This document shows positions 1 through 64,000 of a DNA stretch of 64,000 nucleotides, one piece after another; position 1 is the stretch's first letter, and every line of letters begins with the position of its first letter. The position numbers were made by a program, and so were the translations under genes. The notes under the pieces were generated by a model. It was not told the DNA's origin and did no database searches. It was given only the letters and a program-made list of their open reading frames with translations. Location: NCBI GenBank assembly GCA_002840055.1, contig PGZJ01000002.1:310001-374000 (forward strand), read 5' to 3'. This DNA comes from Gammaproteobacteria bacterium HGW-Gammaproteobacteria-11 (GTDB lineage: Bacteria; Pseudomonadota; Gammaproteobacteria; Pseudomonadales; Pseudomonadaceae).

Positions 1-58
1 GATACTGGCCCTGCCTTACGGTATTCAGTCCTGAGGACATCAGGTCAAGGGATGGCAT
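1..58 (-). CDS. 5' end of an unidentified small protein gene (runs off the window)
   Basis: An ATG at 58 on the minus strand is preceded, 8 bases upstream, by a GGAGG ribosome binding site (about 67-71). It opens a frame that stays open to the window edge and begins MPSLDLMSSGLNTVRQGQY. It lies downstream of bioD on the same strand. Only 19 residues are visible, so the family cannot be named. The strong ribosome binding site is the main support. Confidence 0.5.
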   Translation of the reverse strand, partial: MPSLDLMSSGLNTVRQGQY

Positions 59-121
59 AAACGACGCCTCCAAATGGATTGATCACTTTATATTCAAGCA
101 CAAAGTGCCAGTATGCGGTAC

Positions 122-149
122 CACCGCTGGTCAGTTCAGACCAGCGGTG
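122..149 (-). terminator. Inverted repeat at the 3' end of bioD
   Basis: CACCGCTGGTC (122-132) and GACCAGCGGTG (139-149) form a perfect 11-bp stem with a 6-base loop. The bioD stop codon (136-138) lies in the loop. No run of T follows on the minus strand, so this is a weak intrinsic terminator at best, or an mRNA 3'-end stabiliser. Confidence 0.45.
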
Positions 150-816
150 CAATATCCAGATGGCTGGCAATCACTTCCGGCAGTGGCTGGGCCAACCAGG
201 GCACCACGCCAAGACAGGGGGCCTTGAGCCGTTCCTTCAAGGTAGCCAGGTTCTCGGCAGCACGGTTCATCTGCGGATCAACCTGATTGGCCACCCAGCC
301 AACCAGCTTCAAACCGTCGGCAGCAATGGCCTCAGCCGTCAACAAAGCATGGTTGATGCAACCTAGCTTCATACCGACCACCATGATCACCGGTACATTC
401 AGGTTGCACGCCAGATCAGCCAGGGTCTGCTCGGCATTCAGTGGCACGCGCCAGCCGCCTGCGCCTTCCACCAGCGTCAGTTGCGCCTGATGCTGGAACA
501 CCCGCTGGCAACCTGCCGCGAGCCGCTCAACCGTCAGCTCGACGCCCTCTTCCTGAGCGGCAATATGCGGGGCGATGGCCGCCTCAAGGCACAAGGGATT
601 GATGTCATCGTAGGCCAGCGCCGGCTGACATTGGGCCTGCAGCGCAAGCGCATCGTCATTACGCAGCCCCTGCGGCGTTGATTCCGCGCCGGCGGCAACC
701 GGCTTGACCGCAGCGGTACTCAGGCCACGCTGACGCGCCGCGTACAACAAGGCAGCAGCTATGGTGGTTTTGCCAATCTCGGTGTCGGTGCCGGTAACAA
801 AATAACGCTGGTGCAT
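136..816 (-). CDS. bioD: Dethiobiotin synthetase BioD
   Basis: ATP-dependent dethiobiotin synthetase, 226 aa, the usual length. It closes the ureido ring: 7,8-diaminopelargonate + CO2 + ATP gives dethiobiotin, in the cytoplasm. The P-loop GTDTEIGKT is at residues 9-17, and VEGAGGWRVPL in the middle is the family's conserved VEGAGG segment. It is the last gene of the block bioF-bioH-bioC-bioD; the bioC stop is one base before its start region, which fits translational coupling. Only the final step, BioB, remains after this enzyme. Confidence 0.97.
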   Translation of the reverse strand: MHQRYFVTGTDTEIGKTTIAAALLYAARQRGLSTAAVKPVAAGAESTPQGLRNDDALALQAQCQPALAYDDINPLCLEAAIAPHIAAQEEGVELTVERLAAGCQRVFQHQAQLTLVEGAGGWRVPLNAEQTLADLACNLNVPVIMVVGMKLGCINHALLTAEAIAADGLKLVGWVANQVDPQMNRAAENLATLKERLKAPCLGVVPWLAQPLPEVIASHLDIAPLV

Positions 817-817
817 G

Positions 818-1606
818 TCAGGCCTCCTTGAACATCAGAATATGCGCCACCTGGTAGGTAGCCGTCAGCCCGGCGGGCTGACGATAGGCTTCATAGGCCT
901 CGGTCAAGGCCCGCAAGCGCGCCCGACCGGTCAAGCCGCCGGGGCGACCCGGATTCAGGTTGTGCGCACCCAGCGCCTTGAGCTCTCGGGTCAGGTCGCT
1001 CAACTGCGGGTAATGCAGTACATGGGACTCAATGTCGCAGTGCCAGCGGGCAAAGCCGGCAGCAGCCAGTTGGCTTTGCAGGGATGCCAGTGCGCTGAAA
1101 CGGTTGACGTGGACAAAGCCGTCTACCTGCTGCCAGGCCGCTTGCAGCTCATATAAACTGCCCTCGACCAAGGTAGTAAAAGCCAGGTAACCGCCAGGCC
1201 GCAGGCACCGTCGTGCTTCCGACAAGGCACGCGGCAGATCGGGGCACCACTGCAGCGCCAGGCTGGAAAACAGCAGATCCTGACTGGCATCGCGCAGCGG
1301 CAGCGCTTCGGCATCGGCAACCACCCAGTCGCCCTGCCCGGCCTGCTGGCTGCGGGCAAACTGCAGCATGCCTTCGGCCAGATCCAGGCCAATGACCGGC
1401 TGGGCAAAATGCATTTGTAACTGGCGGGTAAAATAGCCGGTACCGCATCCCAGGTCAGTGACTGCCCGGGGCTGCAGCTGCGCTGGAAGACGCGCCAACA
1501 AATTGCTACCAACCTGACGCTGGAAGGCCGCCGCCTGATCATAGCTGTGTGCGGCACGGCTGAATGAGGCAGCCACCTGCCCCTTGTCGATCTGCGCTTC
1601 AGTCAT
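818..1606 (-). CDS. bioC: Malonyl-ACP O-methyltransferase BioC
   Basis: SAM-dependent methyltransferase, 262 aa, that methylates malonyl-ACP to disguise it as a primer for pimelate synthesis on the fatty acid machinery. SAM-binding motif I reads VTDLGCGTGYFT near residue 60. I chose the ATG at 1606 ([19 protein letters not shown]) because it matches the BioC N-terminus and gives an 8-base overlap with the end of bioH. A longer frame extends upstream inside bioH but has no family resemblance. Its partner BioH is encoded just upstream. Confidence 0.95.
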   Translation of the reverse strand: MTEAQIDKGQVAASFSRAAHSYDQAAAFQRQVGSNLLARLPAQLQPRAVTDLGCGTGYFTRQLQMHFAQPVIGLDLAEGMLQFARSQQAGQGDWVVADAEALPLRDASQDLLFSSLALQWCPDLPRALSEARRCLRPGGYLAFTTLVEGSLYELQAAWQQVDGFVHVNRFSALASLQSQLAAAGFARWHCDIESHVLHYPQLSDLTRELKALGAHNLNPGRPGGLTGRARLRALTEAYEAYRQPAGLTATYQVAHILMFKEA

Positions 1607-2315
1607 GTTCAGCAGCCAGAAAATCGCCAATCTGCTCAGCCAGCCACTGCGGATGCTCCAGCGGCAGAGCATGACTTGCCTGATCATTGATACGGATTCG
1701 GGCCCCGGGATTGAGTGCCTGCAAGGCTGGCGCAACGCCCACCGGCACCAGCGCATCACCAGCGGCCAGGCAATGCAGCATGGGCACAGTGCTGTGACTC
1801 AGGGCCCGGCGGTTATCCAGTACCGCCAACAGGGCCAGGGCATGCAGGCGCTGCTCTTCATCGGCATGGTCCCAGGGCATGGCTTTGCTCAGGCTGCGGG
1901 CCTGCTCGCTACCCTGACTGACCAGCAGGGCAAAGCGCTTGAGGCAACGTGGCTGATCCTGTCGCGCCGCCGCGTAAAAATCCTTGAATACCGCTTGAGG
2001 CATGGCCTCAGGCCAATCCGGGCGCGCCGCAAAACAGGCATTGCTGGCCAGGGTCACCACAGCACTGAAACGCTCCGGATAACGCCGCAGCAACTGTACG
2101 GCGAGCATGCCGCCGAGCGACCAGCCGACCAGCACGCCGGGGCGCAAGCGCTCAGCCAGCGCGGCCAGATCAGGCTCAAGACTGGACATCTGCAGGGGCG
2201 GCAAATCCATGCACTCGATCCGCGCCTGCGGCAGGCGTTCAGCCAGGGCCTGCTGTAGCGGCTGCATGGACTGTGCGGACATGGCCCAACCCGGCAACAG
2301 GCTGATATCAGTCAT
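1599..2315 (-). CDS. bioH: Pimeloyl-ACP methyl ester carboxylesterase BioH
   Basis: Alpha/beta-hydrolase of 238 aa that removes the methyl group from pimeloyl-ACP methyl ester, ending the BioC-BioH disguise pathway. The nucleophile elbow is GWSLGG (serine near residue 68) and the catalytic histidine is in [11 protein letters not shown] near the C-terminus. It overlaps bioF upstream and bioC downstream by 8 bases each, so the genes are probably translationally coupled. Position between bioF and bioC is the pseudomonad arrangement. Confidence 0.95.
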
Positions 2316-3483
2316 GGTTCTGCTCCGGTAATTCAGCGACCGCCGCCTTCAGGGCTGCGAGCAACTGATTGACGTCCTCAGGCGTATGCGCCGCTGACAG
2401 CGTTACCCGCAGGCGCGCCGTGCCATTGGGCACAGTCGGCGGACGAATCGCGGTCACCAGCATGCCGCGCCGGCGCAGCGCCGCCGAGAGCAACAGGGCG
2501 CGGGCACTGCTGCCCACCAGAATGGGTTGAATAGGTGTCGCGCTGTCCATCAACTCCAGACCAATAGTGGCAACACCGGTTCGGAACTGACTGATCAGTT
2601 GCTGCAGCCGCTCACGCCGCCAGCTTTCCTGCTGCAGCAATTGCAGGCTTTTCAGCGTGGCGCAGGCAATCGCCGGGGGCTGGCTGGTGGTGTAGATGTA
2701 GGGGCGGGCAAACTGGATCAGGGTTTCGATCAACGCCTCGCTGCCCGCAACAAAGGCGCCAGCGGTGCCAAAGCCCTTGCCGAGGGTGCCGATCAACACC
2801 GGCACATCGTCCAGCCCCAGGCCAAAGTGCTCGACAATGCCGCCACCCTGCTGACCCAGACAGCCAAAGCCATGGGCGTCATCGACCATCATCCAGGCAC
2901 CGCGGGCCCGTGCGGCGGCGCACAGGGCCGGCAGATCAGCCAGATCACCATCCATGCTGAAGACGCCATCGGTCACCACCAGGGTATTACCGACTGCCTT
3001 GTCCAGACGACTCTCAAGACTGGCCACATCATTATGCAGATAGCGTGAAAAGCGCGCACCACTGAGCAGGCCAGCGTCGAGCAGCGAGGCATGATTGAGG
3101 CGGTCTTCCAGCACCGTATCGCCGCGCCCGACCAAAGCCGTCACGGCGCCCAGATTGGCCATGTAACCGCTGGATAACAACAGTGCACGGGGCCGACCGG
3201 TAAACGCGGCCAGCGCCTCTTCCAGTTCATGGTGCGGGCTGCTGTGACCCACCACCAGATGCGATGCACCGCCGCCGACCCCCCAGCGTTTTGCACCTTC
3301 GGTAAAGGCGGCAAGCACCTCAGGGTGATTGGCCAACCCCAGGTAATCATTACTGCAAAAGCCCAGCAACGACTGCCCATCCACCTGCACACGCACGCCT
3401 TGCGGCGACTGCAACAGCGGACGCTGTCGGTATAGATGCGCAGCATGGCGCTCGGCAAGACGGGACCGCAGGTTGAAGGGCAT
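2308..3483 (-). CDS. bioF: 8-amino-7-oxononanoate synthase BioF
   Basis: PLP-dependent acyl-CoA transferase of the alpha-oxoamine synthase family, 391 aa. It condenses pimeloyl-ACP with L-alanine to 8-amino-7-oxononanoate. Visible motifs are SNDYLGLA near the N-terminus, [13 protein letters not shown] in the core, and the PLP lysine in [12 protein letters not shown] chose ATG 3483 ([19 protein letters not shown]). The longer frame upstream is encoded by a repetitive intergenic element and is not credible. The gene is separated from bioB by about 150 bases holding that repeat. Confidence 0.96.
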
Positions 3484-3495
3484 AAAAAACCGCTT

Positions 3496-3627
3496 TAGGC
3501 TGGAGGCTGGAGGCTGGAAGATCGGGTCCTGCAAACTACCGCTGATTGCTGATGCCGGGACCAACCACGGCAATCAGTGACCCTGAGAACGGTCGGCTTC
3601 CGGCTTTCAGCCTTCAGCCTTCAGCCC
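3496..3627. repeat. Facing heptamer-repeat element between bioB and bioF
   Basis: The left arm (3496-3520) carries three near-perfect copies of a 7-mer (AGGCTGG). The right arm (about 3594-3627) carries CAGCCTT three times, the reverse complement with one change. About 73 unrelated bases separate the arms. The arms can pair into a long imperfect stem. It is one of six such elements in the window. Confidence 0.7.
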
Positions 3628-3631
3628 GTGC

Positions 3632-4690
3632 TCAGCCCGCCGCATTGACAAACAGGGCGCTATCGCGCTGTTCGACCAGGGCCTGCTCGATGGCGGCCTG
3701 GTGCACTTCGTCGTCGTGCTCCTGACGCTCTTCCGGCTTGATGCCGAGGCGGTCGAACAGGCGCATGTCCTTTTCCGCCTGGGGATTCGAGGTGGTCAGC
3801 AGTCGATCGCCATAGAAAATCGAGTTGGCGCCAGCGAAGAACGCCAGGGCCTGGGTCTGTTCATTCATCTGCTCACGGCCGGCAGACAGGCGCACGTGGG
3901 ACCTGGGCATCATGATCCGGGCTACCGCCAGGGTACGGATAAAGTCGAAGGGATCGACGTCGGCTTCGTTCTCCAGCGGCGTGCCCTTGACCTTGACCAG
4001 CATGTTGATCGGCACGCTTTCCGGGTGTTCCGGCAGGTTGGCCAACTGGATCAACAGACCGGCACGGTCTTCCAGGCTTTCACCCATGCCGAGGATGCCG
4101 CCGGAACAGATCTTCATGCCGGCTTCACGCACGTAGGACAGGGTCTCAAGACGATCACCAAAACTGCGGGTGGTGATGATCTTGCCGTAGAACTCGGGTG
4201 AGGTATCAAGGTTGTGGTTGTAGTAATCCAGACCGGCATCGGCCAGTGCAGCAGTCTGCTCCTTGGTCAGTTTGCCCAGGGTCATGCAGGTTTCCAGACC
4301 CAGCTTGCGTACACCGCGGACCATATCCAGCACATAGGGCATGTCCTTGTCGGAGGGATGCTTCCAGGCGGCGCCCATGCAAAAGCGCGTGGCGCCGATG
4401 GCCTTGGCCGCAGCAGCTTCATCCAGCACCTTCTGCACTTCCAGCAGCTTTTCCTTGTCCAGGCCGGTGTTGTAATGGCCGGATTGCGGGCAATACTTGC
4501 AATCCTCGGGGCAGGCACCGGTCTTGATCGACAACAGCGTCGAGACTTGAACCCGGTTGGCATCAAAGTGCTGGCGATGCACGGTCTGGGCCTGAAACAG
4601 CAAATCGTTGAACGGTTGCTTGAACAGGGCCAGCACCTCGGCCGGTTTCCAGTCATGGCGGGTCGAGGACGGGGTCAAGGAGAGCGTCAT
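3632..4690 (-). CDS. bioB: Biotin synthase BioB
   Basis: Radical SAM enzyme, 352 aa, that inserts sulfur into dethiobiotin as the last step of biotin synthesis. The [4Fe-4S] motif [10 protein letters not shown] has cysteines at 60, 64 and 67. I chose ATG 4690 because AGGA lies 9 bases upstream; an in-frame GTG at 4714 (eight extra residues) lacks a comparable site. The gene is divergent from comF, and its promoter must lie in about 4691-4777, where a perfect palindrome is found. Confidence 0.97.
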
Positions 4691-4716
4691 GGGATCATTC
4701 CTGAGGGTTTGCACGG

Positions 4717-4732
4717 GAACCGATTTCGGTTC
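4717..4732. promoter_or_regulatory. Perfect 16-bp palindrome upstream of bioB
   Basis: GAACCGA-TT-TCGGTTC reads the same on both strands. It is centred about 35 bases upstream of the bioB start, in the region between divergent bioB and comF. This is a good place for a repressor site controlling bioB. It does not match the long-spaced TTGTAAACC-type BirA operator, so the protein that would bind it is unknown. Confidence 0.4.
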
Positions 4733-4777
4733 AATCTATGCCTCGCATCATAGCGACGGCATGGAGGCTGTCAACCT

Positions 4778-5497
4778 TTGAAGATCAAGCAGGTTTACAA
4801 GTGGCTATTTAATAACCAGCAACTACCCTGCCTGCTATGCCAGGCATCCGGGCCCCATGCCGAGCATGGACTCTGCACCGGCTGCCATGCCGACCTGCCC
4901 TGGCTCGGCTACCATTGCCGCCAATGCGCCATCCCGCTACCCCAGCCAGACGCCCGTTGCGGACAATGCCAACAGCGTGCACCCGCTTTCTCCCAGGTTG
5001 TTTGCCCGCTGCTGTATCGTTTCCCGCTGGATAGCCTGATACCGGCTTTCAAACACCATGAACAGCTGACCTATGGCCGCCTGCTGGGCCGGTTGCTGGC
5101 CGAGCACGTGCAACATCATTACCACGAGCGCCAACTGCAATTACCCGATCTGCTGGTCCCCATGCCGCTGTTCCGAGGGCGGCTGGCGCAACGGGGGTTC
5201 AATCAGGCCCACGAACTGGCACGGCCAGTGGCGCGTTTACTACAGTTGCCCCTGAGCCAACGCAGCTTGCAGCGCATTCGTCCGACCCCGGCTCAGCAGG
5301 GACTCAGTGCACGGGAGCGGCGGCGCAACCTGCAGGATGCCTTCAGCTGCAGTGCACCCGAGCACATGCTGGGACGCCATGTTGCCCTGATTGATGACGT
5401 GCTTACCACTGGCGCCAGCGCCGACGAAGCAAGCCGTGTTCTGCTGGCTGCGGGTGCGTTGAGTGTCAGTGTCTGGTGTGTTGCCAGAACGCCCTGA
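4778..5497 (+). CDS. comF: ComF family phosphoribosyltransferase-like protein
   Basis: A 239-aa ComF protein, linked to natural DNA uptake and called GntX in some bacteria. The N-terminus has a double zinc-finger pattern (CLLC, CTGC, CRQC, CGQC within the first 70 residues). The C-terminus has the PRPP-binding signature VALIDDVLTTGAS. The only in-frame start before the zinc-finger region is TTG at 4778, a rare but acceptable start that places CLLC about 18 residues in. It is divergent from bioB. Confidence 0.9.
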   Translation: MKIKQVYKWLFNNQQLPCLLCQASGPHAEHGLCTGCHADLPWLGYHCRQCAIPLPQPDARCGQCQQRAPAFSQVVCPLLYRFPLDSLIPAFKHHEQLTYGRLLGRLLAEHVQHHYHERQLQLPDLLVPMPLFRGRLAQRGFNQAHELARPVARLLQLPLSQRSLQRIRPTPAQQGLSARERRRNLQDAFSCSAPEHMLGRHVALIDDVLTTGASADEASRVLLAAGALSVSVWCVARTP

Positions 5498-5572
5498 TGT
5501 CCTGCCTCCGAGACTGCGCTTGCGACCGACGGCCTGAAGGCCCAAGCTAGCAGCCCATACCAAGGAGCCGCC

Positions 5573-6550
5573 ATGACCACCCACCCCTTTGCCCTGCTGA
5601 CCCCCGATACCGTGCTGGACGCGGTGGAGTCGCTCGGCTTTGTCAGCGATGCCCGCACCCTGACGCTGAACAGCTATGAAAACCGGGTATTCCAGATTGG
5701 TATTGAGGGTGCCGAGCCACTGATCGCCAAGTTTTATCGTCCCGAGCGCTGGTCCGATGAAGCCATCCTTGAAGAGCACACCTATTCGCAGGAACTGGCC
5801 GAACGTGACATTCCGGTGATTGCACCGATGCAGATCGACGGCAAAACCCTGTTCGAATTCGCCGGATTTCGTTTCAGCCTGTTTCGCCGCTTCGGTGGCC
5901 GCGCACCGGAACTCGACAACCCGGATCATCTGTTAATGCTCGGTCGACTGCTCGGTCGCCTGCATGCGGTGGGCGCCATGAAGCCTTTTCAGCATCGTCC
6001 GACCCTCAGTGTGCAGCGTTTTGGCCATGACAGTCTGGCCTTCCTGCGCGAATCCGGGGTGGTGCCGAAGGCGCTGCAACCAGCGTATTATTCGGTTGCC
6101 GATGATCTGATGCAGGTGATCGAGCAACGCTTCCGCGAGCATCCGTACCAGAGCCTGCGCCTGCATGGTGATCTGCATGTCGGTAACCTGCTGTGGCGCG
6201 ACGAGCATCTGTATATGGTTGATATGGACGACTGCCTGCAGGGACCAGCGATTCAGGACCTGTGGATGATGCTCTCTGGCGAGCGTGATCAGCGGCAGGC
6301 ACAGCTGTCGGAACTGGTTGACGGTTACAACGAATTCCATGATTTTGACCCGCGCCAGCTGCCGCTGATCGAGTCGCTGCGCAGTCTGCGGCTGGTGCAC
6401 TACAGTGCCTGGCTGGCCCGGCGCTGGACTGACCCGGCGTTCCCCAGACACTTCCCCTGGTTTGCCCAGGAGCGTTACTGGGCCGACCAGATCCTGACCC
6501 TGCGGGAACAGCGTGCCGCACTGGATGAGCCCGCGCTTCGGCTGTTCTGA
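5573..6550 (+). CDS. srkA: Stress response kinase A (SrkA/YihE)
   Basis: A 325-aa Ser/Thr protein kinase of the APH/choline-kinase fold. In E. coli SrkA protects cells from stress-induced death involving MazEF. The catalytic loop LHGDLHVGNLLW (near residue 200) and the metal-binding DMDD that follows are intact. The start at 5573 has AAGGAG six bases upstream. It follows comF by 75 bases on the same strand and may share its transcript. Confidence 0.93.
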   Translation: MTTHPFALLTPDTVLDAVESLGFVSDARTLTLNSYENRVFQIGIEGAEPLIAKFYRPERWSDEAILEEHTYSQELAERDIPVIAPMQIDGKTLFEFAGFRFSLFRRFGGRAPELDNPDHLLMLGRLLGRLHAVGAMKPFQHRPTLSVQRFGHDSLAFLRESGVVPKALQPAYYSVADDLMQVIEQRFREHPYQSLRLHGDLHVGNLLWRDEHLYMVDMDDCLQGPAIQDLWMMLSGERDQRQAQLSELVDGYNEFHDFDPRQLPLIESLRSLRLVHYSAWLARRWTDPAFPRHFPWFAQERYWADQILTLREQRAALDEPALRLF

Positions 6551-6637
6551 TCAGCGCGTATCAGGGACATCAATAGCCATTTTCAGTCAGGGAGTGACTC
6601 TTTACACTGCAACGCACTTTTATCCGAGGCAACGAGC

Positions 6638-8440
6638 ATGACCGATACCCTACTCGACTCCCGCAATCTGGCCTTCGAACTCTATGAAGTGCTGGATGCC
6701 GAGGCCCTGACCCAGCGCCCGCGTTTTGCCGATCACAACCGTGAAACCTTTGATGCCGCCATCGGCACCGCGCGCACCGTGGCAGAAAAGTTCTTTGCTC
6801 CGCACAACCGCAAGAACGACGAAAACGAACCGCAATACGTGGATGGCGCCGCCGTCCTGATCCCCGAGGTCAAGCCAGCCATGGACGCCTTTATCGAGGC
6901 CGGGTTTCTGAATGCCACGCGCAGCTTCGAGGTCGGCGGCATGCAGATGCCGAACCTGCTGTCCCAGGCCTGTTTTGCCCATTTCCAGTCCGCCAACGTC
7001 GCCAGCTCGTCCTATGCCATGCTGACCATGGGTGCCTCCAACCTGATCGAAAGCTTCGGTGATGACGAACAGAAAAAGCGCTTTCTCGAGCCAATGATCG
7101 AAGGCCGCTTCTTTGGCACCATGGCCCTGACCGAGCCGCACGCTGGCTCCTCTCTGTCGGATATCCGCACCAAGGCTGAACCCGCAGGTGACGGCACCTA
7201 TCGCCTGAAGGGCAACAAGATCTACATTTCCGGCGGCGATCACCCGCTGTCGGAAAACATCGTGCACATGGTGCTGGCCAAACTGCCGGATGCCCCGCCG
7301 GGAGTGAAGGGTATATCCCTGTTTATCGTGCCCAAGTTCCTGGTCAACGACGATGGCTCACTGGGCCCACGCAATGACGTGGCACTGGCCGGCCTGTTCC
7401 ACAAGATGGGCTGGCGCGGTACCACCTCCACCGCGCTGAACTTCGGCGAGAAAGGTGAGTGCGTCGGTTATCTGGTCGGCAAACCGCATCAGGGCCTGCC
7501 CTACATGTTCCGGATGATGAATGAGGCGCGCATCGGCGTGGGCATGGGCGCGATCATGCTCGGCTATGCCGGCTATCTGTATTCCCTGAACTATGCCCGC
7601 GATCGTCCCCAGGGTCGCCTGCCGGACGGCAAGGATCCGGCCAGTCCGCAGGTAGCCATTGTCGAGCACACTGACGTCAAGCGCATGCTGCTGACGCAGA
7701 AAGCCTATGTCGAAGGCGCCTTCGATCTTGGCCTGTACGCCGCACGCCTGTTTGATGACACCGAAACCCTGGAAACCGAAGCTGAACGCAGTACCGCACT
7801 GGAGCTGCTCGATCTGCTGACGCCGATCGTCAAATCCTGGCCGTCCGAGTTCTGCCTCAAGGCCAACGAGCTGGCGATTCAGATTCTTGGCGGCGCCGGC
7901 TATACCCGCGAGTACCCGGTCGAGCAGTATTACCGTGACAACCGCCTGAACCCGATCCACGAGGGCACCCACGGCATTCAGTCGCTGGATCTGCTCGGTC
8001 GCAAGGTCGCCATGAACAACGGCGCTGCACTCAAGCAGTTGTCGGCACTTATTCAGGATACCTGCCGTCGTGCCACGGAGTTCGACTCCCTGACCGCCCT
8101 GCGCGAGCCGCTGGAAAAACTCCACGCCCATATTGGCAAGGTCACCCTGGCGCTGCTTGGCGACATGGGCAAAGGCCAGGTCAACCAGGCGCTGGCCAAC
8201 TCGGCCCTGTACCTGACCGCCTTTGGCCATATGGTCATCGGCTGGCGCTGGCTGGAGCAGGCGATCCGCGCTGAGCAAGGTCTGGCCAGCGGCAAGCCGG
8301 TGGATGCCGACTTCTATCGGGGCAAGCTGCAGGCGGCGCGTTTCTTTCTGACCTGGGAAGTACCCGGCTGCCACCATGCCCTGCAGGTACTGGAAAACCG
8401 TGACAGCACCTGTCTCGATATGCAGGACAACTGGTTCTGA
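6638..8440 (+). CDS. Acyl-CoA dehydrogenase with C-terminal extension
   Basis: FAD-dependent acyl-CoA dehydrogenase of 600 aa, the long form found in pseudomonads, for the first step of beta-oxidation. Signatures include MALTEPHAGSSLSD (FAD/substrate binding) and QILGGAGYTREYPVEQYYRDNRLNPIHEG split across the core, where the second part holds the family's active-site region. The C-terminal 130 residues are the extra domain typical of this subgroup. In P. aeruginosa, related genes (PA0506, PA0508) also lie close to the bio cluster. Chain-length preference cannot be read from the sequence. Confidence 0.93.
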   Translation: MTDTLLDSRNLAFELYEVLDAEALTQRPRFADHNRETFDAAIGTARTVAEKFFAPHNRKNDENEPQYVDGAAVLIPEVKPAMDAFIEAGFLNATRSFEVGGMQMPNLLSQACFAHFQSANVASSSYAMLTMGASNLIESFGDDEQKKRFLEPMIEGRFFGTMALTEPHAGSSLSDIRTKAEPAGDGTYRLKGNKIYISGGDHPLSENIVHMVLAKLPDAPPGVKGISLFIVPKFLVNDDGSLGPRNDVALAGLFHKMGWRGTTSTALNFGEKGECVGYLVGKPHQGLPYMFRMMNEARIGVGMGAIMLGYAGYLYSLNYARDRPQGRLPDGKDPASPQVAIVEHTDVKRMLLTQKAYVEGAFDLGLYAARLFDDTETLETEAERSTALELLDLLTPIVKSWPSEFCLKANELAIQILGGAGYTREYPVEQYYRDNRLNPIHEGTHGIQSLDLLGRKVAMNNGAALKQLSALIQDTCRRATEFDSLTALREPLEKLHAHIGKVTLALLGDMGKGQVNQALANSALYLTAFGHMVIGWRWLEQAIRAEQGLASGKPVDADFYRGKLQAARFFLTWEVPGCHHALQVLENRDSTCLDMQDNWF

Positions 8441-8460
8441 ACGACCTGTATTCAAGATGA

Positions 8461-8491
8461 ATATCAGGCCGCCCACCGGGCGGCCTGATAT
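8461..8491 (+). terminator. Strong hairpin after the acyl-CoA dehydrogenase gene
   Basis: ATATCAGGCCGCCC (8461-8474) and GGGCGGCCTGATAT (8478-8491) form a perfect 14-bp, GC-rich stem with a 3-base loop, 21 bases after the stop codon. The stem ends in A/T pairs rather than a separate T-run, but is very likely a terminator. Confidence 0.75.
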
Positions 8492-8577
8492 TATCGGCGG
8501 CCGGAAAGTGAAGAGGACTTCCCAAGCCTTCCGGAGACGTCTACCCTTCGACACAGACCCTCTCTGGATGCCCTTAC

Positions 8578-11500
8578 ATGCCGCGTCTCTGCACCCTGCT
8601 CTTCATCTGCTTCTCTGTACTGCTGCTGCCAGCCAGCCTGCAAGCGGAGACGAGCATTGCGTCGAGTCTGGAAACAGTCGAGGAAGAAATTCGCAGCCTG
8701 CCCGACAGCAGTTACTCCGAGTCGGAGAAACGTGAACTCCAGGAAGCCCTGCAAGCCACCCTGATACATTTGCAACGCAGCCGGACAACCCAGGCTGAAC
8801 AGGCCGAGTTGCGCAAACAGCTGGAGCGGGCACCGGAACAGAACCGCAGTCTGCGCCAACAGATCGATAACCTGCGTGAGCAAAGTTACGAAAGCCTGAT
8901 TGATCGCTTCAACAGCCTAACGCTGGAAAGCCTTGAGGAACAATTAGGCGACAAGGTAGCCAGGATGTTCGGTTGGCAAAACGAGCTGACCGAGGTCAAC
9001 GGTGAGTTGATTGCCATCCAGACTCGACCGGAACGCACCCAGGCTCAGGTGCTGGCCAATCAGACCCGGGAACAGGCCATCACTGACCAGTTACGCCTGC
9101 TGCAACGCCAACCCGAAAGCCGTATCACGCAAGCGCGTATCAGCATGTTGCGGGCCGAACAGCAGAGCCTGCAATTGAGCAACGAGCTGATGCGCCAGCA
9201 GCTCAACGCCAACAGCGTGATGCAGGACTTGAGCACACAGCAGCGCAACCTGCTGAAACAGCAGATTGTCGACATAGAGCTGGAGGTCCAGGCACTGCAG
9301 GACGTGATCAATGAAAAACGCCGCAGCCAGTCCGAGCAAACCATCAGCGAGACCGCCTCCTTTGCCCTGCGCACCAGCAACCACGAGCTGTTGCGCGAGC
9401 AGGGTAGCCTCAACCAGCACCTCAGCGAAGAATTGCTGGCTGCCACCAATCAACTGGGTGAGCTGACCCGTGATAACATCAAGACCCTTCAACAGATCGA
9501 GAGTCTGACCCAGATCGACCGTGCGCTGGAGCAGCAAATCAGCGTGCTGGAAGGCAGTTTGCTGCTGTCACGCATCCTGCATCAGCAGAAGCGCTCACTG
9601 CCCAGTGTCAGACTGGACGACACGGTGGCCAATCAGATCGCTGACCTGCGCCTGCGACAGTTTGAGCTGAACGACCTGCGCGACCAACTCAATACCCCGC
9701 AGGCTTACCTCAGGGACATGCTCGAACGTCTACCACTAGAACAGCGCAGCGACCTGCAGGATGATATGCAGCAGGTGATCGACAGCCGTATCGATCTGGT
9801 CGCGCAATTGAGCAGCAATATCAACACCCTGCTGAGTCAGGCCATCACCCTGCAGATCAACCAGCGACAACTGAAACAGCTCAGCTCGGACCTGAGGCGC
9901 ACCATTGATGACCAGTTGTTCTGGGTTGCCAGTAACCGACCAATCGACTGGGATTGGCTGCGCGTTTTGCCACAACAAAGCCTGAAACAATGGCATAACG
10001 CCAAGGTGACAACCCGTGCAATCGATTTCGGCAAGGCACTGTGGACGGGCTGGCCCTGGTTAGTGCTATTGACGCTATTGCTGGCAGTCCACACCTGGTG
10101 GCGTCGCCGTCTGCGTCAGACCCTGGTGACGCTGAACGAAGACGTAGGTCACTTCCGCCGGGACAGCGGCTCGCATACGCCGCGGGCACTGCTGTTCAGT
10201 GCCCTGACCGTGCTGCCGATTCCGGTTGTGCTGCTGACCCTCGGACTCCTGCTGCAACTGGAGAATCAGGCCGCCATGCCGGTGCTGGGCAAGGCGCTGG
10301 TCGAGCTGTCGCTGGCCTGGTTTGTACTGCACCTGCTGTATCGTATTCTTGACCCGAACGCGATTGCCGTTCGGCACTTCCGTTGGGATCCCGAACTGGT
10401 GCAACGCCTGCACCGGCTGACGCGTAATATCGCCTGGATCATGCTGCCGGTGGTGCTGGTCATCTCCATCAACGCGACCATCCCCGAACAACAGACCGAG
10501 GATGTCATCGGCCGCACCCTGATGCTGGTCGGCATGTTGATGCTCAGTACGCTGCTGGGGCGGATGATGTGGCGCAGCGAACCTTTGTACAGTTCCCGCG
10601 TCGTGCACTTCAGCGCCACACTGGTCCTCACCCTGACACCCTTGGCCCTGGCTGGCATGACCTTCTGGGGCTACCACTACACCTCGATCAAGCTGGCAGA
10701 CCGTTTCATCGACACCCTGTATCTGATTGTCGCCTGGATGCTGGTCGAGGGCACTGTGGTGCGCAACCTCAATGTGGCTGGACGCCGGTTGGCCTACCAG
10801 CGCGCCCTGAGCAAACGCGAGAATGCACAGCAGCGCGAGGGCCAGGACAGCGAGATGAATGTTGAAGTCCCGGAAATGAATATCCAGCAGATCAACCAGC
10901 AATCGCTGCGCTTGGCAAAACTGGGCATCATGATTCTGTTCGGTGTGCTGGTGTATCTGGTCTGGGCCGACCTGATCAGTGCCGCCTCCTATCTCGACTC
11001 GGTGAGCCTCTGGGAGTACAACGCAGGTACGGCGGACAGCCCGCAAATGATGCCGATGAGTGCCGCCGATGTGCTCGGCGCACTGCTGGTCGTGGTTTTC
11101 ACCATTACTCTGGCACGCAACCTGCCCGGCTTGCTGGAAATTCTCGTGCTGTCGCGCATCAACCTGCAACAGGGCAGCAGTTACGCCATCACCACCCTGC
11201 TCAGCTATACCATTTTCAGTATCGGCATCATTGTCGGCCTGTCCGCCCTGGGTGTCAGCTGGAACAAGCTGCAGTGGCTGGTGGCGGCGCTGGGCGTAGG
11301 CCTGGGTTTTGGTTTGCAGGAAATTTTCGCCAACTTTGTATCGGGTCTGATCATCCTGTTCGAACGCCCGGTACGTATTGGCGACGTAGTGACCATTGGC
11401 GAACTGTCGGGCACGGTCAACCGCATCCGTATCCGGGCCACCACCATCACCGACTTTGACCGCAAGGAGATCATTGTTCCGAACAAGACCTTTGTCACAG

Positions 11501-11994
11501 AGCAACTGATCAACTGGTCGCTGAATGACACCGTAACCCGGGTCATTATTCGCGTTGGCGTCGCTTATGGCTCCGATCTCAAGCTGACCCGCGAGCTGAT
11601 GTTACAGGCGGCCAAAGCCAACACGCGGGTACTCAAGGACCCTGAGCCCCTGGTGTTATTTCTGAATTTTGGTGACAGCACCCTGGACCACGAACTGCGC
11701 GTACATGTGCGCGAGCTGCTTGACCGCAACATGGCGATTGATGAAATCAACCGGGAAATCGACCGCCTCTTTGCTGAAAACGACATCGAGATTGCTTTCC
11801 GGCAAATGGATATCAACCTGCGCAACAGCGAGGGGCTGGACAAGCTGATCGAGCTCAGACGCACAGAACCCAAGCCTGAGTCAACGCAGGATGCAGAACC
11901 AAAGACCGAGCGAGACTCCGATCCGGCTCCAGGTCCAGACCCCAGGACAGAGCCCGAGCCGGGTGCAAGCAAGCGCTTGATGCCGGACGCCTGA
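8578..11994 (+). CDS. Large MscS-family mechanosensitive channel (MscK/MscM type)
   Basis: An 1138-aa channel, as long as E. coli MscK and MscM, that would release solutes through the inner membrane when turgor rises. It has a signal peptide (about residues 1-23), a long glutamine-rich periplasmic coiled-coil region (about 25-480), several membrane helices (about 490-900), then the MscS pore and beta domain (GLGFGLQEIFANFVSG, RPVRIGDVVTI, IIVPNKTF). The last 40 residues are a Pro/Glu/Asp-rich cytoplasmic tail (PEPGASKR near the end) that looks poorly ordered. I cannot choose between MscK and MscM from sequence alone. Confidence 0.92.
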   Translation: MPRLCTLLFICFSVLLLPASLQAETSIASSLETVEEEIRSLPDSSYSESEKRELQEALQATLIHLQRSRTTQAEQAELRKQLERAPEQNRSLRQQIDNLREQSYESLIDRFNSLTLESLEEQLGDKVARMFGWQNELTEVNGELIAIQTRPERTQAQVLANQTREQAITDQLRLLQRQPESRITQARISMLRAEQQSLQLSNELMRQQLNANSVMQDLSTQQRNLLKQQIVDIELEVQALQDVINEKRRSQSEQTISETASFALRTSNHELLREQGSLNQHLSEELLAATNQLGELTRDNIKTLQQIESLTQIDRALEQQISVLEGSLLLSRILHQQKRSLPSVRLDDTVANQIADLRLRQFELNDLRDQLNTPQAYLRDMLERLPLEQRSDLQDDMQQVIDSRIDLVAQLSSNINTLLSQAITLQINQRQLKQLSSDLRRTIDDQLFWVASNRPIDWDWLRVLPQQSLKQWHNAKVTTRAIDFGKALWTGWPWLVLLTLLLAVHTWWRRRLRQTLVTLNEDVGHFRRDSGSHTPRALLFSALTVLPIPVVLLTLGLLLQLENQAAMPVLGKALVELSLAWFVLHLLYRILDPNAIAVRHFRWDPELVQRLHRLTRNIAWIMLPVVLVISINATIPEQQTEDVIGRTLMLVGMLMLSTLLGRMMWRSEPLYSSRVVHFSATLVLTLTPLALAGMTFWGYHYTSIKLADRFIDTLYLIVAWMLVEGTVVRNLNVAGRRLAYQRALSKRENAQQREGQDSEMNVEVPEMNIQQINQQSLRLAKLGIMILFGVLVYLVWADLISAASYLDSVSLWEYNAGTADSPQMMPMSAADVLGALLVVVFTITLARNLPGLLEILVLSRINLQQGSSYAITTLLSYTIFSIGIIVGLSALGVSWNKLQWLVAALGVGLGFGLQEIFANFVSGLIILFERPVRIGDVVTIGELSGTVNRIRIRATTITDFDRKEIIVPNKTFVTEQLINWSLNDTVTRVIIRVGVAYGSDLKLTRELMLQAAKANTRVLKDPEPLVLFLNFGDSTLDHELRVHVRELLDRNMAIDEINREIDRLFAENDIEIAFRQMDINLRNSEGLDKLIELRRTEPKPESTQDAEPKTERDSDPAPGPDPRTEPEPGASKRLMPDA

Positions 11995-12038
11995 AGCCCG
12001 AAAATAGCGCCCCATTTCCATCCCTTTGGATTGCAGCC

Positions 12039-12605
12039 ATGCCAAGAGCCGCCGAACTGAAAAAAGGCAATATCGTACAGGTCAACAACCAGCCGTATAT
12101 TGTCTCACTGATAGACGTAAAGAACCCCTCTTCACGGAGCGGAACTACCCTGTACAAAATTCGTCTCAATCACGTGCAAACCAAACAGAAACTGGATTTG
12201 AGTCTGACCGGCGATGAAGTCCTGGCACCCATCGACTTCCAGAAGCGGCAGATGCAGTTCCTCTATCAGGATGCCGACGGCTACACCTTCATGGATAACG
12301 AGGACTTCAGTCAGTTCACCCTCAGCGCCGAGCAACTGGATGAGCAGATTCCCTACCTGTATGACGGCATAGTCGGACTCTACGGCCTGGTCGTTGAGGG
12401 CAATCTGGTTGGCGTGGAGTTACCCGCCGTGGTGGAAATGCCGATTGAAGAAACACCGCCGGCGATCAAGGGCTCCTCGGCCAGCGCCCGCTCCAAGACC
12501 GCGCGCTTTGCCAGCGGCCTGGAAATCCAGATTCCGGAATACCTGGAAACCGGTGAAGTGGTGCGCATCAATACCGAAACCGGCAAGTTCATGTCGCGCG
12601 CCTAG
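12039..12605 (+). CDS. efpL: EF-P paralogue EfpL (YeiP)
   Basis: A 188-aa three-domain elongation factor P-like protein that helps stalled ribosomes. The loop at the tip of domain I reads SSRSGTT, with arginine at position 33 in place of the modified lysine or arginine of EF-P. Arg33 and the SxSGTT-like loop are marks of the YeiP/EfpL branch, which works without EpmA-type modification. The C-terminal OB domain ends VRINTETGKFMSRA. It follows the channel gene by 44 bases. Confidence 0.93.
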   Translation: MPRAAELKKGNIVQVNNQPYIVSLIDVKNPSSRSGTTLYKIRLNHVQTKQKLDLSLTGDEVLAPIDFQKRQMQFLYQDADGYTFMDNEDFSQFTLSAEQLDEQIPYLYDGIVGLYGLVVEGNLVGVELPAVVEMPIEETPPAIKGSSASARSKTARFASGLEIQIPEYLETGEVVRINTETGKFMSRA

Positions 12606-12614
12606 GGCCGCGAC

Positions 12615-12752
12615 AGCGGCAAGCGGCAAGCGGCAAGCGGCAAGCAAGAATGCGTCCAGCCGGATTAACCTGCAACTAACGTCCGACCCATTAACCGATC
12701 AAGCTTACCTTCATGGACAGCTTGAAACTTGAAGCTTGCAGCTTGCAGCTTC
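12615..12752. repeat. Facing heptamer-repeat element between efpL and the esterase gene
   Basis: The left arm (12615-12648) has four GCAAGCG units in tandem. The right arm (12718-12752) has CTTGAAG/CTTGCAG units, the reverse complement type. The spacer is about 69 bases of unrelated sequence. It starts 10 bases after the efpL stop and ends 25 bases before the next gene. Confidence 0.75.
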
Positions 12753-12776
12753 CAACAGCGAACAACGAGAGCCCCT

Positions 12777-13439
12777 ATGTCCAACGCCCCCCACACTATC
12801 GAACCACGCAACCCGGCTGACGCCGCCGTCATCTGGTTGCACGGCCTGGGCGCTGATTGCTTTGATTTTGTGCCGGTGGTCGAGATGCTCGGCCTGCCAG
12901 CCAGCCATGGGGTACGCTTCATTTTCCCCCAGGCGCCGACCCGACCAGTGACCATCAACGGGGGTATTGCCATGCCCAGCTGGTACGACATTCTTGGTAT
13001 GGCCCCGGCGCGGGCGATCAACCAGGCGCAAATGCAGGAGTCGGCCGATATGGTCAACAGCCTGGTCGAGCAACAGCTGGCTGCAGGCATCGCTGCAGAA
13101 CGTATTGTGCTGGCCGGTTTCTCCCAGGGTGGTGCCGTGATTCTGCATGCAGCCGTGCATCAGCCTCGTCAACTTGCCGGTCTGATGGCGCTCTCCACCT
13201 ACGGCCCGACACTGGAAAGCCTGCTGGCCGAGCAGACCGACGCGCCTGCCCTGGATATCTTCTTTGGCCATGGCCGGCATGATGATGTGGTGCTGCCACG
13301 CCTTGGCCGTGAAGCCCATGATCGCTTGTTGGCCGCAGGTCATCGCGTCGAATGGCATGAATACGCCATGATGCATGAAGTCTGCCCCGCGGAAATTTCC
13401 GACATCAGCCGCTGGCTCAAGCAGCGCCTGAGTATCTGA
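12777..13439 (+). CDS. Carboxylesterase / lysophospholipase-like alpha/beta hydrolase
   Basis: A 220-aa serine esterase of the carboxylesterase II/acyl-protein thioesterase type, the size of P. fluorescens EstB. The oxyanion motif HGLGAD, the nucleophile elbow GFSQGG, the aspartate in GRHDDVV and the C-terminal histidine in MMHEVCP give a complete triad. I chose ATG 12777 (MSNAPHTIEPR); the frame upstream is made of repeat DNA. The natural substrate is unknown; short-chain esters or acylated small molecules are likely. Confidence 0.9.
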   Translation: MSNAPHTIEPRNPADAAVIWLHGLGADCFDFVPVVEMLGLPASHGVRFIFPQAPTRPVTINGGIAMPSWYDILGMAPARAINQAQMQESADMVNSLVEQQLAAGIAAERIVLAGFSQGGAVILHAAVHQPRQLAGLMALSTYGPTLESLLAEQTDAPALDIFFGHGRHDDVVLPRLGREAHDRLLAAGHRVEWHEYAMMHEVCPAEISDISRWLKQRLSI

Positions 13440-13534
13440 GCTCAGACTGGTCAAAAACCGACCTGCCAGGGCTTCGCTAAAACCCTGGCTTGCTTTACAC
13501 TGCGCGGTGAATATTCATTTGCCCACGTTGAGAG

Positions 13535-15088
13535 ATGCCTGTGCTCAAAGCACTGAAAAACCTGTTCAAGCCTGAAGACAAGCCGGTTACACCGCCCTCG
13601 TCCGCCCCCGTAGCCAAGACTGAACGCCCGGCCCGCACGGCCAAGACCAGGCAACCCAACACCCGCTCGGCATCCGCTGACAGCACTGCCAGCAAACCAG
13701 AGCGCAAGCCGCGACCGAAACGCGACAAACCTCAGGTCCAAGCGCCGATTGAAGTGTCCAACTGGACTATCCAGGACTTCGCTGTTGAGCCCGCCGAGGG
13801 CAAGACCCGCTTTCACGATTTCAATCTACCCGACAGCCTGATGCGTGCCATCCAGGATCAGGGCTTCACTTACTGCACACCCATTCAGGCTCAGGTTCTG
13901 GGTAGCACGCTCAAGGGTCAGGACGCCATTGGTCGCGCCCAGACCGGCACCGGCAAAACGGCTGCCTTTCTGATCTCGACCATCACTCAGTTGCTGGACA
14001 CCCCGGAGCCGGATGAGCGCTTCATGGGTGAACCACGCGCACTGATCATTGCCCCGACCCGCGAACTGGTGATGCAGATTGCCAATGACGCCGAAGGCCT
14101 GACCAAGCATTGCAAACTGAATGTCATGTCCTTTGTCGGTGGCATGGATTTCGACAAGCAGATCAAGCAACTGGAAAAGCGCCACTGCGACATTCTGGTT
14201 GCCACCCCGGGCCGTTTGCTGGATTTCTGCAACCGCGGCGAGGTGCATCTGGACCTGGTCGAGGTCATGATTCTCGATGAAGCCGATCGCATGCTCGACA
14301 TGGGCTTCATTCCCCAGGTGCGCCAGATCATCCGCCAGACGCCGCGCAAGGGCGATCGCCAAACCCTGCTGTTCTCCGCCACCTTCAGTGACGATGTAAT
14401 GAACCTGGCCCAGCAGTGGACCCTCGACCCGGCGATTGTCGAAATCGAGCCCGAGCGGGCTGCCTCTGCCAATGTCACCCAGCAGGTCTATGCGGTGTCC
14501 GGCAGTGACAAGTACAAACTGCTGTACAACCTGATTACCCAACTGAATCTGGAGCGGGTGATGATCTTTGCCAACCGCAAGGATCAAGTCCGACGCATTC
14601 AGGAGCGGCTGGTTCGAGACGGCATCAATGCCGCGCAACTGTCCGGCGATGTACCGCAACAGAAGCGCGTAAAGACGCTCGACAGCTTCAAGGAAGGCAA
14701 GTTACGCGTGCTGGTCGCCACCGATGTGGCCGGTCGCGGCATTCATGTCGACGGCATCAGCCATGTCATCAACTACACCCTGCCGGACGACCCCGAGGAT
14801 TACATCCACCGTATTGGTCGGACAGGCCGGGCTGGCGCCAAGGGCACCTCAATCAGTTTCGCCTGTGAGGATGACGCCTTCAATATCGCGCCCATCGAAG
14901 CCCTGCTGGGCAACAAGCTGGACTGTCTGCCGCCCGAGGAACAGCTTCTGCAGGCACTGCCTGCGCGCAATCAGAGCGCCGAGGAACGGGCCGCCAGTGA
15001 TGCCAATGAAGCCGAGCAGGCTGCGGCGGCTGCCGCCAATCGCAAACGTGCAAGCAGTCGGGATCAGAGTCGCGGACGCCGACGATAG
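13535..15088 (+). CDS. DEAD-box RNA helicase, RhlB-like
   Basis: A 517-aa ATP-dependent RNA helicase. After a basic, Pro/Lys/Arg-rich N-terminal tail (1-85) come the Q motif ([19 protein letters not shown]), motif [17 protein letters not shown], motif [11 protein letters not shown], motif III SATF, and motifs [14 protein letters not shown] and [10 protein letters not shown]. The C-terminus ends in an Arg-rich stretch. This two-tailed layout matches the pseudomonad RhlB group, which joins RNase E in RNA decay, but partner binding cannot be shown here. Confidence 0.9.
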
Positions 15089-15369
15089 GGCTAGGGTGGA
15101 GGGCTTTTTTCAACTACCGGGCCAATGACTATAACGCGGTTTTTTGCCTGGTGAATACGTCCTTTCGTCGCTTTCAGACTTTATTTTTCTTTTGCTTTCT
15201 TCGCGCTTGTGCAGGTCATTTGATCTGCGCTATACATCGGTCAACCGGCCAAAGCCCGCAGCTGATCCTCAGATAGCTGTCGGCGCCAGAGCCGGTCCTG
15301 CGAACTGCCAGGTGCAGCTCAAGTGCCTGATACAGTTTCGAAATATGGCCCTTGCGAGGTAAATTGCAT

Positions 15370-16752
15370 ATGGAAGCGTGCCTACCGACACGACATACCT
15401 TCTACGTCCTCGATACCAACGTCCTGATCCACGACCCCAACGCCCTGCTCAACTTCGAAGAACACCACGTCATCATCCCGATGACCGTCCTCGAAGAACT
15501 CGACAAGCTCAAGTCCGGCAAGACCAGTACCGCCGCCGACTGCCGACAGGCCATTCGCCTGATAGACCAGACCCTTGCAGACGCACCACCTGATCAGGTG
15601 GAAAAGGGCGTGCCCATTCAACGTGGCAAGCTCGGACCGAATGGCACTCTGGCCATTCTCATGGACAAGACGCCGATCCCCGCACACTGCCTACCCAACG
15701 ACCTGAACGACAACAAGATCATCAACCAGCTCTGCCAGCTCCAGCAAAAACACCCTGACGCCCGCGTGGCACTGGTCTCCAAGGACATCAACATGCGCCT
15801 GAAAGCGCGTGCCTGCGGAATTGATGCCGAGGACTATCATACCGACCAGCTGCTGGACGATATTGCCCTGCTCGCCCGTGGCTACCACGAAATCAAGGGT
15901 TCCTTCTGGGACCGTGTGAACCGCGTGGAAACCCATCAGCGCTTGGGCCAGACTATCCATGACGTACAATTGATCGACAACTTACCGGCCCTGCATATCA
16001 ACGACTTCATCATCGACGAACAGGGCTTTATCGGCTGGGTCAAGGCGATTGATGGCGACCATCTGAGTCTGCGCGACCTGCATCAGGAACCGCTGCTGCA
16101 TCAGGAAGCCTGGGGCTTGAAACCACGCGATGTGTTTCAGGCCCTGGCCATGTATGCGCTGATGGATCCGGATATCCATTTGGTCAACCTGACCGGCGCG
16201 GCCGGTTCGGGCAAAACCATTCTGGCCCTGGCGGCGGCCATCGAGCAGACCATGGTGACCAAGACCTACCGGCGCATCATTGCCACCCGCAGCACCCAGG
16301 GGCTTGATGAAGATATCGGCTTTCTGCCGGGCACCGAGGCGGAGAAGATGGAGCCCTGGCTGGGCGCCATCACCGACAACCTTGAGGCTCTGCACATGGA
16401 TGACGAGAGTACGGTGGGCAGCGTCGACTACATCCTTGATCGCGTTCCGCTGCAGTTCAAATCCCTGAACTACATCCGCGGTCGCAGCTTCCAGCAGAGT
16501 TTCATCCTGATCGATGAAAGCCAGAACCTGACACCGCATCAGATCAAGACCATCATCACCCGTGCCGGCAGCGGCTCAAAAGTGGTCTGCCTGGGTAACC
16601 TGGCGCAGATCGACACACCCTACCTGAACGCCACCAGCTCGGGCCTGACCTATCTGACCGAGTGCTTCAAGGACTTTCCCCACGGCGTCCACATCCATCT
16701 GCAGGGTGTTCCCAGGTCCATTCTCGCGGAGTATGCAGAAAGTCACCTCTAA
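15370..16752 (+). CDS. PIN-PhoH fusion protein (PhoH2/YlaK type)
   Basis: A 460-aa protein joining an N-terminal PIN nuclease domain (FYVLDTNVLIHDPNAL, residues 8-25, with acidic residues for metal binding) to a C-terminal PhoH ATPase (P-loop GAAGSGKT; Walker B ILIDESQNL). Proteins of this build are sequence-specific RNA helicase-nucleases in mycobacteria. No small antitoxin-like ORF precedes it, so it looks like a stand-alone housekeeping form. The ATG at 15370 has GAGGT 10 bases upstream; an in-frame TTG at 15352 is less likely. Confidence 0.9.
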   Translation: MEACLPTRHTFYVLDTNVLIHDPNALLNFEEHHVIIPMTVLEELDKLKSGKTSTAADCRQAIRLIDQTLADAPPDQVEKGVPIQRGKLGPNGTLAILMDKTPIPAHCLPNDLNDNKIINQLCQLQQKHPDARVALVSKDINMRLKARACGIDAEDYHTDQLLDDIALLARGYHEIKGSFWDRVNRVETHQRLGQTIHDVQLIDNLPALHINDFIIDEQGFIGWVKAIDGDHLSLRDLHQEPLLHQEAWGLKPRDVFQALAMYALMDPDIHLVNLTGAAGSGKTILALAAAIEQTMVTKTYRRIIATRSTQGLDEDIGFLPGTEAEKMEPWLGAITDNLEALHMDDESTVGSVDYILDRVPLQFKSLNYIRGRSFQQSFILIDESQNLTPHQIKTIITRAGSGSKVVCLGNLAQIDTPYLNATSSGLTYLTECFKDFPHGVHIHLQGVPRSILAEYAESHL

Positions 16753-16830
16753 CCTGAAGCTGGAAGCTGGAAGCTGGAAGCTGGAAGCTGGAAGCTGCGC
16801 AAGGATGCTGCAGCTTTTAACTTGTTGCCA
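16753..16830. repeat. Tandem heptamer repeat after phoH
   Basis: Six tandem units of the 7-mer TGGAAGC/AAGCTGG run from about 16755 to 16797, directly after the PIN-PhoH stop codon. Only a short, degenerate facing arm follows (GCTGCAGCTTTTAACTTG, about 16807-16825). It is the most regular single array in the window and appears to be a one-armed version of the paired elements. Confidence 0.75.
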
Positions 16831-16920
16831 TCAACCATTAACTTCCTTTATCACCTCCATGCAGAGCGCTGCCTTCGGCATTCGGGCATACTATTTGCCA
16901 GCTATTTACGGAGGTTGTTT

Positions 16921-17697
16921 ATGCTGATGGTTATTTCTCCCGCCAAGACCCTGGATTACGACACCCCAGCGGTGATCGATACCCATACCAAGCCACGTTT
17001 TCTGCAGCACAGCGCCGAGCTGATAGCCGTTCTGCGTGAAAAGTCACCCCAGGATATCGCCGAACTGATGTCGCTCTCGGACAAGTTGGCCAGCCTGAAT
17101 GTGGCGCGCTTTGGCAGCTGGAGTGACAAGGTCAGCAAGAAGAACAGCAAGCAGGCACTGTTGGCGTTCAAGGGCGATGTCTACACCGGACTGAATGCCG
17201 AGGACTTCAGCGAAGCGGACTTTGCCTTTGCGCAAAAGCATCTGCGCATGCTCTCGGGGCTCTATGGTCTACTGCGGCCGCTGGATCTGATGCAGCCCTA
17301 TCGACTGGAAATGGGCACCAAGCTGCCGACAGCCAGGGGCAAGGATCTGTATGCCTTCTGGGGCGAGCAGATTAGCCAATGGTTGAACAAGGACCTTGCC
17401 GATCAGGATGACGGGGTACTGTTGAACCTGGCCTCACAGGAGTATTTTTCTGCCGTCAAACCCAAGGCCCTGAAAGCCCGGGTCATAGACACCGTTTTCA
17501 AGGACCAGAAGAACGGCCAGTACAAGATCATCAGTTTCTACGCCAAAAAGGCCCGTGGCCTGATGGCCCGTTGGGTCATCAAGGAACGCATCACTGATCC
17601 GGAAAAACTCAAGGATTTCGATCTGGACGGCTACTACTATGACCCGACCAGCTCATCGGCAGACAAGCTGGTGTTCTTGCGAGAGGAGCAGCGCTAA
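16921..17697 (+). CDS. yaaA: Peroxide stress protein YaaA
   Basis: A 258-aa UPF0246/DUF328 protein. E. coli YaaA is induced by OxyR and lowers free iron during peroxide stress. Family marks are [11 protein letters not shown] at the start, [22 protein letters not shown] in two adjoining halves, [10 protein letters not shown], and [13 protein letters not shown]. The ATG at 16921 has CGGAGG 7 bases upstream, so the longer upstream frame is rejected. A single-gene unit flanked by repeat elements on both sides. Confidence 0.95.
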
Positions 17698-17700
17698 GCA

Positions 17701-17853
17701 GCGGCAAGCTACAAGCCGCAAGCCATAAGCTGCAAGCAACACCCACTTTGTGCTTTCGGATAAGCCCATGGGGCTGTCTGGCAACAGCTACGACCCACCC
17801 CCAGGCTAACTGCTTTTAGCTTAAAGCTTGCGGCTTGCGGCTTGCGGCTTGCA
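17701..17853. repeat. Facing heptamer-repeat element between convergent yaaA and aldolase genes
   Basis: The left arm (17701-17738) holds degenerate CAAGCCG/CAAGCTG units. The right arm (17812-17853) holds AGCTTAAAGCTTG followed by three perfect CGGCTTG units. The spacer is about 73 bases. It begins only 3 bases after the yaaA stop. Confidence 0.75.
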
Positions 17854-17872
17854 GCCAGCCCGAGGGGCTGGC
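17854..17872 (-). terminator. GC-rich hairpin at the 3' end of the aldolase gene
   Basis: GCCAGCCC (17854-17861) pairs with GGGCTGGC (17865-17872) around a 3-base loop, 3 bases beyond the aldolase stop codon. There is no T-run; the heptamer arm follows directly on the minus strand. Confidence 0.5.
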
Positions 17873-17874
17873 GC

Positions 17875-18648
17875 TTACTGATCAAATCCAGGATTGACCC
17901 GCTGCAGCTTGCGCAGCAACGCCGGCCAGGCCAGATTGGCGCCGGCACCGTTGGTGACCTTGCGCATGCTTTCACGGGCGCCGTCGAGGATGGCCTGTGG
18001 AATCGGAATCAGCTCGCCACCACCGGCCTGTGCGTTGACCTGAATTTCGCAGCAGCGCTGCAAGGTGTACATGGTCAGAAAGGCTTCAGCTACCGACTTG
18101 CCGCAGGTCATCAGGCCGTGGTTGCGCAGGACCATATTGTTGGTGTTACCCAGGTCAGCCTGGAGCCTAGCCTTCTCTGCATCGTTCAGCGCCACACCCT
18201 CGTAATCGTGGTAGGACAAGCTGCTGAGGACAAAGATGGACTGCTGGGAAATCGGCAGAATCCCGTCTTTTTGCGCAGAGACACCGACACCGGCAGCGGT
18301 ATGGGTATGCAGTACACAGGCCGCATCATGACGCACTTCATGCACGGCGCTGTGGATGGTAAAGCCGGCCGGGTTGATGCTGTAGGGTGAGTCCACCAGC
18401 TTGTTACCCTGCAGATCAATCTTGACCAGATTCGAGGCGGTGATTTCCTCGAACATCAAGCCATAGGGGTTGATCAGGAAATGCTCGGTGCCAGGAATCT
18501 TCGCCGACACGTGCGTGAACACCACATCATCCCAGCCGTACATGGCGATCAGGCGGTAGCAGGCAGCCAGATCAACCCGGGTTTGCCATTCTTCGGCGCT
18601 GACCTGGTCCTTGACGTCCAGTACCGGCAGGCTTTGCAATGCAGTCAT
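17875..18648 (-). CDS. Class II aldolase/adducin-family protein
   Basis: A 257-aa class II aldolase-fold protein. Metal-ligand histidines appear in VLHTHTAAG and in VLRNHGLM, as in fuculose-phosphate aldolase relatives. This subgroup, common in pseudomonads, has no proven substrate; it could act as an aldolase or epimerase-like enzyme on a small hydroxy-acid or sugar. The ATG at 18648 has AGAGGAT 6 bases upstream. It is divergent from a Crp/Fnr-family gene 94 bases away, which may control it. Confidence 0.88.
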   Translation of the reverse strand: MTALQSLPVLDVKDQVSAEEWQTRVDLAACYRLIAMYGWDDVVFTHVSAKIPGTEHFLINPYGLMFEEITASNLVKIDLQGNKLVDSPYSINPAGFTIHSAVHEVRHDAACVLHTHTAAGVGVSAQKDGILPISQQSIFVLSSLSYHDYEGVALNDAEKARLQADLGNTNNMVLRNHGLMTCGKSVAEAFLTMYTLQRCCEIQVNAQAGGGELIPIPQAILDGARESMRKVTNGAGANLAWPALLRKLQRVNPGFDQ

Positions 18649-18742
18649 TGAACTATCCTCTTGAAATCACGGGTGTTGCTGACCGCAGGCGCGCAAGTTG
18701 CGGCATACTGTAGGACGATCAGCCTTATGAGGAGTCTAGACG

Positions 18743-19498
18743 GTGACCGTGAAACGGACTGTCTCGCAATTTACAGTGTCGGGCAAAACCGACAGGGACA
18801 AACTGTCAAAGTTATTACAGGAAAATCGCTGGTTCAGTGAGTTGTCACCCGCTGTGCTGGATGACCTTGTAGCCCAGGCGCGTATCCGTCGTCTGGAGGA
18901 CGGTGAGTGCGTGTATGCCAGAGGCGACAGTCCGGACGGTCTGTACGGCGTGATCAGCGGCGCGGCGCGCATCAGCAACAGCGGACCTGATGGACGCGAG
19001 GCGGTACTGGCGATTCTCAGCCCAGGCAGCTGGTTTGGTGAGATCTCGCTGTTCGACGGCCTGCCGCGCTCACATGATACCCATGCCAGTGGCACGACCG
19101 AGTTGCTGCTGATTCCGCGGCGCAACTTCCAGCAATTTCTGGAACGCCATCCCGAACTCTATCCGTTGTTCATCAGCCTGCTGTGTCGGCGCCTGCGCAT
19201 CTCCTTCGCCATGCTTGAAGACAGCGCACTGCTGCCACTGACCGCAAGACTGGCCAAGCGCTTGCTGATGCATGCACATAATTACGGACAGACCGAAAAA
19301 GACAGCGGGCGCACCCTGGTGCAACTGTCACAGGAATCCCTGGGCTTGATGCTCAATAGCTCGCGGCAAAGTGTCAACAAGCAACTCAAACGCATGGAAA
19401 GCGCTGGCCTGCTGCAGATCAACTACGGTCAGATCATCATTCTGGACGAGCAGGCACTGGGCAGACTGGCCAGTGGTGAACCCAGCGAGAACCTCTGA
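18743..19498 (+). CDS. Crp/Fnr-family transcription regulator
   Basis: A 251-aa regulator with an N-terminal cyclic-nucleotide-binding beta-roll (FGEISLFDGLPRSHD near residue 95 resembles the phosphate-binding cassette) and a C-terminal winged helix (LSQESLGLMLNSSRQSVNKQL as recognition region). The cysteines that hold the FNR iron-sulfur cluster are absent, so it is not an oxygen sensor of the Anr type. The GTG start at 18743 has GAGGAGT upstream. Divergence from the class II aldolase suggests local control; the ligand is unknown. Confidence 0.88.
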   Translation: MTVKRTVSQFTVSGKTDRDKLSKLLQENRWFSELSPAVLDDLVAQARIRRLEDGECVYARGDSPDGLYGVISGAARISNSGPDGREAVLAILSPGSWFGEISLFDGLPRSHDTHASGTTELLLIPRRNFQQFLERHPELYPLFISLLCRRLRISFAMLEDSALLPLTARLAKRLLMHAHNYGQTEKDSGRTLVQLSQESLGLMLNSSRQSVNKQLKRMESAGLLQINYGQIIILDEQALGRLASGEPSENL

Positions 19499-19499
19499 T

Positions 19500-19949
19500 T
19501 CAGGTCAGTGCTGCCACCAGTTGATCAAGCCAGGGACCGGCATCCAGTTCAGGGGTAACCGATTCACTGGCATCCAACCGCAGCATGGGTATGACTTCCC
19601 TGGCCTGTAGTTCCAGCATCAGCTCGCGCACCTGCTCACCGCCCTGGCAAAAAGTATCGGCGTAGGCCGAGTCGCCCAGGGCGATCACCGCAAAGGGCTT
19701 GCCGGTGAACAGTGGAAAACGATCCCGCAGCTCATGGAAGAACGGCAGAAAGGTATCCGGCAACTCGCCCATACCGGTAGTAGAGGTACACAACAGGTAC
19801 GCATCGGCCTGTGCTTCGAGCAGTTCATCAACCCTGGGCGGATGCAGCCGCACAACCTGCAGGCCGGCTTCCCGACAGCGGATTGCCGCCTCATCCGCAA
19901 CCAGATCGGCGGTACCATAGACAGAGCCGCTGAGGATGGCCAGTTGCAT
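19500..19949 (-). CDS. Flavodoxin-like protein (MioC type)
   Basis: A 149-aa FMN-binding electron carrier. The phosphate loop is SGSVYGTA (residues 7-14), and TSTTGMGELPD and ALGDSAYADTFC are the further FMN contacts. Its short length and STTGMGE loop resemble E. coli MioC, which helps biotin synthase, and BioB is encoded 15 kb away. I chose ATG 19949 (MQLAILSGS), with AGGAG 8 bases upstream, over an in-frame start 36 bases earlier. The gene is convergent with the Crp/Fnr gene; the stop codons are nearly adjacent. Confidence 0.9.
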   Translation of the reverse strand: MQLAILSGSVYGTADLVADEAAIRCREAGLQVVRLHPPRVDELLEAQADAYLLCTSTTGMGELPDTFLPFFHELRDRFPLFTGKPFAVIALGDSAYADTFCQGGEQVRELMLELQAREVIPMLRLDASESVTPELDAGPWLDQLVAALT

Positions 19950-20072
19950 GTATTGATCTCCTGAAAGCGTTGAACGGGACGCCATTATGCCGCAATCTTT
20001 CGCTTTTCAGGCGGTAGACAGCGGGGGATGTTGCTATAGAATGTGTGCAAACCACCGGAGAACGCTGTAGCA

Positions 20073-20522
20073 ATGATCAATGCCAAATTACTTCAGCTGG
20101 TCGTCAACGCCTCCAACGACGGTATTGTTGTCGCCGAACAGGAAGGTGACGACAACATCCTGATTTATGTCAACAAGGCCTTTGAGCAATTGACCGGCTA
20201 CAGCAGCGACGAGATCCTCTATCAGGACTGCCGTTTTCTGCAGAAAGACGACCGCGATCAGCCAGGCTTGCAGGCTATTCGTCAGGCGGTGCTGGATGGC
20301 AAACCCTGTCGACAAATCCTACGCAACTACCGCAAGGACGGGAGTTTGTTCTGGAATGAACTGTCGATCACGCCGGTCTTCAACGAAGCCGATCAACTGA
20401 CCTACTTTATCGGCATTCAAAAGGATGTGACCGAGCAGGTTGAAGCGCAGCACAAGGTCGAGGACCTGCAAAAGGAAATTCTCGAGCTACGCAGCCAACT
20501 GGCACAGCTCAAGACCCCCTGA
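20073..20522 (+). CDS. Short LOV blue-light photoreceptor (PpSB1-LOV type)
   Basis: A 149-aa protein made of one LOV domain with short N- and C-terminal helices and no effector domain. The flavin-adduct cysteine is Cys53 in QDCRFLQ, the same number as in P. putida PpSB1-LOV, and the FMN contacts RNYRKDGSLFWNELSI and YFIGIQKDVTEQ follow. The C-terminal helix (residues 130-149) would form the coiled dimer. Such proteins act on class II LitR regulators in P. putida, and a matching litR lies 2 kb downstream here. ATG 20073 is chosen; an upstream GTG at 20043 is less likely. Confidence 0.95.
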   Translation: MINAKLLQLVVNASNDGIVVAEQEGDDNILIYVNKAFEQLTGYSSDEILYQDCRFLQKDDRDQPGLQAIRQAVLDGKPCRQILRNYRKDGSLFWNELSITPVFNEADQLTYFIGIQKDVTEQVEAQHKVEDLQKEILELRSQLAQLKTP

Positions 20523-20535
20523 CCCATGGGAGTTA

Positions 20536-20675
20536 GGAAACCTCTGAAAACGTAGGCGAGGCAGGCGCAGCAAGGCAAAAACAGCCGATAAAGCGCAGTT
20601 TACGTGTTGTAAATGAGCATTTTGAGGATGTTTTTAACGCGGATGCGCCAACGCAGGTAGTTTTCAGAGATTTCC
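20536..20675. mobile_element. MITE-like non-autonomous element (140 bp)
   Basis: Terminal inverted repeats begin GGAAACCTCTGAAAAC (20536-20551) and end GTTTTCAGAGATTTCC (about 20660-20675), differing at one base over 16. TA dinucleotides flank both ends (20534-20535 and 20676-20677), as in a TA target duplication. The interior has no ORF of note. Similar elements with these ends are, from memory, common in pseudomonads. The transposase that would move it is not in the window. It sits between the LOV and HD-GYP genes. Confidence 0.7.
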
Positions 20676-21913
20676 TATCGGCCGAGCCGAATATTCTCCC
20701 TGGTAAAGACCTCAAGATCGACCCCGTAGGCACCATCAACCAGTACCCTGGCAATTTTCATGGCGCTGCCTGGATGAGCTGACTTCTCCGCGCGCAAATC
20801 GATGACACGCTGCTGCATCGATTGCTTGTGTGCATCCAGAATCAGCGCAACGCGAGGCTGCAGACGATAGGCTTGATCAACTGACAGAACAATGCCCACC
20901 TCGCCCGAGTTCATCTCCACCAGGGTGCCTGGCGGATACACCCCAATACATTCGATAAAGCGGAGTACCAACGCCTCATCAAACTGCGTATTGCGGTGCT
21001 GATAAAGAATCTTCAAAGCGGTCTCGGAACTGTTGCTGTCACTGTAACAGCGACGGCTGGTAATGGCGTCATAGGCGTCAACCACGGTAATCAATCGTGT
21101 CAGTTGATCAATCTCCTGCGCCGGTAACCCGAGCGGGTAACCCTGTCCATCAATACGCTCGTGGTGGCTGTAAGCAACCGTCACCACCTGCTTCGGCAGA
21201 TGCGGGTCCTGCAACAGCGCATCCCGACCAAAAACCGAATGCAGCTTGATGTGCTCAAACTCATCAAAGGTCAATTGCCCCGGTTTATTGAGTACGGTCT
21301 GATCGACCGACATCTTGCCTACATCGTGCAACATGCCACACACGCCCAGTAATTCGATCTGATCTACAGGCAAACCGAGAAAACGGGCAAATACCATCGC
21401 CTGAATTCCCACATTCAGACAATGTTCCGCCGTGTATTGATCTACATGCTTGATCCGCGTAAGCCACATTAGCGCAGAAGGGTTACGCATCACCGACTCC
21501 AGGCAGCCCTTGACTGTAGCCATCACAGCTGTAGCGGACAGTGCATCACCCCCGGCAACAGTAGCCAAGGCCTGATGAATATCCTCCAGAGCACTGCTAT
21601 AGAGCACAGTGGCTTTGGCAATTTCTTCCTCTATTTCAACCTCAACCGGATAGTGAATCTTGTCTGACGAGTCGGACTGAGCCAGACGTTCTGCTGTGAT
21701 CTGCAATTGGGGAGAGCGTTCCGGATCAATCAGCACAAAATCGCATAGCTCATGCAAGGTCTGCAGCTCCTGCTCGGTGCTCAGAATAAAACCCTGAAAC
21801 AGGAACGGACTATCAAGCCAGGGTCTATCGAGCGCACAGACATACATGCCCAATCGCAGATCCCGGGGATGCAGTTTGATGGCTTTATGACCGACAGGCG
21901 GGGACGTGGACAT
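20675..21913 (-). CDS. HD-GYP cyclic-di-GMP phosphodiesterase with DUF3391 domain
   Basis: A 412-aa protein that should hydrolyse cyclic-di-GMP. An N-terminal DUF3391-like domain (IKLHPRDLRLGMYVC, about residues 12-80) precedes the HD-GYP domain (about 140-320) with LHDVGKMSVD (His196-Asp197), HHERIDGQGYPLGL (250-263) and the GYP triad at 258-260. All metal ligands appear present. I chose ATG 21913 (MSTSPPVGHKAIKL). The TAG stop is formed by the last base of the neighbouring MITE plus its TA flank, so the original C-terminus may have been changed. Confidence 0.93.
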   Translation of the reverse strand: MSTSPPVGHKAIKLHPRDLRLGMYVCALDRPWLDSPFLFQGFILSTEQELQTLHELCDFVLIDPERSPQLQITAERLAQSDSSDKIHYPVEVEIEEEIAKATVLYSSALEDIHQALATVAGGDALSATAVMATVKGCLESVMRNPSALMWLTRIKHVDQYTAEHCLNVGIQAMVFARFLGLPVDQIELLGVCGMLHDVGKMSVDQTVLNKPGQLTFDEFEHIKLHSVFGRDALLQDPHLPKQVVTVAYSHHERIDGQGYPLGLPAQEIDQLTRLITVVDAYDAITSRRCYSDSNSSETALKILYQHRNTQFDEALVLRFIECIGVYPPGTLVEMNSGEVGIVLSVDQAYRLQPRVALILDAHKQSMQQRVIDLRAEKSAHPGSAMKIARVLVDGAYGVDLEVFTRENIRLGR

Positions 21914-22145
21914 TAATATAGCGACTCCAGATACTGCATGTATTAGGTCATCTGGTACGCCGGGCTTCAACGGCGAGACACGAGCGTTATGCTCAGTCAT
22001 TCCCTTGACCCACATACAAGAGTATAACGCCAACGCCGGAACGGCAGTGGTCACATTTGGTCATAAGCGCGGAACAAGACATAGAAAAAAGGGATCAAGG
22101 TTGTTGAAACATTGATCAAAAGGCGGGAATAGAGATTCAGTGGCG

Positions 22146-22220
22146 TTAAAAAACCCCGGTAGCCCTAAAGGGGAAGACGGCTACCGGAGTGCGCAGCTTG
22201 GTTTTAACGGAACTCAGCAT
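22146..22220 (-). CDS. Possible 24-aa short ORF running through the terminator
   Basis: ATG at 22220 opens a frame beginning MLSSVKTKLRTPVAV and ending RATGVF, with the TAA formed at the end of the terminator T-run. The ribosome binding site is weak (GGTGA about 9 bases upstream). Because most of the frame is terminator stem, it may be accidental. It would be expressed from the same TATAAT promoter as the candidate small RNA. Confidence 0.25.
   Translation of the reverse strand: MLSSVKTKLRTPVAVFPFRATGVF
22147..22187 (-). terminator. Strong intrinsic terminator, leftward
   Basis: On the minus strand CCGGTAGCC (22187-22179) pairs with GGCTACCGG (22164-22156) and is followed by GG then GTTTTTTAA, a proper U-tract (22153-22147). 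It would end transcripts from litR and from the TATAAT promoter at 22250. Confidence 0.85.
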
Positions 22221-22243
22221 GGCGAGGTCACCAGCAAAGTTAT
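22147..22243 (-). ncRNA. Candidate small RNA (about 97 nt) downstream of litR
   Basis: A minus-strand promoter with a perfect TATAAT (22255-22250) would start transcription near 22243, and the strong terminator at 22147-22187 would end it, giving an RNA of about 97 nt in a stretch without a normal gene. A TTGTACA box overlaps the -35 position. The RNA is inferred from promoter, terminator and spacing only. Confidence 0.4.
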
Positions 22244-22249
22244 ACAAAC

Positions 22250-22277
22250 ATTATAACCAATCTATGCACTTGTACAG
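22250..22277 (-). promoter_or_regulatory. TATAAT promoter overlapped by a TTGTACA box
   Basis: The -10 element is TATAAT (22255-22250 on the minus strand). The -35 position, 16 bases upstream, reads CTGTAC and lies within the plus-strand box TTGTACAG (22270-22277). A LitR-type repressor bound there would block RNA polymerase in the dark. Confidence 0.5.
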
Positions 22278-22304
22278 ATATAAGCGCTTCAATAGCCCTG
22301 GCAG

Positions 22305-22320
22305 TTGTAAATTTGTACAA
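22305..22320. promoter_or_regulatory. Inverted-repeat box TTGTAAATTTGTACAA
   Basis: The 16 bases form arms TTGTA and TACAA around AATTTG and include one exact TTGTACA. It lies 50 bases upstream of the TATAAT promoter just described (minus-strand sense) and 20 bases past the litR stop. It is likely a second LitR half-site cluster. Confidence 0.4.
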
Positions 22321-22338
22321 CAAGCCGCACCGCATGCA

Positions 22339-23301
22339 TCAACTATCCAAATGCCCCGCCAACAGACTTCGGATTGACAGGGTCAAGCCGTCATCCGCCA
22401 GACCGACAAGATGCAATCCGGCTTTTGTCAGGGCCTCAGGCTGAACTTCGCAAAGCGGACCGACAACGGCCACCGGACAGTCGAGCTGCTGCTCCAGTCG
22501 CGGCAGATGCTTGAGCAGTAGATCGTTGCCAAGGGCAACGGCCCCATACAACACCAGTACTGCACACTCACTCCGCTCAGCCACGACAGACAGCTCTGAA
22601 ATGCTGGCAAGGGCAGGAACAAGAGTGACATCCGCACCGGCAGCATTAATGAACAAGGCCGCCAGCAACAGCTCGATCTCTGCAACCCCCTCATGCAAAC
22701 CGACCAGCACAACGTTGGGCTGCCCGGTCTTGAGAAAGCCCGTACGCTGAAACAGTCGGCCACGTAGAAAGGCATCAAGGAACCGCCACTGACCTGACCG
22801 GGCTTTAGGCTCAGTGGCATTATGGAATTCGTTCCAGACCGGCAGAATGATGTCCTGAAAGACAACGGACAATGGAAAGCTGGCGTGCAGCTGACCATAG
22901 AGCCGGTCCAGTTCATGGGTATCGAAGTTGTTGACCGCTTCGATCAGCTTTGACTGCCACAGTGCAAAGGTATTCCCAGCAGGCCCCTCAACCGAGTTTG
23001 TACTGACCTGCTGAACGGGCGGCAATACCTGCCGGTCAATAATCGAAGCAACCTTGCTGACGGCAACACCACGTTCGATCCACGACATCACCGCTTTGAC
23101 TCGATTGATGTCATGCATTGAATAAAGGCGATGTCCACTGGGCGTTCTGTGCGGCACCAGCAAACCGTAGCGACGCTCCCAGGCCCGCAGCGTGACGGGA
23201 TTGACCCCCGTCAGGCGAGAAACCTCACGAATAGGGAAAAGGTCCTCGCGGTTGAGGTCCTGTGCTGTAACAACCGCTGTGCTTTCGATATTTTCGGTCA
23301 T
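22339..23301 (-). CDS. MerR-family regulator, class II LitR/PplR type (no B12 ligands)
   Basis: A 320-aa regulator. Residues 22-90 are a MerR winged helix (FPIREVSRLTGVNPVTLRAW, ERRYGLLVPHRTPSGHRLYS). Residues 110-320 have the helical plus Rossmann layout of the CarH/LitR cobalamin-binding region. The residue that should be the lower-ligand histidine (in EGxxHE) is Glu208 in EGVAEIE, and the Glu-His pair of the helix bundle reads WR (172-173), so it should not bind adenosyl-B12. In P. putida such class II proteins (PplR1-3) need short LOV proteins for light control; one is encoded 2 kb away. Its own promoter region carries TGTACA boxes. Confidence 0.88.
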   Translation of the reverse strand: MTENIESTAVVTAQDLNREDLFPIREVSRLTGVNPVTLRAWERRYGLLVPHRTPSGHRLYSMHDINRVKAVMSWIERGVAVSKVASIIDRQVLPPVQQVSTNSVEGPAGNTFALWQSKLIEAVNNFDTHELDRLYGQLHASFPLSVVFQDIILPVWNEFHNATEPKARSGQWRFLDAFLRGRLFQRTGFLKTGQPNVVLVGLHEGVAEIELLLAALFINAAGADVTLVPALASISELSVVAERSECAVLVLYGAVALGNDLLLKHLPRLEQQLDCPVAVVGPLCEVQPEALTKAGLHLVGLADDGLTLSIRSLLAGHLDS

Positions 23302-23377
23302 ATCCGCTTACAGTGAGGGAGCCGGTGAAGAGCCATATGCATTGCAGTGCGGCGTCATCGCTCGTTTAATGTGCCTA

Positions 23378-23413
23378 TTGTACAGAAGTTAGGCAATAGC
23401 TGAACCCTGTACA
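23378..23413. promoter_or_regulatory. Two TGTACA boxes between litR and the DCC gene
   Basis: TTGTACA (23378-23384) and CTGTACA (23407-23413) lie in the 142-bp divergent region. On the minus strand the first box includes TACAAT, a good -10 for litR, so binding would give autoregulation. The 23-base spacing between them is not the 12-base spacing reported for P. putida PplR1 sites. Confidence 0.5.
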
Positions 23414-23443
23414 TTCCTTTTCAAGACTCAGAGATCCGAAGCT

Positions 23444-23902
23444 ATGCCTATCCCTGATCCTGCCTGGCCATTAACGTTGTTCTATGATGGTGACTGCCCT
23501 TTGTGCCTGCGTGAAATTCACATGTTTGAGAACCGCAATCACCAGCAGAACCTGTTACTGGAGGATATTGCTGCAAAAGACACCACGCCCCTGCCTGGCC
23601 TGAGCCGAGAGCAGATGCTTGACTGCCTGCATGCCCGCTTTGCTGATGGGCGCGTAGTCACAGGTATCGATGCAACCTACTGGAGCTACCATGCCGTTGG
23701 GCTCGGCTGGGTGATCAAACCCCTTGGCTGGCGCTGGGCCAGACCCTTCTGGCAGATGGCCTATCGCCTTTTCTGCCGACTTCGCCCGGGAATTGCTAGG
23801 CTGGTCCCGATGCCTGGAGCACGTTGCCGGGACGGACAATGTGATATCGCTGCGACCAACAAAAAAGTCATTGCCACCGAGCAGCAGACCAAGGTTGACT
23901 GA
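23444..23902 (+). CDS. DCC-family (DUF393) thiol-disulfide oxidoreductase-like protein
   Basis: A 152-aa DUF393 protein with the N-terminal thioredoxin-like motif FYDGDCPLCLREI (DxxCxxC, residues 13-25). The middle WSYHAVGLGWVIKPLGW and the C-terminal CRDGQC are also visible. The reaction is not known; a redox or radical-quenching role has been guessed for the family. It is divergent from litR and shares the TGTACA boxes, so it is probably light-inducible. Confidence 0.88.
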   Translation: MPIPDPAWPLTLFYDGDCPLCLREIHMFENRNHQQNLLLEDIAAKDTTPLPGLSREQMLDCLHARFADGRVVTGIDATYWSYHAVGLGWVIKPLGWRWARPFWQMAYRLFCRLRPGIARLVPMPGARCRDGQCDIAATNKKVIATEQQTKVD

Positions 23903-23925
23903 GCCAAACCAACGACTACAGCGGG

Positions 23926-24183
23926 CTAACGTCCAATCACCTCATCCTGCGGCACCCTGACCTGCAAGGCTATGCCGGTGTAGCCGATCTTGCACAGCCG
24001 CGCACGCACATCGCCCAAGCTGCGCCAGAACAAGGGTCGACCCTGCGCATCGGTAATGGGTTGCGCGGCCTGACCCGGAGGAATTACCTGTACGCTGTAC
24101 CGCCCCAGACAACTATGCGTGATAATATCGAGCTGCTGAATGCAACCGAGCCGCCTGGCGCGCTTCAGATCGACTAGCGTCAT
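23926..24183 (-). CDS. Small DUF6482-like protein
   Basis: An 85-aa protein, MTLVDLKRARRLGCIQQL at the start and QVRVPQDEVIG at the end. The pattern (a short N-terminal helix, two beta hairpins, ending near EVIG or EMIG) resembles the small pseudomonad proteins grouped as DUF6482, but this is from memory and not checked. ATG 24183 has GAGGA 8-9 bases upstream. No signal peptide or membrane helix. It is divergent from the folM operon and has an inverted TTGTAT repeat in its promoter region. Confidence 0.7.
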   Translation of the reverse strand: MTLVDLKRARRLGCIQQLDIITHSCLGRYSVQVIPPGQAAQPITDAQGRPLFWRSLGDVRARLCKIGYTGIALQVRVPQDEVIGR

Positions 24184-24210
24184 GACAACGTCCTCATGAA
24201 CAAGGCTATT

Positions 24211-24232
24211 TTGTATAAGTTTTATGATACAA
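24211..24232. promoter_or_regulatory. Inverted TTGTAT/ATACAA repeat upstream of the DUF6482-like gene
   Basis: TTGTAT (24211-24216) and ATACAA (24227-24232) face each other over 10 bases, 28 bases upstream of the gene start. Each arm is one base from the TTGTACA box seen elsewhere in this region, so a LitR-type site is plausible. Confidence 0.4.
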
Positions 24233-24334
24233 GCCTGTAGCCCCAAGACACAGTCATACGCCAGAAAAATCGCCATTCAGACATGCATTCTTACGAATGA
24301 CATCAAGGATTGATCATTTCAATGCGGCAAATAG

Positions 24335-24361
24335 TTGTACAAATAATCGCATTGGTATAAG
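24335..24361 (+). promoter_or_regulatory. folM operon promoter with a PplR-type direct repeat
   Basis: TGTACA (24336-24341), then exactly 12 bases, then GGTATA (24354-24359). This matches the direct repeat T(G/A)TACA-N12-TGTA(C/T)A that I recall being reported for P. putida PplR1, with one mismatch. TATAAG (24356-24361) could be the -10, so the second half-site would cover it. Transcription would start near 24368. Confidence 0.55.
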
Positions 24362-24380
24362 TTTAGCCAAGGAGTTGGTA

Positions 24381-24428
24381 ATGCATGACCTTGCCGCTGT
24401 ACCCCGGTTATGGATTACCCGCTCCTGA
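24381..24428 (+). CDS. Possible leader peptide of the folM operon (15 aa)
   Basis: ATG 24381 is preceded by AAGGAG at ideal distance (6 bases) and encodes MHDLAAVPRLWITRS before a TGA. It ends 23 bases before the folM start, whose own ribosome binding site is weak. This is the layout of a translated leader. It has no runs of one amino acid, so classical attenuation is not evident. Confidence 0.4.
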   Translation: MHDLAAVPRLWITRS

Positions 24429-24451
24429 CCCAGCCACCGCCTGAGAACGCC

Positions 24452-25153
24452 ATGGACACACGACAGACCATACTGATTACTGGCGGCGCGCAGCGCGTTG
24501 GTCTTCACTGTGCCCGTCGCCTGCTGCAGGATGGATTCCGGGTAATCATTACCGCCAGGCAGTTTGACGCAGAGCGACAGCAACTTGCGGACGAAGGGCT
24601 GGAGCTGTTGAAGGCAGACTTTTCCAGACTGGAAGGCATACATACCTTCATTACCGAGCTCAAGGCTCTGCAGCCCCGCTTGCGCGCCCTGATTCACAAT
24701 GCCTCCCTGTGGCTGACGGATGATCAGAACCCGGATGCGCTGCATCAGATGTTCATGGTGCACATGCAGGCTCCGATGCTGATCAATCTGGCCTGCGCCG
24801 ACCTGTTCGAGCCTGCGCCCTGTGCCGACATCATCCATATCACCGACTATGCAGCTCAACGCGGCAGCCACAAACATACCGGTTATTGCGCCAGTAAAGC
24901 CGGACTGGAAAACCTCACTCTATCCTTCGCCAAACGCCTGGCCCCGGACGTCAAGGTCAATGCGATTGCCCCGGCACTGATCATGTTCAATGAACAGGAC
25001 AGCCCGGAATACCGCCAGAAAACCCTGGCCAAATCAGCCCTGGGCATTGAGCCGGGACCTGAAGTGGTATACCAGTCCATCCGCTATCTGATGGACAATC
25101 CCTATGTAACAGGAACCAGTCTGACCCTGAACGGCGGCAGACATTTGCTATGA
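24452..25153 (+). CDS. folM: Dihydromonapterin reductase FolM (SDR family)
   Basis: A 233-aa short-chain dehydrogenase that reduces dihydromonapterin (and dihydrofolate weakly) with NADPH. Cofactor motif ITGGAQRVG (residues 8-16) and catalytic GYCASKAG are present; ITDYAAQRG supplies the upstream active-site region. Together with FolX it makes tetrahydromonapterin, the cofactor of phenylalanine hydroxylase in pseudomonads. ATG 24452 ([12 protein letters not shown]) is preferred to ATG 24410. Its stop overlaps the first possible folE start (ATGA). Probably light-controlled through the upstream TGTACA repeat. Confidence 0.9.
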
Positions 25154-25173
25154 CAGCCAAAGAGACCCCTGCG

Positions 25174-25737
25174 ATGAGCCTAGAAAACCTCACACAGAAC
25201 TACCACGACATCCTCACCAACCTGGGTGAGGATACTGCGCGGGATGGGCTCAAGGGCACGCCATTGCGTGCCGCCAAAGCCATGCAGTTCCTGTGCAGGG
25301 GCTATGACCAGTCGCTGGAGGAAATCGTCAATGGCGCGCTGTTCGCCTCCGACAACGACGAAATGGTCATCGTCAAGGACATTGAGCTCTACTCCCTGTG
25401 CGAACACCACATGCTGCCCTTTATCGGCAAGGCCCATGTCGCCTACATCCCTACCGGGCAAGTGATTGGCCTGTCTAAGGTCGCGCGCATCGTTGACATG
25501 TTTGCCCGCCGCCTGCAGATTCAGGAAAACCTCACCCGGCAGATCGCTGAAGCCCTGCAATCGGTAACCAATGCCAAAGGCGTGGCCGTAGTCATCGAAG
25601 CCAAGCACATGTGCATGATGATGCGTGGCGTCGAGAAGCAGAACTCCTCCATGCACAGTTCCGTCATGCTGGGCGCTTTTCGCGATTCAGTGAACACCCG
25701 CCAGGAATTCCTGCAACTGATCGGCCGGAGTCGCTGA
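25174..25737 (+). CDS. folE: GTP cyclohydrolase I FolE
   Basis: Zinc-dependent GTP cyclohydrolase I, 187 aa, which turns GTP into dihydroneopterin triphosphate, the entry to folate and pterin synthesis. [22 protein letters not shown] carries one zinc cysteine and the histidine (shown here in adjoining parts), and MCMMMRGV the second cysteine. The start [10 protein letters not shown] matches other pseudomonads; an in-frame ATG at 25150 overlapping the folM stop would add 8 residues and couple translation. In P. putida one folE copy is light-induced, in line with the context here. Confidence 0.95.
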
Positions 25738-25738
25738 G

Positions 25739-26116
25739 ATGCCCAAGCTGACCCCCGGCATGGCCCGTATCCGGGTCAAGGACCTGCGCCTGCGCACCTT
25801 TATTGGCATCAATGACGATGAAATCCGCAACAAGCAGGATGTCCTGATCAATCTGACCATTCTTTACCCGGCTGACGATGCTGTGGCGGTCAATCAGATA
25901 GACAAGGCGCTGAACTACCGCACCATCACCAAATCCATCATTCGCCATGTCGAAGAAAATCGCTTTGCCTTGCTGGAGCGCCTGACCAAGGAAGTACTCG
26001 ATCTGGTCATGGCCTATCCGCAGGTGCATTACGCCGAGGTGGAAGTCGACAAGCCCCATGCGTTGCGCTTTGCCGAGTCGGTGTCCATCACCCTGTCCGA
26101 CAGCCGCGAACTCTGA
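25739..26116 (+). CDS. folX: Dihydroneopterin triphosphate 2'-epimerase FolX
   Basis: A 125-aa FolB/FolX-fold enzyme that turns dihydroneopterin triphosphate into the monapterin form. The active-site regions are [12 protein letters not shown] and [15 protein letters not shown]. The FolB-type glutamate/tyrosine set differs in a way usual for FolX, and the folM neighbour supports this choice. ATG begins one base after the folE stop. folM, folE and folX thus make one unit for tetrahydromonapterin. Confidence 0.92.
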
Positions 26117-26196
26117 CCGCGCTGGCAAAGATTGCCGCTGTCGCAGCAGGTCAGTATTATCCGAGCGAGCAAGCCCTGACCCCTGCGGAGTTGATC

Positions 26197-26493
26197 ATGA
26201 CCAAACAAGAGCGCATCGAGCTTGAAGCCGCCGCCTTTCGTAACCTGCTGGTGCACCTCAGCAGTCGCAAGGATGTCCAGAATATCGATCTCATGACCCT
26301 GGCCGGTTTCTGTCGCAACTGCCTGGCGAAATGGTACAAGAGCGCGGCCGACGACATGGAGATCGAGCTGAGCCTGGAGCAGGCTCGCGAAGCCATTTAC
26401 GGCATGCCCTACAGCGAATGGAAAAGCAAATACCAGAAGGAAGCCACACCGGCACAACAGGCCGCCTTCGACAAATCCCAGAAACAGGACTGA
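26197..26493 (+). CDS. DUF1244 family protein
   Basis: A 98-aa protein with the family's hallmark GFCRNCLAKWY (residues 36-46; paired cysteines may bind metal) and IYGMPYSEWKSKYQ. ATG 26197 has CGGAG 8 bases upstream. No function is proven. It follows folX by 80 bases and stands 2 bases before the HopJ-family gene, so it belongs to the tail of the pterin operon. Confidence 0.88.
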   Translation: MTKQERIELEAAAFRNLLVHLSSRKDVQNIDLMTLAGFCRNCLAKWYKSAADDMEIELSLEQAREAIYGMPYSEWKSKYQKEATPAQQAAFDKSQKQD

Positions 26494-26495
26494 CC

Positions 26496-26831
26496 ATGCC
26501 CATGCCCGCCTTTCTTGCCGCCCTTGAGCGCGGAGAGATTCGCTTTGCCGACACCCTGAGCCTGATAGATGACCTTTACCATTATCAGCCCAGCGCCTTT
26601 GACAATGGTCAGGTGCACAACAGTGCAGAACAGAATCAGGGCTCGTGCAAGGTACTGGCCATGGCCATCGACCAGGGCTTGAGCGACCAACAGGCACTGC
26701 AATGCTTTGCCGAGCATTATCAATCCGTACTGGACAACCCGGATGGTAGCGACCACGCCAATATTCGCGCACTGATGATCACCGGCCTGGCCGGCGTGCG
26801 CTTTGCTTCAACACCACTGGTACGTCGCTGA
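26496..26831 (+). CDS. HopJ-family small protein
   Basis: A 111-aa protein of the family named after the P. syringae HopJ effector. DTLSLIDDLYHYQPSAFDNG and HNSAEQNQGSCKVLAMA are the conserved parts. The family is widespread in non-pathogens, and there is no type III secretion locus here, so a housekeeping role is more likely than an effector role. It overlaps the RDD gene by 1 base and sits 2 bases after DUF1244, which marks a tight three-gene unit. Confidence 0.85.
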   Translation: MPMPAFLAALERGEIRFADTLSLIDDLYHYQPSAFDNGQVHNSAEQNQGSCKVLAMAIDQGLSDQQALQCFAEHYQSVLDNPDGSDHANIRALMITGLAGVRFASTPLVRR

Positions 26832-27325
26832 TGGCCGTGAGCATGCTGGAACCTGCCGGCAGTTTCCCGGCCGCTGGTCTGGGTCGACGACTGGCCAGCG
26901 CCTTTTATGATATGTGGCTGTGCCTGGCACTGATGATGACCCTGACGCTGATCTACCAACAGGGCATCCTGCGCCTGATATACGGCAGTGAGGCGCTGAA
27001 AACGCTGTCGGACGCCGGCGCCCTGGACCGCGACCCGATTCTCAGTCTGATCCTGCTGGCCGGCCTGCTTGGCTTCTTCGGTTTGTTCTGGAGCAAAAAG
27101 GGTCAAACCCTGGGCATGCAGGTCTGGCGCGTCAGACTGCAGCAACCCGACGGGCGCTCAATCAGCTTGCGTCAGGCGCTGATTCGTTTTGTCGTGGCTG
27201 TTCCAGCCTGGCTATGTGGTGGGCTGGGCATTATCTGGATTTTCTTCGATGCGAAGTCACGCAGCTGGCAGGACATTGCCAGCGGTACGCAACTGGTAAC
27301 GCTGCCCAAGGGTACGTTCAAGTAG
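26831..27325 (+). CDS. RDD family membrane protein
   Basis: A 164-aa inner-membrane protein with three predicted helices (about residues 28-50, 68-86, 120-142). The name-giving region GLGRRLASAFYDMWLC stands at the start, with the Arg-Asp pattern, and SKKGQTLGMQVWRVRL follows the second helix. RDD proteins have been linked to ion exchange or membrane-protein insertion, but not reliably. It ends 20 bases from convergent lptG. It overlaps the HopJ gene by 1 base. Confidence 0.87.
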   Translation: MAVSMLEPAGSFPAAGLGRRLASAFYDMWLCLALMMTLTLIYQQGILRLIYGSEALKTLSDAGALDRDPILSLILLAGLLGFFGLFWSKKGQTLGMQVWRVRLQQPDGRSISLRQALIRFVVAVPAWLCGGLGIIWIFFDAKSRSWQDIASGTQLVTLPKGTFK

Positions 27326-27345
27326 CTCGCTCCAGACTCGACGCA

Positions 27346-28407
27346 TCAACCCGCGCGCCGCATCAACACGGCACCCATGACAAATAACAGGGCAATGGGT
27401 AGCAGCACTGCGATCAGCGGTGAAAAACCGAAGACCAGGCTGGACGGCCCGAGCAGATCCTGCAGTATCCGAAAGCTGAAGCCGACCAGTACCCCGGTAA
27501 AGACGCGCTGACCCAGGGTCACCGATCTGAGCGGACCAAAGACAAAGGAAATGGCTACAAACACCAGGGCCATGGTGGCCAGAGGTTGCAGCATCTTTTT
27601 CCAGAACGCCAGCCAATAGGGACTGTTGTTCAACCCCTGCTCGGCAAGATACTGCTGGTACTGCCAGATACCCTTGAGCGGCAGCACATCCGGGTCCAAC
27701 ACGACGACCTTGAGCAGTTCCGAGGACAACAGAATTTCCCAGCGCTGCTGGTGCAGTTGTTCGATCTGACTGTGACCGTTCTCCAGGAAAGCCGTGGTCT
27801 CAACATCTTCCATCAGCCAATGATCTTCCTGGACCATGGCGCGCTGGGCAAAGCTGGCTTCCAGTAAACGACGATTATCATCAAAACGGTAACGCGTGAT
27901 CCCGTGCAATACCCCATTGGGCTGCACCGCATTGATATGCAGAAAGTCGTTACCTTCACGGTGCCACAGACCCTTGGAACCGAATACCTCGCCACCACCC
28001 TGGACCATCGAGCGCCGGCTCTCAGCCAGATTCTCGCTGTAGGGCGCCACATATTCACCCAGCAGCACGCCAGCCAGCATCAATACCAGCAGTGGCTTCA
28101 TCACCGCGCCGACGATGCGCGTTACCGATACACCAGCCGCGCGCATGATGGTCAGCTCGGAATTGCTGGCCAGACTGCCAAGACCAATCAGGCAACCCAC
28201 CAACGCGGCCAACGGCAGCATGTCGTAGAGCCTGCGCGGCAGAGTCAGAAGCGTATAACTCAAGGCATCGAGGGCGCCATAATTACCCTCCACGTCATCC
28301 AGCTCGTTGATAAAGGCGAACAGCAGATCCAGCCCGAGAATGATCAGCGCCACAATCAGAATGCTCAGCAATACGCTATTGCCGATATAGCGATCAAGCC
28401 GACGCAT
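27346..28407 (-). CDS. lptG: LPS export permease LptG
   Basis: A 353-aa permease of the LptB2FG transporter that extracts LPS from the inner membrane. Three N-terminal and three C-terminal helices surround a periplasmic beta-jellyroll domain (about 130-270). MRRLDRYIGNSVLLSIL is the typical start. ATG 28407 has GGAGG just upstream. It overlaps lptF by 14 bases, so the two are co-translated. The order lptF-lptG divergent from pepA is standard in gammaproteobacteria. Confidence 0.95.
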   Translation of the reverse strand: MRRLDRYIGNSVLLSILIVALIILGLDLLFAFINELDDVEGNYGALDALSYTLLTLPRRLYDMLPLAALVGCLIGLGSLASNSELTIMRAAGVSVTRIVGAVMKPLLVLMLAGVLLGEYVAPYSENLAESRRSMVQGGGEVFGSKGLWHREGNDFLHINAVQPNGVLHGITRYRFDDNRRLLEASFAQRAMVQEDHWLMEDVETTAFLENGHSQIEQLHQQRWEILLSSELLKVVVLDPDVLPLKGIWQYQQYLAEQGLNNSPYWLAFWKKMLQPLATMALVFVAISFVFGPLRSVTLGQRVFTGVLVGFSFRILQDLLGPSSLVFGFSPLIAVLLPIALLFVMGAVLMRRAG

Positions 28408-29497
28408 GCTGACCTCCGGATACACGGGAAGGCGCCGTCAACGCCTTGAAGTTGAGCCCCAGCCCTATCAGCAGGAACAGCAGATGCACCCACCATAAAC
28501 CCAGTGCCGCTGGCAGCCTGCCGTTTTCCATCCAGCCACGGGCACTGATCAGCAGCGCCAGATACGCCATATACAGCATGACGGCAGGCAAGAGTTTGAG
28601 GAAACGCCCCTGACGCGGGTTGACCCTGGCCAGTGGCACGGCAAAAAAGGCCACCACAAATACCAGTAGCGGAATACTCAGGCGCCATTGCAGCTCGGCC
28701 TGCAGGCGCACATCCTGCTGCCCCAACAAGGACAGGGTCGACATGGCTTCGCGGTCGGTGACCTCGCGAGCGACTTCGGGACGCGGCAACAACACACCGT
28801 AGGTGTCGTACTGAATGATGCGGAAATCAGCCGAGCCAGGCCGGCCGTCATAACGATACCCCTGATTCAGCACCAGATAGCGACTGCCATCGGGGTTCAT
28901 CTGCTGACGGCCTGATTCCGCCACCAGCACGCCCAGGCGTGCCTCGGAGCCGCTATCAGCCCGCTCGGTGATAAACAGATCATGCAGTTCGGTGCGGTCT
29001 TCCGACAGCCCGCCCGCATAGGTCACCCGCTGACCTGACCCCAGGGACTGAAAGCGTCCAGCCGCCAGGGTGTCAAACTCGGTCATGGCATCCTGCTCAT
29101 TGAACAGTTGCTGGGTCTTGAGCACCCCGGCCGGGGCTATCCACAGGCTCAAGAATCCGACCAGCAGGGCCACCAGCAGCGCCGAACCCTGGGTATAACC
29201 CAGAATCTTGCGGTCACTCATGCCGGTAGCAGAGAGCACCGTCATCTCGCTATCAAGATAAAGCCGGCCATAGGCAAGCAGAATACCCAGGAACAGCCCC
29301 AGTGGCAGAATCAGCACCATAAAGCCCGGCAGGCGGTAGCCCATGATCAGAAACAGCACACCCGGGTCGAGTTGCCCGGCGGCGGCCTGTGCCAGGTATT
29401 TGATAAAGCGACCGCTCATGATGATCAGCAGCAGCACACCGCTGACCGCCGTCAGGGTCAACAGTACTTCGCGGCTCAGGTATCGAAACACAATCAC
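28394..29497 (-). CDS. lptF: LPS export permease LptF
   Basis: A 367-aa partner of LptG with the same six-helix plus jellyroll layout. VFRYLSREVLLTLTAVSG is the family start, and SFIPLL-like second-half helices (SIPLLVFVVAFFAVPLARV) follow the periplasmic domain. The start is GTG: codons at 29497 and 29491 are both GTG, with AAGGA about 7 bases upstream of the first. Divergent from pepA with about 150 bases between. Confidence 0.95.
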   Translation of the reverse strand: MIVFRYLSREVLLTLTAVSGVLLLIIMSGRFIKYLAQAAAGQLDPGVLFLIMGYRLPGFMVLILPLGLFLGILLAYGRLYLDSEMTVLSATGMSDRKILGYTQGSALLVALLVGFLSLWIAPAGVLKTQQLFNEQDAMTEFDTLAAGRFQSLGSGQRVTYAGGLSEDRTELHDLFITERADSGSEARLGVLVAESGRQQMNPDGSRYLVLNQGYRYDGRPGSADFRIIQYDTYGVLLPRPEVAREVTDREAMSTLSLLGQQDVRLQAELQWRLSIPLLVFVVAFFAVPLARVNPRQGRFLKLLPAVMLYMAYLALLISARGWMENGRLPAALGLWWVHLLFLLIGLGLNFKALTAPSRVSGGQHASA

Positions 29498-29600
29498 AAT
29501 AAGGTCCTTTGCTCCCGGCAGGTGAATAAGCCAGAATGCGAGTATTACGACGCTGGTTGCGGGCGCCAGGGCGAGTTCGGCACGGGCCGATCAGTTCTGA

Positions 29601-31139
<1,539 letters not shown>

Positions 31140-31140
31140 A

Positions 31141-31249
31141 CAAGCGGCTTGAAGCTATAGGCTGGAAGCTGGAAGAAAAGGACTTGTGCGGTCTTCAACA
31201 CCCTGCACCGGACCGATGCCTCCAGCTTTAAGCCTCAAGCCTTTAGCCC
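31141..31249. repeat. Facing heptamer-repeat element between pepA and holC
   Basis: The left arm (31141-31176) has GAAGCTATAGGCTGGAAGC and one more unit. The right arm (31218-31249) has CAGCTTTAAGCCTCAAGCC with partial units. The spacer is about 41 bases. It starts 2 bases after the pepA stop. Confidence 0.65.
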
Positions 31250-31269
31250 TGTGAGCAAAGCGAGCATCC

Positions 31270-31701
31270 ATGACGCGCATCGATTTCTACCTGCTCTCCA
31301 GTGACAATCCGGACACCCGTCTGGAGTATGCCTGCCGGCTGAGTCACAAGGCCTGGAGCAAGGGGCATCAGGTCTATCTGCATTGCCATGACAGTCAGCA
31401 GGCCGAGCAGCTGAACCGGCTGCTGTGGTCCTTTCGCGCCGATGCCTTTGTACCCCATGACCTGCAAAGCGAGCGCCCGCAGGGTCAGGTGGTCTGTGGT
31501 CATGGCGAGGACCCCGGCGAGCACCATGACCTGCTGATCAACCTGAGCGATACGACTCCGGTTTTTTTCAGCCGCTTCAACCGACTGGCCGAAATTGTCG
31601 TGGAGCAGGACAGTGTTCGTCTGCCAGCCAGAGAGCGCTTCCGTTTTTACCGTGAACGGGGCTATCCTCTGCAGACGCACCCAATACGGACGGCGGGATG
31701 A
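31270..31701 (+). CDS. holC: DNA polymerase III chi subunit HolC
   Basis: A 143-aa chi subunit of the clamp-loader complex, which contacts single-strand binding protein during replication. RIDFYLLSSDNPDTRLEYACRL in two parts at the start and GYPLQTH near the end fit HolC. The position between pepA and valS is the usual one in gammaproteobacteria. The following gene starts 3 bases after the stop. Confidence 0.93.
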   Translation: MTRIDFYLLSSDNPDTRLEYACRLSHKAWSKGHQVYLHCHDSQQAEQLNRLLWSFRADAFVPHDLQSERPQGQVVCGHGEDPGEHHDLLINLSDTTPVFFSRFNRLAEIVVEQDSVRLPARERFRFYRERGYPLQTHPIRTAG

Positions 31702-31704
31702 ATC

Positions 31705-32220
31705 ATGACGCAGCGCGACCCCTCAGAACCCTCACGCCTGCTTAAGGATCTTGAGTCCATCCGCACCCTGCTCGATGAGCAGGCGGAAGAGGACGCCCAG
31801 ACACCTGCGCCTCCCCAGGCACAGATGGACATTCCCCTGCTCAACGATGTGATCGCCGAGCCCCTTGCAACCGAAGCCAATCCCGGTGATGCGCAGGGCA
31901 CTGCCGTCCTGACGCCAGCAGCCGGACCCAAGCCCAACCCGTTCCTGCCCTACGATCAACTGGCCCGACTGGCCGAAGAGCGCATGCAGCTGGACCGCCT
32001 GATGGCCGGACATACCCCGCCAGCAGCAAAAACCAGCACACCGCCGCCCTACAATCCGCATACCGGTGCCCGTGAAGTGCGCATCGAGGCCCGCCTGCGG
32101 GCCGAAGCCCAGCTCATTATGCAGGATGTCATTGACGATCTGATCCCGACTATCGAAGCCGAGCTGCGCAACCGCCTGCAGGGCAAGATCGAACAGATAG
32201 TCAAGGAACAACTTAAATAG
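31705..32220 (+). CDS. Conserved hypothetical protein between holC and valS
   Basis: A 171-aa soluble protein. An acidic Pro/Ala-rich N-terminal half (residues 1-110, probably disordered) precedes a helical C-terminal segment ARLRAEAQLIMQDVIDDLIP and a Lys/Glu-rich end. There is no signal peptide or membrane helix. A protein of this kind stands at the same place in other pseudomonads, which suggests a link with HolC or the replisome, but I do not recognise a family with a known function. Confidence 0.75.
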   Translation: MTQRDPSEPSRLLKDLESIRTLLDEQAEEDAQTPAPPQAQMDIPLLNDVIAEPLATEANPGDAQGTAVLTPAAGPKPNPFLPYDQLARLAEERMQLDRLMAGHTPPAAKTSTPPPYNPHTGAREVRIEARLRAEAQLIMQDVIDDLIPTIEAELRNRLQGKIEQIVKEQLK

Positions 32221-32224
32221 CCAA

Positions 32225-32243
32225 CGGGCTGGGACTCAGCCCG
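32225..32243 (+). terminator. Short hairpin after the holC operon
   Basis: CGGGCTG (32225-32231) pairs with CAGCCCG (32237-32243) around a 5-base loop, 5 bases after the stop codon. No T-run follows; termination may be partial, with read-through to valS. Confidence 0.4.
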
Positions 32244-32253
32244 CAGCGCCCGC

Positions 32254-32259
32254 TATAAT
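32254..32259 (+). promoter_or_regulatory. TATAAT -10 element upstream of valS
   Basis: A perfect TATAAT lies 77 bases before the valS ATG. The matching -35 position is poor and falls in the hairpin loop just upstream, so this is a candidate promoter only. Confidence 0.4.
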
Positions 32260-32336
32260 GCCCGTTTTGCGATTGCCGCCCAACCACTGGGACAATGCCT
32301 GCGTCGCCTGCACACAACCGGACAGCCAAGACACCC

Positions 32337-35186
32337 ATGGACAAGACTTACCAGCCCAACGCCATCGAAACCGCCTGGTACCAGAACTGGGAGCAGAACA
32401 ACTACTTTGCTCCGCAGGGCGCAGGCGCGTCCTACACCATCGCCCTGCCACCGCCGAACGTCACCGGCAGCCTGCACATGGGCCACGGCTTCAATAACGC
32501 GATCATGGATGCGCTGATCCGTTTCCGCCGTATGCAGGGCCGCAATACCCTGTGGCAGCCGGGTACCGACCATGCCGGCATCGCCACCCAGATGGTGGTC
32601 GAGCGTCAGCTCGCCGCCCAGGGCCAGTCGCGTCATGATCTGGGTCGGGAGAAATTCCTCGAGAAGGTCTGGGAATGGAAGGAAGAGTCCGGCGGCACCA
32701 TCACCCGACAGATTCGCCGCCTGGGCAGCTCGGTGGACTGGAGTCGTGAACGCTTCACCATGGATGAAGGCCTGTCCGAGGCAGTCAAGGAAGCCTTTGT
32801 ACGCCTGCACGAGGACGGCCTGATCTACCGCGGCAAGCGCCTGGTCAACTGGGACCCGAAACTGCACACGGCGATTTCCGATCTGGAAGTGGAAAACCAC
32901 GACGAGACCGGTTCGCTATGGAATCTGCGCTACCCGCTGGCTGATGGCGCCACCACCGCCGACGGCAAGAACTATCTGATTGTTGCCACCACACGCCCGG
33001 AAACCATGCTGGGCGACAGCGCGGTCGCCGTTAACCCGGAAGATGAACGCTACCAGGCGTTGATCGGCCAGTTCGTCGAGCTGCCACTGGTCGGTCGACG
33101 CATTCCGATCGTGGGCGACGATTACTGTGATCCGGAATTCGGTACCGGTTGCGTGAAGATCACCCCGGCCCACGACTTCAACGACTACGAGGTCGGCAAG
33201 CGCCACGCCCTGCCGCTGATCAATATCCTCGACAAGGATGCGGCGATTCTTGCCCGCGCCCAGGTGTTCAACATCGATGGCAGCGTCAATGAGGCATTCG
33301 ACGCCAGCCTGCCGCCCGCCTATGCCGGACTCGACCGCTTCGAGGCGCGCAAGCGCATCGTCGCCGACTTCGAAGCCGCAGGCCTGCTGGAAAAGATCGA
33401 GCCGCACGCGCTCAAGGTACCCAAGGGCGACCGCTCCGGCGTGGTGATCGAACCCTGGCTGACCGACCAGTGGTATGTCTCGACCAAGCCGCTGGCCGAG
33501 CAGGCCATCGCTGCGGTGGAAGACGGCCGCATCCAGTTCGTGCCCAAGCAGTACGAGAACATGTATTTCAGCTGGATGCGCGATATTCAGGACTGGTGCA
33601 TCTCGCGCCAGCTGTGGTGGGGTCACCGCATTCCGGCCTGGTACGACGAAGCCGGCCAGGTCTATGTTGGCCGCGATGAAGCCGAAGTGCGCGCCAAGTA
33701 CAATCTTGGCAATGCCGTACTGCGTCAGGACGAAGACGTACTGGATACCTGGTTCAGCTCCGGCCTGTGGACTTTCTCCACCCTCGGCTGGCCGGAACAG
33801 ACCGAGGCACTGAAAACCTTCCACCCGACCGATGTGCTGGTGACCGGCTTCGATATCATCTTCTTCTGGGTCGCACGCATGATCATGCTGACCATGCATC
33901 TGATGAAGCATGACGACGGCAGCGCGCAGATCCCGTTCAAGACCGTCTATGTACATGGTCTGGTACGCGATGGTCAGGGCCAGAAGATGTCCAAGTCCAA
34001 GGGCAACGTGCTTGACCCGCTGGATATCATAGACGGCATCGATCTCGAGTCACTGGTCAAGAAACGCACCAGCGGCATGATGCAGCCGAAACTGGCGGAA
34101 AAGATCGAGAAGCAGACCCGCGCCGAATTCCCCGAGGGCATCGCCGCCTACGGCACCGACGCGCTGCGCTTCACCAACTGCTCGCTGGCCTCGACCGGCC
34201 GCGATATCAAGTTCGACATGGGTCGGGTTGAGGGCTACCGCAACTTCTGCAACAAGATCTGGAACGCTGCGCGCTATGTGATGATGCAGTGCGAAGACAA
34301 AGACTGTGGTACAGCCGGAGAACAGGTGGAGTTGACCCTGGCTGATCGCTGGATCATCTCGCAACTGCAGCGCACCGAAGCCGAAGTGACCCGTCAGCTC
34401 GAGCAGTTCCGCTTTGATCTGGCCGCCACCGCGCTGTACGAATTTATCTGGAACCAGTACTGCGATTGGTATCTGGAACTGTCCAAGCCGGTGCTCTGGG
34501 ATGAAAACGCGCCAGCCGAGCGTCAGCGTGGCACTCGACGCACCCTGGTACGGGTGCTGGAAGCCGCCCTGCGTCTGGCCCATCCCTTTATGCCCTTTAT
34601 CACCGAAGAAATCTGGCAGCGTATCGCCCCGATGGCCGGCAAAAGCGGCCCGACCATCATGCTGCAGTCCTGGCCCGAAGCCGACGACAGCCGTATCGAT
34701 GCCGCCGCCGAAGGCGACATCGAATGGCTCAAGGCATTGATCCTCGGTGTGCGTAATATTCGCGGTGAAATGAACGTGTCCCCCGGCAAGGAACTGGAAC
34801 TGCTGCTGCGCAAGGCCGGCTCTGAAGATCAGCGCCGCCTGACAGACAACGACACCTTCCTGAAGAAGCTGGCCAAACTCTCGTCTATTCGGATATTGGC
34901 CGAGGGCGAAGAAGCACCGCTGTCCGCCACCGCGCTGGTGGGTGAGCTGGAAGTACTGGTACCCATGGCCGGGCTGATCGACAAGACGGCTGAGCTGGCG
35001 CGCCTGGACAAGGAAATTGCCCGCCTGCAGGGTGAAGTTCAGCGCATTGGCGGCAAGCTGAGCAACCCCGGCTTTGTCGACAAGGCGCCACCGGCGGTGA
35101 TCGACAAGGAGCGCGCCAAGCTCGACGAAGCCGACAAGGCACTGGCCCAGCTCAGCGAACAACGCGCGCATATTGCCGGTCTTTGA
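32337..35186 (+). CDS. valS: Valyl-tRNA synthetase ValS
   Basis: A 949-aa class I synthetase that loads valine on tRNA(Val) and edits threonine. The HIGH motif reads HMGH (residues 47-50), and KMSKS is intact near residue 550. [10 protein letters not shown] belongs to the editing domain, and a C-terminal coiled-coil arm (about 880-949) clasps the tRNA. I chose ATG 32337 ([14 protein letters not shown]), the conserved start. Confidence 0.97.
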
Positions 35187-35242
35187 ACTGACGGCCGAGG
35201 CATTGCTCGGCCAGTCCGCCACACCAACACAGAAGAAACTGC

Positions 35243-36250
35243 ATGCCCATCGATAACAGCATCGTGCACCAGATTCACAAGAAGCCTGACGGCCAGCCCG
35301 CCAGCCTGACCCTGCGCGATGCCGAACTGCTCACCTCGGAGGCCCTGGAGCAACTGCTGGCCGGCCTGATCGAAGCCTATAACAGCAAGCCGAACAAGGC
35401 CTGGGGCTACTTTCAGGAAGAAAGCGGCGCCTACCCCTTCAGTGGCTGGTTGCAGCAGTTGATTGATCAGGAGATGGATTTCGTTGGCTTTTCCGCCAAG
35501 GCCAGCGAGCAGCTGAAGACCTTGATGGAAGCCTCCAACCTGGCACTCGGCGGACACGTGCTGTTTATCCGCTATCGCCAGGGCATGACTGCCTTCCTGA
35601 TCATCGCCCTGTTGCACCACACCGAGGGTGTCACGGTGACCGACCAACTCGATGTGGCCGCCGCGCGCCATCTGGATCTGTCCGCCCTGAATATGGCGGC
35701 GCGCATCAATCTGACCGAGTGGAAACAGAACGCCAGCTCAAAACAGTACATTTCCTTTATCCGTGGCCGCAGCGGCAAGCGCGTATCCGATTACTTCAGG
35801 GACTTTATTGGCTGTGTCGAAGGCGCCAACCCGGAGCAGGAAACCACCACGCTGCTGCAGGCCTTTCAGGACTATGTGGGCGAAGCCGACATGGAGCCGG
35901 TGGTCGTGCGCGACAAGGCCAAGGCCATGAGCGGCTACGTCAGCAGCCAGGCCAGGCAGGGTGAGCAGGTGGCCCTGGAAGAACTCTCAGGCCTGATCAA
36001 CGATGAGCAGCCACGGGCCTTCTACGACTATATCCGTAACAAGGACTATGGCCTGTCGCCGGAAATCCCCCCGGACAAACGCACCATGAGCAACTTCATG
36101 CGCTTTTATGGCAAGGCCGATGGCCTGTCGATCAGCTTTGAAGCGCACCTGCTGGGTGAACGGGTTGAATACGACGAAAGCCAGGATTCGCTGGTGATCA
36201 AGCACCCGCCCAAGGGGCTGGTGCAGCAGCTGCGAAACAAGCGCCGTTAA
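35243..36250 (+). CDS. yejK: Nucleoid-associated protein YejK (NdpA)
   Basis: A 335-aa NdpA-family DNA-binding protein of the bacterial nucleoid. The start [17 protein letters not shown] and the central [20 protein letters not shown], plus a basic C-terminal LRNKRR, fit the family. It follows valS by 56 bases on the same strand. Confidence 0.92.
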
Positions 36251-36283
36251 AGCTCGGACTTGGCTAGCAGATGCTGGCAACAG

Positions 36284-36313
36284 CCTGATCTGTGCTAAAA
36301 CACGCAGATCAGG
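36284..36313. terminator. Hairpin between convergent yejK and DUF4190 genes
   Basis: CCTGATCTG (36284-36292) pairs with CAGATCAGG (36305-36313) over a 12-base loop, between two converging genes. It may serve both directions. No clear T-run. Confidence 0.45.
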
Positions 36314-36316
36314 CGC

Positions 36317-36901
36317 TCAATCGGCAAACATCTCAAGACCGATCGCAGCCATAAAACCCAAGGTTATCAATAATCCCAGATAGCCCAACAGCAGGCCGGC
36401 CAAAGCCAGACCATCACCGCCCAAGGCACCATCGCTGTCGCGGATGTTCGCCCTCGCAATGTGTCCACAGATAACCGCGATCAGCGAGCCAAAAAAAATC
36501 AAACCCGCCAGGCCGGCAATCAGGCTGATGATCGCCAGTGGCGAGGTTTTCTGTGCTGTACCAGCGACAACAGCCGGATTCGTGTCAAGCCGACCGGTCA
36601 CGGATGAGACCGGACCTGTCTGTGCAACCGGCGCCGCGGATGCCTGCACCGGCCCGCGGCGAAAACGCGACTCAACGGAAGGTGCACCAGCCACTCGCAA
36701 TACGCCATCGGTATCCTTGGCCGCTTTCAGGCACTTGATCCGTGTCGCCTGGCCGTTATTACCCATAAAGGACACCCGATCGCCCCTTACTGGTCGTACC
36801 TGACTGGTCCAGTCAGACAATACGAAGGTATAACGCGAACCGCCATCAGAGCGCACTTCACCCGGCTCCGACCCTGGCACCTTTAATACCAACCCTTCCA
36901 T
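36317..36901 (-). CDS. DUF4190-type membrane protein with an OB-like N-terminal domain
   Basis: A 194-aa protein. The first 55 residues (GLVLKVPGSEPGEV, SQVRPVRGDRVSFMG) look like a small beta-barrel of cold-shock/OB type by eye. A loose linker (60-115) leads to two membrane helices (about 120-145 and 165-188) with GHIARANIRDSDGALGG between them, the DUF4190 signature. The function is unknown. No clear operon partner; convergent with yejK. Confidence 0.7.
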   Translation of the reverse strand: MEGLVLKVPGSEPGEVRSDGGSRYTFVLSDWTSQVRPVRGDRVSFMGNNGQATRIKCLKAAKDTDGVLRVAGAPSVESRFRRGPVQASAAPVAQTGPVSSVTGRLDTNPAVVAGTAQKTSPLAIISLIAGLAGLIFFGSLIAVICGHIARANIRDSDGALGGDGLALAGLLLGYLGLLITLGFMAAIGLEMFAD

Positions 36902-36982
36902 TATTCTGATCCTTGTAGGTTCCTATTGGCATACTAATCAGCGGCGGGCAGCAAGCCAAGCGCCGGCAGCACATCGTGTCGT

Positions 36983-38320
36983 CTATTCGCTCTGCTCGTC
37001 CTGCCATAGCTCGGCCACTGCCATGCCCCGCGCCTCGCGCATCGGCAACACAGCAACAATCGCCAGCACAAAGAGCAACAGACAGAATACGATGGCATCG
37101 GCCAACCCCAAACCCCATTGCATCAGGCCAAGGCCGACAATGCCGAACACCGCAGCCAGCTTGGAGGCCATGCCCCACAAGCCGAAAAATTCCGCTGCCT
37201 TGCCCTGGGGTGTAAGCACACCCACCAGCGCCCGCGTGGCTGACTGCGATGAGCCGAGACTGGCACCGGCCAGGACCCCAGCTACCAGGAAGACATATTG
37301 GGCCTGCCACTGCACGGCAAACCAGTCGCGCATCAACTCGGTCAGTGCCAGAGTTTGCCAGATCGCCAGAATGGCCAGCAGCCAGAGCCCCAGGGTAATC
37401 AGGTAGGTGGTGCGCGCGCCGATATGACTCTGCAACCAGCCGAAACCCACGGCACCCAGCGCCGCAGTGATCTGCACGGTGATAAACATCAGGACCCGTA
37501 CATCCTCGTCCCAGCCGATCACCTGTGCGCCGTAAATAAAGGAAAAGGCAATGATGATGTACACCCCGGCCATGGCGAAAAACACAGAGATCAGCAGGTA
37601 GCGCAAATCCTTGAAGCGATTGACCTCACGCCAGGTACGCTGCAGGCGGCCAAAACCAATGCTCAGCAAGCCCTGCCCGGCTGGCCTGATCCGCGCGCTG
37701 CCGCGCTCACGCAGCCAGACAAAGGTCGGAATCGCCGCCAGCAGGAAAAACAACCCGGCAAAGGGACCCACCCAGCGCACAGTGTCGTAGTTCTCCAGTG
37801 ACACCTCGCCGAGAAACACCAGCGCAAAGGCCGCCGCCACCAGCCCGCCGATATAGCCCAGTCCCCAGCCCAGACCGGAAATCCAGCCCAGCGCGCTGCG
37901 CGGCCCTAGGTCAGTCAGAAAGCTGGCAATAAAGCCTTCGCCAATGGCATAGGCAAAATTAGAGACAATGATCAGCAGCATGGCCAGCAGCACCCAGCCC
38001 GGCTCAACCACATAGAGTAAGGCTGTGGCCACGACGGTCAGCAGATAACTGGCAAACAGGAAGCGCTTGCGGCTGGCCGTAAAATCCATGATCGCGCCAC
38101 ACACCGGGTTGGCCAGCACCACCAGCAGATAACTGATGGCCAGAGCCCAACTCCAGAGCAGATTGCCGAGCCGATAGTCAGGGGCATCGCCCACTATCAC
38201 GCGGGTAAACAGGTCGCCGTAGATCACCGTGATAATCAGCAGGGTATAGCCCTGATTGGCAAAGTCGAACATCGCCCAACCGAAGATCTCGCGTTTCGCT
38301 GCCAGCCTGGTGGCGCCCAT
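36983..38320 (-). CDS. MFS transporter, UMF1/Atg22-like
   Basis: A 445-aa inner-membrane carrier with 12 helices. The start EIFGWAMFDFANQGYTLLI is typical of the UMF1 group related to yeast Atg22, an amino-acid exporter of the vacuole. The bacterial substrate is unknown. It ends the unit ABC transporter/GNAT/MFS on the minus strand; the GNAT stop is 13 bases before its start. Confidence 0.88.
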   Translation of the reverse strand: MGATRLAAKREIFGWAMFDFANQGYTLLIITVIYGDLFTRVIVGDAPDYRLGNLLWSWALAISYLLVVLANPVCGAIMDFTASRKRFLFASYLLTVVATALLYVVEPGWVLLAMLLIIVSNFAYAIGEGFIASFLTDLGPRSALGWISGLGWGLGYIGGLVAAAFALVFLGEVSLENYDTVRWVGPFAGLFFLLAAIPTFVWLRERGSARIRPAGQGLLSIGFGRLQRTWREVNRFKDLRYLLISVFFAMAGVYIIIAFSFIYGAQVIGWDEDVRVLMFITVQITAALGAVGFGWLQSHIGARTTYLITLGLWLLAILAIWQTLALTELMRDWFAVQWQAQYVFLVAGVLAGASLGSSQSATRALVGVLTPQGKAAEFFGLWGMASKLAAVFGIVGLGLMQWGLGLADAIVFCLLLFVLAIVAVLPMREARGMAVAELWQDEQSE

Positions 38321-38333
38321 GACCTGCCCCTGA

Positions 38334-38825
38334 TCAAACGGTGAGTTTTTTCTGCCAGAACAGTGCCCGACCCATCAGCGGATCCAGCTGATAACCGGCA
38401 AAGCCGAGCTTGGTGTAGGACTTGCGGGCCGGTGCATTGCCCTCCAATACCTCCAGAGTCAGCTTGCAGCAACCGCGCTCACGGGCAACCTGCTCGACCC
38501 TGGCCAACATGGCTTGACTGATGCCCTGGCCGCGATAATCAGCCAGCACCGTCACATCATGGATATTGACCAAGGGTTGAGCAACAAAGGTGGAAAAACC
38601 CATAAAGCAATTGACCAGCCCCACCGCCTGCTCACCGGCAAAGGCCAGCACACTGAAGGCATGTGGCAGCGCTGCCAGGCGCGGCACCAGGTTGTGCATG
38701 ACGGCCTCGGACAAGGGTTCAGCACCGCCCATAGGGTCACGGGCATAGTCATCCATCAGGGCGACTATCGCCTTGGCATGCCCAGGGTTGTGGTAATCGG
38801 CATCGATAACAGTGACTGGCAGCAC
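38334..38825 (-). CDS. GNAT family N-acetyltransferase
   Basis: A 163-aa GNAT enzyme. The acetyl-CoA binding motif is VLADYRGQGISQAML (about residues 92-106), and LEVLEGNAPARKSYTKLGF is the C-terminal half. The start is ambiguous: GTG 38825 has GAGG 8 bases upstream and is preferred to TTG 38843. The substrate is unknown. It lies just before the MFS gene and after the ABC permease on the same strand. Confidence 0.87.
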   Translation of the reverse strand: MLPVTVIDADYHNPGHAKAIVALMDDYARDPMGGAEPLSEAVMHNLVPRLAALPHAFSVLAFAGEQAVGLVNCFMGFSTFVAQPLVNIHDVTVLADYRGQGISQAMLARVEQVARERGCCKLTLEVLEGNAPARKSYTKLGFAGYQLDPLMGRALFWQKKLTV

Positions 38826-38862
38826 GCAATACACCTCAAGCAATGAAAATCCGGCTATTCGC

Positions 38863-39624
38863 TCAGGGCTTGATCCGATAGCCGGTACGGAATATCCACC
38901 AGACCATGGTCAGGCACAGGGCCAGAAACACCAGTGTCATGCCTACGCTGACGGCAATATGCACATCGGCCACACCGTAGAAACTCCAGCGAAAACCACT
39001 GATCAGATAGACCACCGGATTGAACAGACTGATGTTCTGCCAGAACGGCGGCAGCATGCTGATGGAATAGAAACTCCCGCCGAGAAAGGTCAGCGGCGTG
39101 ACGATCATCAAGGGAATGATCTGCAGCTTTTCAAAGCCATCGGCCCAGATGCCAATAATGAACCCGAACAGACTGAAGGTCACCGCCGTGAGCAGCAGAA
39201 ACCCGAGCATCCAGAACGGGTGCTGGACCTGATAGTCGACAAACAGCCGCGCTGTAAGCAACACCAGCAAGCCCAACAATACCGATTTGGTTGCCGCGGC
39301 ACCGACATAGCCGATAACAATCTCGGCCGGCGATACCGGGGCCGACAGCACCTCGTAAATGGTCCCGGTAAAGCGCGGCATATAGATGCCGAAGGACGCA
39401 TTGCTGATACTCTCGTTCAACAGCAACAGCATGATCAGGCCGGGAATGATAAAGGCGGCAAAGCCGATACCGTCAATCTCGGCCATGCGTGAACCGATGG
39501 CCGCGCCAAACACCACAAAGTACAACGAGGTGGAAATCACCGGCGATACCACACTCTGCAACAGGGTACGGCGCATGCGCGCCAGCTCGAAGGTGTAGAT
39601 GGCCCAGAGAGCGTAACCGTTCAT
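38863..39624 (-). CDS. yadH: ABC-2 type permease (YadH-like)
   Basis: A 253-aa permease with six membrane helices, the ABC-2 type used for export. [14 protein letters not shown] is the conserved cytoplasmic segment, and [18 protein letters not shown] lies near the family motif. It pairs with the ATPase gene upstream, whose stop overlaps its ATG (ATGA). The exported substrate is unknown in E. coli YadGH as well. Confidence 0.88.
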
Positions 39625-40586
39625 GCTGTCACCTGCTCAAGCTCGGCATCCGGCCTGGTGGGATCACCGCCATTGACCAGTTCAACAAAGATATCCTCCA
39701 GCGAGCTTTGGCTGGAATGCAGATCCTTGAAATCGATGCCCTCTGCGGCCAGCCCACGCAGCAGACCGGCAATGCCGCTCTGCTCTGACTGGGCATCAAA
39801 GGTATAGAGGAGGCAGTAGCCACTGTCGCTCAAGCTCAGATTGAAGTCGGCCAGGGCGGGCGGAATACTCGCCAGCGGCTGCTGTAGACTGATGCTCAAC
39901 TCCTTGGTCCCGAGCTTGCGCATCAGGCTCAATTTGTCTTCAACCAGAATGATCTCGCCCTGGCGGATCACCCCGATACGATCGGCCATTTCCTCCGCCT
40001 CTTCGATATAGTGCGTGGTAAGGATGATGGTCACGCCACTGTCGCGCAAACGCCGCACCATGTTCCACATATCCCGGCGCAGCTCGACATCGACACCGGC
40101 GGTGGGCTCATCAAGAAACAGAATCGCCGGTTCATGGGCCAGCGCCTTGGCGATCAATACCCGTCTTTTCATGCCACCGGACAGGTTCATGATGCGCTCA
40201 TCACGTTTGTCCCAGAGTGACAGATCGCGCAGTATGCGTTCCAGATGCGCAGCATCCGGCGCCTTGCCGAACAGCCCGCGACTCAAGCGCATGGTGGCCA
40301 GCACGCTATCAAACATGTTGTTGGTCAACTCCTGGGGCACCAGGCCAATCAGCTTGCGCGCGGCCCGGTAGTCACGCACCGTATCGTGGCCGCCCACCAG
40401 CACCCGCCCCTGACTGGCATTGACCAGGCCGCAGATGATGCTGATAAGGGTGGTTTTGCCGGCCCCGTTGGGGCCCAGCAAAGCAAGAATCTCACCCCGG
40501 TTGATACTCAAGTGGACGTTTTTAAGGGCCTGAAAACCCGATGCATAGGTTTTGCTCAGGCCTTCAACGCTGATAATCGGCTCCAC
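39621..40586 (-). CDS. yadG: ABC transporter ATP-binding protein (YadG-like)
   Basis: A 321-aa ATPase. Walker [10 protein letters not shown] (residues 38-46), signature [10 protein letters not shown], Walker [14 protein letters not shown] and switch histidine LTTHY are intact. The C-terminal 80 residues are the usual extension of DrrA/YadG proteins. The start is GTG at 40586 with GGGAGA upstream. It makes an exporter with the permease downstream. Confidence 0.9.
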
Positions 40587-40726
40587 GGATTCTCCCGACC
40601 AGATCTAGAGGGGCGCCATCACAGTCTGCACTGAGCCCGGAGGCTGAGCGGCTAGCCGGATGACGCTGAGTACGAGCTGACTACCTTAGCATGTCGGCAC
40701 GGATCGCGCTGCCGCGCTCATGCCGA

Positions 40727-41266
40727 TCAGGGCTGGTTCAGTACCACCCTGGCTGGATCGTAGGCCTCGGTCGAACAGTTACCCATACGATGCAAGGTGA
40801 CCGTCGCCAATTGCACAATCAGCCCGGAGCCGAGAATGTTGTAGACCTCGAGCTGGCCATGGGGCGTCGGACGCTGTGGTTCACTGGCCATGTCTACAAA
40901 AGCATCAAAGACCCTGACTTCCTCACGATAATGCCGGGCGCGCTGATGGCAGGTGCCCGTCTCGGGCAGCTTGGCATAGTCGCGATCGATCAGATCCAGC
41001 TCAGTCAGATAAGCCGCCTTGCAAGCCGCTATCAGCGACAGGAAACGTGACTGTGCCTCGTCGCTCAGGGCGCCCTCATTGGCTTGCGCCTGGGTCTCGG
41101 CAAGAAAGGCATTAAGCGGATCGGCACAGGTCAGATGACTGGTGGTGTCTTCCGGTTCCGCCGACATGACTGATTGTGTGGTGGTCACGGGGGTGTCCTG
41201 AGCATCGCAGCCGCTGAGCAGTATCAGCGCGATAAAAGCAGCAGTAAGGGTGCATTCCTTGATCAT
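40727..41266 (-). CDS. Predicted lipoprotein of unknown function
   Basis: A 179-aa secreted protein with a lipobox LLSGC (Cys20) after a hydrophobic stretch, so it should be anchored in a membrane. Cysteines at about 47, 82, 105 and 164 could form two disulfides in the mature part. I recognise no domain. It stands alone between the ABC operon and the GST gene, in a 140-bp and a 103-bp spacer. Confidence 0.7.
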   Translation of the reverse strand: MIKECTLTAAFIALILLSGCDAQDTPVTTTQSVMSAEPEDTTSHLTCADPLNAFLAETQAQANEGALSDEAQSRFLSLIAACKAAYLTELDLIDRDYAKLPETGTCHQRARHYREEVRVFDAFVDMASEPQRPTPHGQLEVYNILGSGLIVQLATVTLHRMGNCSTEAYDPARVVLNQP

Positions 41267-41339
41267 GCGAGCCTGTCCTCTGGCAATATAAAGGGCATGC
41301 TAAACGGCCATTGCGCTAGGCGCCAAGGGCCGCCGATGA

Positions 41340-41360
41340 CCGGCAGCAGCAGGCTGCCGG
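41340..41360 (-). terminator. Hairpin after the GST gene
   Basis: CCGGCAGC (41340-41347) and GCTGCCGG (41353-41360) form an 8-bp GC-rich stem with a 5-base loop, 10 bases beyond the GST stop on the minus strand. No T-run. Confidence 0.4.
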
Positions 41361-41369
41361 CCGGCTGCT

Positions 41370-42305
41370 TCAGGCGCGCACGAGGCGAAAGCCAAAGCGT
41401 GGGAAATGCACCTGTAACTGGCCTGCGCGGGCATCCTCACGGGCGATGACGATCTCTTCGGCATCTTCATGGACCAGAGAACCCGTCACCGGATCGGTAC
41501 CGTAGTCCACGGCGCTGACGGTAACCGCCTGACCCTGACTCAAGCCCGATGGGCTGACAAAGTCGGTCGCCGGCATGGATTCCGGCGTACTGTCATGGGC
41601 AATGCGGATGGCTTCAGCGGCATCCAGCGCAGTAAAGGAGCCATGACCGATATCGGCCATACGCGCCATCCAGGCCTTGACGGCCGGGTAGCCATCCAGC
41701 GCCGACGCCACCGCGGCATTACCAGCGACAAACCAGAGCGGATGATAGTGGGCGAAGTCGGCAATACAGGCTTCATTGCCGAGCAGATAATCACCATCAC
41801 GCTGCAGCTGGGTTTCCAGTCGACTCATCAAAGCGGGCCACTGCGCCAGCGCCACCTCGGTTTCCAGTCGACTGGCCGTACCACCACTGAACAGCGCCTT
41901 GCGATCGGCCATAAAGCCTTTAATCATTGCTTCCGGTGCTCCGGCAAAACGGGCTGCCAAGCCGTGGGGCTGGAAGTTGATGGCTACCGCATGCTGGAAC
42001 AGCACCTGATCAGCAAACTGGGCCAGACCGCAGGCAGCCGCCTCACGCCCCTCGGGGAACAGCGCCGGGGTCGCTTTTTCACGTTCAAGACGACGGGCAA
42101 TCAAGGCGGTATCACAATAAATGTCAGCACCCACCTGCATCACCGGCGTGCGTCGATAGCCACCCGTGAGCGCGGTCAGGTCCGGTTTCGGCATGGCCGC
42201 CGGAATCATCACCGAATGCCAGGCCAGGCCCTTGAAACCCAGCATCAGTCGGGCCTTTTCGGCAAAGGGGGATTGCGGGTAATGGTGCAGAATCAGGTCA
42301 CTCAT
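41370..42305 (-). CDS. Glutathione S-transferase family protein with C-terminal extension
   Basis: A 311-aa protein. Residues 1-80 are a thioredoxin-like GST N-domain (LHHYPQSPFAEKARLMLGF, with Ser12-Pro13 in place of a Cys), and about 85-225 are the helical C-domain (DYLLGNEACIADFAHYHPLW). A further 80 residues, about 230-311, are rich in beta-strand residues (EEIVIAREDARAGQLQVHFPRFGF) and are not part of a usual GST. The enzyme's substrate is unknown. The extra domain resembles a small beta-barrel and occurs in some pseudomonad GSTs. Confidence 0.85.
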   Translation of the reverse strand: MSDLILHHYPQSPFAEKARLMLGFKGLAWHSVMIPAAMPKPDLTALTGGYRRTPVMQVGADIYCDTALIARRLEREKATPALFPEGREAAACGLAQFADQVLFQHAVAINFQPHGLAARFAGAPEAMIKGFMADRKALFSGGTASRLETEVALAQWPALMSRLETQLQRDGDYLLGNEACIADFAHYHPLWFVAGNAAVASALDGYPAVKAWMARMADIGHGSFTALDAAEAIRIAHDSTPESMPATDFVSPSGLSQGQAVTVSAVDYGTDPVTGSLVHEDAEEIVIAREDARAGQLQVHFPRFGFRLVRA

Positions 42306-42319
42306 GGGTCGGTCTCCAG

Positions 42320-42682
42320 TCAGGTTGAGGTCAGCTTAGTCGCTGCGTGCGGCCCTGCACAGTCATTCGCCGGGCGTGATAAGGCATCATTGAACTGACT
42401 GATCAGTCGCTCCTTGGCCTTTTTCGTCAGCGCCTTGATCGCCCGCTCCTGACGCAAGGCATCGCTATGATCGGCGCAGCGCTGTTGCCAGACCAGCGCC
42501 TGGGCCGGGCTGCGATTGAAAAAGCGCGCACCCAGGCCGCGCTGATGTTGCAACAGGCGACGCTGCGGGTCGGTACTGATCCCGGTGTACAGGTGGCCGT
42601 TCTCGGCCCGCACCATATACACCCACCACTGTTGCACCGGGGCGGGTAAAGACGGGCTGTGTTTGGATGAATCTGCGGGCAT
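42320..42682 (-). CDS. GIY-YIG nuclease-domain protein (YhbQ-like)
   Basis: A 120-aa member of the UPF0213 group. [20 protein letters not shown] (the GIY-YIG region) and [20 protein letters not shown] are conserved. A role in DNA repair is proposed for YhbQ. The start is uncertain: ATG 42682 ([10 protein letters not shown]) is chosen; ATG 42712 would overlap the divergent asparaginase-like gene. Confidence 0.85.
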
Positions 42683-42710
42683 ACTGAGGACTGTTACCAG
42701 GGAGTCAGTC

Positions 42711-43193
42711 ATGTTTATACAGATATTTACCACCGGTGGCACCTTCGACAAGCTGTACTTCGATGCCCTGAGCGAATACCAGATCGGTGACCCCATTGTC
42801 GGCGAGCTGCTGCAACAGGGCCGGGTAAATGTTGCCTATGCGGTCGAATCACTGCTGAAAAAGGACAGTCTGGAGCTGACCGATGAAGACCGTGACCTGC
42901 TGCATAGCCGCATTGCCGCCTGTGCCCATGAGCATATTCTGATCATCCACGGCACCGATACCATGACCGTCACCGCCGCGGCCCTGGCCGACATTCCGGA
43001 CAAGGTCATCGTGCTGACCGGCGCCATGCAACCGGCACGTTTCCGCGACTCCGACGCCCTGTTCAACCTGGGCCTGGCCGTCGGCGCCCTGAACATCTGC
43101 CCACCCGGCGTCTGGATTGCCATGAGTGGTCAGGTGTTTGCTGCGGATGGGGTACGCAAGAACAGGATTGCTGGGGTGTTTGAGGCGCGCTGA
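42711..43193 (+). CDS. Asparaginase-like N-terminal domain protein
   Basis: A 160-aa protein equal to the N-terminal domain of type I/II asparaginases. The first catalytic threonine region is FTTGGTFDK (residues 6-14), and the second, [13 protein letters not shown], is intact. The C-terminal domain that completes the dimer interface in normal asparaginases is missing, and the ORF ends naturally. Proteins of this short type are found in pseudomonads; activity is unproven. ATG 42711 has AGGGAG upstream. The last codons form one arm of a large hairpin. Confidence 0.85.
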
Positions 43194-43216
43194 AGCGCGT
43201 TTCAAACACCCCAGCA
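43169..43216 (+). terminator. 22-bp-stem hairpin over the stop codon of the asparaginase-like gene
   Basis: Positions 43169-43190 (the last codons) pair with 43195-43216 over 22 bp, with only two G-U-type mismatches; the loop TGAA contains the stop codon. This is among the most stable structures in the window. No T-run follows; a heptamer-repeat arm does. Confidence 0.7.
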
Positions 43217-43344
43217 AGCGGCAAGCCTCAAGCTGCAAGATGAAAGTGCAAATAGAAAGTCCAGCGACATCTAATGCCAACAGTTGGCCCGCAGCGCATC
43301 TTTAAACTGCAAAACTTGAAGTTTAAAGCTTGCCGCTTGCCGCT
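43214..43344. repeat. Facing heptamer-repeat element between convergent asparaginase-like and tldD genes
   Basis: The left arm (43214-43245) has GCAAGCGGCAAGCCTCAAGC with further units. The right arm (43300-43344) has CTTGAAGTTTAAAGCTTGCC and a further CGCTTGC unit. The spacer is about 54 bases. Hairpins flank it on both sides. Confidence 0.75.
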
Positions 43345-43345
43345 G

Positions 43346-43374
43346 ACAGGCTGAGCGCTTCGCGCTCAGCCTGT
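43346..43374 (-). terminator. Perfect-stem hairpin at the 3' end of tldD
   Basis: ACAGGCTGAGCG (43346-43357) pairs with CGCTCAGCCTGT (43363-43374) over 12 bp with a 5-base CTTCG loop. The tldD stop codon lies in one arm. No T-run. Confidence 0.6.
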
Positions 43375-44808
43375 TCCCCCCACCGTAATCTGATCAATCT
43401 TCAGGGTCGGCTGACCGACGCCTACCGGCACTGACTGGCCGTCCTTGCCGCAGGTGCCTACGCCGCTGTCGAGTTGCAGATCGTGGCCGACCATGGAGAC
43501 GCGGTTCATGACTTCCGGACCGTTGCCGATCAGGGTCGCGCCTTTGACCGGGGCGGTGATCTTGCCGTCTTCGATCAGGTAGGCCTCGCTGGTGGAGAAG
43601 ACGAACTTGCCGCTGGTGATATCCACCTGACCGCCGCCAAGGTTGGCGCAGTAGATGCCTTTCTTGACCGAGCGGATAATCTCTTCCGGATCACTTTCCC
43701 CGGCCAGCATGTAGGTATTGGTCATGCGTGGCATGGGTAGATGGGCATAGGATTCACGACGGCCATTGCCGGTAGCGGGTACGCCCATCAGGCGGGCATT
43801 GTGCTTGTCCTGCATGTAGCCACGCAAAATGCCATTTTCGATCAGAGTGGTGCAGTTGGTCTGCTGACCCTCATCGTCCATGCTCAGTGAGCCACGGCGC
43901 CCCGGCAGGGTGCCGTCATCGACGATGGTACAGAGCGGTGATGCCACCTGCTCGCCGATCCGCCCACTATAGGCCGAGCTGCCCTTGCGATTGAAGTCAC
44001 CCTCAAGGCCATGGCCGACTGCCTCATGCAGTAGCACACCGGACCAACCCGGGCCCATGACCACCGGCATGCTGCCAGCGGGCGCCGCTACCGCCTCAAG
44101 ATTCACGGTGGCCTGGCGTACGGCCTCGCGGGCATAGCCCATAGCGCGCTCTTCGGCCTCAAAGAACAGGTAATCGGTGCGGCCACCACCACCAAAGCTG
44201 CCACGCTCGCGGCGGCCGTTATGCTCGATGATGACGCTGACATTCAGACGTACCAGCGGGCGAATGTCCCCCGCCCAGGTACCGTCACTGGCGGCGACCA
44301 GGATAGTGTCATGCACGCCGCCCAGGTTGACGCTGACCTGGGTAATACGCGGATCCAGGCTGCGGGTGTAGGCATCCAGGCGTTTCAGAAAGGCTACCTT
44401 GTGTTCCTGCGGCATAACATCCAGCGGGTTGTCGGCACGGTACAGGGCTGGCGCCGCGCCGCGCTCCCAGGCCTGCACACTGCCGGCCTGACCGGCGCGG
44501 GCAATCGAACGGGCGGCACCTGCCGCCTGAGCCAGGGCTGGCAGACGAATATCGTTGCTGTAGGCAAAACCGGTCTTCTCGCCAGACAGGGCACGCACAC
44601 CCACGCCCTGATCAACATTGAAGCTGCCCTCTTTGACAATGCCGTCCTCCAGCGACCAGCTTTCACTGATCTGATGCTGAAAATACAGGTCGGCGGCATC
44701 CACGCCCGGGGTCGACATCAGTTGGCCGAGAATACTGGCGACGCTGTCGGGGCTCAGTTCAGCCGGCAGCAACAGCTGGTCTTCTACGTGGGCAAGTGCG
44801 TGGGTCAT
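43366..44808 (-). CDS. tldD: Metalloprotease TldD
   Basis: A 480-aa subunit of the TldD/TldE (PmbA) protease, which degrades unfolded peptides and processes microcin B17 and CcdA in E. coli. The zinc motif [11 protein letters not shown] (near residue 265) is intact. Partner pmbA is not in this window. The start overlaps the nitrilase stop by 4 bases (ATGA), so it is the last gene of the rng-yhdP-nitrilase-tldD block. Confidence 0.96.
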
Positions 44809-45659
44809 GATTCACTACTCCTGGCAGCCGGGACGAGGGTGTCGACCGGCGCAAAACGGCGGTGCTGGGCAACCGGCATGGCGCGGCGCACAGACTGGAT
44901 TTTCTCGGCGTTGATCACGCCACTGACGACGCCCGCTCCGAGCGGCAGACAGGCCTGAATCTCACCCCAGGGGTCGATCAGGCAACTGTGTCCAAAGGTC
45001 TCACGGCCATTGGCATGCTGCCCACCCTGATTGGCCGCCAGAATGTAACACTGGGTTTCGATAGCCCTGGCGCGCAACAGGACCTCCCAGTGCGCCGCCC
45101 CGGTGACGGCGGTAAAGGCCGAGGGTACGACAATCAGGTCGGCGCCAGCCCGGCTCAGGGCCAGAAAGAGTTCTGCAAAGCGCAGATCATAGCAGATGGT
45201 CAGGCCCACACGGCCTACCGGTGTGTCGATGTACACCACCTGATTGCCAAAGTCATAATCCTTGGACTCACGGTAACTGCGCTGATTGTCTGCAACCTCG
45301 ACATCAAACAGGTGCAGCTTGTCATAGCGCGCCACCTCAACACCTTGATCGTCCAACACCAGACAACAGGCCATGGCCTTGCCGTCAGCCTTACGTGGCA
45401 GAGGCAGGCTACCGCCAATCAACCAGATGCCATGCTGACGGGCCTGTTCGGCGAGAAAACGGCGGATCGGGCCTTGCTTGCTGAATTCCGCCTCGGCTAC
45501 CGACTGCATCTGTGGCTGGCCAAACAAGGCAAAGCATTCAGGCAACAGCACCAACCGGGCGCCCGATGCGGCAGCCTGGGCAATCAAGTCGGCGGCTTGT
45601 TTAAGATTGTTGGACAGATCCGGTCCGCTGATCATCTGAATCGCTGCAACCTGCTGCAT
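44805..45659 (-). CDS. Carbon-nitrogen hydrolase (Nit-type amidase)
   Basis: A 284-aa nitrilase-superfamily amidase. The triad is visible: Glu in [10 protein letters not shown], Lys in YDKLHLFD, Cys in [10 protein letters not shown]. Its place between yhdP and tldD and its length fit the Nit1/deaminated-glutathione amidase group that repairs this side product; omega-amidase is an alternative. ATG 45659 ([12 protein letters not shown]) is only 1 base from the yhdP stop. Confidence 0.9.
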
Positions 45660-45660
45660 C

Positions 45661-48600
45661 TCAGTTCTCCTCCAGTGCAGCCTTGCTGTCAAAGGCGCGA
45701 TCAAATTCGATGGTTGGCTGCTGCCAGTCACCGCTGATCTTGTACTTGACCGAGGCAAACCGGGCGACCCGGTCGCCGAGAATCTTGTCGGCGATAAACA
45801 GCGCACCACCAATGTAGGGTGCTCCGGCAATGATCGCCGCCAAGGGCAGGTTATTGGTCACCGGCAGGGTCACCAGCATACCCATATCCACCTGATTGGT
45901 CGGTAGATTGAGACTGCCCTCGAGCTGTAATTTGGCACCAGGACCGTCCATCACCAGCGGATTCCGGGTCTGCATGACACCATCGGTGAAGCGCATGCTA
46001 CCGGTCAGACTGTCGTAGGCCGTACCACGACCGAACAGATCACTGAAATCCAGACGCAGGCGACGGGTCAGCGCGTTGAAGTTCAGCAGCCCAAAGACCC
46101 GCAGGGCATCGGCAGAACCTTCGCCGCTTTGCAGCGCGCCGTCGCTGGCATCCATTTGCAGATCACCGGAGCTGCGGCTCAAGGCAAAGAACGCCGGTGA
46201 CCCTGGCCACTGCAAGGCCACGTCGGTATTGAAACTGCTGCTGGTCAGGGTTGGCGCAAAACCCCAAGCCTGAAGAACAGCACCAATGTCTGTGGCTTGT
46301 ACCTTGCCATTAAAACGACTGCCACGGTCCTGACTACGCCAGGCCAGGTCGCCGCTCAGTTGCAGGCCGCGCAGGTCGGCTTGCAGCGCATCAGCACGCA
46401 GACCCTCAGCATCGGTCCTGAGATTGAAGCTGACGGCGCCGACCGGCTCTGCGCCCCAGTACAGCTGATCGATGCTGACATCGGCTGAAGGTATGGTTTC
46501 CGGGCGAACCTGACGCAGTGGATCCTCAGGCAACATGGGTTCCAGGACGGCCTCTTCAACCTGAGGCTGTTCCGGTTTGTTGAGGTGCAAACGCTGCAGG
46601 TTGACCATCATGCGGCTGCCTGGCGTATCAGGTAGCACCACCTGACCACGAATTCTGCTCTGATCCAGATCGAGCAACCAGCCCTGATCGGTACGAATGG
46701 CGCTCAGTCCCAGGTCATCCAGCTCCTGACCCAGGCCGCTGAAACGTGATGCCCGCAAATCCAGACTATGCAGCCATTGCCCGGCAAGCGGCTGCGCACT
46801 GGATGCGGCGGTATCGTTTGCGGACCGGCTTGGCAATGAACCCAGCAAGGCTTGCCAGGTTGGCAGGTCAAAATGTTCAAACCGGGCCTGTACGGTCAGC
46901 CCCTCGGCTTCGGTTACTTGCGGTTCCCCGGTAGCCAGACGGATGTCACCCTGCAATTGGGCTGCCGATTGCTTGAGTTCTCCGCGCAAATCCGGGCCAA
47001 GATTGAAACGCCAGCCCCGCCTGTCACCTTTCTGAGTCAGCATCAGACTGCTCGGCCAGCGGCTACCCGCGGCCTTGGCCAGCCGACCCGGCAAGGCCAG
47101 GCTGACTCCATGCAGTTCACTGCTGACCTGCAAGCGCATTTCACCGGGCAGAAGCTGCAGATTCGATTGCCAGGCCAGATCACCCTCGAGCAGACCGTCT
47201 GGCAAAGCCGGCAGCAATGACCAACTGCGCAGACTGCTGACCGGGTGCACCCCTTCCAGCCGAATGCCCTGAGCGCCCTGCTGCTGCGCAGCGCTGGCGG
47301 TCACCGGTTGCCCCAGAAAACGCATGCTGACCTGCTCGGCACTCAGACCGGATTCCAGATCAAAGGCAAAGCGTCCTTTGATGGCCTCCAGCGGGCTCTG
47401 CAACTGCGGAATATCCAGACGGGATACATCCGCCTGCCACTCGACACGCACGGCAGGGCGGGAACCGGCCTGCAAGGGCAGGATGATTGCCAGATCGCCT
47501 TGCAGCGCGCCCTGCCCGCGCCAGCCTGTCAGGATATTACCCGAGGCCTGCGCCAGGGAGGTGTCCTGCAACAGGGTCAGCGCATTCGCCAGACTGCCGT
47601 CAAAGGCAGTCTGTACATGCAGGCGTGAGGGCTGTTCGGGGTCAGGCCGTTCGGTATGAATCTGCACTGCACCCAGGCGGGTATCGAGCATCTGCGCGCT
47701 GGCATCCTCGATACTCAGTACTCCACTGTTCAGATACAGACGCGCCTCCACCTGCTCGATTCGCGGCCATCCTGGCTGCACGTTCAGGCTACCCTGCTGC
47801 ACCTGCACGTAGAGATTGATCTGGCGCTCTTCGGGTGTTGCCCCCTTGAGCAAGGATCCCTCGTAGTTGAATACCGCCAGCGGTACCTGACCCTGTACTT
47901 CCGCGTCCGCCAGCCAGTCACTCAGCCGGGCCGGAAAGGCCGGCGCCAGGGTCGGCAGATAGGGTTGGTAGACATCAGCCCGCGTGTCCTGCAGGGACAC
48001 CTGCAATGACATGGTCGGGACCGCCTCGGGTCTGGGCAGATGCAGATTCAAACGCGCGGCGATCGCTCCCTCCACGCCGCTGACGCGCATGCCGGGGGCG
48101 CTCAGCTGCAAACCCGCCTCTTGCGACCATTGCCAGGACAACGCACCCTGCACGGCATCATAGTTCCAGGCGTCGGGAAACAGATTAGGCAGGTGCATAC
48201 CCCAGTCAGCACTGTTCAGACGTACCTCGCCAGCCGCAGGCGTGCCCGCCAGACTGCCGCTGATGCCACTGAATCCCGGCACGCCCTTGTAAGGCTGGAT
48301 ACCCACCTTGTCGAGTCGCGCCTGCAGTGATAGCGCATCCAGGTCCTGCAGCTGGCTGCCAGCCTGCAGGCGCACCTGGCGCAGATAACCCTGCGGTGCC
48401 AGTGTGGCAATAGCCTCACGTACTTGTTCATTGCTCAAGCTGGCATGCAACAGATCCGCCAGCGGCGCCAGCGGCAGCTTGTCCAGGCGTAGATCCCAAC
48501 CGCCCTCCGCGCCCTCACGGGATAACAACAACCGGGTCTGCGGCCACAGGTGCTCATCCAGTCGCAGGGTCAGACCTTCAACCTGCAGCTGCCTGGCCGG

Positions 48601-49515
48601 CCAGTTCAAGGTGACATTGGCCAGCAGATCACGGATCTCAGGCAGTGGCTCTACCAGCGTCATCTGCACGTGCGGAGCAATCAGCTGGGCTTGCAGGTGC
48701 TGTAATTGTTGCGCATCCCAGCGCCCCCAGAAGCGCCCACCAGCGATCATCTGATCGATATGCGCACGCGCCAGCCAGGCCGCTGGCAGGCGTTCGGACC
48801 AATCCAGCGCCGGCAGCTCAAGATAGAAGTCCAGCCCCAGCGCCTCCCAGTCACCCGGCGAGCCACTGTTCTGGACCTGCCAACTGATCAGTTGGCCATC
48901 GGGCAGACGAACGCGGCCGTCCAGACGCTGGCTGTTGGCGCGATTGAGGAGAGTCAACTCACCCTCTTCGAACTGCCACTCGGGCTGCTCAAAGGGACTG
49001 ATCTTGATGCGGGTATCGAGCAAGGTGATGCGGCGCTGATCAAACAGTACCTGCAGGGCGGCGTCGCGCCCCTGGCTACCAGTACGACGATCACCCAGCC
49101 CATAGAGCTGCCAATGGCCCTGTTCATCCTCAACCAGCTCAAGTGTCAGGCCATCGATTTGCAAGGCATCCATGACCAGCCGCTGCTGCCAGAGGCTGGC
49201 AAAGACATCGATCCGCGCCACCACCGAGTCAAGGGCAAAGAGGACCGGGCTGTTGGTATCAGCCTCGGCATGCACCTGCAGACCGCGCAACGCCAGTACC
49301 GGTTGTGAGCCCTGCATCTCACCGCTCAGACCCTCGAGCAGGATGGCGCGGCCACTCAACTCCTCAGCCCAACTCACCAACTCTGTTCGGTATTCGGCAA
49401 CGGCCGGAACAAACTGCCGGCCCAGACTGACATAGGCCGCCGCCAGCAACAGCCAGATCACCAGCAGGATGATCAGGCTGTCGAGGAGTCGTTTGAGCTG
49501 CCGTTGCCAGTTCAT
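45661..49515 (-). CDS. yhdP: AsmA-family protein YhdP
   Basis: A 1284-aa envelope protein. One N-terminal membrane helix (about residues 10-35) is followed by a very long periplasmic region of repeating beta-groove type with a C-terminal AsmA-like domain (MRFTDGVMQTRNPLVMDGPG, LEGSLNLPTNQVDMGMLVTLPV in two parts). In E. coli YhdP, TamB and YdbH move phospholipids to the outer membrane. Its length matches the family. It is downstream of rng and upstream of the nitrilase, as in other gammaproteobacteria. Confidence 0.94.
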   Translation of the reverse strand: MNWQRQLKRLLDSLIILLVIWLLLAAAYVSLGRQFVPAVAEYRTELVSWAEELSGRAILLEGLSGEMQGSQPVLALRGLQVHAEADTNSPVLFALDSVVARIDVFASLWQQRLVMDALQIDGLTLELVEDEQGHWQLYGLGDRRTGSQGRDAALQVLFDQRRITLLDTRIKISPFEQPEWQFEEGELTLLNRANSQRLDGRVRLPDGQLISWQVQNSGSPGDWEALGLDFYLELPALDWSERLPAAWLARAHIDQMIAGGRFWGRWDAQQLQHLQAQLIAPHVQMTLVEPLPEIRDLLANVTLNWPARQLQVEGLTLRLDEHLWPQTRLLLSREGAEGGWDLRLDKLPLAPLADLLHASLSNEQVREAIATLAPQGYLRQVRLQAGSQLQDLDALSLQARLDKVGIQPYKGVPGFSGISGSLAGTPAAGEVRLNSADWGMHLPNLFPDAWNYDAVQGALSWQWSQEAGLQLSAPGMRVSGVEGAIAARLNLHLPRPEAVPTMSLQVSLQDTRADVYQPYLPTLAPAFPARLSDWLADAEVQGQVPLAVFNYEGSLLKGATPEERQINLYVQVQQGSLNVQPGWPRIEQVEARLYLNSGVLSIEDASAQMLDTRLGAVQIHTERPDPEQPSRLHVQTAFDGSLANALTLLQDTSLAQASGNILTGWRGQGALQGDLAIILPLQAGSRPAVRVEWQADVSRLDIPQLQSPLEAIKGRFAFDLESGLSAEQVSMRFLGQPVTASAAQQQGAQGIRLEGVHPVSSLRSWSLLPALPDGLLEGDLAWQSNLQLLPGEMRLQVSSELHGVSLALPGRLAKAAGSRWPSSLMLTQKGDRRGWRFNLGPDLRGELKQSAAQLQGDIRLATGEPQVTEAEGLTVQARFEHFDLPTWQALLGSLPSRSANDTAASSAQPLAGQWLHSLDLRASRFSGLGQELDDLGLSAIRTDQGWLLDLDQSRIRGQVVLPDTPGSRMMVNLQRLHLNKPEQPQVEEAVLEPMLPEDPLRQVRPETIPSADVSIDQLYWGAEPVGAVSFNLRTDAEGLRADALQADLRGLQLSGDLAWRSQDRGSRFNGKVQATDIGAVLQAWGFAPTLTSSSFNTDVALQWPGSPAFFALSRSSGDLQMDASDGALQSGEGSADALRVFGLLNFNALTRRLRLDFSDLFGRGTAYDSLTGSMRFTDGVMQTRNPLVMDGPGAKLQLEGSLNLPTNQVDMGMLVTLPVTNNLPLAAIIAGAPYIGGALFIADKILGDRVARFASVKYKISGDWQQPTIEFDRAFDSKAALEEN

Positions 49516-49529
49516 GGGTCAGGTCACCA

Positions 49530-50987
49530 TCACATCAGGACCACATCGTATTGTTCCTGGGTATAGACCGTCTCGACCTGAAAACGGATCGGCCGCTCGA
49601 TAAACAGCTCAAGATCAGCCACATGCCCAGACTCCTCATCCAGCAGCCGGTCAATCACCTTTTGCGAGGCCAGCACCATATAGGCACCCGCCTGGTAGGC
49701 GCGGGCCTCGCGGAGAATTTCCCGGAATATTTCATAGCAGACACTTTCCGGGGTCTTCTGTATGCCGCGACCCGTGCAGCACGGGCAAGGTTCACAGAGA
49801 ATCTGTTCGAGGCTTTCACGGGTACGCTTGCGGGTCATCTGCACCAGGCCCAGCTCGGTAATGCCAATAATATTGGTCTTGGCATGGTCACGTTCCAGCT
49901 GCTTTTCCAGGGTACGCAGCACCTGACGCTGGTGCTCTTCATCCTCCATGTCGATGAAATCGATGATGATGATGCCGCCGAGGTTGCGCAGACGCAGTTG
50001 CCGGGCAATCGCGGTGGCCGCCTCGAGGTTGGTCTTGAAGATGGTTTCTTCAAGATTGCGGTGACCGACAAAGGCGCCGGTATTGACGTCAATGGTGGTC
50101 ATCGCCTCGGTCTGGTCAATCACCAGGTGCCCACCGGACTTGAGCATGACTCTACGCTCCATGGCCTTCTGGATTTCATCCTCGACGCCATACAGATCAA
50201 AGATCGGCCGCTCACCGGGATAATGCTCCAGATAGCCCTGCACCGCCGGCATCAACTCCTCGACGAACAACTCGATTTTCTGAAAGGTTTCCCGGGAGTC
50301 AACACGGATTTTTTCCGTGCGCGGACTGACCAGATCGCGCAGAGTGCGCAGCGCAAGCGACAGGTCTTCATAAATGACTGACGGCGATGCGGCGCTTTTG
50401 GTCTGCTGTGAGATTTGCAGCCAGAGCCGGCGCACGTAGCGTATGTCGGCGAGAATATCTTCTTCCCTGGCAGCATCAGCCGCGGTGCGCAGAATAAAAC
50501 CACCTGCTTCATCAATGCCCTCGGAGGCGATACAGTCGGCCACCAGTTGCTTCAACCGTTCGCGCTCGCTCTCTTCCTCGATTTTCAGCGAGATGCCCAC
50601 ATGCGGGGTACGCGGCATATAGACCAGAAAACGTGAGGGAATCGACAGGTGGGTGGTCAAACGGGCGCCCTTGGTACCTATCGGGTCCTTGGTCACCTGA
50701 ACCACCAGCGCCTGGCCTTCGTGCAGCAGCGCAGTAATAGGTTCCACCGCTGCGCCCTCGCGATCGGAGACCTCGGAGGCATGAATAAAAGCCGCACGCT
50801 CCAGACCAATATCAACAAAAGCCGCCTGCATACCGGGCAATACCCGAACAACCTTGCCCTTGTAGATATTGCCGACAATGCCACGGCGCAGCGTGCGCTC
50901 GATGTGCACTTCCTGCAGCACACCGTTTTCCACCAGCGCAACGCGGGTTTCCATCGGTGTGATGTTGATCAGTATCTCTTCGCTCAT
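49530..50987 (-). CDS. rng: Ribonuclease G
   Basis: A 485-aa endoribonuclease that matures 16S rRNA and degrades mRNA. Residues 38-120 form an S1 RNA-binding domain (NIYKGKVVRVLPGMQAAFVD). TTIDVNTGAFVG carries the catalytic aspartate, IIIDFIDMEDEEHQ the metal site, and CPCCTGRG the zinc link of the RNase E/G family. ATG 50987 (MSEEILINITPMETR) is the conserved start; the longer frame upstream crosses the maf gene and is rejected. It lies between maf and yhdP. Confidence 0.96.
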   Translation of the reverse strand: MSEEILINITPMETRVALVENGVLQEVHIERTLRRGIVGNIYKGKVVRVLPGMQAAFVDIGLERAAFIHASEVSDREGAAVEPITALLHEGQALVVQVTKDPIGTKGARLTTHLSIPSRFLVYMPRTPHVGISLKIEEESERERLKQLVADCIASEGIDEAGGFILRTAADAAREEDILADIRYVRRLWLQISQQTKSAASPSVIYEDLSLALRTLRDLVSPRTEKIRVDSRETFQKIELFVEELMPAVQGYLEHYPGERPIFDLYGVEDEIQKAMERRVMLKSGGHLVIDQTEAMTTIDVNTGAFVGHRNLEETIFKTNLEAATAIARQLRLRNLGGIIIIDFIDMEDEEHQRQVLRTLEKQLERDHAKTNIIGITELGLVQMTRKRTRESLEQILCEPCPCCTGRGIQKTPESVCYEIFREILREARAYQAGAYMVLASQKVIDRLLDEESGHVADLELFIERPIRFQVETVYTQEQYDVVLM

Positions 50988-51069
50988 GGGCTCTCCATCG
51001 CATTTTGGCAGCAGGCACTCGCAAGCGACCTGTTTCTGCTCATCAGAATACCGGAAATCCGCATCCCAT

Positions 51070-51657
51070 TCAGGGCTGTTGCCAGCAGGCGACGCCAAAG
51101 GTGCGCAATAGCGCGGCCGTTTCCAGCAAGGGTAGCCCGACCACAGCGCTGTAACTGCCTTCGATATGTTCGACGAATACCGCGCCCAGGCCCTGAATAC
51201 CGTAGCTCCCTGCCTTGTCCCGGGGTTCGCCGGTTGACCAGTAGGCGTGGATTTCACTGTCAGCCAACACCCTGAAACGCACACCTGTGCGTACCGACTG
51301 ATTGACCAGTCGCGACTGATCGGCAACGGCAATCACACTGAGCACCTCATGGGTCCGCCCTGACAGGGCACGGAGCATGGCAAAAGCCTCGTCGGCATCC
51401 GCCGGTTTACCGAGAATCCGGCCACCAAGAATCACCGCAGTGTCCGCTGCCAGCACAACGGCGTTGGCGGGAACTCGCTCCAGCCCAGCCTGGGCCTTGG
51501 CCCGGGCAACCCGCGCAACATAGTTATCTGGCGACTCGCCAGGCAGCACCCGCTCATCCACATCGCAGGCAAATTGCTGATGTGCCACGCCGATCTGGCG
51601 AAGCAATTCACTGCGCCGCGGTGAGGCAGAGGCCAGATACAGATCGGGCGCGGTCAT
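51070..51657 (-). CDS. maf: Maf-like nucleotide pyrophosphatase (YhdE type)
   Basis: A 195-aa house-cleaning enzyme that hydrolyses dTTP/UTP or modified nucleotides. The start LYLASASPRRSELL and the metal region AADTAVILGGRILGKP fit Maf. The SPRR-S-LL and adjacent mreD/rng genes point to YhdE (dTTP/UTP pyrophosphatase). ATG 51657 shares one base with the mreD stop; a TTG one codon earlier is also possible. Confidence 0.94.
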   Translation of the reverse strand: MTAPDLYLASASPRRSELLRQIGVAHQQFACDVDERVLPGESPDNYVARVARAKAQAGLERVPANAVVLAADTAVILGGRILGKPADADEAFAMLRALSGRTHEVLSVIAVADQSRLVNQSVRTGVRFRVLADSEIHAYWSTGEPRDKAGSYGIQGLGAVFVEHIEGSYSAVVGLPLLETAALLRTFGVACWQQP

Positions 51658-52130
51658 CAAAGCAGATGGAAGCGGCGTCTGACGACCCGCAATACGGAAA
51701 ACACCCAGGGCCAGAGCAGCGCACTGACGACCACCGGTAACAGAAACAGCAGGGTCGGCGGACGATTACCAGCCAGGCTGTTGAGCCATAGCAGCAACAT
51801 CTGGGCAATACCCAGTACCGGTAACATCACCATGCTCTGCTGCCAGATCGGAAAGCGCCGAATGCGTTGATGCAGCAACAACACCATCCAGGCAACCAGG
51901 GTCATCACCAGGGCATGCTGGCCGAGCAACTGCCCATAGAGTACATCAGAGGCCAGACCGGCCACCCAGGCCGTCAGCAAGCCAACCCGGTGCGGCATGG
52001 CCATGACCCAATAGGCCAGCACCATGGCCAGCCACATTGGCCGCGCCTGATCGATGGGTGATGGCATGGGCATGACACTGAGCAGCAGCGCGACCAGGAT
52101 AGTCAGACCGATTATCAGACTAGTTCGCAT
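51657..52130 (-). CDS. mreD: Rod shape-determining protein MreD
   Basis: A 157-aa inner-membrane protein with about five helices, part of the MreBCD elongasome for cell-wall growth. RPMWLAMVLAYWVMAMPHRVG and the second-half GLASDVLYGQLLGQHAL are the conserved parts (in short pieces). Its start overlaps the mreC stop by 11 bases. Confidence 0.94.
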   Translation of the reverse strand: MRTSLIIGLTILVALLLSVMPMPSPIDQARPMWLAMVLAYWVMAMPHRVGLLTAWVAGLASDVLYGQLLGQHALVMTLVAWMVLLLHQRIRRFPIWQQSMVMLPVLGIAQMLLLWLNSLAGNRPPTLLFLLPVVVSALLWPWVFSVLRVVRRRFHLL

Positions 52131-53076
52131 CGGTTTGCTCCCCGTCCGTTACCGGTGCGGCCGGCTGCTCGCCCGCCGCCTCAGGTGTGATGTCGGTGTC
52201 AGCCTCGGCGGCGGAGACGTCCAGCTCGATCGCCGGCAACTCGCTGCCATAACCGGAGGCGGCACTGAACACCAGCAGCATGTATCGACTGCGGTTGACC
52301 TGGGCGGTCGGAGCCACACGCACATCAGCAAAGGGCTGGGCCGGATCCTGGGTAATAGAAGTAACGCGGCCTACCGGGTAACCGGCCGGGAAGCGCTGAC
52401 CCAGTCCCGAGCTGACCAGAATGTCGTCGACACGAATATCGGCAGTATCACCAACGAAACGCAACTCCAGCCACTCGTTATTACCGGTGCCGGCAGCGAT
52501 CGCGCGCAGACCATTGCGGTTGACCTGCACTGGCAGGCTGTGGGAGGCATCGGTGATCAATAGCACACGGGCCGTGTAGGGCATGACTTCAACTACCTGC
52601 CCCATCAAGCCGGTGGCATCCAGCAGCGGCTGACCAAGGAACACACCATCGCGCTCACCCTTGTTGATCAGGATGCGTTGGGTAAAAGGATTGGGGTCCA
52701 CTCCCACCAGTTCAGCCACCAGTACCCGTTCATCGACCAGCGATGAAGAGTTCAGCAGTTCGCGCAGGCGCACATTCTGTTCTGTCAGCGCCGCCAGTTT
52801 CTGCAACTTGCTTTGCATCAGCAGAGACTCGGCGCGCAGGCGCTCGTTCTCCGCCATCAGGTCAGCGCGACTGGTCAGCAGTTGATAGGTGTTGTCCCAG
52901 GCTCGGGTAGGCAGATCGGCAATATAGTAGAGCGGTGTAAGCACCAGATTCAGGTGCGAACGCAGGGGTTGCAGGGTAGTAAAGCGCGCATCAACCACCA
53001 TCAGCGCAATGGACAGCACCGACAGGACCAGAACACGAAAGCCCAGCGACGGGCCCTTGATGAAAAGCGGTTTGAT
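52120..53076 (-). CDS. mreC: Rod shape-determining protein MreC, probable AUC start
   Basis: A 318-aa periplasmic scaffold of the elongasome: one N-terminal membrane helix, a coiled coil (about residues 70-105, LTEQNVRLRELLNSS) and a beta-rich head (VGVDPNPFTQRILINKGERDG). The frame encodes the conserved pseudomonad start IKPLFIKGPSLG, but this is preceded by ACC, with no ATG/GTG/TTG upstream before an in-frame TGA. GAGGA lies 8 bases before ATC at 53076, so AUC start is the best reading. A GTG at 53019 would cut off 19 conserved residues. Confidence 0.9.
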   Translation of the reverse strand: MKPLFIKGPSLGFRVLVLSVLSIALMVVDARFTTLQPLRSHLNLVLTPLYYIADLPTRAWDNTYQLLTSRADLMAENERLRAESLLMQSKLQKLAALTEQNVRLRELLNSSSLVDERVLVAELVGVDPNPFTQRILINKGERDGVFLGQPLLDATGLMGQVVEVMPYTARVLLITDASHSLPVQVNRNGLRAIAAGTGNNEWLELRFVGDTADIRVDDILVSSGLGQRFPAGYPVGRVTSITQDPAQPFADVRVAPTAQVNRSRYMLLVFSAASGYGSELPAIELDVSAAEADTDITPEAAGEQPAAPVTDGEQTDAN

Positions 53077-53177
53077 GGTGTTGTCCTCGCAACTCAGGAT
53101 AGCCTGCAGTCAAGGGCCGGATCGCCGGCAACCGAAGATATGTGTGGCTGCCACGCAGGATCCGACCCGATTGCACA

Positions 53178-54269
<1,092 letters not shown>

Positions 54270-54313
54270 CTACCTGACAGGAGCAACACACTGAGAGCAG
54301 GTAACTGATCGGT

Positions 54314-54325
54314 ACTTCCGGAAGT
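54314..54325. promoter_or_regulatory. 12-bp palindrome in the mreB-gatC divergent region
   Basis: ACTTCCGGAAGT is a perfect palindrome about 100 bases upstream of mreB and 150 bases upstream of gatC. A regulatory role is possible but there is no further support. The rest of this 260-bp region shows no clear promoter by eye. Confidence 0.2.
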
Positions 54326-54476
54326 GTCGCAACTCTAACAATGGCGGGGTTTTTGGGCAAGGCGCGACTATGGTAAATTCGCGCCTTTGTGTCGATAACC
54401 TCGACAATATCACCCCACGTTACGGGCATGTGGTTGTTTGACCACTGTTAAGCCCTGACCCGACGGAGAACGGCAC

Positions 54477-54764
54477 ATGGCTTTAGACCGCACCGAGGTG
54501 GAAAAGATCGCCCATTTGGCAAGAATAGCCCTGGATGAGCAGGATATTCCCGCCACCACGGCAAAACTGTCCGGCATCCTCGAATTGATCGACAGGATGC
54601 AGGCCGTCGACACCGCAGGCATCGAGCCCCTTGCTCATCCGCTGGAAACCACCCAGCGCCTGCGCAACGACCAGGTAACAGAACAGAATCAGCGCGATGC
54701 CTACCAGGCCATTGCCCCCGCGACCGAGGCCGGCCTGTATCTGGTCCCCAAGGTTATCGAGTAA
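54477..54764 (+). CDS. gatC: Asp-tRNA(Asn)/Glu-tRNA(Gln) amidotransferase subunit C
   Basis: A 95-aa small subunit that holds GatA and GatB together. [18 protein letters not shown] at the start and [11 protein letters not shown] at the end are typical. It is the first gene of gatC-gatA-gatB, so the organism makes Asn-tRNA and/or Gln-tRNA by the indirect route. Confidence 0.95.
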
Positions 54765-54795
54765 GCCCGCCGCGCTATCAGACGAGAATTGCCCC

Positions 54796-56247
54796 ATGCA
54801 TGAGAAAACCCTGGCCGAGCTGTCACAGGCTCTGCACAGCAAAACCATTTCCAGTGTCGAGCTGACGCAACATTATCTGAAGCGGATAGAGCAGCACGAT
54901 GCTCTGCTCAATAGTTTCATAACCGTCACGCCGGAGCTGGCGCTGGCCCAGGCTGCTGCCGCTGACCGTCGACTGGCCGATGGCAGCGCGACGGCCCTGA
55001 CCGGCATCCCGATTGCGCACAAGGATCTGTTCTGCACCAGTGGCGTGCGCACCAGCTGCGGCTCGAAGATGCTGGACAACTTCATTGCGCCCTACGAGTC
55101 GAGTGTCACCGCGCGCTTCCTCGACGCCGGCAGTGTGATGCTGGGCAAGACCAATATGGATGAGTTCGCCATGGGCTCCTCCAATGAATCGAGCTTCTAT
55201 GGTGCGGTGCGCAATCCATGGAATACCGAGCACGTGCCGGGCGGCTCCTCCGGCGGATCTGCCGCTGCCGTGGCTGCACGTCTGTGCGCCGCTGCCACCG
55301 GCACCGATACCGGCGGATCAATCCGCCAGCCAGCCGGCTTTACCGCGCTGACCGGCCTGAAACCGACCTACGGCCGGGTCTCACGCTGGGGCATGATCGC
55401 CTATGCGTCCAGCCTTGATCAGGGCGGCCCGATGGCGCGCAACGCCGAAGACTGCGCGCTGATGCTGCAGGCCATGGCCGGCTTCGACCAGCGCGACTCA
55501 ACCAGCGTCGACCAGCCGATTCCCGACTATTCAGCCAGTCTCAACGACTCGATCAAGGGCCTGCGCATCGGCCTGCCGAAAGAGTACTTTGCCGCCGGTC
55601 TGGACCCTGCCACCGCTGACGCCATCGCTGCGGCCGTGAAACAACTGCAGGCACTGGGCGCCGAGATTCACGAGATCAGCCTGCCAAATGCCGAGCTGGC
55701 AATCCCCGCCTATTACGTGATTGCCCCGGCCGAGGCCTCATCCAACCTGTCACGCTTTGATGGCGTTCGCTTTGGTTATCGCTGTGACAGCCCGGCCGAC
55801 CTGACCGACCTGTACAAGCGTTCTCGCGCCGAGGGCTTCGGTGCCGAGGTCAAACGCCGGATCATGGTTGGCGCCTATGCCCTGTCAGCCGGTTACTACG
55901 ATGCCTATTACCTGCAGGCACAGAAAATCCGCCGCCTGATCAAAAATGATTTCATGGCCGCCTATCAGCAGGTTGATGTGATTCTCTGCCCGACCTCGCC
56001 GACCCCGGCGTTCCGGATTGGTGAAAAGATCGACGATCCGGTCAGCCTGTACCTGACCGATATCTACACCATCACTGCCAACCTCGCCGGCGTACCGGGC
56101 ATCGCCCTGCCAGCCGGTTTTGCCAACGGCCTGCCCATCGGCATGCAACTGCTCGGTCCGTACTTCAGCGAAGCACGCCTGCTGAACATTGCGCACCAGT
56201 ACCAGCAGGTCAGCGACTGGCACACCCGCACGCCAAGCGGCTTCTGA
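54796..56247 (+). CDS. gatA: Amidotransferase subunit A GatA
   Basis: A 483-aa amidase subunit that frees ammonia from glutamine for the GatCAB complex. The Ser-cisSer-Lys triad is Lys76 (IAHKDLF), Ser151 (GGSSGGSA) and Ser175 (DTGGSIRQP). ATG 54796 ([13 protein letters not shown]) is 31 bases after gatC; the longer frame overlaps gatC and is rejected. Confidence 0.97.
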
Positions 56248-56265
56248 GAGGATTGAGGACAGACT

Positions 56266-57714
56266 ATGCAATGGGAAATCGTAATCGGGCTGGAAATACA
56301 TGCCCAGCTCACCACCGCCTCGAAGATCTTCTCCGGCAGCGCCACCACCTTTGGTGCCGAGCCCAACACCCAGGCCAGCCTGATTGATCTGGGCATGCCC
56401 GGCACCCTGCCGGTGCTAAATGCCCAGGCGGTGAAAAACGCGGTCAAATTCGGTCTGGCTATCGATGCCGAGATCGGCATGAGCAACGTCTTTGCACGCA
56501 AGAACTACTTTTACCCGGATCTGCCCAAGGGCTACCAGATCAGCCAGATGGAGCTGCCGATTGTCGGCAAGGGTTTTCTCGATATCACCCTGGAGGACGG
56601 CACCGTCAAGCGCGTTGGCGTGACCCGCGCGCACCTTGAAGAAGATGCCGGCAAGAGCCTGCATGAAGACTTCCACGGCATGAGCGGTATCGACCTGAAC
56701 CGCGCCGGTACGCCGCTGCTGGAAATCGTTTCCGAGCCGGACATGCGCAGCGCCAAGGAAGCCGTGGCCTATGCCAAGACCATCCACTCGCTGGTACGCT
56801 ATCTGGGTATCTGTGACGGCAACATGGCTGAAGGCTCGCTGCGCTGCGATTGCAACGTCTCCATTCGGCCCAAGGGGCAGGCCGAGTTCGGCACCCGCTG
56901 CGAGATCAAGAACGTCAACTCGTTCCGCTTTATCGAGAAGGCCATCAATACCGAAGTCCAGCGCCAGATCGAGCTGATCGAGGACGGCGGCAAGGTGGTC
57001 CAGGAAACCCGCCTGTATGACCCGAACAAGGACGAGACGCGCTCCATGCGCAGCAAGGAGGAAGCCAACGACTACCGCTACTTCCCGGACCCAGATCTGC
57101 TGCCGGTGGTCATCGAGCCGACCTTTATCGAGTCCGTACGCGCGGAATTGCCGGAATTGCCACAGCAGAAGCGCGAGCGCTTTGAAGCCGAGTTCGGGCT
57201 GTCTGCCTATGACGCCAGCGTGCTGTCAGCCCAGCGCGAAATGGCCGATTACTTCGAAGCCGTGCAGCGCGCCTGTGGCGATGCCAAGCTCGCGGCCAAC
57301 TGGGTGATGGGCGAGCTGTCCAGCCTGCTGAACAAGTCGGACCTGGATATCGAGCAGTCACCGGTCAGCGCCAGCCAATTGGGTGGCATGATCGCGCGGA
57401 TCAAGGACAACACCATCTCCGGCAAGATCGCCAAGATGGTTTTCGAAGCACTGGCGGCAGGCGAAGGTGACAGCGCCGATGCCATCATCGAAGCCAAGGG
57501 ACTGAAGCAGGTAACCGATAGCGGCGCCATCGAAGCCATGCTGGATGAGGTGCTGGCGGCCAATGCCGAGCAGGTCGAGCAATACCGTGCCAGTGATGAA
57601 AACAAGCGCGGCAAGATGTTCGGCTTCTTTGTTGGCCAGGCGATGAAGGCGTCCAAGGGCAAGGCCAACCCGCAACAGGTCAACCAGTTGCTCAAGCAGA
57701 AGCTTGAGAGTTAG
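56266..57714 (+). CDS. gatB: Amidotransferase subunit B GatB
   Basis: A 482-aa kinase/transferase subunit that phosphorylates the misacylated tRNA's side chain and adds ammonia. [20 protein letters not shown] is the start, and CDCNVSIRP and the C-terminal YqeY-like tRNA-binding domain ([19 protein letters not shown]) are clear. The gene is 18 bases after gatA and closes the operon. Confidence 0.97.
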
Positions 57715-57762
57715 CCTGATGATCCGGACCGGCAGGCGCAAGCAAAGTGGGCAGTTGGCAGC

Positions 57763-58155
57763 ATGACCATCCGGCTGCCCTGCCTATTACTGCTGATAGC
57801 GGCTGGCAGCATGCTTGCCCCTGCCAGCGCATCCAATCCGGAACCCCCTTTTTTTGAAGTGGGCAAGGCATCCTACTATGCCTCCCGGCTGCATGGCCGC
57901 GCCACCGCCAGCGGCGAGCGCTATGATCAGACCGCATTGACCGCCGCACACCCGCACCTGCCCTTTGGTACACAGGCCTGTGTCACCAACCTGCACAATG
58001 GCCGTCAGGTAACTGTGCGCATCAACGACCGCGGCCCCTTTACCGGCAACCGCATCATTGATCTGTCACGGCAGGCTGCGGTGCAGATCGATATGTTGCG
58101 CGCCGGCATTGCCCGGGTGGAAGTTCGCCTGTGCCCGGTCGAGTCGCAGGACTGA
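57763..58155 (+). CDS. Secreted RlpA-like double-psi beta-barrel protein
   Basis: A 130-aa exported protein with a signal peptide (about residues 1-23). The RlpA domain is seen in [20 protein letters not shown] and [18 protein letters not shown], and the key aspartate of the catalytic pair is in NDRGPF. There is no SPOR domain and no lipobox, unlike full RlpA, so targeting to the septum is unlikely. It may act as a small peptidoglycan lytic enzyme or a structural cell-wall protein. It follows gatB by 48 bases. Confidence 0.85.
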
Positions 58156-58186
58156 AGAACACCCGGTTTCTCAGTCGCAGCTAAAC

Positions 58187-58819
58187 TCACCCCCTCTCGG
58201 CCAACTGGTCGGCAAAGCCATGATTCACGTCACGATGACCGGCTTCATCCGCTCTGACAGCCAGAATCACATCGCGCAAGCGCGCGTCCGGCCCCAGTGA
58301 CCAATAGTCAATGGCCATCTGCGGGGCGGGAATGTTCTCATAACGCCCCTCATCCACACCGGTCAGGTATTCGGTGTAACTGTAGACCGCCTCCTCCTCG
58401 AGATAACCGACTATGCGATGTGCCGTCCGCGAGGAACACAGATACAGGACAAAGAACAGGTTATAGAACAACCCCTGTGCTATCACGATCAGCAGGCGCT
58501 CCAGGGCACTGGGCTTGGCGATATGCACAAAGGTCATCAAATGCATGCGCTCGTTTTCCGCCTCATCCAACAGCGTGCGAATCCAGCCATCGTCATCCTT
58601 GAGCCGGCGCAACGAATGTAAATGCTGTATGGCACCACCGACCATACCCGGTACCGCTGCCACGGTTTCCAGCACAACAGCACGATGGCCATAACGTCCG
58701 GCAAAGAACACATCGGCAAAAAAACGCATGAACTTGACCGTACCCAACGCAATACGATCTGACAGCGTTGCAGGATGCTGATGACGGTTCAGATCAACCT
58801 CGGTTGTCGTGTCCAACAT
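58187..58819 (-). CDS. aox: Cyanide-resistant alternative oxidase (AOX)
   Basis: A 210-aa di-iron ubiquinol oxidase that reduces oxygen without pumping protons. All six ligands are visible: Glu51 (LETVA), Glu90/His93 (NERMH), Glu142 (LEEEA), Glu192/His195 (DEAGHRDVNH). Two hydrophobic stretches (50-66, 108-126) fit interfacial membrane helices. ATG 58819 has GAGGA 8 bases upstream; an ATG 30 bases earlier is less likely. AOX is rare in pseudomonads but found in marine bacteria, where it can be NO-induced. It is divergent from betT. Confidence 0.94.
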   Translation of the reverse strand: MLDTTTEVDLNRHQHPATLSDRIALGTVKFMRFFADVFFAGRYGHRAVVLETVAAVPGMVGGAIQHLHSLRRLKDDDGWIRTLLDEAENERMHLMTFVHIAKPSALERLLIVIAQGLFYNLFFVLYLCSSRTAHRIVGYLEEEAVYSYTEYLTGVDEGRYENIPAPQMAIDYWSLGPDARLRDVILAVRADEAGHRDVNHGFADQLAERG

Positions 58820-59005
58820 GATAGGTCCTCGATTCAGCTCGTCTGACAATCACCTTAGAACCGACAGATCTGGATAACAATCAGACGGAATGTCGCAGTT
58901 ATAAACAAAATTGCTACAATGTAGAGCGATTAGCGCTTAATTAATTCCAATCTTTCGCTGATTCAGGCCCTACCAAGGCCAGAACTCTGACACAGGACAG
59001 CACAC

Positions 59006-61063
59006 ATGACTGACAACAGGCTGCTGAAGAACTCGACCATCCTAGTTCCGGTTTTTGCCCCGGCGGTGATCGTCACACTGCTACTGGTTATCGGCACCAT
59101 CAGTAATCCGACACTGGCCGGGGAAGCCTTCAGTGCCACGCTGGGCTACATCACCAAAACCTTTGGCTGGTTCTATATGCTCGCGGTTGCCATCTTTCTG
59201 GTGTTTATCGTGCTGGTCGCCTTCAGCAAATGGGGACACATCAAGCTCGGCCCTGATCATTCCGAACCGCAATACAGCTTCCCGGCCTGGTTTGCCATGC
59301 TGTTCTCTGCCGGTTACGGCATTGCTCTGCTGTTCTTTGGCGTGGCGGAACCCGTGCTGCACTACGCGGCACCTCCGGCCGGTGCAGCTGAAACCGTGGA
59401 TGCCGCCAAGCAGGCCATGCAGATTGCGTTTTTCCACTGGGGGTTTCATATCTGGGCCATATACGGCCTGGTCGGCCTGGTGCTGGCCTACTTTGCCTTT
59501 CGTCATGGTCTGCCGCTGTCGATGCGTTCAGCCCTGTATCCGTTGATCGGCGACCGTATCTACGGCCCTATAGGTCATACCGTGGATGTCTTTGCCATTC
59601 TTGGCACCCTGTTTGGTATTGCCACGACCCTGGGGCTCTCGGTGTCACAGATCAATGCCGGCCTGAATTACCTGTGGCCAAGCATACCGGTCGGGACCAC
59701 AGTGCAAATCATTGCCATTGCCGCGATTACTGCACTGGCACTGATTTCGGTTCTGGCCGGACTCGACAAGGGGGTGAAAAATCTGTCGATCGTGAACATG
59801 GTATTGGCCGTGGCGCTGATGCTGTTCGTCTTCATCGTCGGACCGTCCATCTTCATCCTTGAAACCTTTCTGCAGAATACCGGCAGTTATCTGAACAATA
59901 TTGTCGAACGTACCTTCAATCTGCAGGCTTATACCCGCAGCGACTGGATCGGCAACTGGACCCTGTTCATCTTTGGCTGGACCATTGCCTGGGCGCCCTT
60001 TGTTGGTCTGTTTATTGCCAAGATCAGCCGCGGTCGTACCATTCGCCAGTTTGTCGTGGGGGTCATGCTGGTACCGACGATTTTCACCTTTCTATGGTTC
60101 TCGATCTTTGGCGACACCGCGCTGCACCTGATCATGAATGAAGGCTATACCGCCTTGATCACCGAGGTGCAAAGCGACACGGCAATTGCGCTGTTCAAAC
60201 TCTACGAGCGCCTGCCTCTGACCTCCATCGTGTCCTTTATCACCGTCATCCTGATCATTACCTTCTTCGTCACGTCCTCGGACTCGGGCTCACTGGTAAT
60301 TGACTCGCTGGCGTCCGGCGGATCCATGGCCACCCCAGCCTGGCAGCGTGCCTTCTGGTGCATTCTTGAGGGAGTGGTCGCCTCTGTGCTGCTGGTAGCG
60401 GGTGGCCTCGGCGCTTTGCAGACCATGACCATCGCCAGCGCCCTGCCCTTTGCCATCATCATGCTGATCGCCGCGATCGGCATGTGGCGGGCACTGATCA
60501 TTGAGGGGCATCGCGACCAGAGCCTGCTGCACCACATGCAGGCCAGCCGACACAGCACGGGCAATCCGACCACGACATGGAAAAAGCGTCTGACCGGCAT
60601 CATCAACTTTCCCGACCGCGCCTCGGTGGAGCGCTTTATCTCGGGAACCGCACTGGAAGCCATGCAGGGTTTGAAACAGAGCCTGACAGAGCAGGGCTGG
60701 CCAACCGAAGTGCAGTACGACAGCGACCACAGCCGCGCCTACATAGAAGTGATCAAGACCGATCAGCTGGATTTCATCTATGAAGTACGCCTGCGCGAAT
60801 ATGCCCGTCCGAGCTTTGCCTTCCCGGAAATGAGCCGTTCAGGTTCCAGCGAGGAGCATTATTACCGGGCCGAAGTGTTTCTGCGGCGCGGCGGACAAAC
60901 CTATGACGTCTATGGCTACGATCAGCAGGAAATTATTGGTGACATCCTCGATCACTTCGAGAAATACCTGCATTTCCTGCACATCAGCCCCGGCCAGTTG
61001 CCCTGGAACATGACCGAGCATGACGAGATGCTGCAGGAGGGTAGTGGCGAAGCCAAGGCCTGA
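59006..61063 (+). CDS. betT: BCCT-family choline/betaine transporter (BetT-like)
   Basis: A 685-aa secondary transporter with 12 helices and a long cytoplasmic C-terminal domain (about residues 510-685), which senses osmotic stress in BetT-like carriers. GNWTLFIFGWTIAWAPFVG is the BCCT signature, and the conserved glycine-rich helix AGYGIALLFFGVAEP is intact. The C-domain length fits pseudomonad BetT. ATG 59006 has AGGA upstream. It is divergent from the AOX gene with about 190 bases between. Confidence 0.92.
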   Translation: MTDNRLLKNSTILVPVFAPAVIVTLLLVIGTISNPTLAGEAFSATLGYITKTFGWFYMLAVAIFLVFIVLVAFSKWGHIKLGPDHSEPQYSFPAWFAMLFSAGYGIALLFFGVAEPVLHYAAPPAGAAETVDAAKQAMQIAFFHWGFHIWAIYGLVGLVLAYFAFRHGLPLSMRSALYPLIGDRIYGPIGHTVDVFAILGTLFGIATTLGLSVSQINAGLNYLWPSIPVGTTVQIIAIAAITALALISVLAGLDKGVKNLSIVNMVLAVALMLFVFIVGPSIFILETFLQNTGSYLNNIVERTFNLQAYTRSDWIGNWTLFIFGWTIAWAPFVGLFIAKISRGRTIRQFVVGVMLVPTIFTFLWFSIFGDTALHLIMNEGYTALITEVQSDTAIALFKLYERLPLTSIVSFITVILIITFFVTSSDSGSLVIDSLASGGSMATPAWQRAFWCILEGVVASVLLVAGGLGALQTMTIASALPFAIIMLIAAIGMWRALIIEGHRDQSLLHHMQASRHSTGNPTTTWKKRLTGIINFPDRASVERFISGTALEAMQGLKQSLTEQGWPTEVQYDSDHSRAYIEVIKTDQLDFIYEVRLREYARPSFAFPEMSRSGSSEEHYYRAEVFLRRGGQTYDVYGYDQQEIIGDILDHFEKYLHFLHISPGQLPWNMTEHDEMLQEGSGEAKA

Positions 61064-61089
61064 GACCCAGGCTGACGCGTCATTACAAG

Positions 61090-61127
61090 CTGTCTGGCCG
61101 GGCACAATCAACTGCTCGGCCAGACAG
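61090..61127. terminator. Hairpin between convergent betT and YajG-like genes
   Basis: CTGTCTGGCCG (61090-61100) pairs perfectly with CGGCCAGACAG (61117-61127) over a 16-base loop, 27 bases after betT and 13 before the end of the next gene. It can serve both strands. Confidence 0.6.
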
Positions 61128-61139
61128 TCGTTCGGAAGC

Positions 61140-61721
61140 TTACTGCTGCAAAATCCGCGCGATCTCAGGATCCTTGAATACCCGTGTCAGGGCATCGCTC
61201 ATGACCTCACTGACCAGACGCGTGTTGGTCTGCAGATTGGGCGCATAGCCAAAACGGTGCTGGGCCGATGCCCCATAACGCCCCTGATACTGCTGATTCA
61301 GGGAGCGCGCTTCAGCTGCAAAGGTGGCGCTGATATTGGCTTCGGTCACATAGGTCGTGGCCGGTGACTGATAGCGCAAGTCAGCCAGACTCAGCGTCAG
61401 TCTGTTGGCATTCGGCGTACCCTCGGGCACCACATCGAAACCCAACTGCCGCAGCGCCTGCTCGGCCTGCTGACGCACCAACTGCAAAGCCTGATCATTG
61501 ATAGTGATGCTACTGGAGTCCGGATAAATACCGCCGCGAGTACCCAGTATTTTTGAGCTCCGGGTGTCCTGAACGGCCACAACCACAGGCTGCTGTCTCG
61601 CTACTGGGTTCAACGGGACCATTATCTGCGGCTGGACATTGAGTTGTTGGGGGCTGTGGGCACACCCCACAAGCACCAGTGCAACACCGGCGAGCACCCA
61701 CGTGGCAAGACCTTTGAACAT
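61140..61721 (-). CDS. YajG-like lipoprotein
   Basis: A 193-aa outer-membrane-type lipoprotein. The signal peptide ends with lipobox LVGC (Cys20). Mature residues DTRSSKILGTRGGIYPDSS and the C-terminal SEVMSDALTRVFKD fit the YajG family. The function is unknown. ATG 61721 has AGGAGA upstream; the longer frame is rejected. It converges with betT. Confidence 0.85.
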   Translation of the reverse strand: MFKGLATWVLAGVALVLVGCAHSPQQLNVQPQIMVPLNPVARQQPVVVAVQDTRSSKILGTRGGIYPDSSSITINDQALQLVRQQAEQALRQLGFDVVPEGTPNANRLTLSLADLRYQSPATTYVTEANISATFAAEARSLNQQYQGRYGASAQHRFGYAPNLQTNTRLVSEVMSDALTRVFKDPEIARILQQ

Positions 61722-61892
61722 GTCACCTTCTCCTGAGGATTGAAAATCTGGCGTCCGGCTGATGCCGGTTGAACGCACATTTTGACTTGCCAAGCATACA
61801 GGGGTTCAACCCGCCTCGGCAGTTTTGCTGCTGTCATGCCTTTGCAACACGCACAGATCAAACTGACTCCCTAATCAAACGGGAGTCACGCC

Positions 61893-62132
61893 ATGTTTGC
61901 TCTGTGGAATCGTCGCCAGCGCCGCCTTCGCCACTTCGCCATGCTCGATCAGCAAGGGCGCTGCCGGGCATTGTGGACCCTGCCCCATACCCCCGAACAG
62001 GGCACCTGGATTGAAGTGGTTGAGGCGGACCTGTCACTGCTAGGTAAACAGCTGACTGAGCTGCCACCGGTGCTGAGCCTGTGCGCGGCGAGAGCCGCCC
62101 CGCTGTCAAGCCATCAGCAGCGCGCCGCCTGA
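61893..62132 (+). CDS. Small basic protein of unknown function
   Basis: A 79-aa ORF starting MFALWNRRQRRLRHFAMLD. A good GGGAG ribosome binding site lies 7 bases upstream, and codon use looks like the rest of the window. No signal peptide or domain is recognised. It lies in a 417-bp gap between two convergent-strand genes and ends 6 bases before the following minus-strand gene. It is probably real but unproven. Confidence 0.6.
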   Translation: MFALWNRRQRRLRHFAMLDQQGRCRALWTLPHTPEQGTWIEVVEADLSLLGKQLTELPPVLSLCAARAAPLSSHQQRAA

Positions 62133-62138
62133 CAGCGC

Positions 62139-62429
62139 TTACTTAGCGCCAGCGGCCTCCATGGCGGCTATATAGTCTTCGGCCTGGGCATGTTCACGCA
62201 GCACCTGCAGGAAACTGCGGCCCCGGGCATCCTTGGCATTCAGGTCAAAGCCCGCCGCGCGGAACAGCGTCAGGAAATGTTCAAAGTCATGGGCCCGCAG
62301 GCCACGGTAGGCACGGGTCAGAATATGTTGCTCAACCGATTCACCGGCATACGGACGGGCCTCAAGAAAAGCCGCAATCTGCGCCTCTGTCATCGGCTCG
62401 CCAATCACCTTCTGCTTGTCTTTACGCAT
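62139..62429 (-). CDS. PA4642-like conserved hypothetical protein
   Basis: A 96-aa protein starting MRKDKQKVIGEPMTE, with the central RAYRGLRAHDFEHFLTLFRAAG. It resembles, from memory, the P. aeruginosa PA4642 family of small soluble helical proteins. ATG 62429 is preferred; the frame starting 66 bases upstream has no support. Function unknown. The DxNAxDxxGR motif (LNAKDARGRSFL) looks ankyrin-like. Confidence 0.78.
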   Translation of the reverse strand: MRKDKQKVIGEPMTEAQIAAFLEARPYAGESVEQHILTRAYRGLRAHDFEHFLTLFRAAGFDLNAKDARGRSFLQVLREHAQAEDYIAAMEAAGAK

Positions 62430-62530
62430 AACCTGTCTGTCCGCTTTAAGTTCAAATAATGAGCCGCCATTGTACTCAGCCTGCCCCTGGTTCACTAGGG
62501 AGGTACCGAAGAACTAACTGAGTTGGCGCC

Positions 62531-63019
62531 TCAACGCCCAACCGGGTCGGTATGGACATCAGTCCAGACCGTACCGTTACCGTAGAAACGCGCTTGAACA
62601 TAGACAGGTCGCGACCCCTCGAGCAAGCGCAACAACAGCTCCAACTGACCCACGGGCATGCTCATGTGCAAGGTCTGGCTAGGCGGATCAATACGCGCCG
62701 GTCTGGCTCTGACGCCGGGTTCGGTAAAGCTGATGCGGGCCTGGCGCACAGGGCTGCCGTGGATCAGCGACTGACCGGCCAGGCGCATCCAGATACCTGA
62801 ATCCTGCGAGCCCGGGGAGGTATTGGCACGGTACTCGGTACCCAGGGTCAGGCTGTAGTCCTCGACCTGAAACAGCATCTGATCGGGCTTATCCTGTCGC
62901 GCCCCGTGAAGGTCATCCGGCAAGGCCAGATCGTGCGGCAGCACGACCGGACTAGCCATAGGTGCACTACAGGCCAGGATCAGGAGTATGCTAAAAAGAC
63001 CCTTGCTTCTGTACGTCAT
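62531..63019 (-). CDS. Secreted protein of unknown function
   Basis: A 162-aa protein with an N-terminal hydrophobic signal (residues 7-22, LFSILLILACSAPMAS), which may be a lipobox (ILAC) or a cleavable signal. The rest is beta-rich (YSLTLGTEYRANTS, MPVGQLELLLRLLEGSRPV) and ends with FYGNGTVWTDVHTDPVGR. I recognise no family. It is divergent from the SulP gene with 69 bases between them. Confidence 0.7.
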   Translation of the reverse strand: MTYRSKGLFSILLILACSAPMASPVVLPHDLALPDDLHGARQDKPDQMLFQVEDYSLTLGTEYRANTSPGSQDSGIWMRLAGQSLIHGSPVRQARISFTEPGVRARPARIDPPSQTLHMSMPVGQLELLLRLLEGSRPVYVQARFYGNGTVWTDVHTDPVGR

Positions 63020-63088
63020 ACCGTCGCCCCAAGGATTGAAAAGTCTGTTGTGGCATCCACCCGCCTTGCTGTCAATTCAGGATTTACC

Positions 63089-64000
63089 ATGTCGAATTCG
63101 TCAGGCCGCTCATTCCCTCTGTTCACTGCCCTGCGCGCCAGCCTGAAGGACGGTTACAGCCTGAGCAAGGCACGCGGCGATCTTCTGGCGGGTATCACGG
63201 TCGGTATCATTGCCATTCCGCTGGGCATGGCCCTGGCCATTGCCGTCGGGGTTGCACCACAGCATGGCTTGTATACAGGCATTGTTGCCGGCCTGATCAT
63301 TGCGCTGACAGGCGGCTCACGTTTCAATATTTCCGGCCCCACCGCCGCTTTTGTGGTCATTCTGCTACCGATCACCCAGCAACATGGCCTTGGCGGGCTG
63401 CTGCTGGTGACCGTCATGGCCGGGGTCATCCTCTTCTGTCTGGGTCTGGCACGGCTGGGCAATCTGATCCAGTTTGTGCCCTACCCGGTGGTCATGGGCT
63501 TCACCGCCGGTATCGGCATTGTCATTGCCACCCTGCAGATCACCGATTTTCTCGGTTTGCAGGGCGTGGGGCAGCATCAGCATTACCTCGAACAATGGCA
63601 GGCCATCAGCGCGGCCCTGCCAAGCATTCAGTGGGGCGACAGCCTGGTGGGCCTGAGTACGCTGGCGGTGCTGTTGCTGTGGCCACGCCTGACCACCAAG
63701 GTGCCGGGGCATCTGGTTGCCCTGCTGCTGGGCAGCCTGCTGGCCGCGCTGCTGCTGTGGCTGGACATTCCGGTGGCGATCCTGGGTTCACGCTTCAGCT
63801 ACGAGCTGGAGGGCGTGGTGCATGCCGGCATACCGCCTTTTGCGCCACACTGGGTATTGCCATGGCGCCTGCCCGGTGGCGACGGTCAACCGCTGGCGGT
63901 GAGCTTTGCCTTGATTCGCGATCTGCTGCCATCGGCGTTGGCCGTCGCCATGCTGGGCGCCATCGAATCGCTGCTCTGCGCTCTGGTCGCCGACGGTATG
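63089..64000 (+). CDS. SulP-family anion transporter, 5' part
   Basis: The first 304 residues of a SulP (SLC26-like) carrier; the frame is open at the window end, so the STAS domain is not seen. Repeated 14-helix topology starts at DLLAGITVGIIAIPLGMALA, and GGSRFNISGPTAAFVVILLP is the substrate-site loop. The best match by eye is the DauA/YchM type (C4-dicarboxylates) or a sulfate/bicarbonate carrier. ATG 63089 has AGGA 7 bases upstream. Confidence 0.92.
   Translation, partial: MSNSSGRSFPLFTALRASLKDGYSLSKARGDLLAGITVGIIAIPLGMALAIAVGVAPQHGLYTGIVAGLIIALTGGSRFNISGPTAAFVVILLPITQQHGLGGLLLVTVMAGVILFCLGLARLGNLIQFVPYPVVMGFTAGIGIVIATLQITDFLGLQGVGQHQHYLEQWQAISAALPSIQWGDSLVGLSTLAVLLLWPRLTTKVPGHLVALLLGSLLAALLLWLDIPVAILGSRFSYELEGVVHAGIPPFAPHWVLPWRLPGGDGQPLAVSFALIRDLLPSALAVAMLGAIESLLCALVADGM

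Follow-up and report, generated by a model that had tools for sequence, protein, structure and literature searches.

In non-phototrophic Pseudomonas, light control has so far been described for protein-coding genes, of photolyase, pterin and fatty-acid functions. In P. putida KT2440, the LitR proteins PplR1-3 are said (Sumi, 2020) to work together with the short LOV proteins PpSB1-LOV and PpSB2-LOV, reportedly through the consensus operator T(G/A)TACA-N12-TGTA(C/T)A, folE, phrB and cryB being the light-induced genes. In P. mendocina NBRC 14162, according to the published account (PMC9758184), PmSB-LOV binds the LitR protein PmlR2 in a light-dependent manner, with loss of DNA binding, and expression in the light rises about 2.5-fold for folM and about 1.5-fold for pmlR2. 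With PmlR2/PmSB-LOV, the LOV-LitR pair itself is already known (PMC9758184).

The 64-kb stretch of DNA analysed here, called the window, is likely to hold a blue-light switch of this kind, together with a gene-less light operon that serves as a small-RNA gene (Table 1). In the dark, the class II LitR would occupy TGTACA-type half-sites, in pairs or threes, that overlie the core promoter, and block transcription; upon blue light, a Cys53-FMN adduct would form in the short LOV protein, and this protein would then bind LitR and remove it from DNA, a mechanism taken over from P. mendocina. The predicted targets are folM-folE-folX and litR and/or the DCC gene within the window, and a second-LitR/photolyase cluster and a cryptochrome-DASH operon outside it. 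A further target would lie directly 3' of litR, where an operator precedes CUGCGCA and a rho-independent terminator, giving an RNA of about 96 nt.

Table 1. Features between the LOV gene and folX/folB (positions in the window)
Feature	Position	Strand	Basis
Short LOV blue-light photoreceptor, PpSB1/PmSB-LOV type, Cys53	20073..20522	+	Pfam PAS_9, structure matches, Cys53
DUF3391 + HD-GYP c-di-GMP phosphodiesterase-type gene; longest ORF to 22054	20675..21913	-	ORF and domain calls
Predicted small RNA, ~96 nt	22148..22243	-	Start inferred from -10, end from U run
Conserved core: CTGCGCA + terminator hairpin + U6	22148..22196	-	Alignment, covariance model
LitR-type tripartite small-RNA operator, TGTACA-N13-GTTATA-N5-TGTATA	22241..22276	-	Assembly-wide pattern search
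Additional single TGTACA box, between litR and small-RNA operator	22314..22319	.	Box counts
Class II LitR, PmlR2/PplR type MerR repressor, without cobalamin ligands	22339..23301	-	Pfam, NCBIfam, structures, alignment
litR/DCC intergenic operator, TGTACA-N23-TGTACA	23379..23413	.	Aligned loci, pattern search
DCC1-like thiol-disulfide oxidoreductase family gene	23444..23902	+	Pfam
DUF6482-like gene; longest ORF (form scanned) to 24276	23926..24183	-	Pfam 23.6 bits, cut-off 23.5
folM operator, TGTACA-N12-GGTATA	24336..24359	+	Alignment; P. mendocina comparison
folM, dihydromonapterin reductase	24452..25153	+	NCBIfam PRK06483 311.8 bits, cut-off 249
folE, GTP cyclohydrolase I	25150..25737	+	Pfam 2.7e-74
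folX/folB-type gene	25739..26116	+	Pfam FolB 2.3e-25

Sensor, repressor and their boxes

The photoreceptor contains a PAS/LOV domain (PAS_9, 6.2e-23), with Cys53 within YQDCRFLQ and no effector domain, and its closest solved structures are Pseudomonas-type short LOV chains (7r5n, E 1.4e-70; 3sw1, E 9.1e-61). The LitR encoded nearby, across a gap of 1.8 kb, is matched in a Pfam scan (E 0.001) by MerR alone, with no B12 domain; it reaches 71.8 bits with the NCBIfam CarH model, against a cut-off of 400, and CarH structures align only to residues 15-99, the HTH. In 17 aligned class II LitRs the sole invariant His falls within the HTH, and the ligand residues are lacking at what we take to be the cobalamin ligand positions of CarH. 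Domains, structures and alignment thus confirm the original prediction of a PpSB1-type LOV protein near a LitR devoid of cobalamin ligands. That the two proteins belong together, as also proposed there, is supported by their co-occurrence: of 37 genomes in the window's genus, 30 have both and 7 have neither.

Exact TGTACA boxes number 16 in the window, against 6.65 expected (none of 100 shuffles reaches 16). Five of them fall in the intergenic sequence between LOV and folM, 1010 bases in all, where 0.26 are expected (0 of 5000 shuffles). These five occupy three intergenic intervals (22271 and 22314; 23379 and 23408; 24336). Boxes had been claimed for at least four spots: they are real, and exact in three, while the fourth, before the DUF6482 gene, is degenerate in the window, having only TGTATA (24212); three relatives (L051-L053) have TTGTACAAA there.

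As had been supposed, the boxes agree with the operator published for class II LitRs. The T(G/A)TACA-N12-TGTA(C/T)A form is present at the predicted targets, perfect at the cry-DASH locus and that of the second LitR and with one mismatch at folM; the litR/DCC and small-RNA sites fit it only with two mismatches and conform to TGTACA-N23/24-TGTAYA, a pattern which the 3.24-Mb assembly contains in three places only (control 0), namely at these two sites and directly before the cry-DASH gene. Five of nine aligned loci, the window counted, have the litR/DCC operator, and all nine have its first box. Among N12 sites, the exact ones alone stand out: 28 perfect boxes were found in nine chosen genomes versus 2 for the reversed pattern, whereas loose sites with two mismatches show no excess genome-wide (146 versus 138). 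Seven probe genes gave no match at four of the 28 (G011, G023, G030, G031), apart from distant GGDEF proteins in G030. One perfect box (C62; found in G011 too) precedes a glutamine-synthetase-like gene; it forms a 9-bp palindrome and more likely serves a different regulator than LitR.

LOV and litR flank an HD-GYP gene, which had been proposed as a route by which light may steer lifestyle. It adjoins the pair, and its catalytic motifs HDVGK and HHERIDGQGYP are intact; however, it is an occasional neighbour, with just 9 of 30 genomes having it there, it is cut off from the light operator by a terminator, and no box was found in its leader (21914-22147). A role as light output is thus unsupported and, in our judgement, highly improbable; as a light target the gene was rejected for its boxless leader and patchy presence. 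A c-di-GMP link is better suggested where a GGDEF gene and a DUF6436-like gene diverge: the box between them is perfect in three of the 30 loci examined and has one mismatch in three more.

A gene-less unit 3' of litR

The analysis shows how the unit on the minus strand at 22148-22276 is built, that it is conserved and covaries in its stem, and that operator and element are linked. The operator, whose GTTATA is part of the -10 TATAAT, is followed by about 45 nt leading to CUGCGCA and then by the covarying terminator hairpin; no gene follows in the window. Operator with -10 and terminator are both conserved, and the small-RNA candidate of the original prediction is real as a conserved element with predicted terminator and operator; that it is the most unusual feature of the region had been overlooked. 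Judged from its sequence, this gene-less promoter-terminator unit probably makes a light-controlled small RNA. We found no published description of an operator-terminator unit 3' of litR.

Two other functions were considered and rejected. By eye, a reading frame is open in the window, and relatives lack a common start, which argues against a leader peptide. Within the window's genus the loop is rich in C, but it varies across genera: a UCUUCCCC-like loop is constant only within that genus, and an anti-Shine-Dalgarno role therefore does not hold in general.

Sixty-one covariance-model matches were viewed in context, and 57 of them have a LitR-type operator. The other four (L191, L192, L193, L210; E 0.005 to 0.0096), kept within the count of 61, are taken as false matches because they lack both the operator and CTGCGC. 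An operator lies within 250 bp in all 20 matches directly after LitR, and in L220 on a short contig, against a background of 118 of 3524 windows (3.3%); seven further matches consist of operator and element alone. An acyl-CoA dehydrogenase gene separates operator from element in 29 of the 57, the operator always preceding that gene, with three exact boxes in register in 27 (gene starts were verified for four of the 29; in those loci a box pair is contained in 99 of 783 600-bp windows, operators counted). The window's genus has no gene there. Since operator and terminator enclose the dehydrogenase in other Pseudomonas lineages, the window's version would be a gene-less form of that light operon.

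The linkage was also seen from the side of LitR. An alignment of 17 class II LitRs was used as query, an earlier single-sequence query of genome contigs having found nothing, and the best 80 of 588 matches were taken. The element is present in 14 of the 15 loci with an operator, counting the weak L234 (E 0.1), and in none of the 65 without, a choice of loci that leans to element-bearing LitRs, which the alignment includes; in the lone exception the contig ends at that point. Several of the 80 are loci of genomes that also bear G handles (L225/G337, L256/G248, L230/G212, L249/G399, L235/G141), so the two sets of counts differ in the route by which loci were found and are not independent genomes. 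Operator and element are both absent from 65 of these best 80 of 588, P. mendocina FFL34 included, and 18 of 30 LitR genomes of the window's genus have no element match; the core switch is therefore independent of the unit.

This linkage bears on a rival reading, in which the element is a mere strong terminator for litR, and for the convergent LOV gene, the boxes serve read-through or looping, and no functional separate small RNA exists. The element is indeed terminator-like and on the litR strand, about 150 bp past the stop codon, it merely ends the dehydrogenase gene in 29 loci, and a sigma-70 scan of the minus strand called no consensus promoter for the small RNA. A terminator scan, limited to loops of 3-8, did not list the hairpin. 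A terminator for litR, however, could do without a triple operator between the stop codon and the hairpin, and the element occurs only behind an operator, in 14 of 15 LitR loci with one against 0 of 65 without. Moreover, the CTGCGC that borders the stem is the same in all 60 aligned sequences, a figure not independent of the model, which favours the motif, while the preceding 9 bases are 30-58% conserved. We regard the terminator reading as unlikely.

The gene-bearing loci raise a different alternative: operator and hairpin could be the decaying relic of a lost light-controlled dehydrogenase operon, transcribed and functionless. Besides the 29 loci in which they enclose the gene, it can invoke the short units of L124 and L100 (the same place as L208), which by eye retain the gene's last codons. 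Neutral relics should decay, and the retention of the short form thus counts against this reading. The gene-less form is kept in four genera, with constant CTGCGC and a covarying stem: 99.3% of cells are paired, the score is 0.395 versus 0.206 shuffled, and 7 of 11 stem pairs show double changes versus 4.5 shuffled, in an alignment fitted to the model, with related rows, which inflate such scores. It is found in the window and in 10 loci of the genus; LitR identity to the window's protein is 47-59% at these loci. On a quick LitR tree with long branches, used for this purpose only, it is scattered, with 9 changes, at least 4 of them forced by starred branches. We consider a functionless relic unlikely.

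In the explanation that we favour, and consider likely, operator and terminator of a light operon were retained without the gene as a small-RNA gene, the gene-bearing form presumably being the older. We infer that the unit is transcribed and light-induced here, and that its RNA functions via CUGCGCA and the pyrimidine-rich loop. The fuller proposal is tentative, possible rather than probable: a light-induced small RNA gene in the LOV-LitR locus of Pseudomonads, derived from the operator and 3' end of a dehydrogenase operon, would act through CUGCGCA and the terminator loop and carry a post-transcriptional blue-light signal, as a stand-alone RNA in the window's genus or as an mRNA 3' end. If true, an operator that drives a short structured RNA alone, is conserved over several genera and can be exchanged for a gene-bearing form would extend the output of the LOV-LitR system to RNA, offer a clear example of a small RNA remaining from an operon after gene loss, and be a precise, readily testable target.

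Comparison with known systems

With CarH and the class I LitRs, which are AdoB12 photoreceptors (5c8d), the window's LitR shares the MerR HTH domain, and the two systems share tandem half-sites in steps of about 11 bp, the step length in CarH being near 11 bp. In contrast to class I, it has neither a B12 domain match nor a ligand His or other ligand residues, and light would be sensed by the separate LOV protein.

No Rfam sRNA family matches the small RNA at gathering threshold. Sub-threshold covariance scores, RybB 20.3 bits and ErsA 16.6 bits, are far below the required 40 and 50. Like the predicted RNA, ErsA (Rfam Pseudomon-1) is short and ends in a terminator hairpin whose loop is pyrimidine-rich; the control of ErsA and RybB is different.

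P. putida KT2440 has three PplRs and two LOVs, against two LitRs and one LOV in the incomplete assembly of the window's organism. Closer likeness is found in P. mendocina (PMC9758184): PmlR2/PmSB-LOV likewise combines a Cys53 short LOV with a class II LitR and has folM-folE-folX as neighbours, the folM box has the same TGTACA-N12-GGTATA form, about 95 bp from the gene versus 93 bp in the window, and a second LitR lies elsewhere in a photolyase/fatty-acid cluster, as in the window's organism. A term search of its main text returned neither sRNA or small RNA nor HD-GYP. In P. mendocina FFL34 (L247), the 450 bp after LitR contain no operator, and there is no element match; between LitR and LOV, where FFL34 has a 210-aa ORF, the window has the HD-GYP gene and the small-RNA unit.

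Operator and terminator 3' of litR

Directly 3' of litR, the window and 10 relatives (11 loci) share TGTACA-type boxes and, downstream of them, CTGCGCA and a hairpin with its U run. The part from CTGCGCA onwards, here called the element, has a stable fold (z -3.3) and a covarying stem, and corresponds to no Rfam family at the Rfam thresholds. Its covariance model found matches in 12 of the 37 genomes of the window's genus and, at family level, in 59 of 398 sampled genomes at E 0.01. The CUGCGC that lies outside the stem does not vary among the 60 aligned copies; since the model itself favours this motif, the 14 element loci found through LitR are fairer support. They come from a second survey, started from a LitR profile that includes element-bearing loci and sharing several genomes with the element-based set. 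Among the best 80 of its 588 loci, 15 carry an operator, that is, a predicted LitR-type box array, within 450 bp after LitR. The element is present in 14 of these 15, among them locus L234 with a weak match (E 0.1); the contig of the remaining one stops inside an acyl-CoA dehydrogenase gene. None of the 65 loci without operator has it, P. mendocina FFL34 included.

The linkage was also assessed from the RNA side, by reading the surroundings of all 61 covariance-model places. The element directly follows LitR at 20 of them, and in each case an operator lies no more than 250 bp away; at L220, on a short contig lacking LitR, operator and element also occur together. At 29 places it follows the dehydrogenase gene, and each of these has an operator upstream of the gene, made of three exact, in-register boxes in 27 loci and of two in L123 and L206. 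In the four cases checked, the operator ends 16-37 bp before the start codon. Seven loci (L124, L199, L202, L205, L208, L209, L214) contain operator and element without LitR, LOV or dehydrogenase in the stretch read; their regulator presumably lies elsewhere. The operator is absent at 4 places, all weak model matches without CTGCGC. As background, such an operator occurs in 118 of 3524 windows (262 bp each) and, with the operators themselves included, in 99 of 783 windows of 600 bp in dehydrogenase loci.

On this reading, operator and terminator act as a single transcription unit, with either a gene or no gene between them. In L124 and L100 (genome G299, same place as L208), what is left of the last dehydrogenase codons, recognized by eye, shows that loss of the gene can spare both ends. 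A quick LitR tree places the gene-less form in scattered positions, with 9 changes, of which starred branches force at least 4; the order in which the two forms arose is inferred.

In the window, the predicted RNA would extend from about 22243 to 22148. It may be made, be induced by light and act on other RNAs; counting against such a trans-acting role are the variation of the loop between genera, the lack of the unit at many LOV-LitR loci, and the sigma-70 scan, which called no consensus promoter at the small RNA. Paper listings on light and small RNAs in Pseudomonas and on light-regulated sRNAs name no such RNA, and the P. putida paper might mention one; on PplR, PmlR and PpSB-LOV, passages of PMC11014904 and PMC6922532 were covered.

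The locus and its boxes

The window (G000:C77:310001-374000) belongs to a 3.24-Mb assembly of 82 contigs, 75.9% complete.

Features of the LOV-LitR locus (window coordinates)
Feature	Position	Strand	Remark
Short LOV protein	20073-20522	+	Cys53
HD-GYP gene	20675-21913	-	
LitR	22339-23301	-	
DCC-family gene	right of LitR	+	
DUF6482-like gene	between DCC-family gene and folM	-	
folM-folE-folX	24452-26116	+	

The nearest solved relatives of the LOV protein are Pseudomonas-type short LOVs. CarH structures align with LitR over the HTH only and a domain search returned no B12 domain match, in keeping with the predicted cobalamin-free LitR/CarH relative. Between LOV and HD-GYP lies a MITE-like 151-bp stretch (20529-20679) whose terminal inverted repeats (AGGAAACCTCTGAAAA / TTTTCAGAGATTTCCT) are near-perfect; the assembly, which is incomplete, holds one copy of it.

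The window contains 16 copies of TGTACA (6.65 expected), 5 of them in the 1010 intergenic bases from LOV to folM, against 0.26 expected there (0 of 5000 shuffles). For the published T(G/A)TACA-N12-TGTA(C/T)A form, this region holds the folM site alone with one mismatch and two other sites with two. Loose N12 sites are not enriched genome-wide (146, with 138 when the pattern is reversed). Exact ones are enriched, with 28 across 9 chosen genomes and 2 for the reversed pattern; 18 of the 28 lie at the second-LitR/FAD-oxidoreductase pair. The assembly contains TGTACA-N23/24-TGTAYA at only three sites (0 in the control): upstream of the predicted small RNA, in the litR-DCC intergenic stretch, and immediately in front of a cryptochrome-DASH gene. 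In this last copy the half-sites stand at 0, 18 and 29 and the central one can be read as a -10, an arrangement that unites the N12 form with the N23 form.

At L048:5886-8742, a triple LitR-type operator immediately precedes the cry-DASH gene, and another cryptochrome/photolyase gene comes after it. Separately, a perfect 9-bp palindrome (TATACATGC...GCATGTATA; L050:1341-1364, identical in genome G011) before a glutamine-synthetase-like gene is probably the site of another regulator.

Genes of c-di-GMP turnover

The suggestion that the HD-GYP gene is a light output steering lifestyle is not supported: its leader in the window contains no box, and only 9 of 30 genomes have the gene between LOV and LitR (7 of the 29 loci of one survey, plus the window and genome G014). 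On contig C60, a LitR-type box (L049:5078-5101; G000:C60:24077-24100) separates a GGDEF gene from a divergent DUF6436-like gene. Of 30 loci examined, 6 have it at an unchanged distance, 3 of them with a perfect box and 3 with one mismatch, and one further locus has a two-mismatch match; at one of the six, in G031, the DUF6436 gene was not found in the stretch read. This candidate site is a better c-di-GMP lead.

Comparison with the P. mendocina system

LOV and LitR are both present in 30 of the 37 genomes of the window's genus and both absent from the other 7. PMC9758184 describes the same pair in P. mendocina, PmlR2/PmSB-LOV, where LOV, LitR and the folM operon lie together and TGTACA-N12-GGTATA is located 95 bp upstream of folM; in vitro, illuminated LOV binds LitR, which is thereby lifted off DNA. 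Co-occurrence and precedent together show that the core of the original prediction, the LOV-LitR pairing, was right. A term search of the main text of that paper for sRNA and HD-GYP found neither. In P. mendocina FFL34, a 210-aa ORF lies between LOV and LitR (L247:9976-10608); a similar ORF beside LOV in locus L098 matches no Pfam family, its C-terminal part being PilZ-like by eye. The window's LOV-LitR system is, as such, already known, and the likeness extends to a second LitR with a cluster of photolyase and cyclopropane-synthase-like genes and perfect boxes, present in the window's genome and likewise in P. mendocina.
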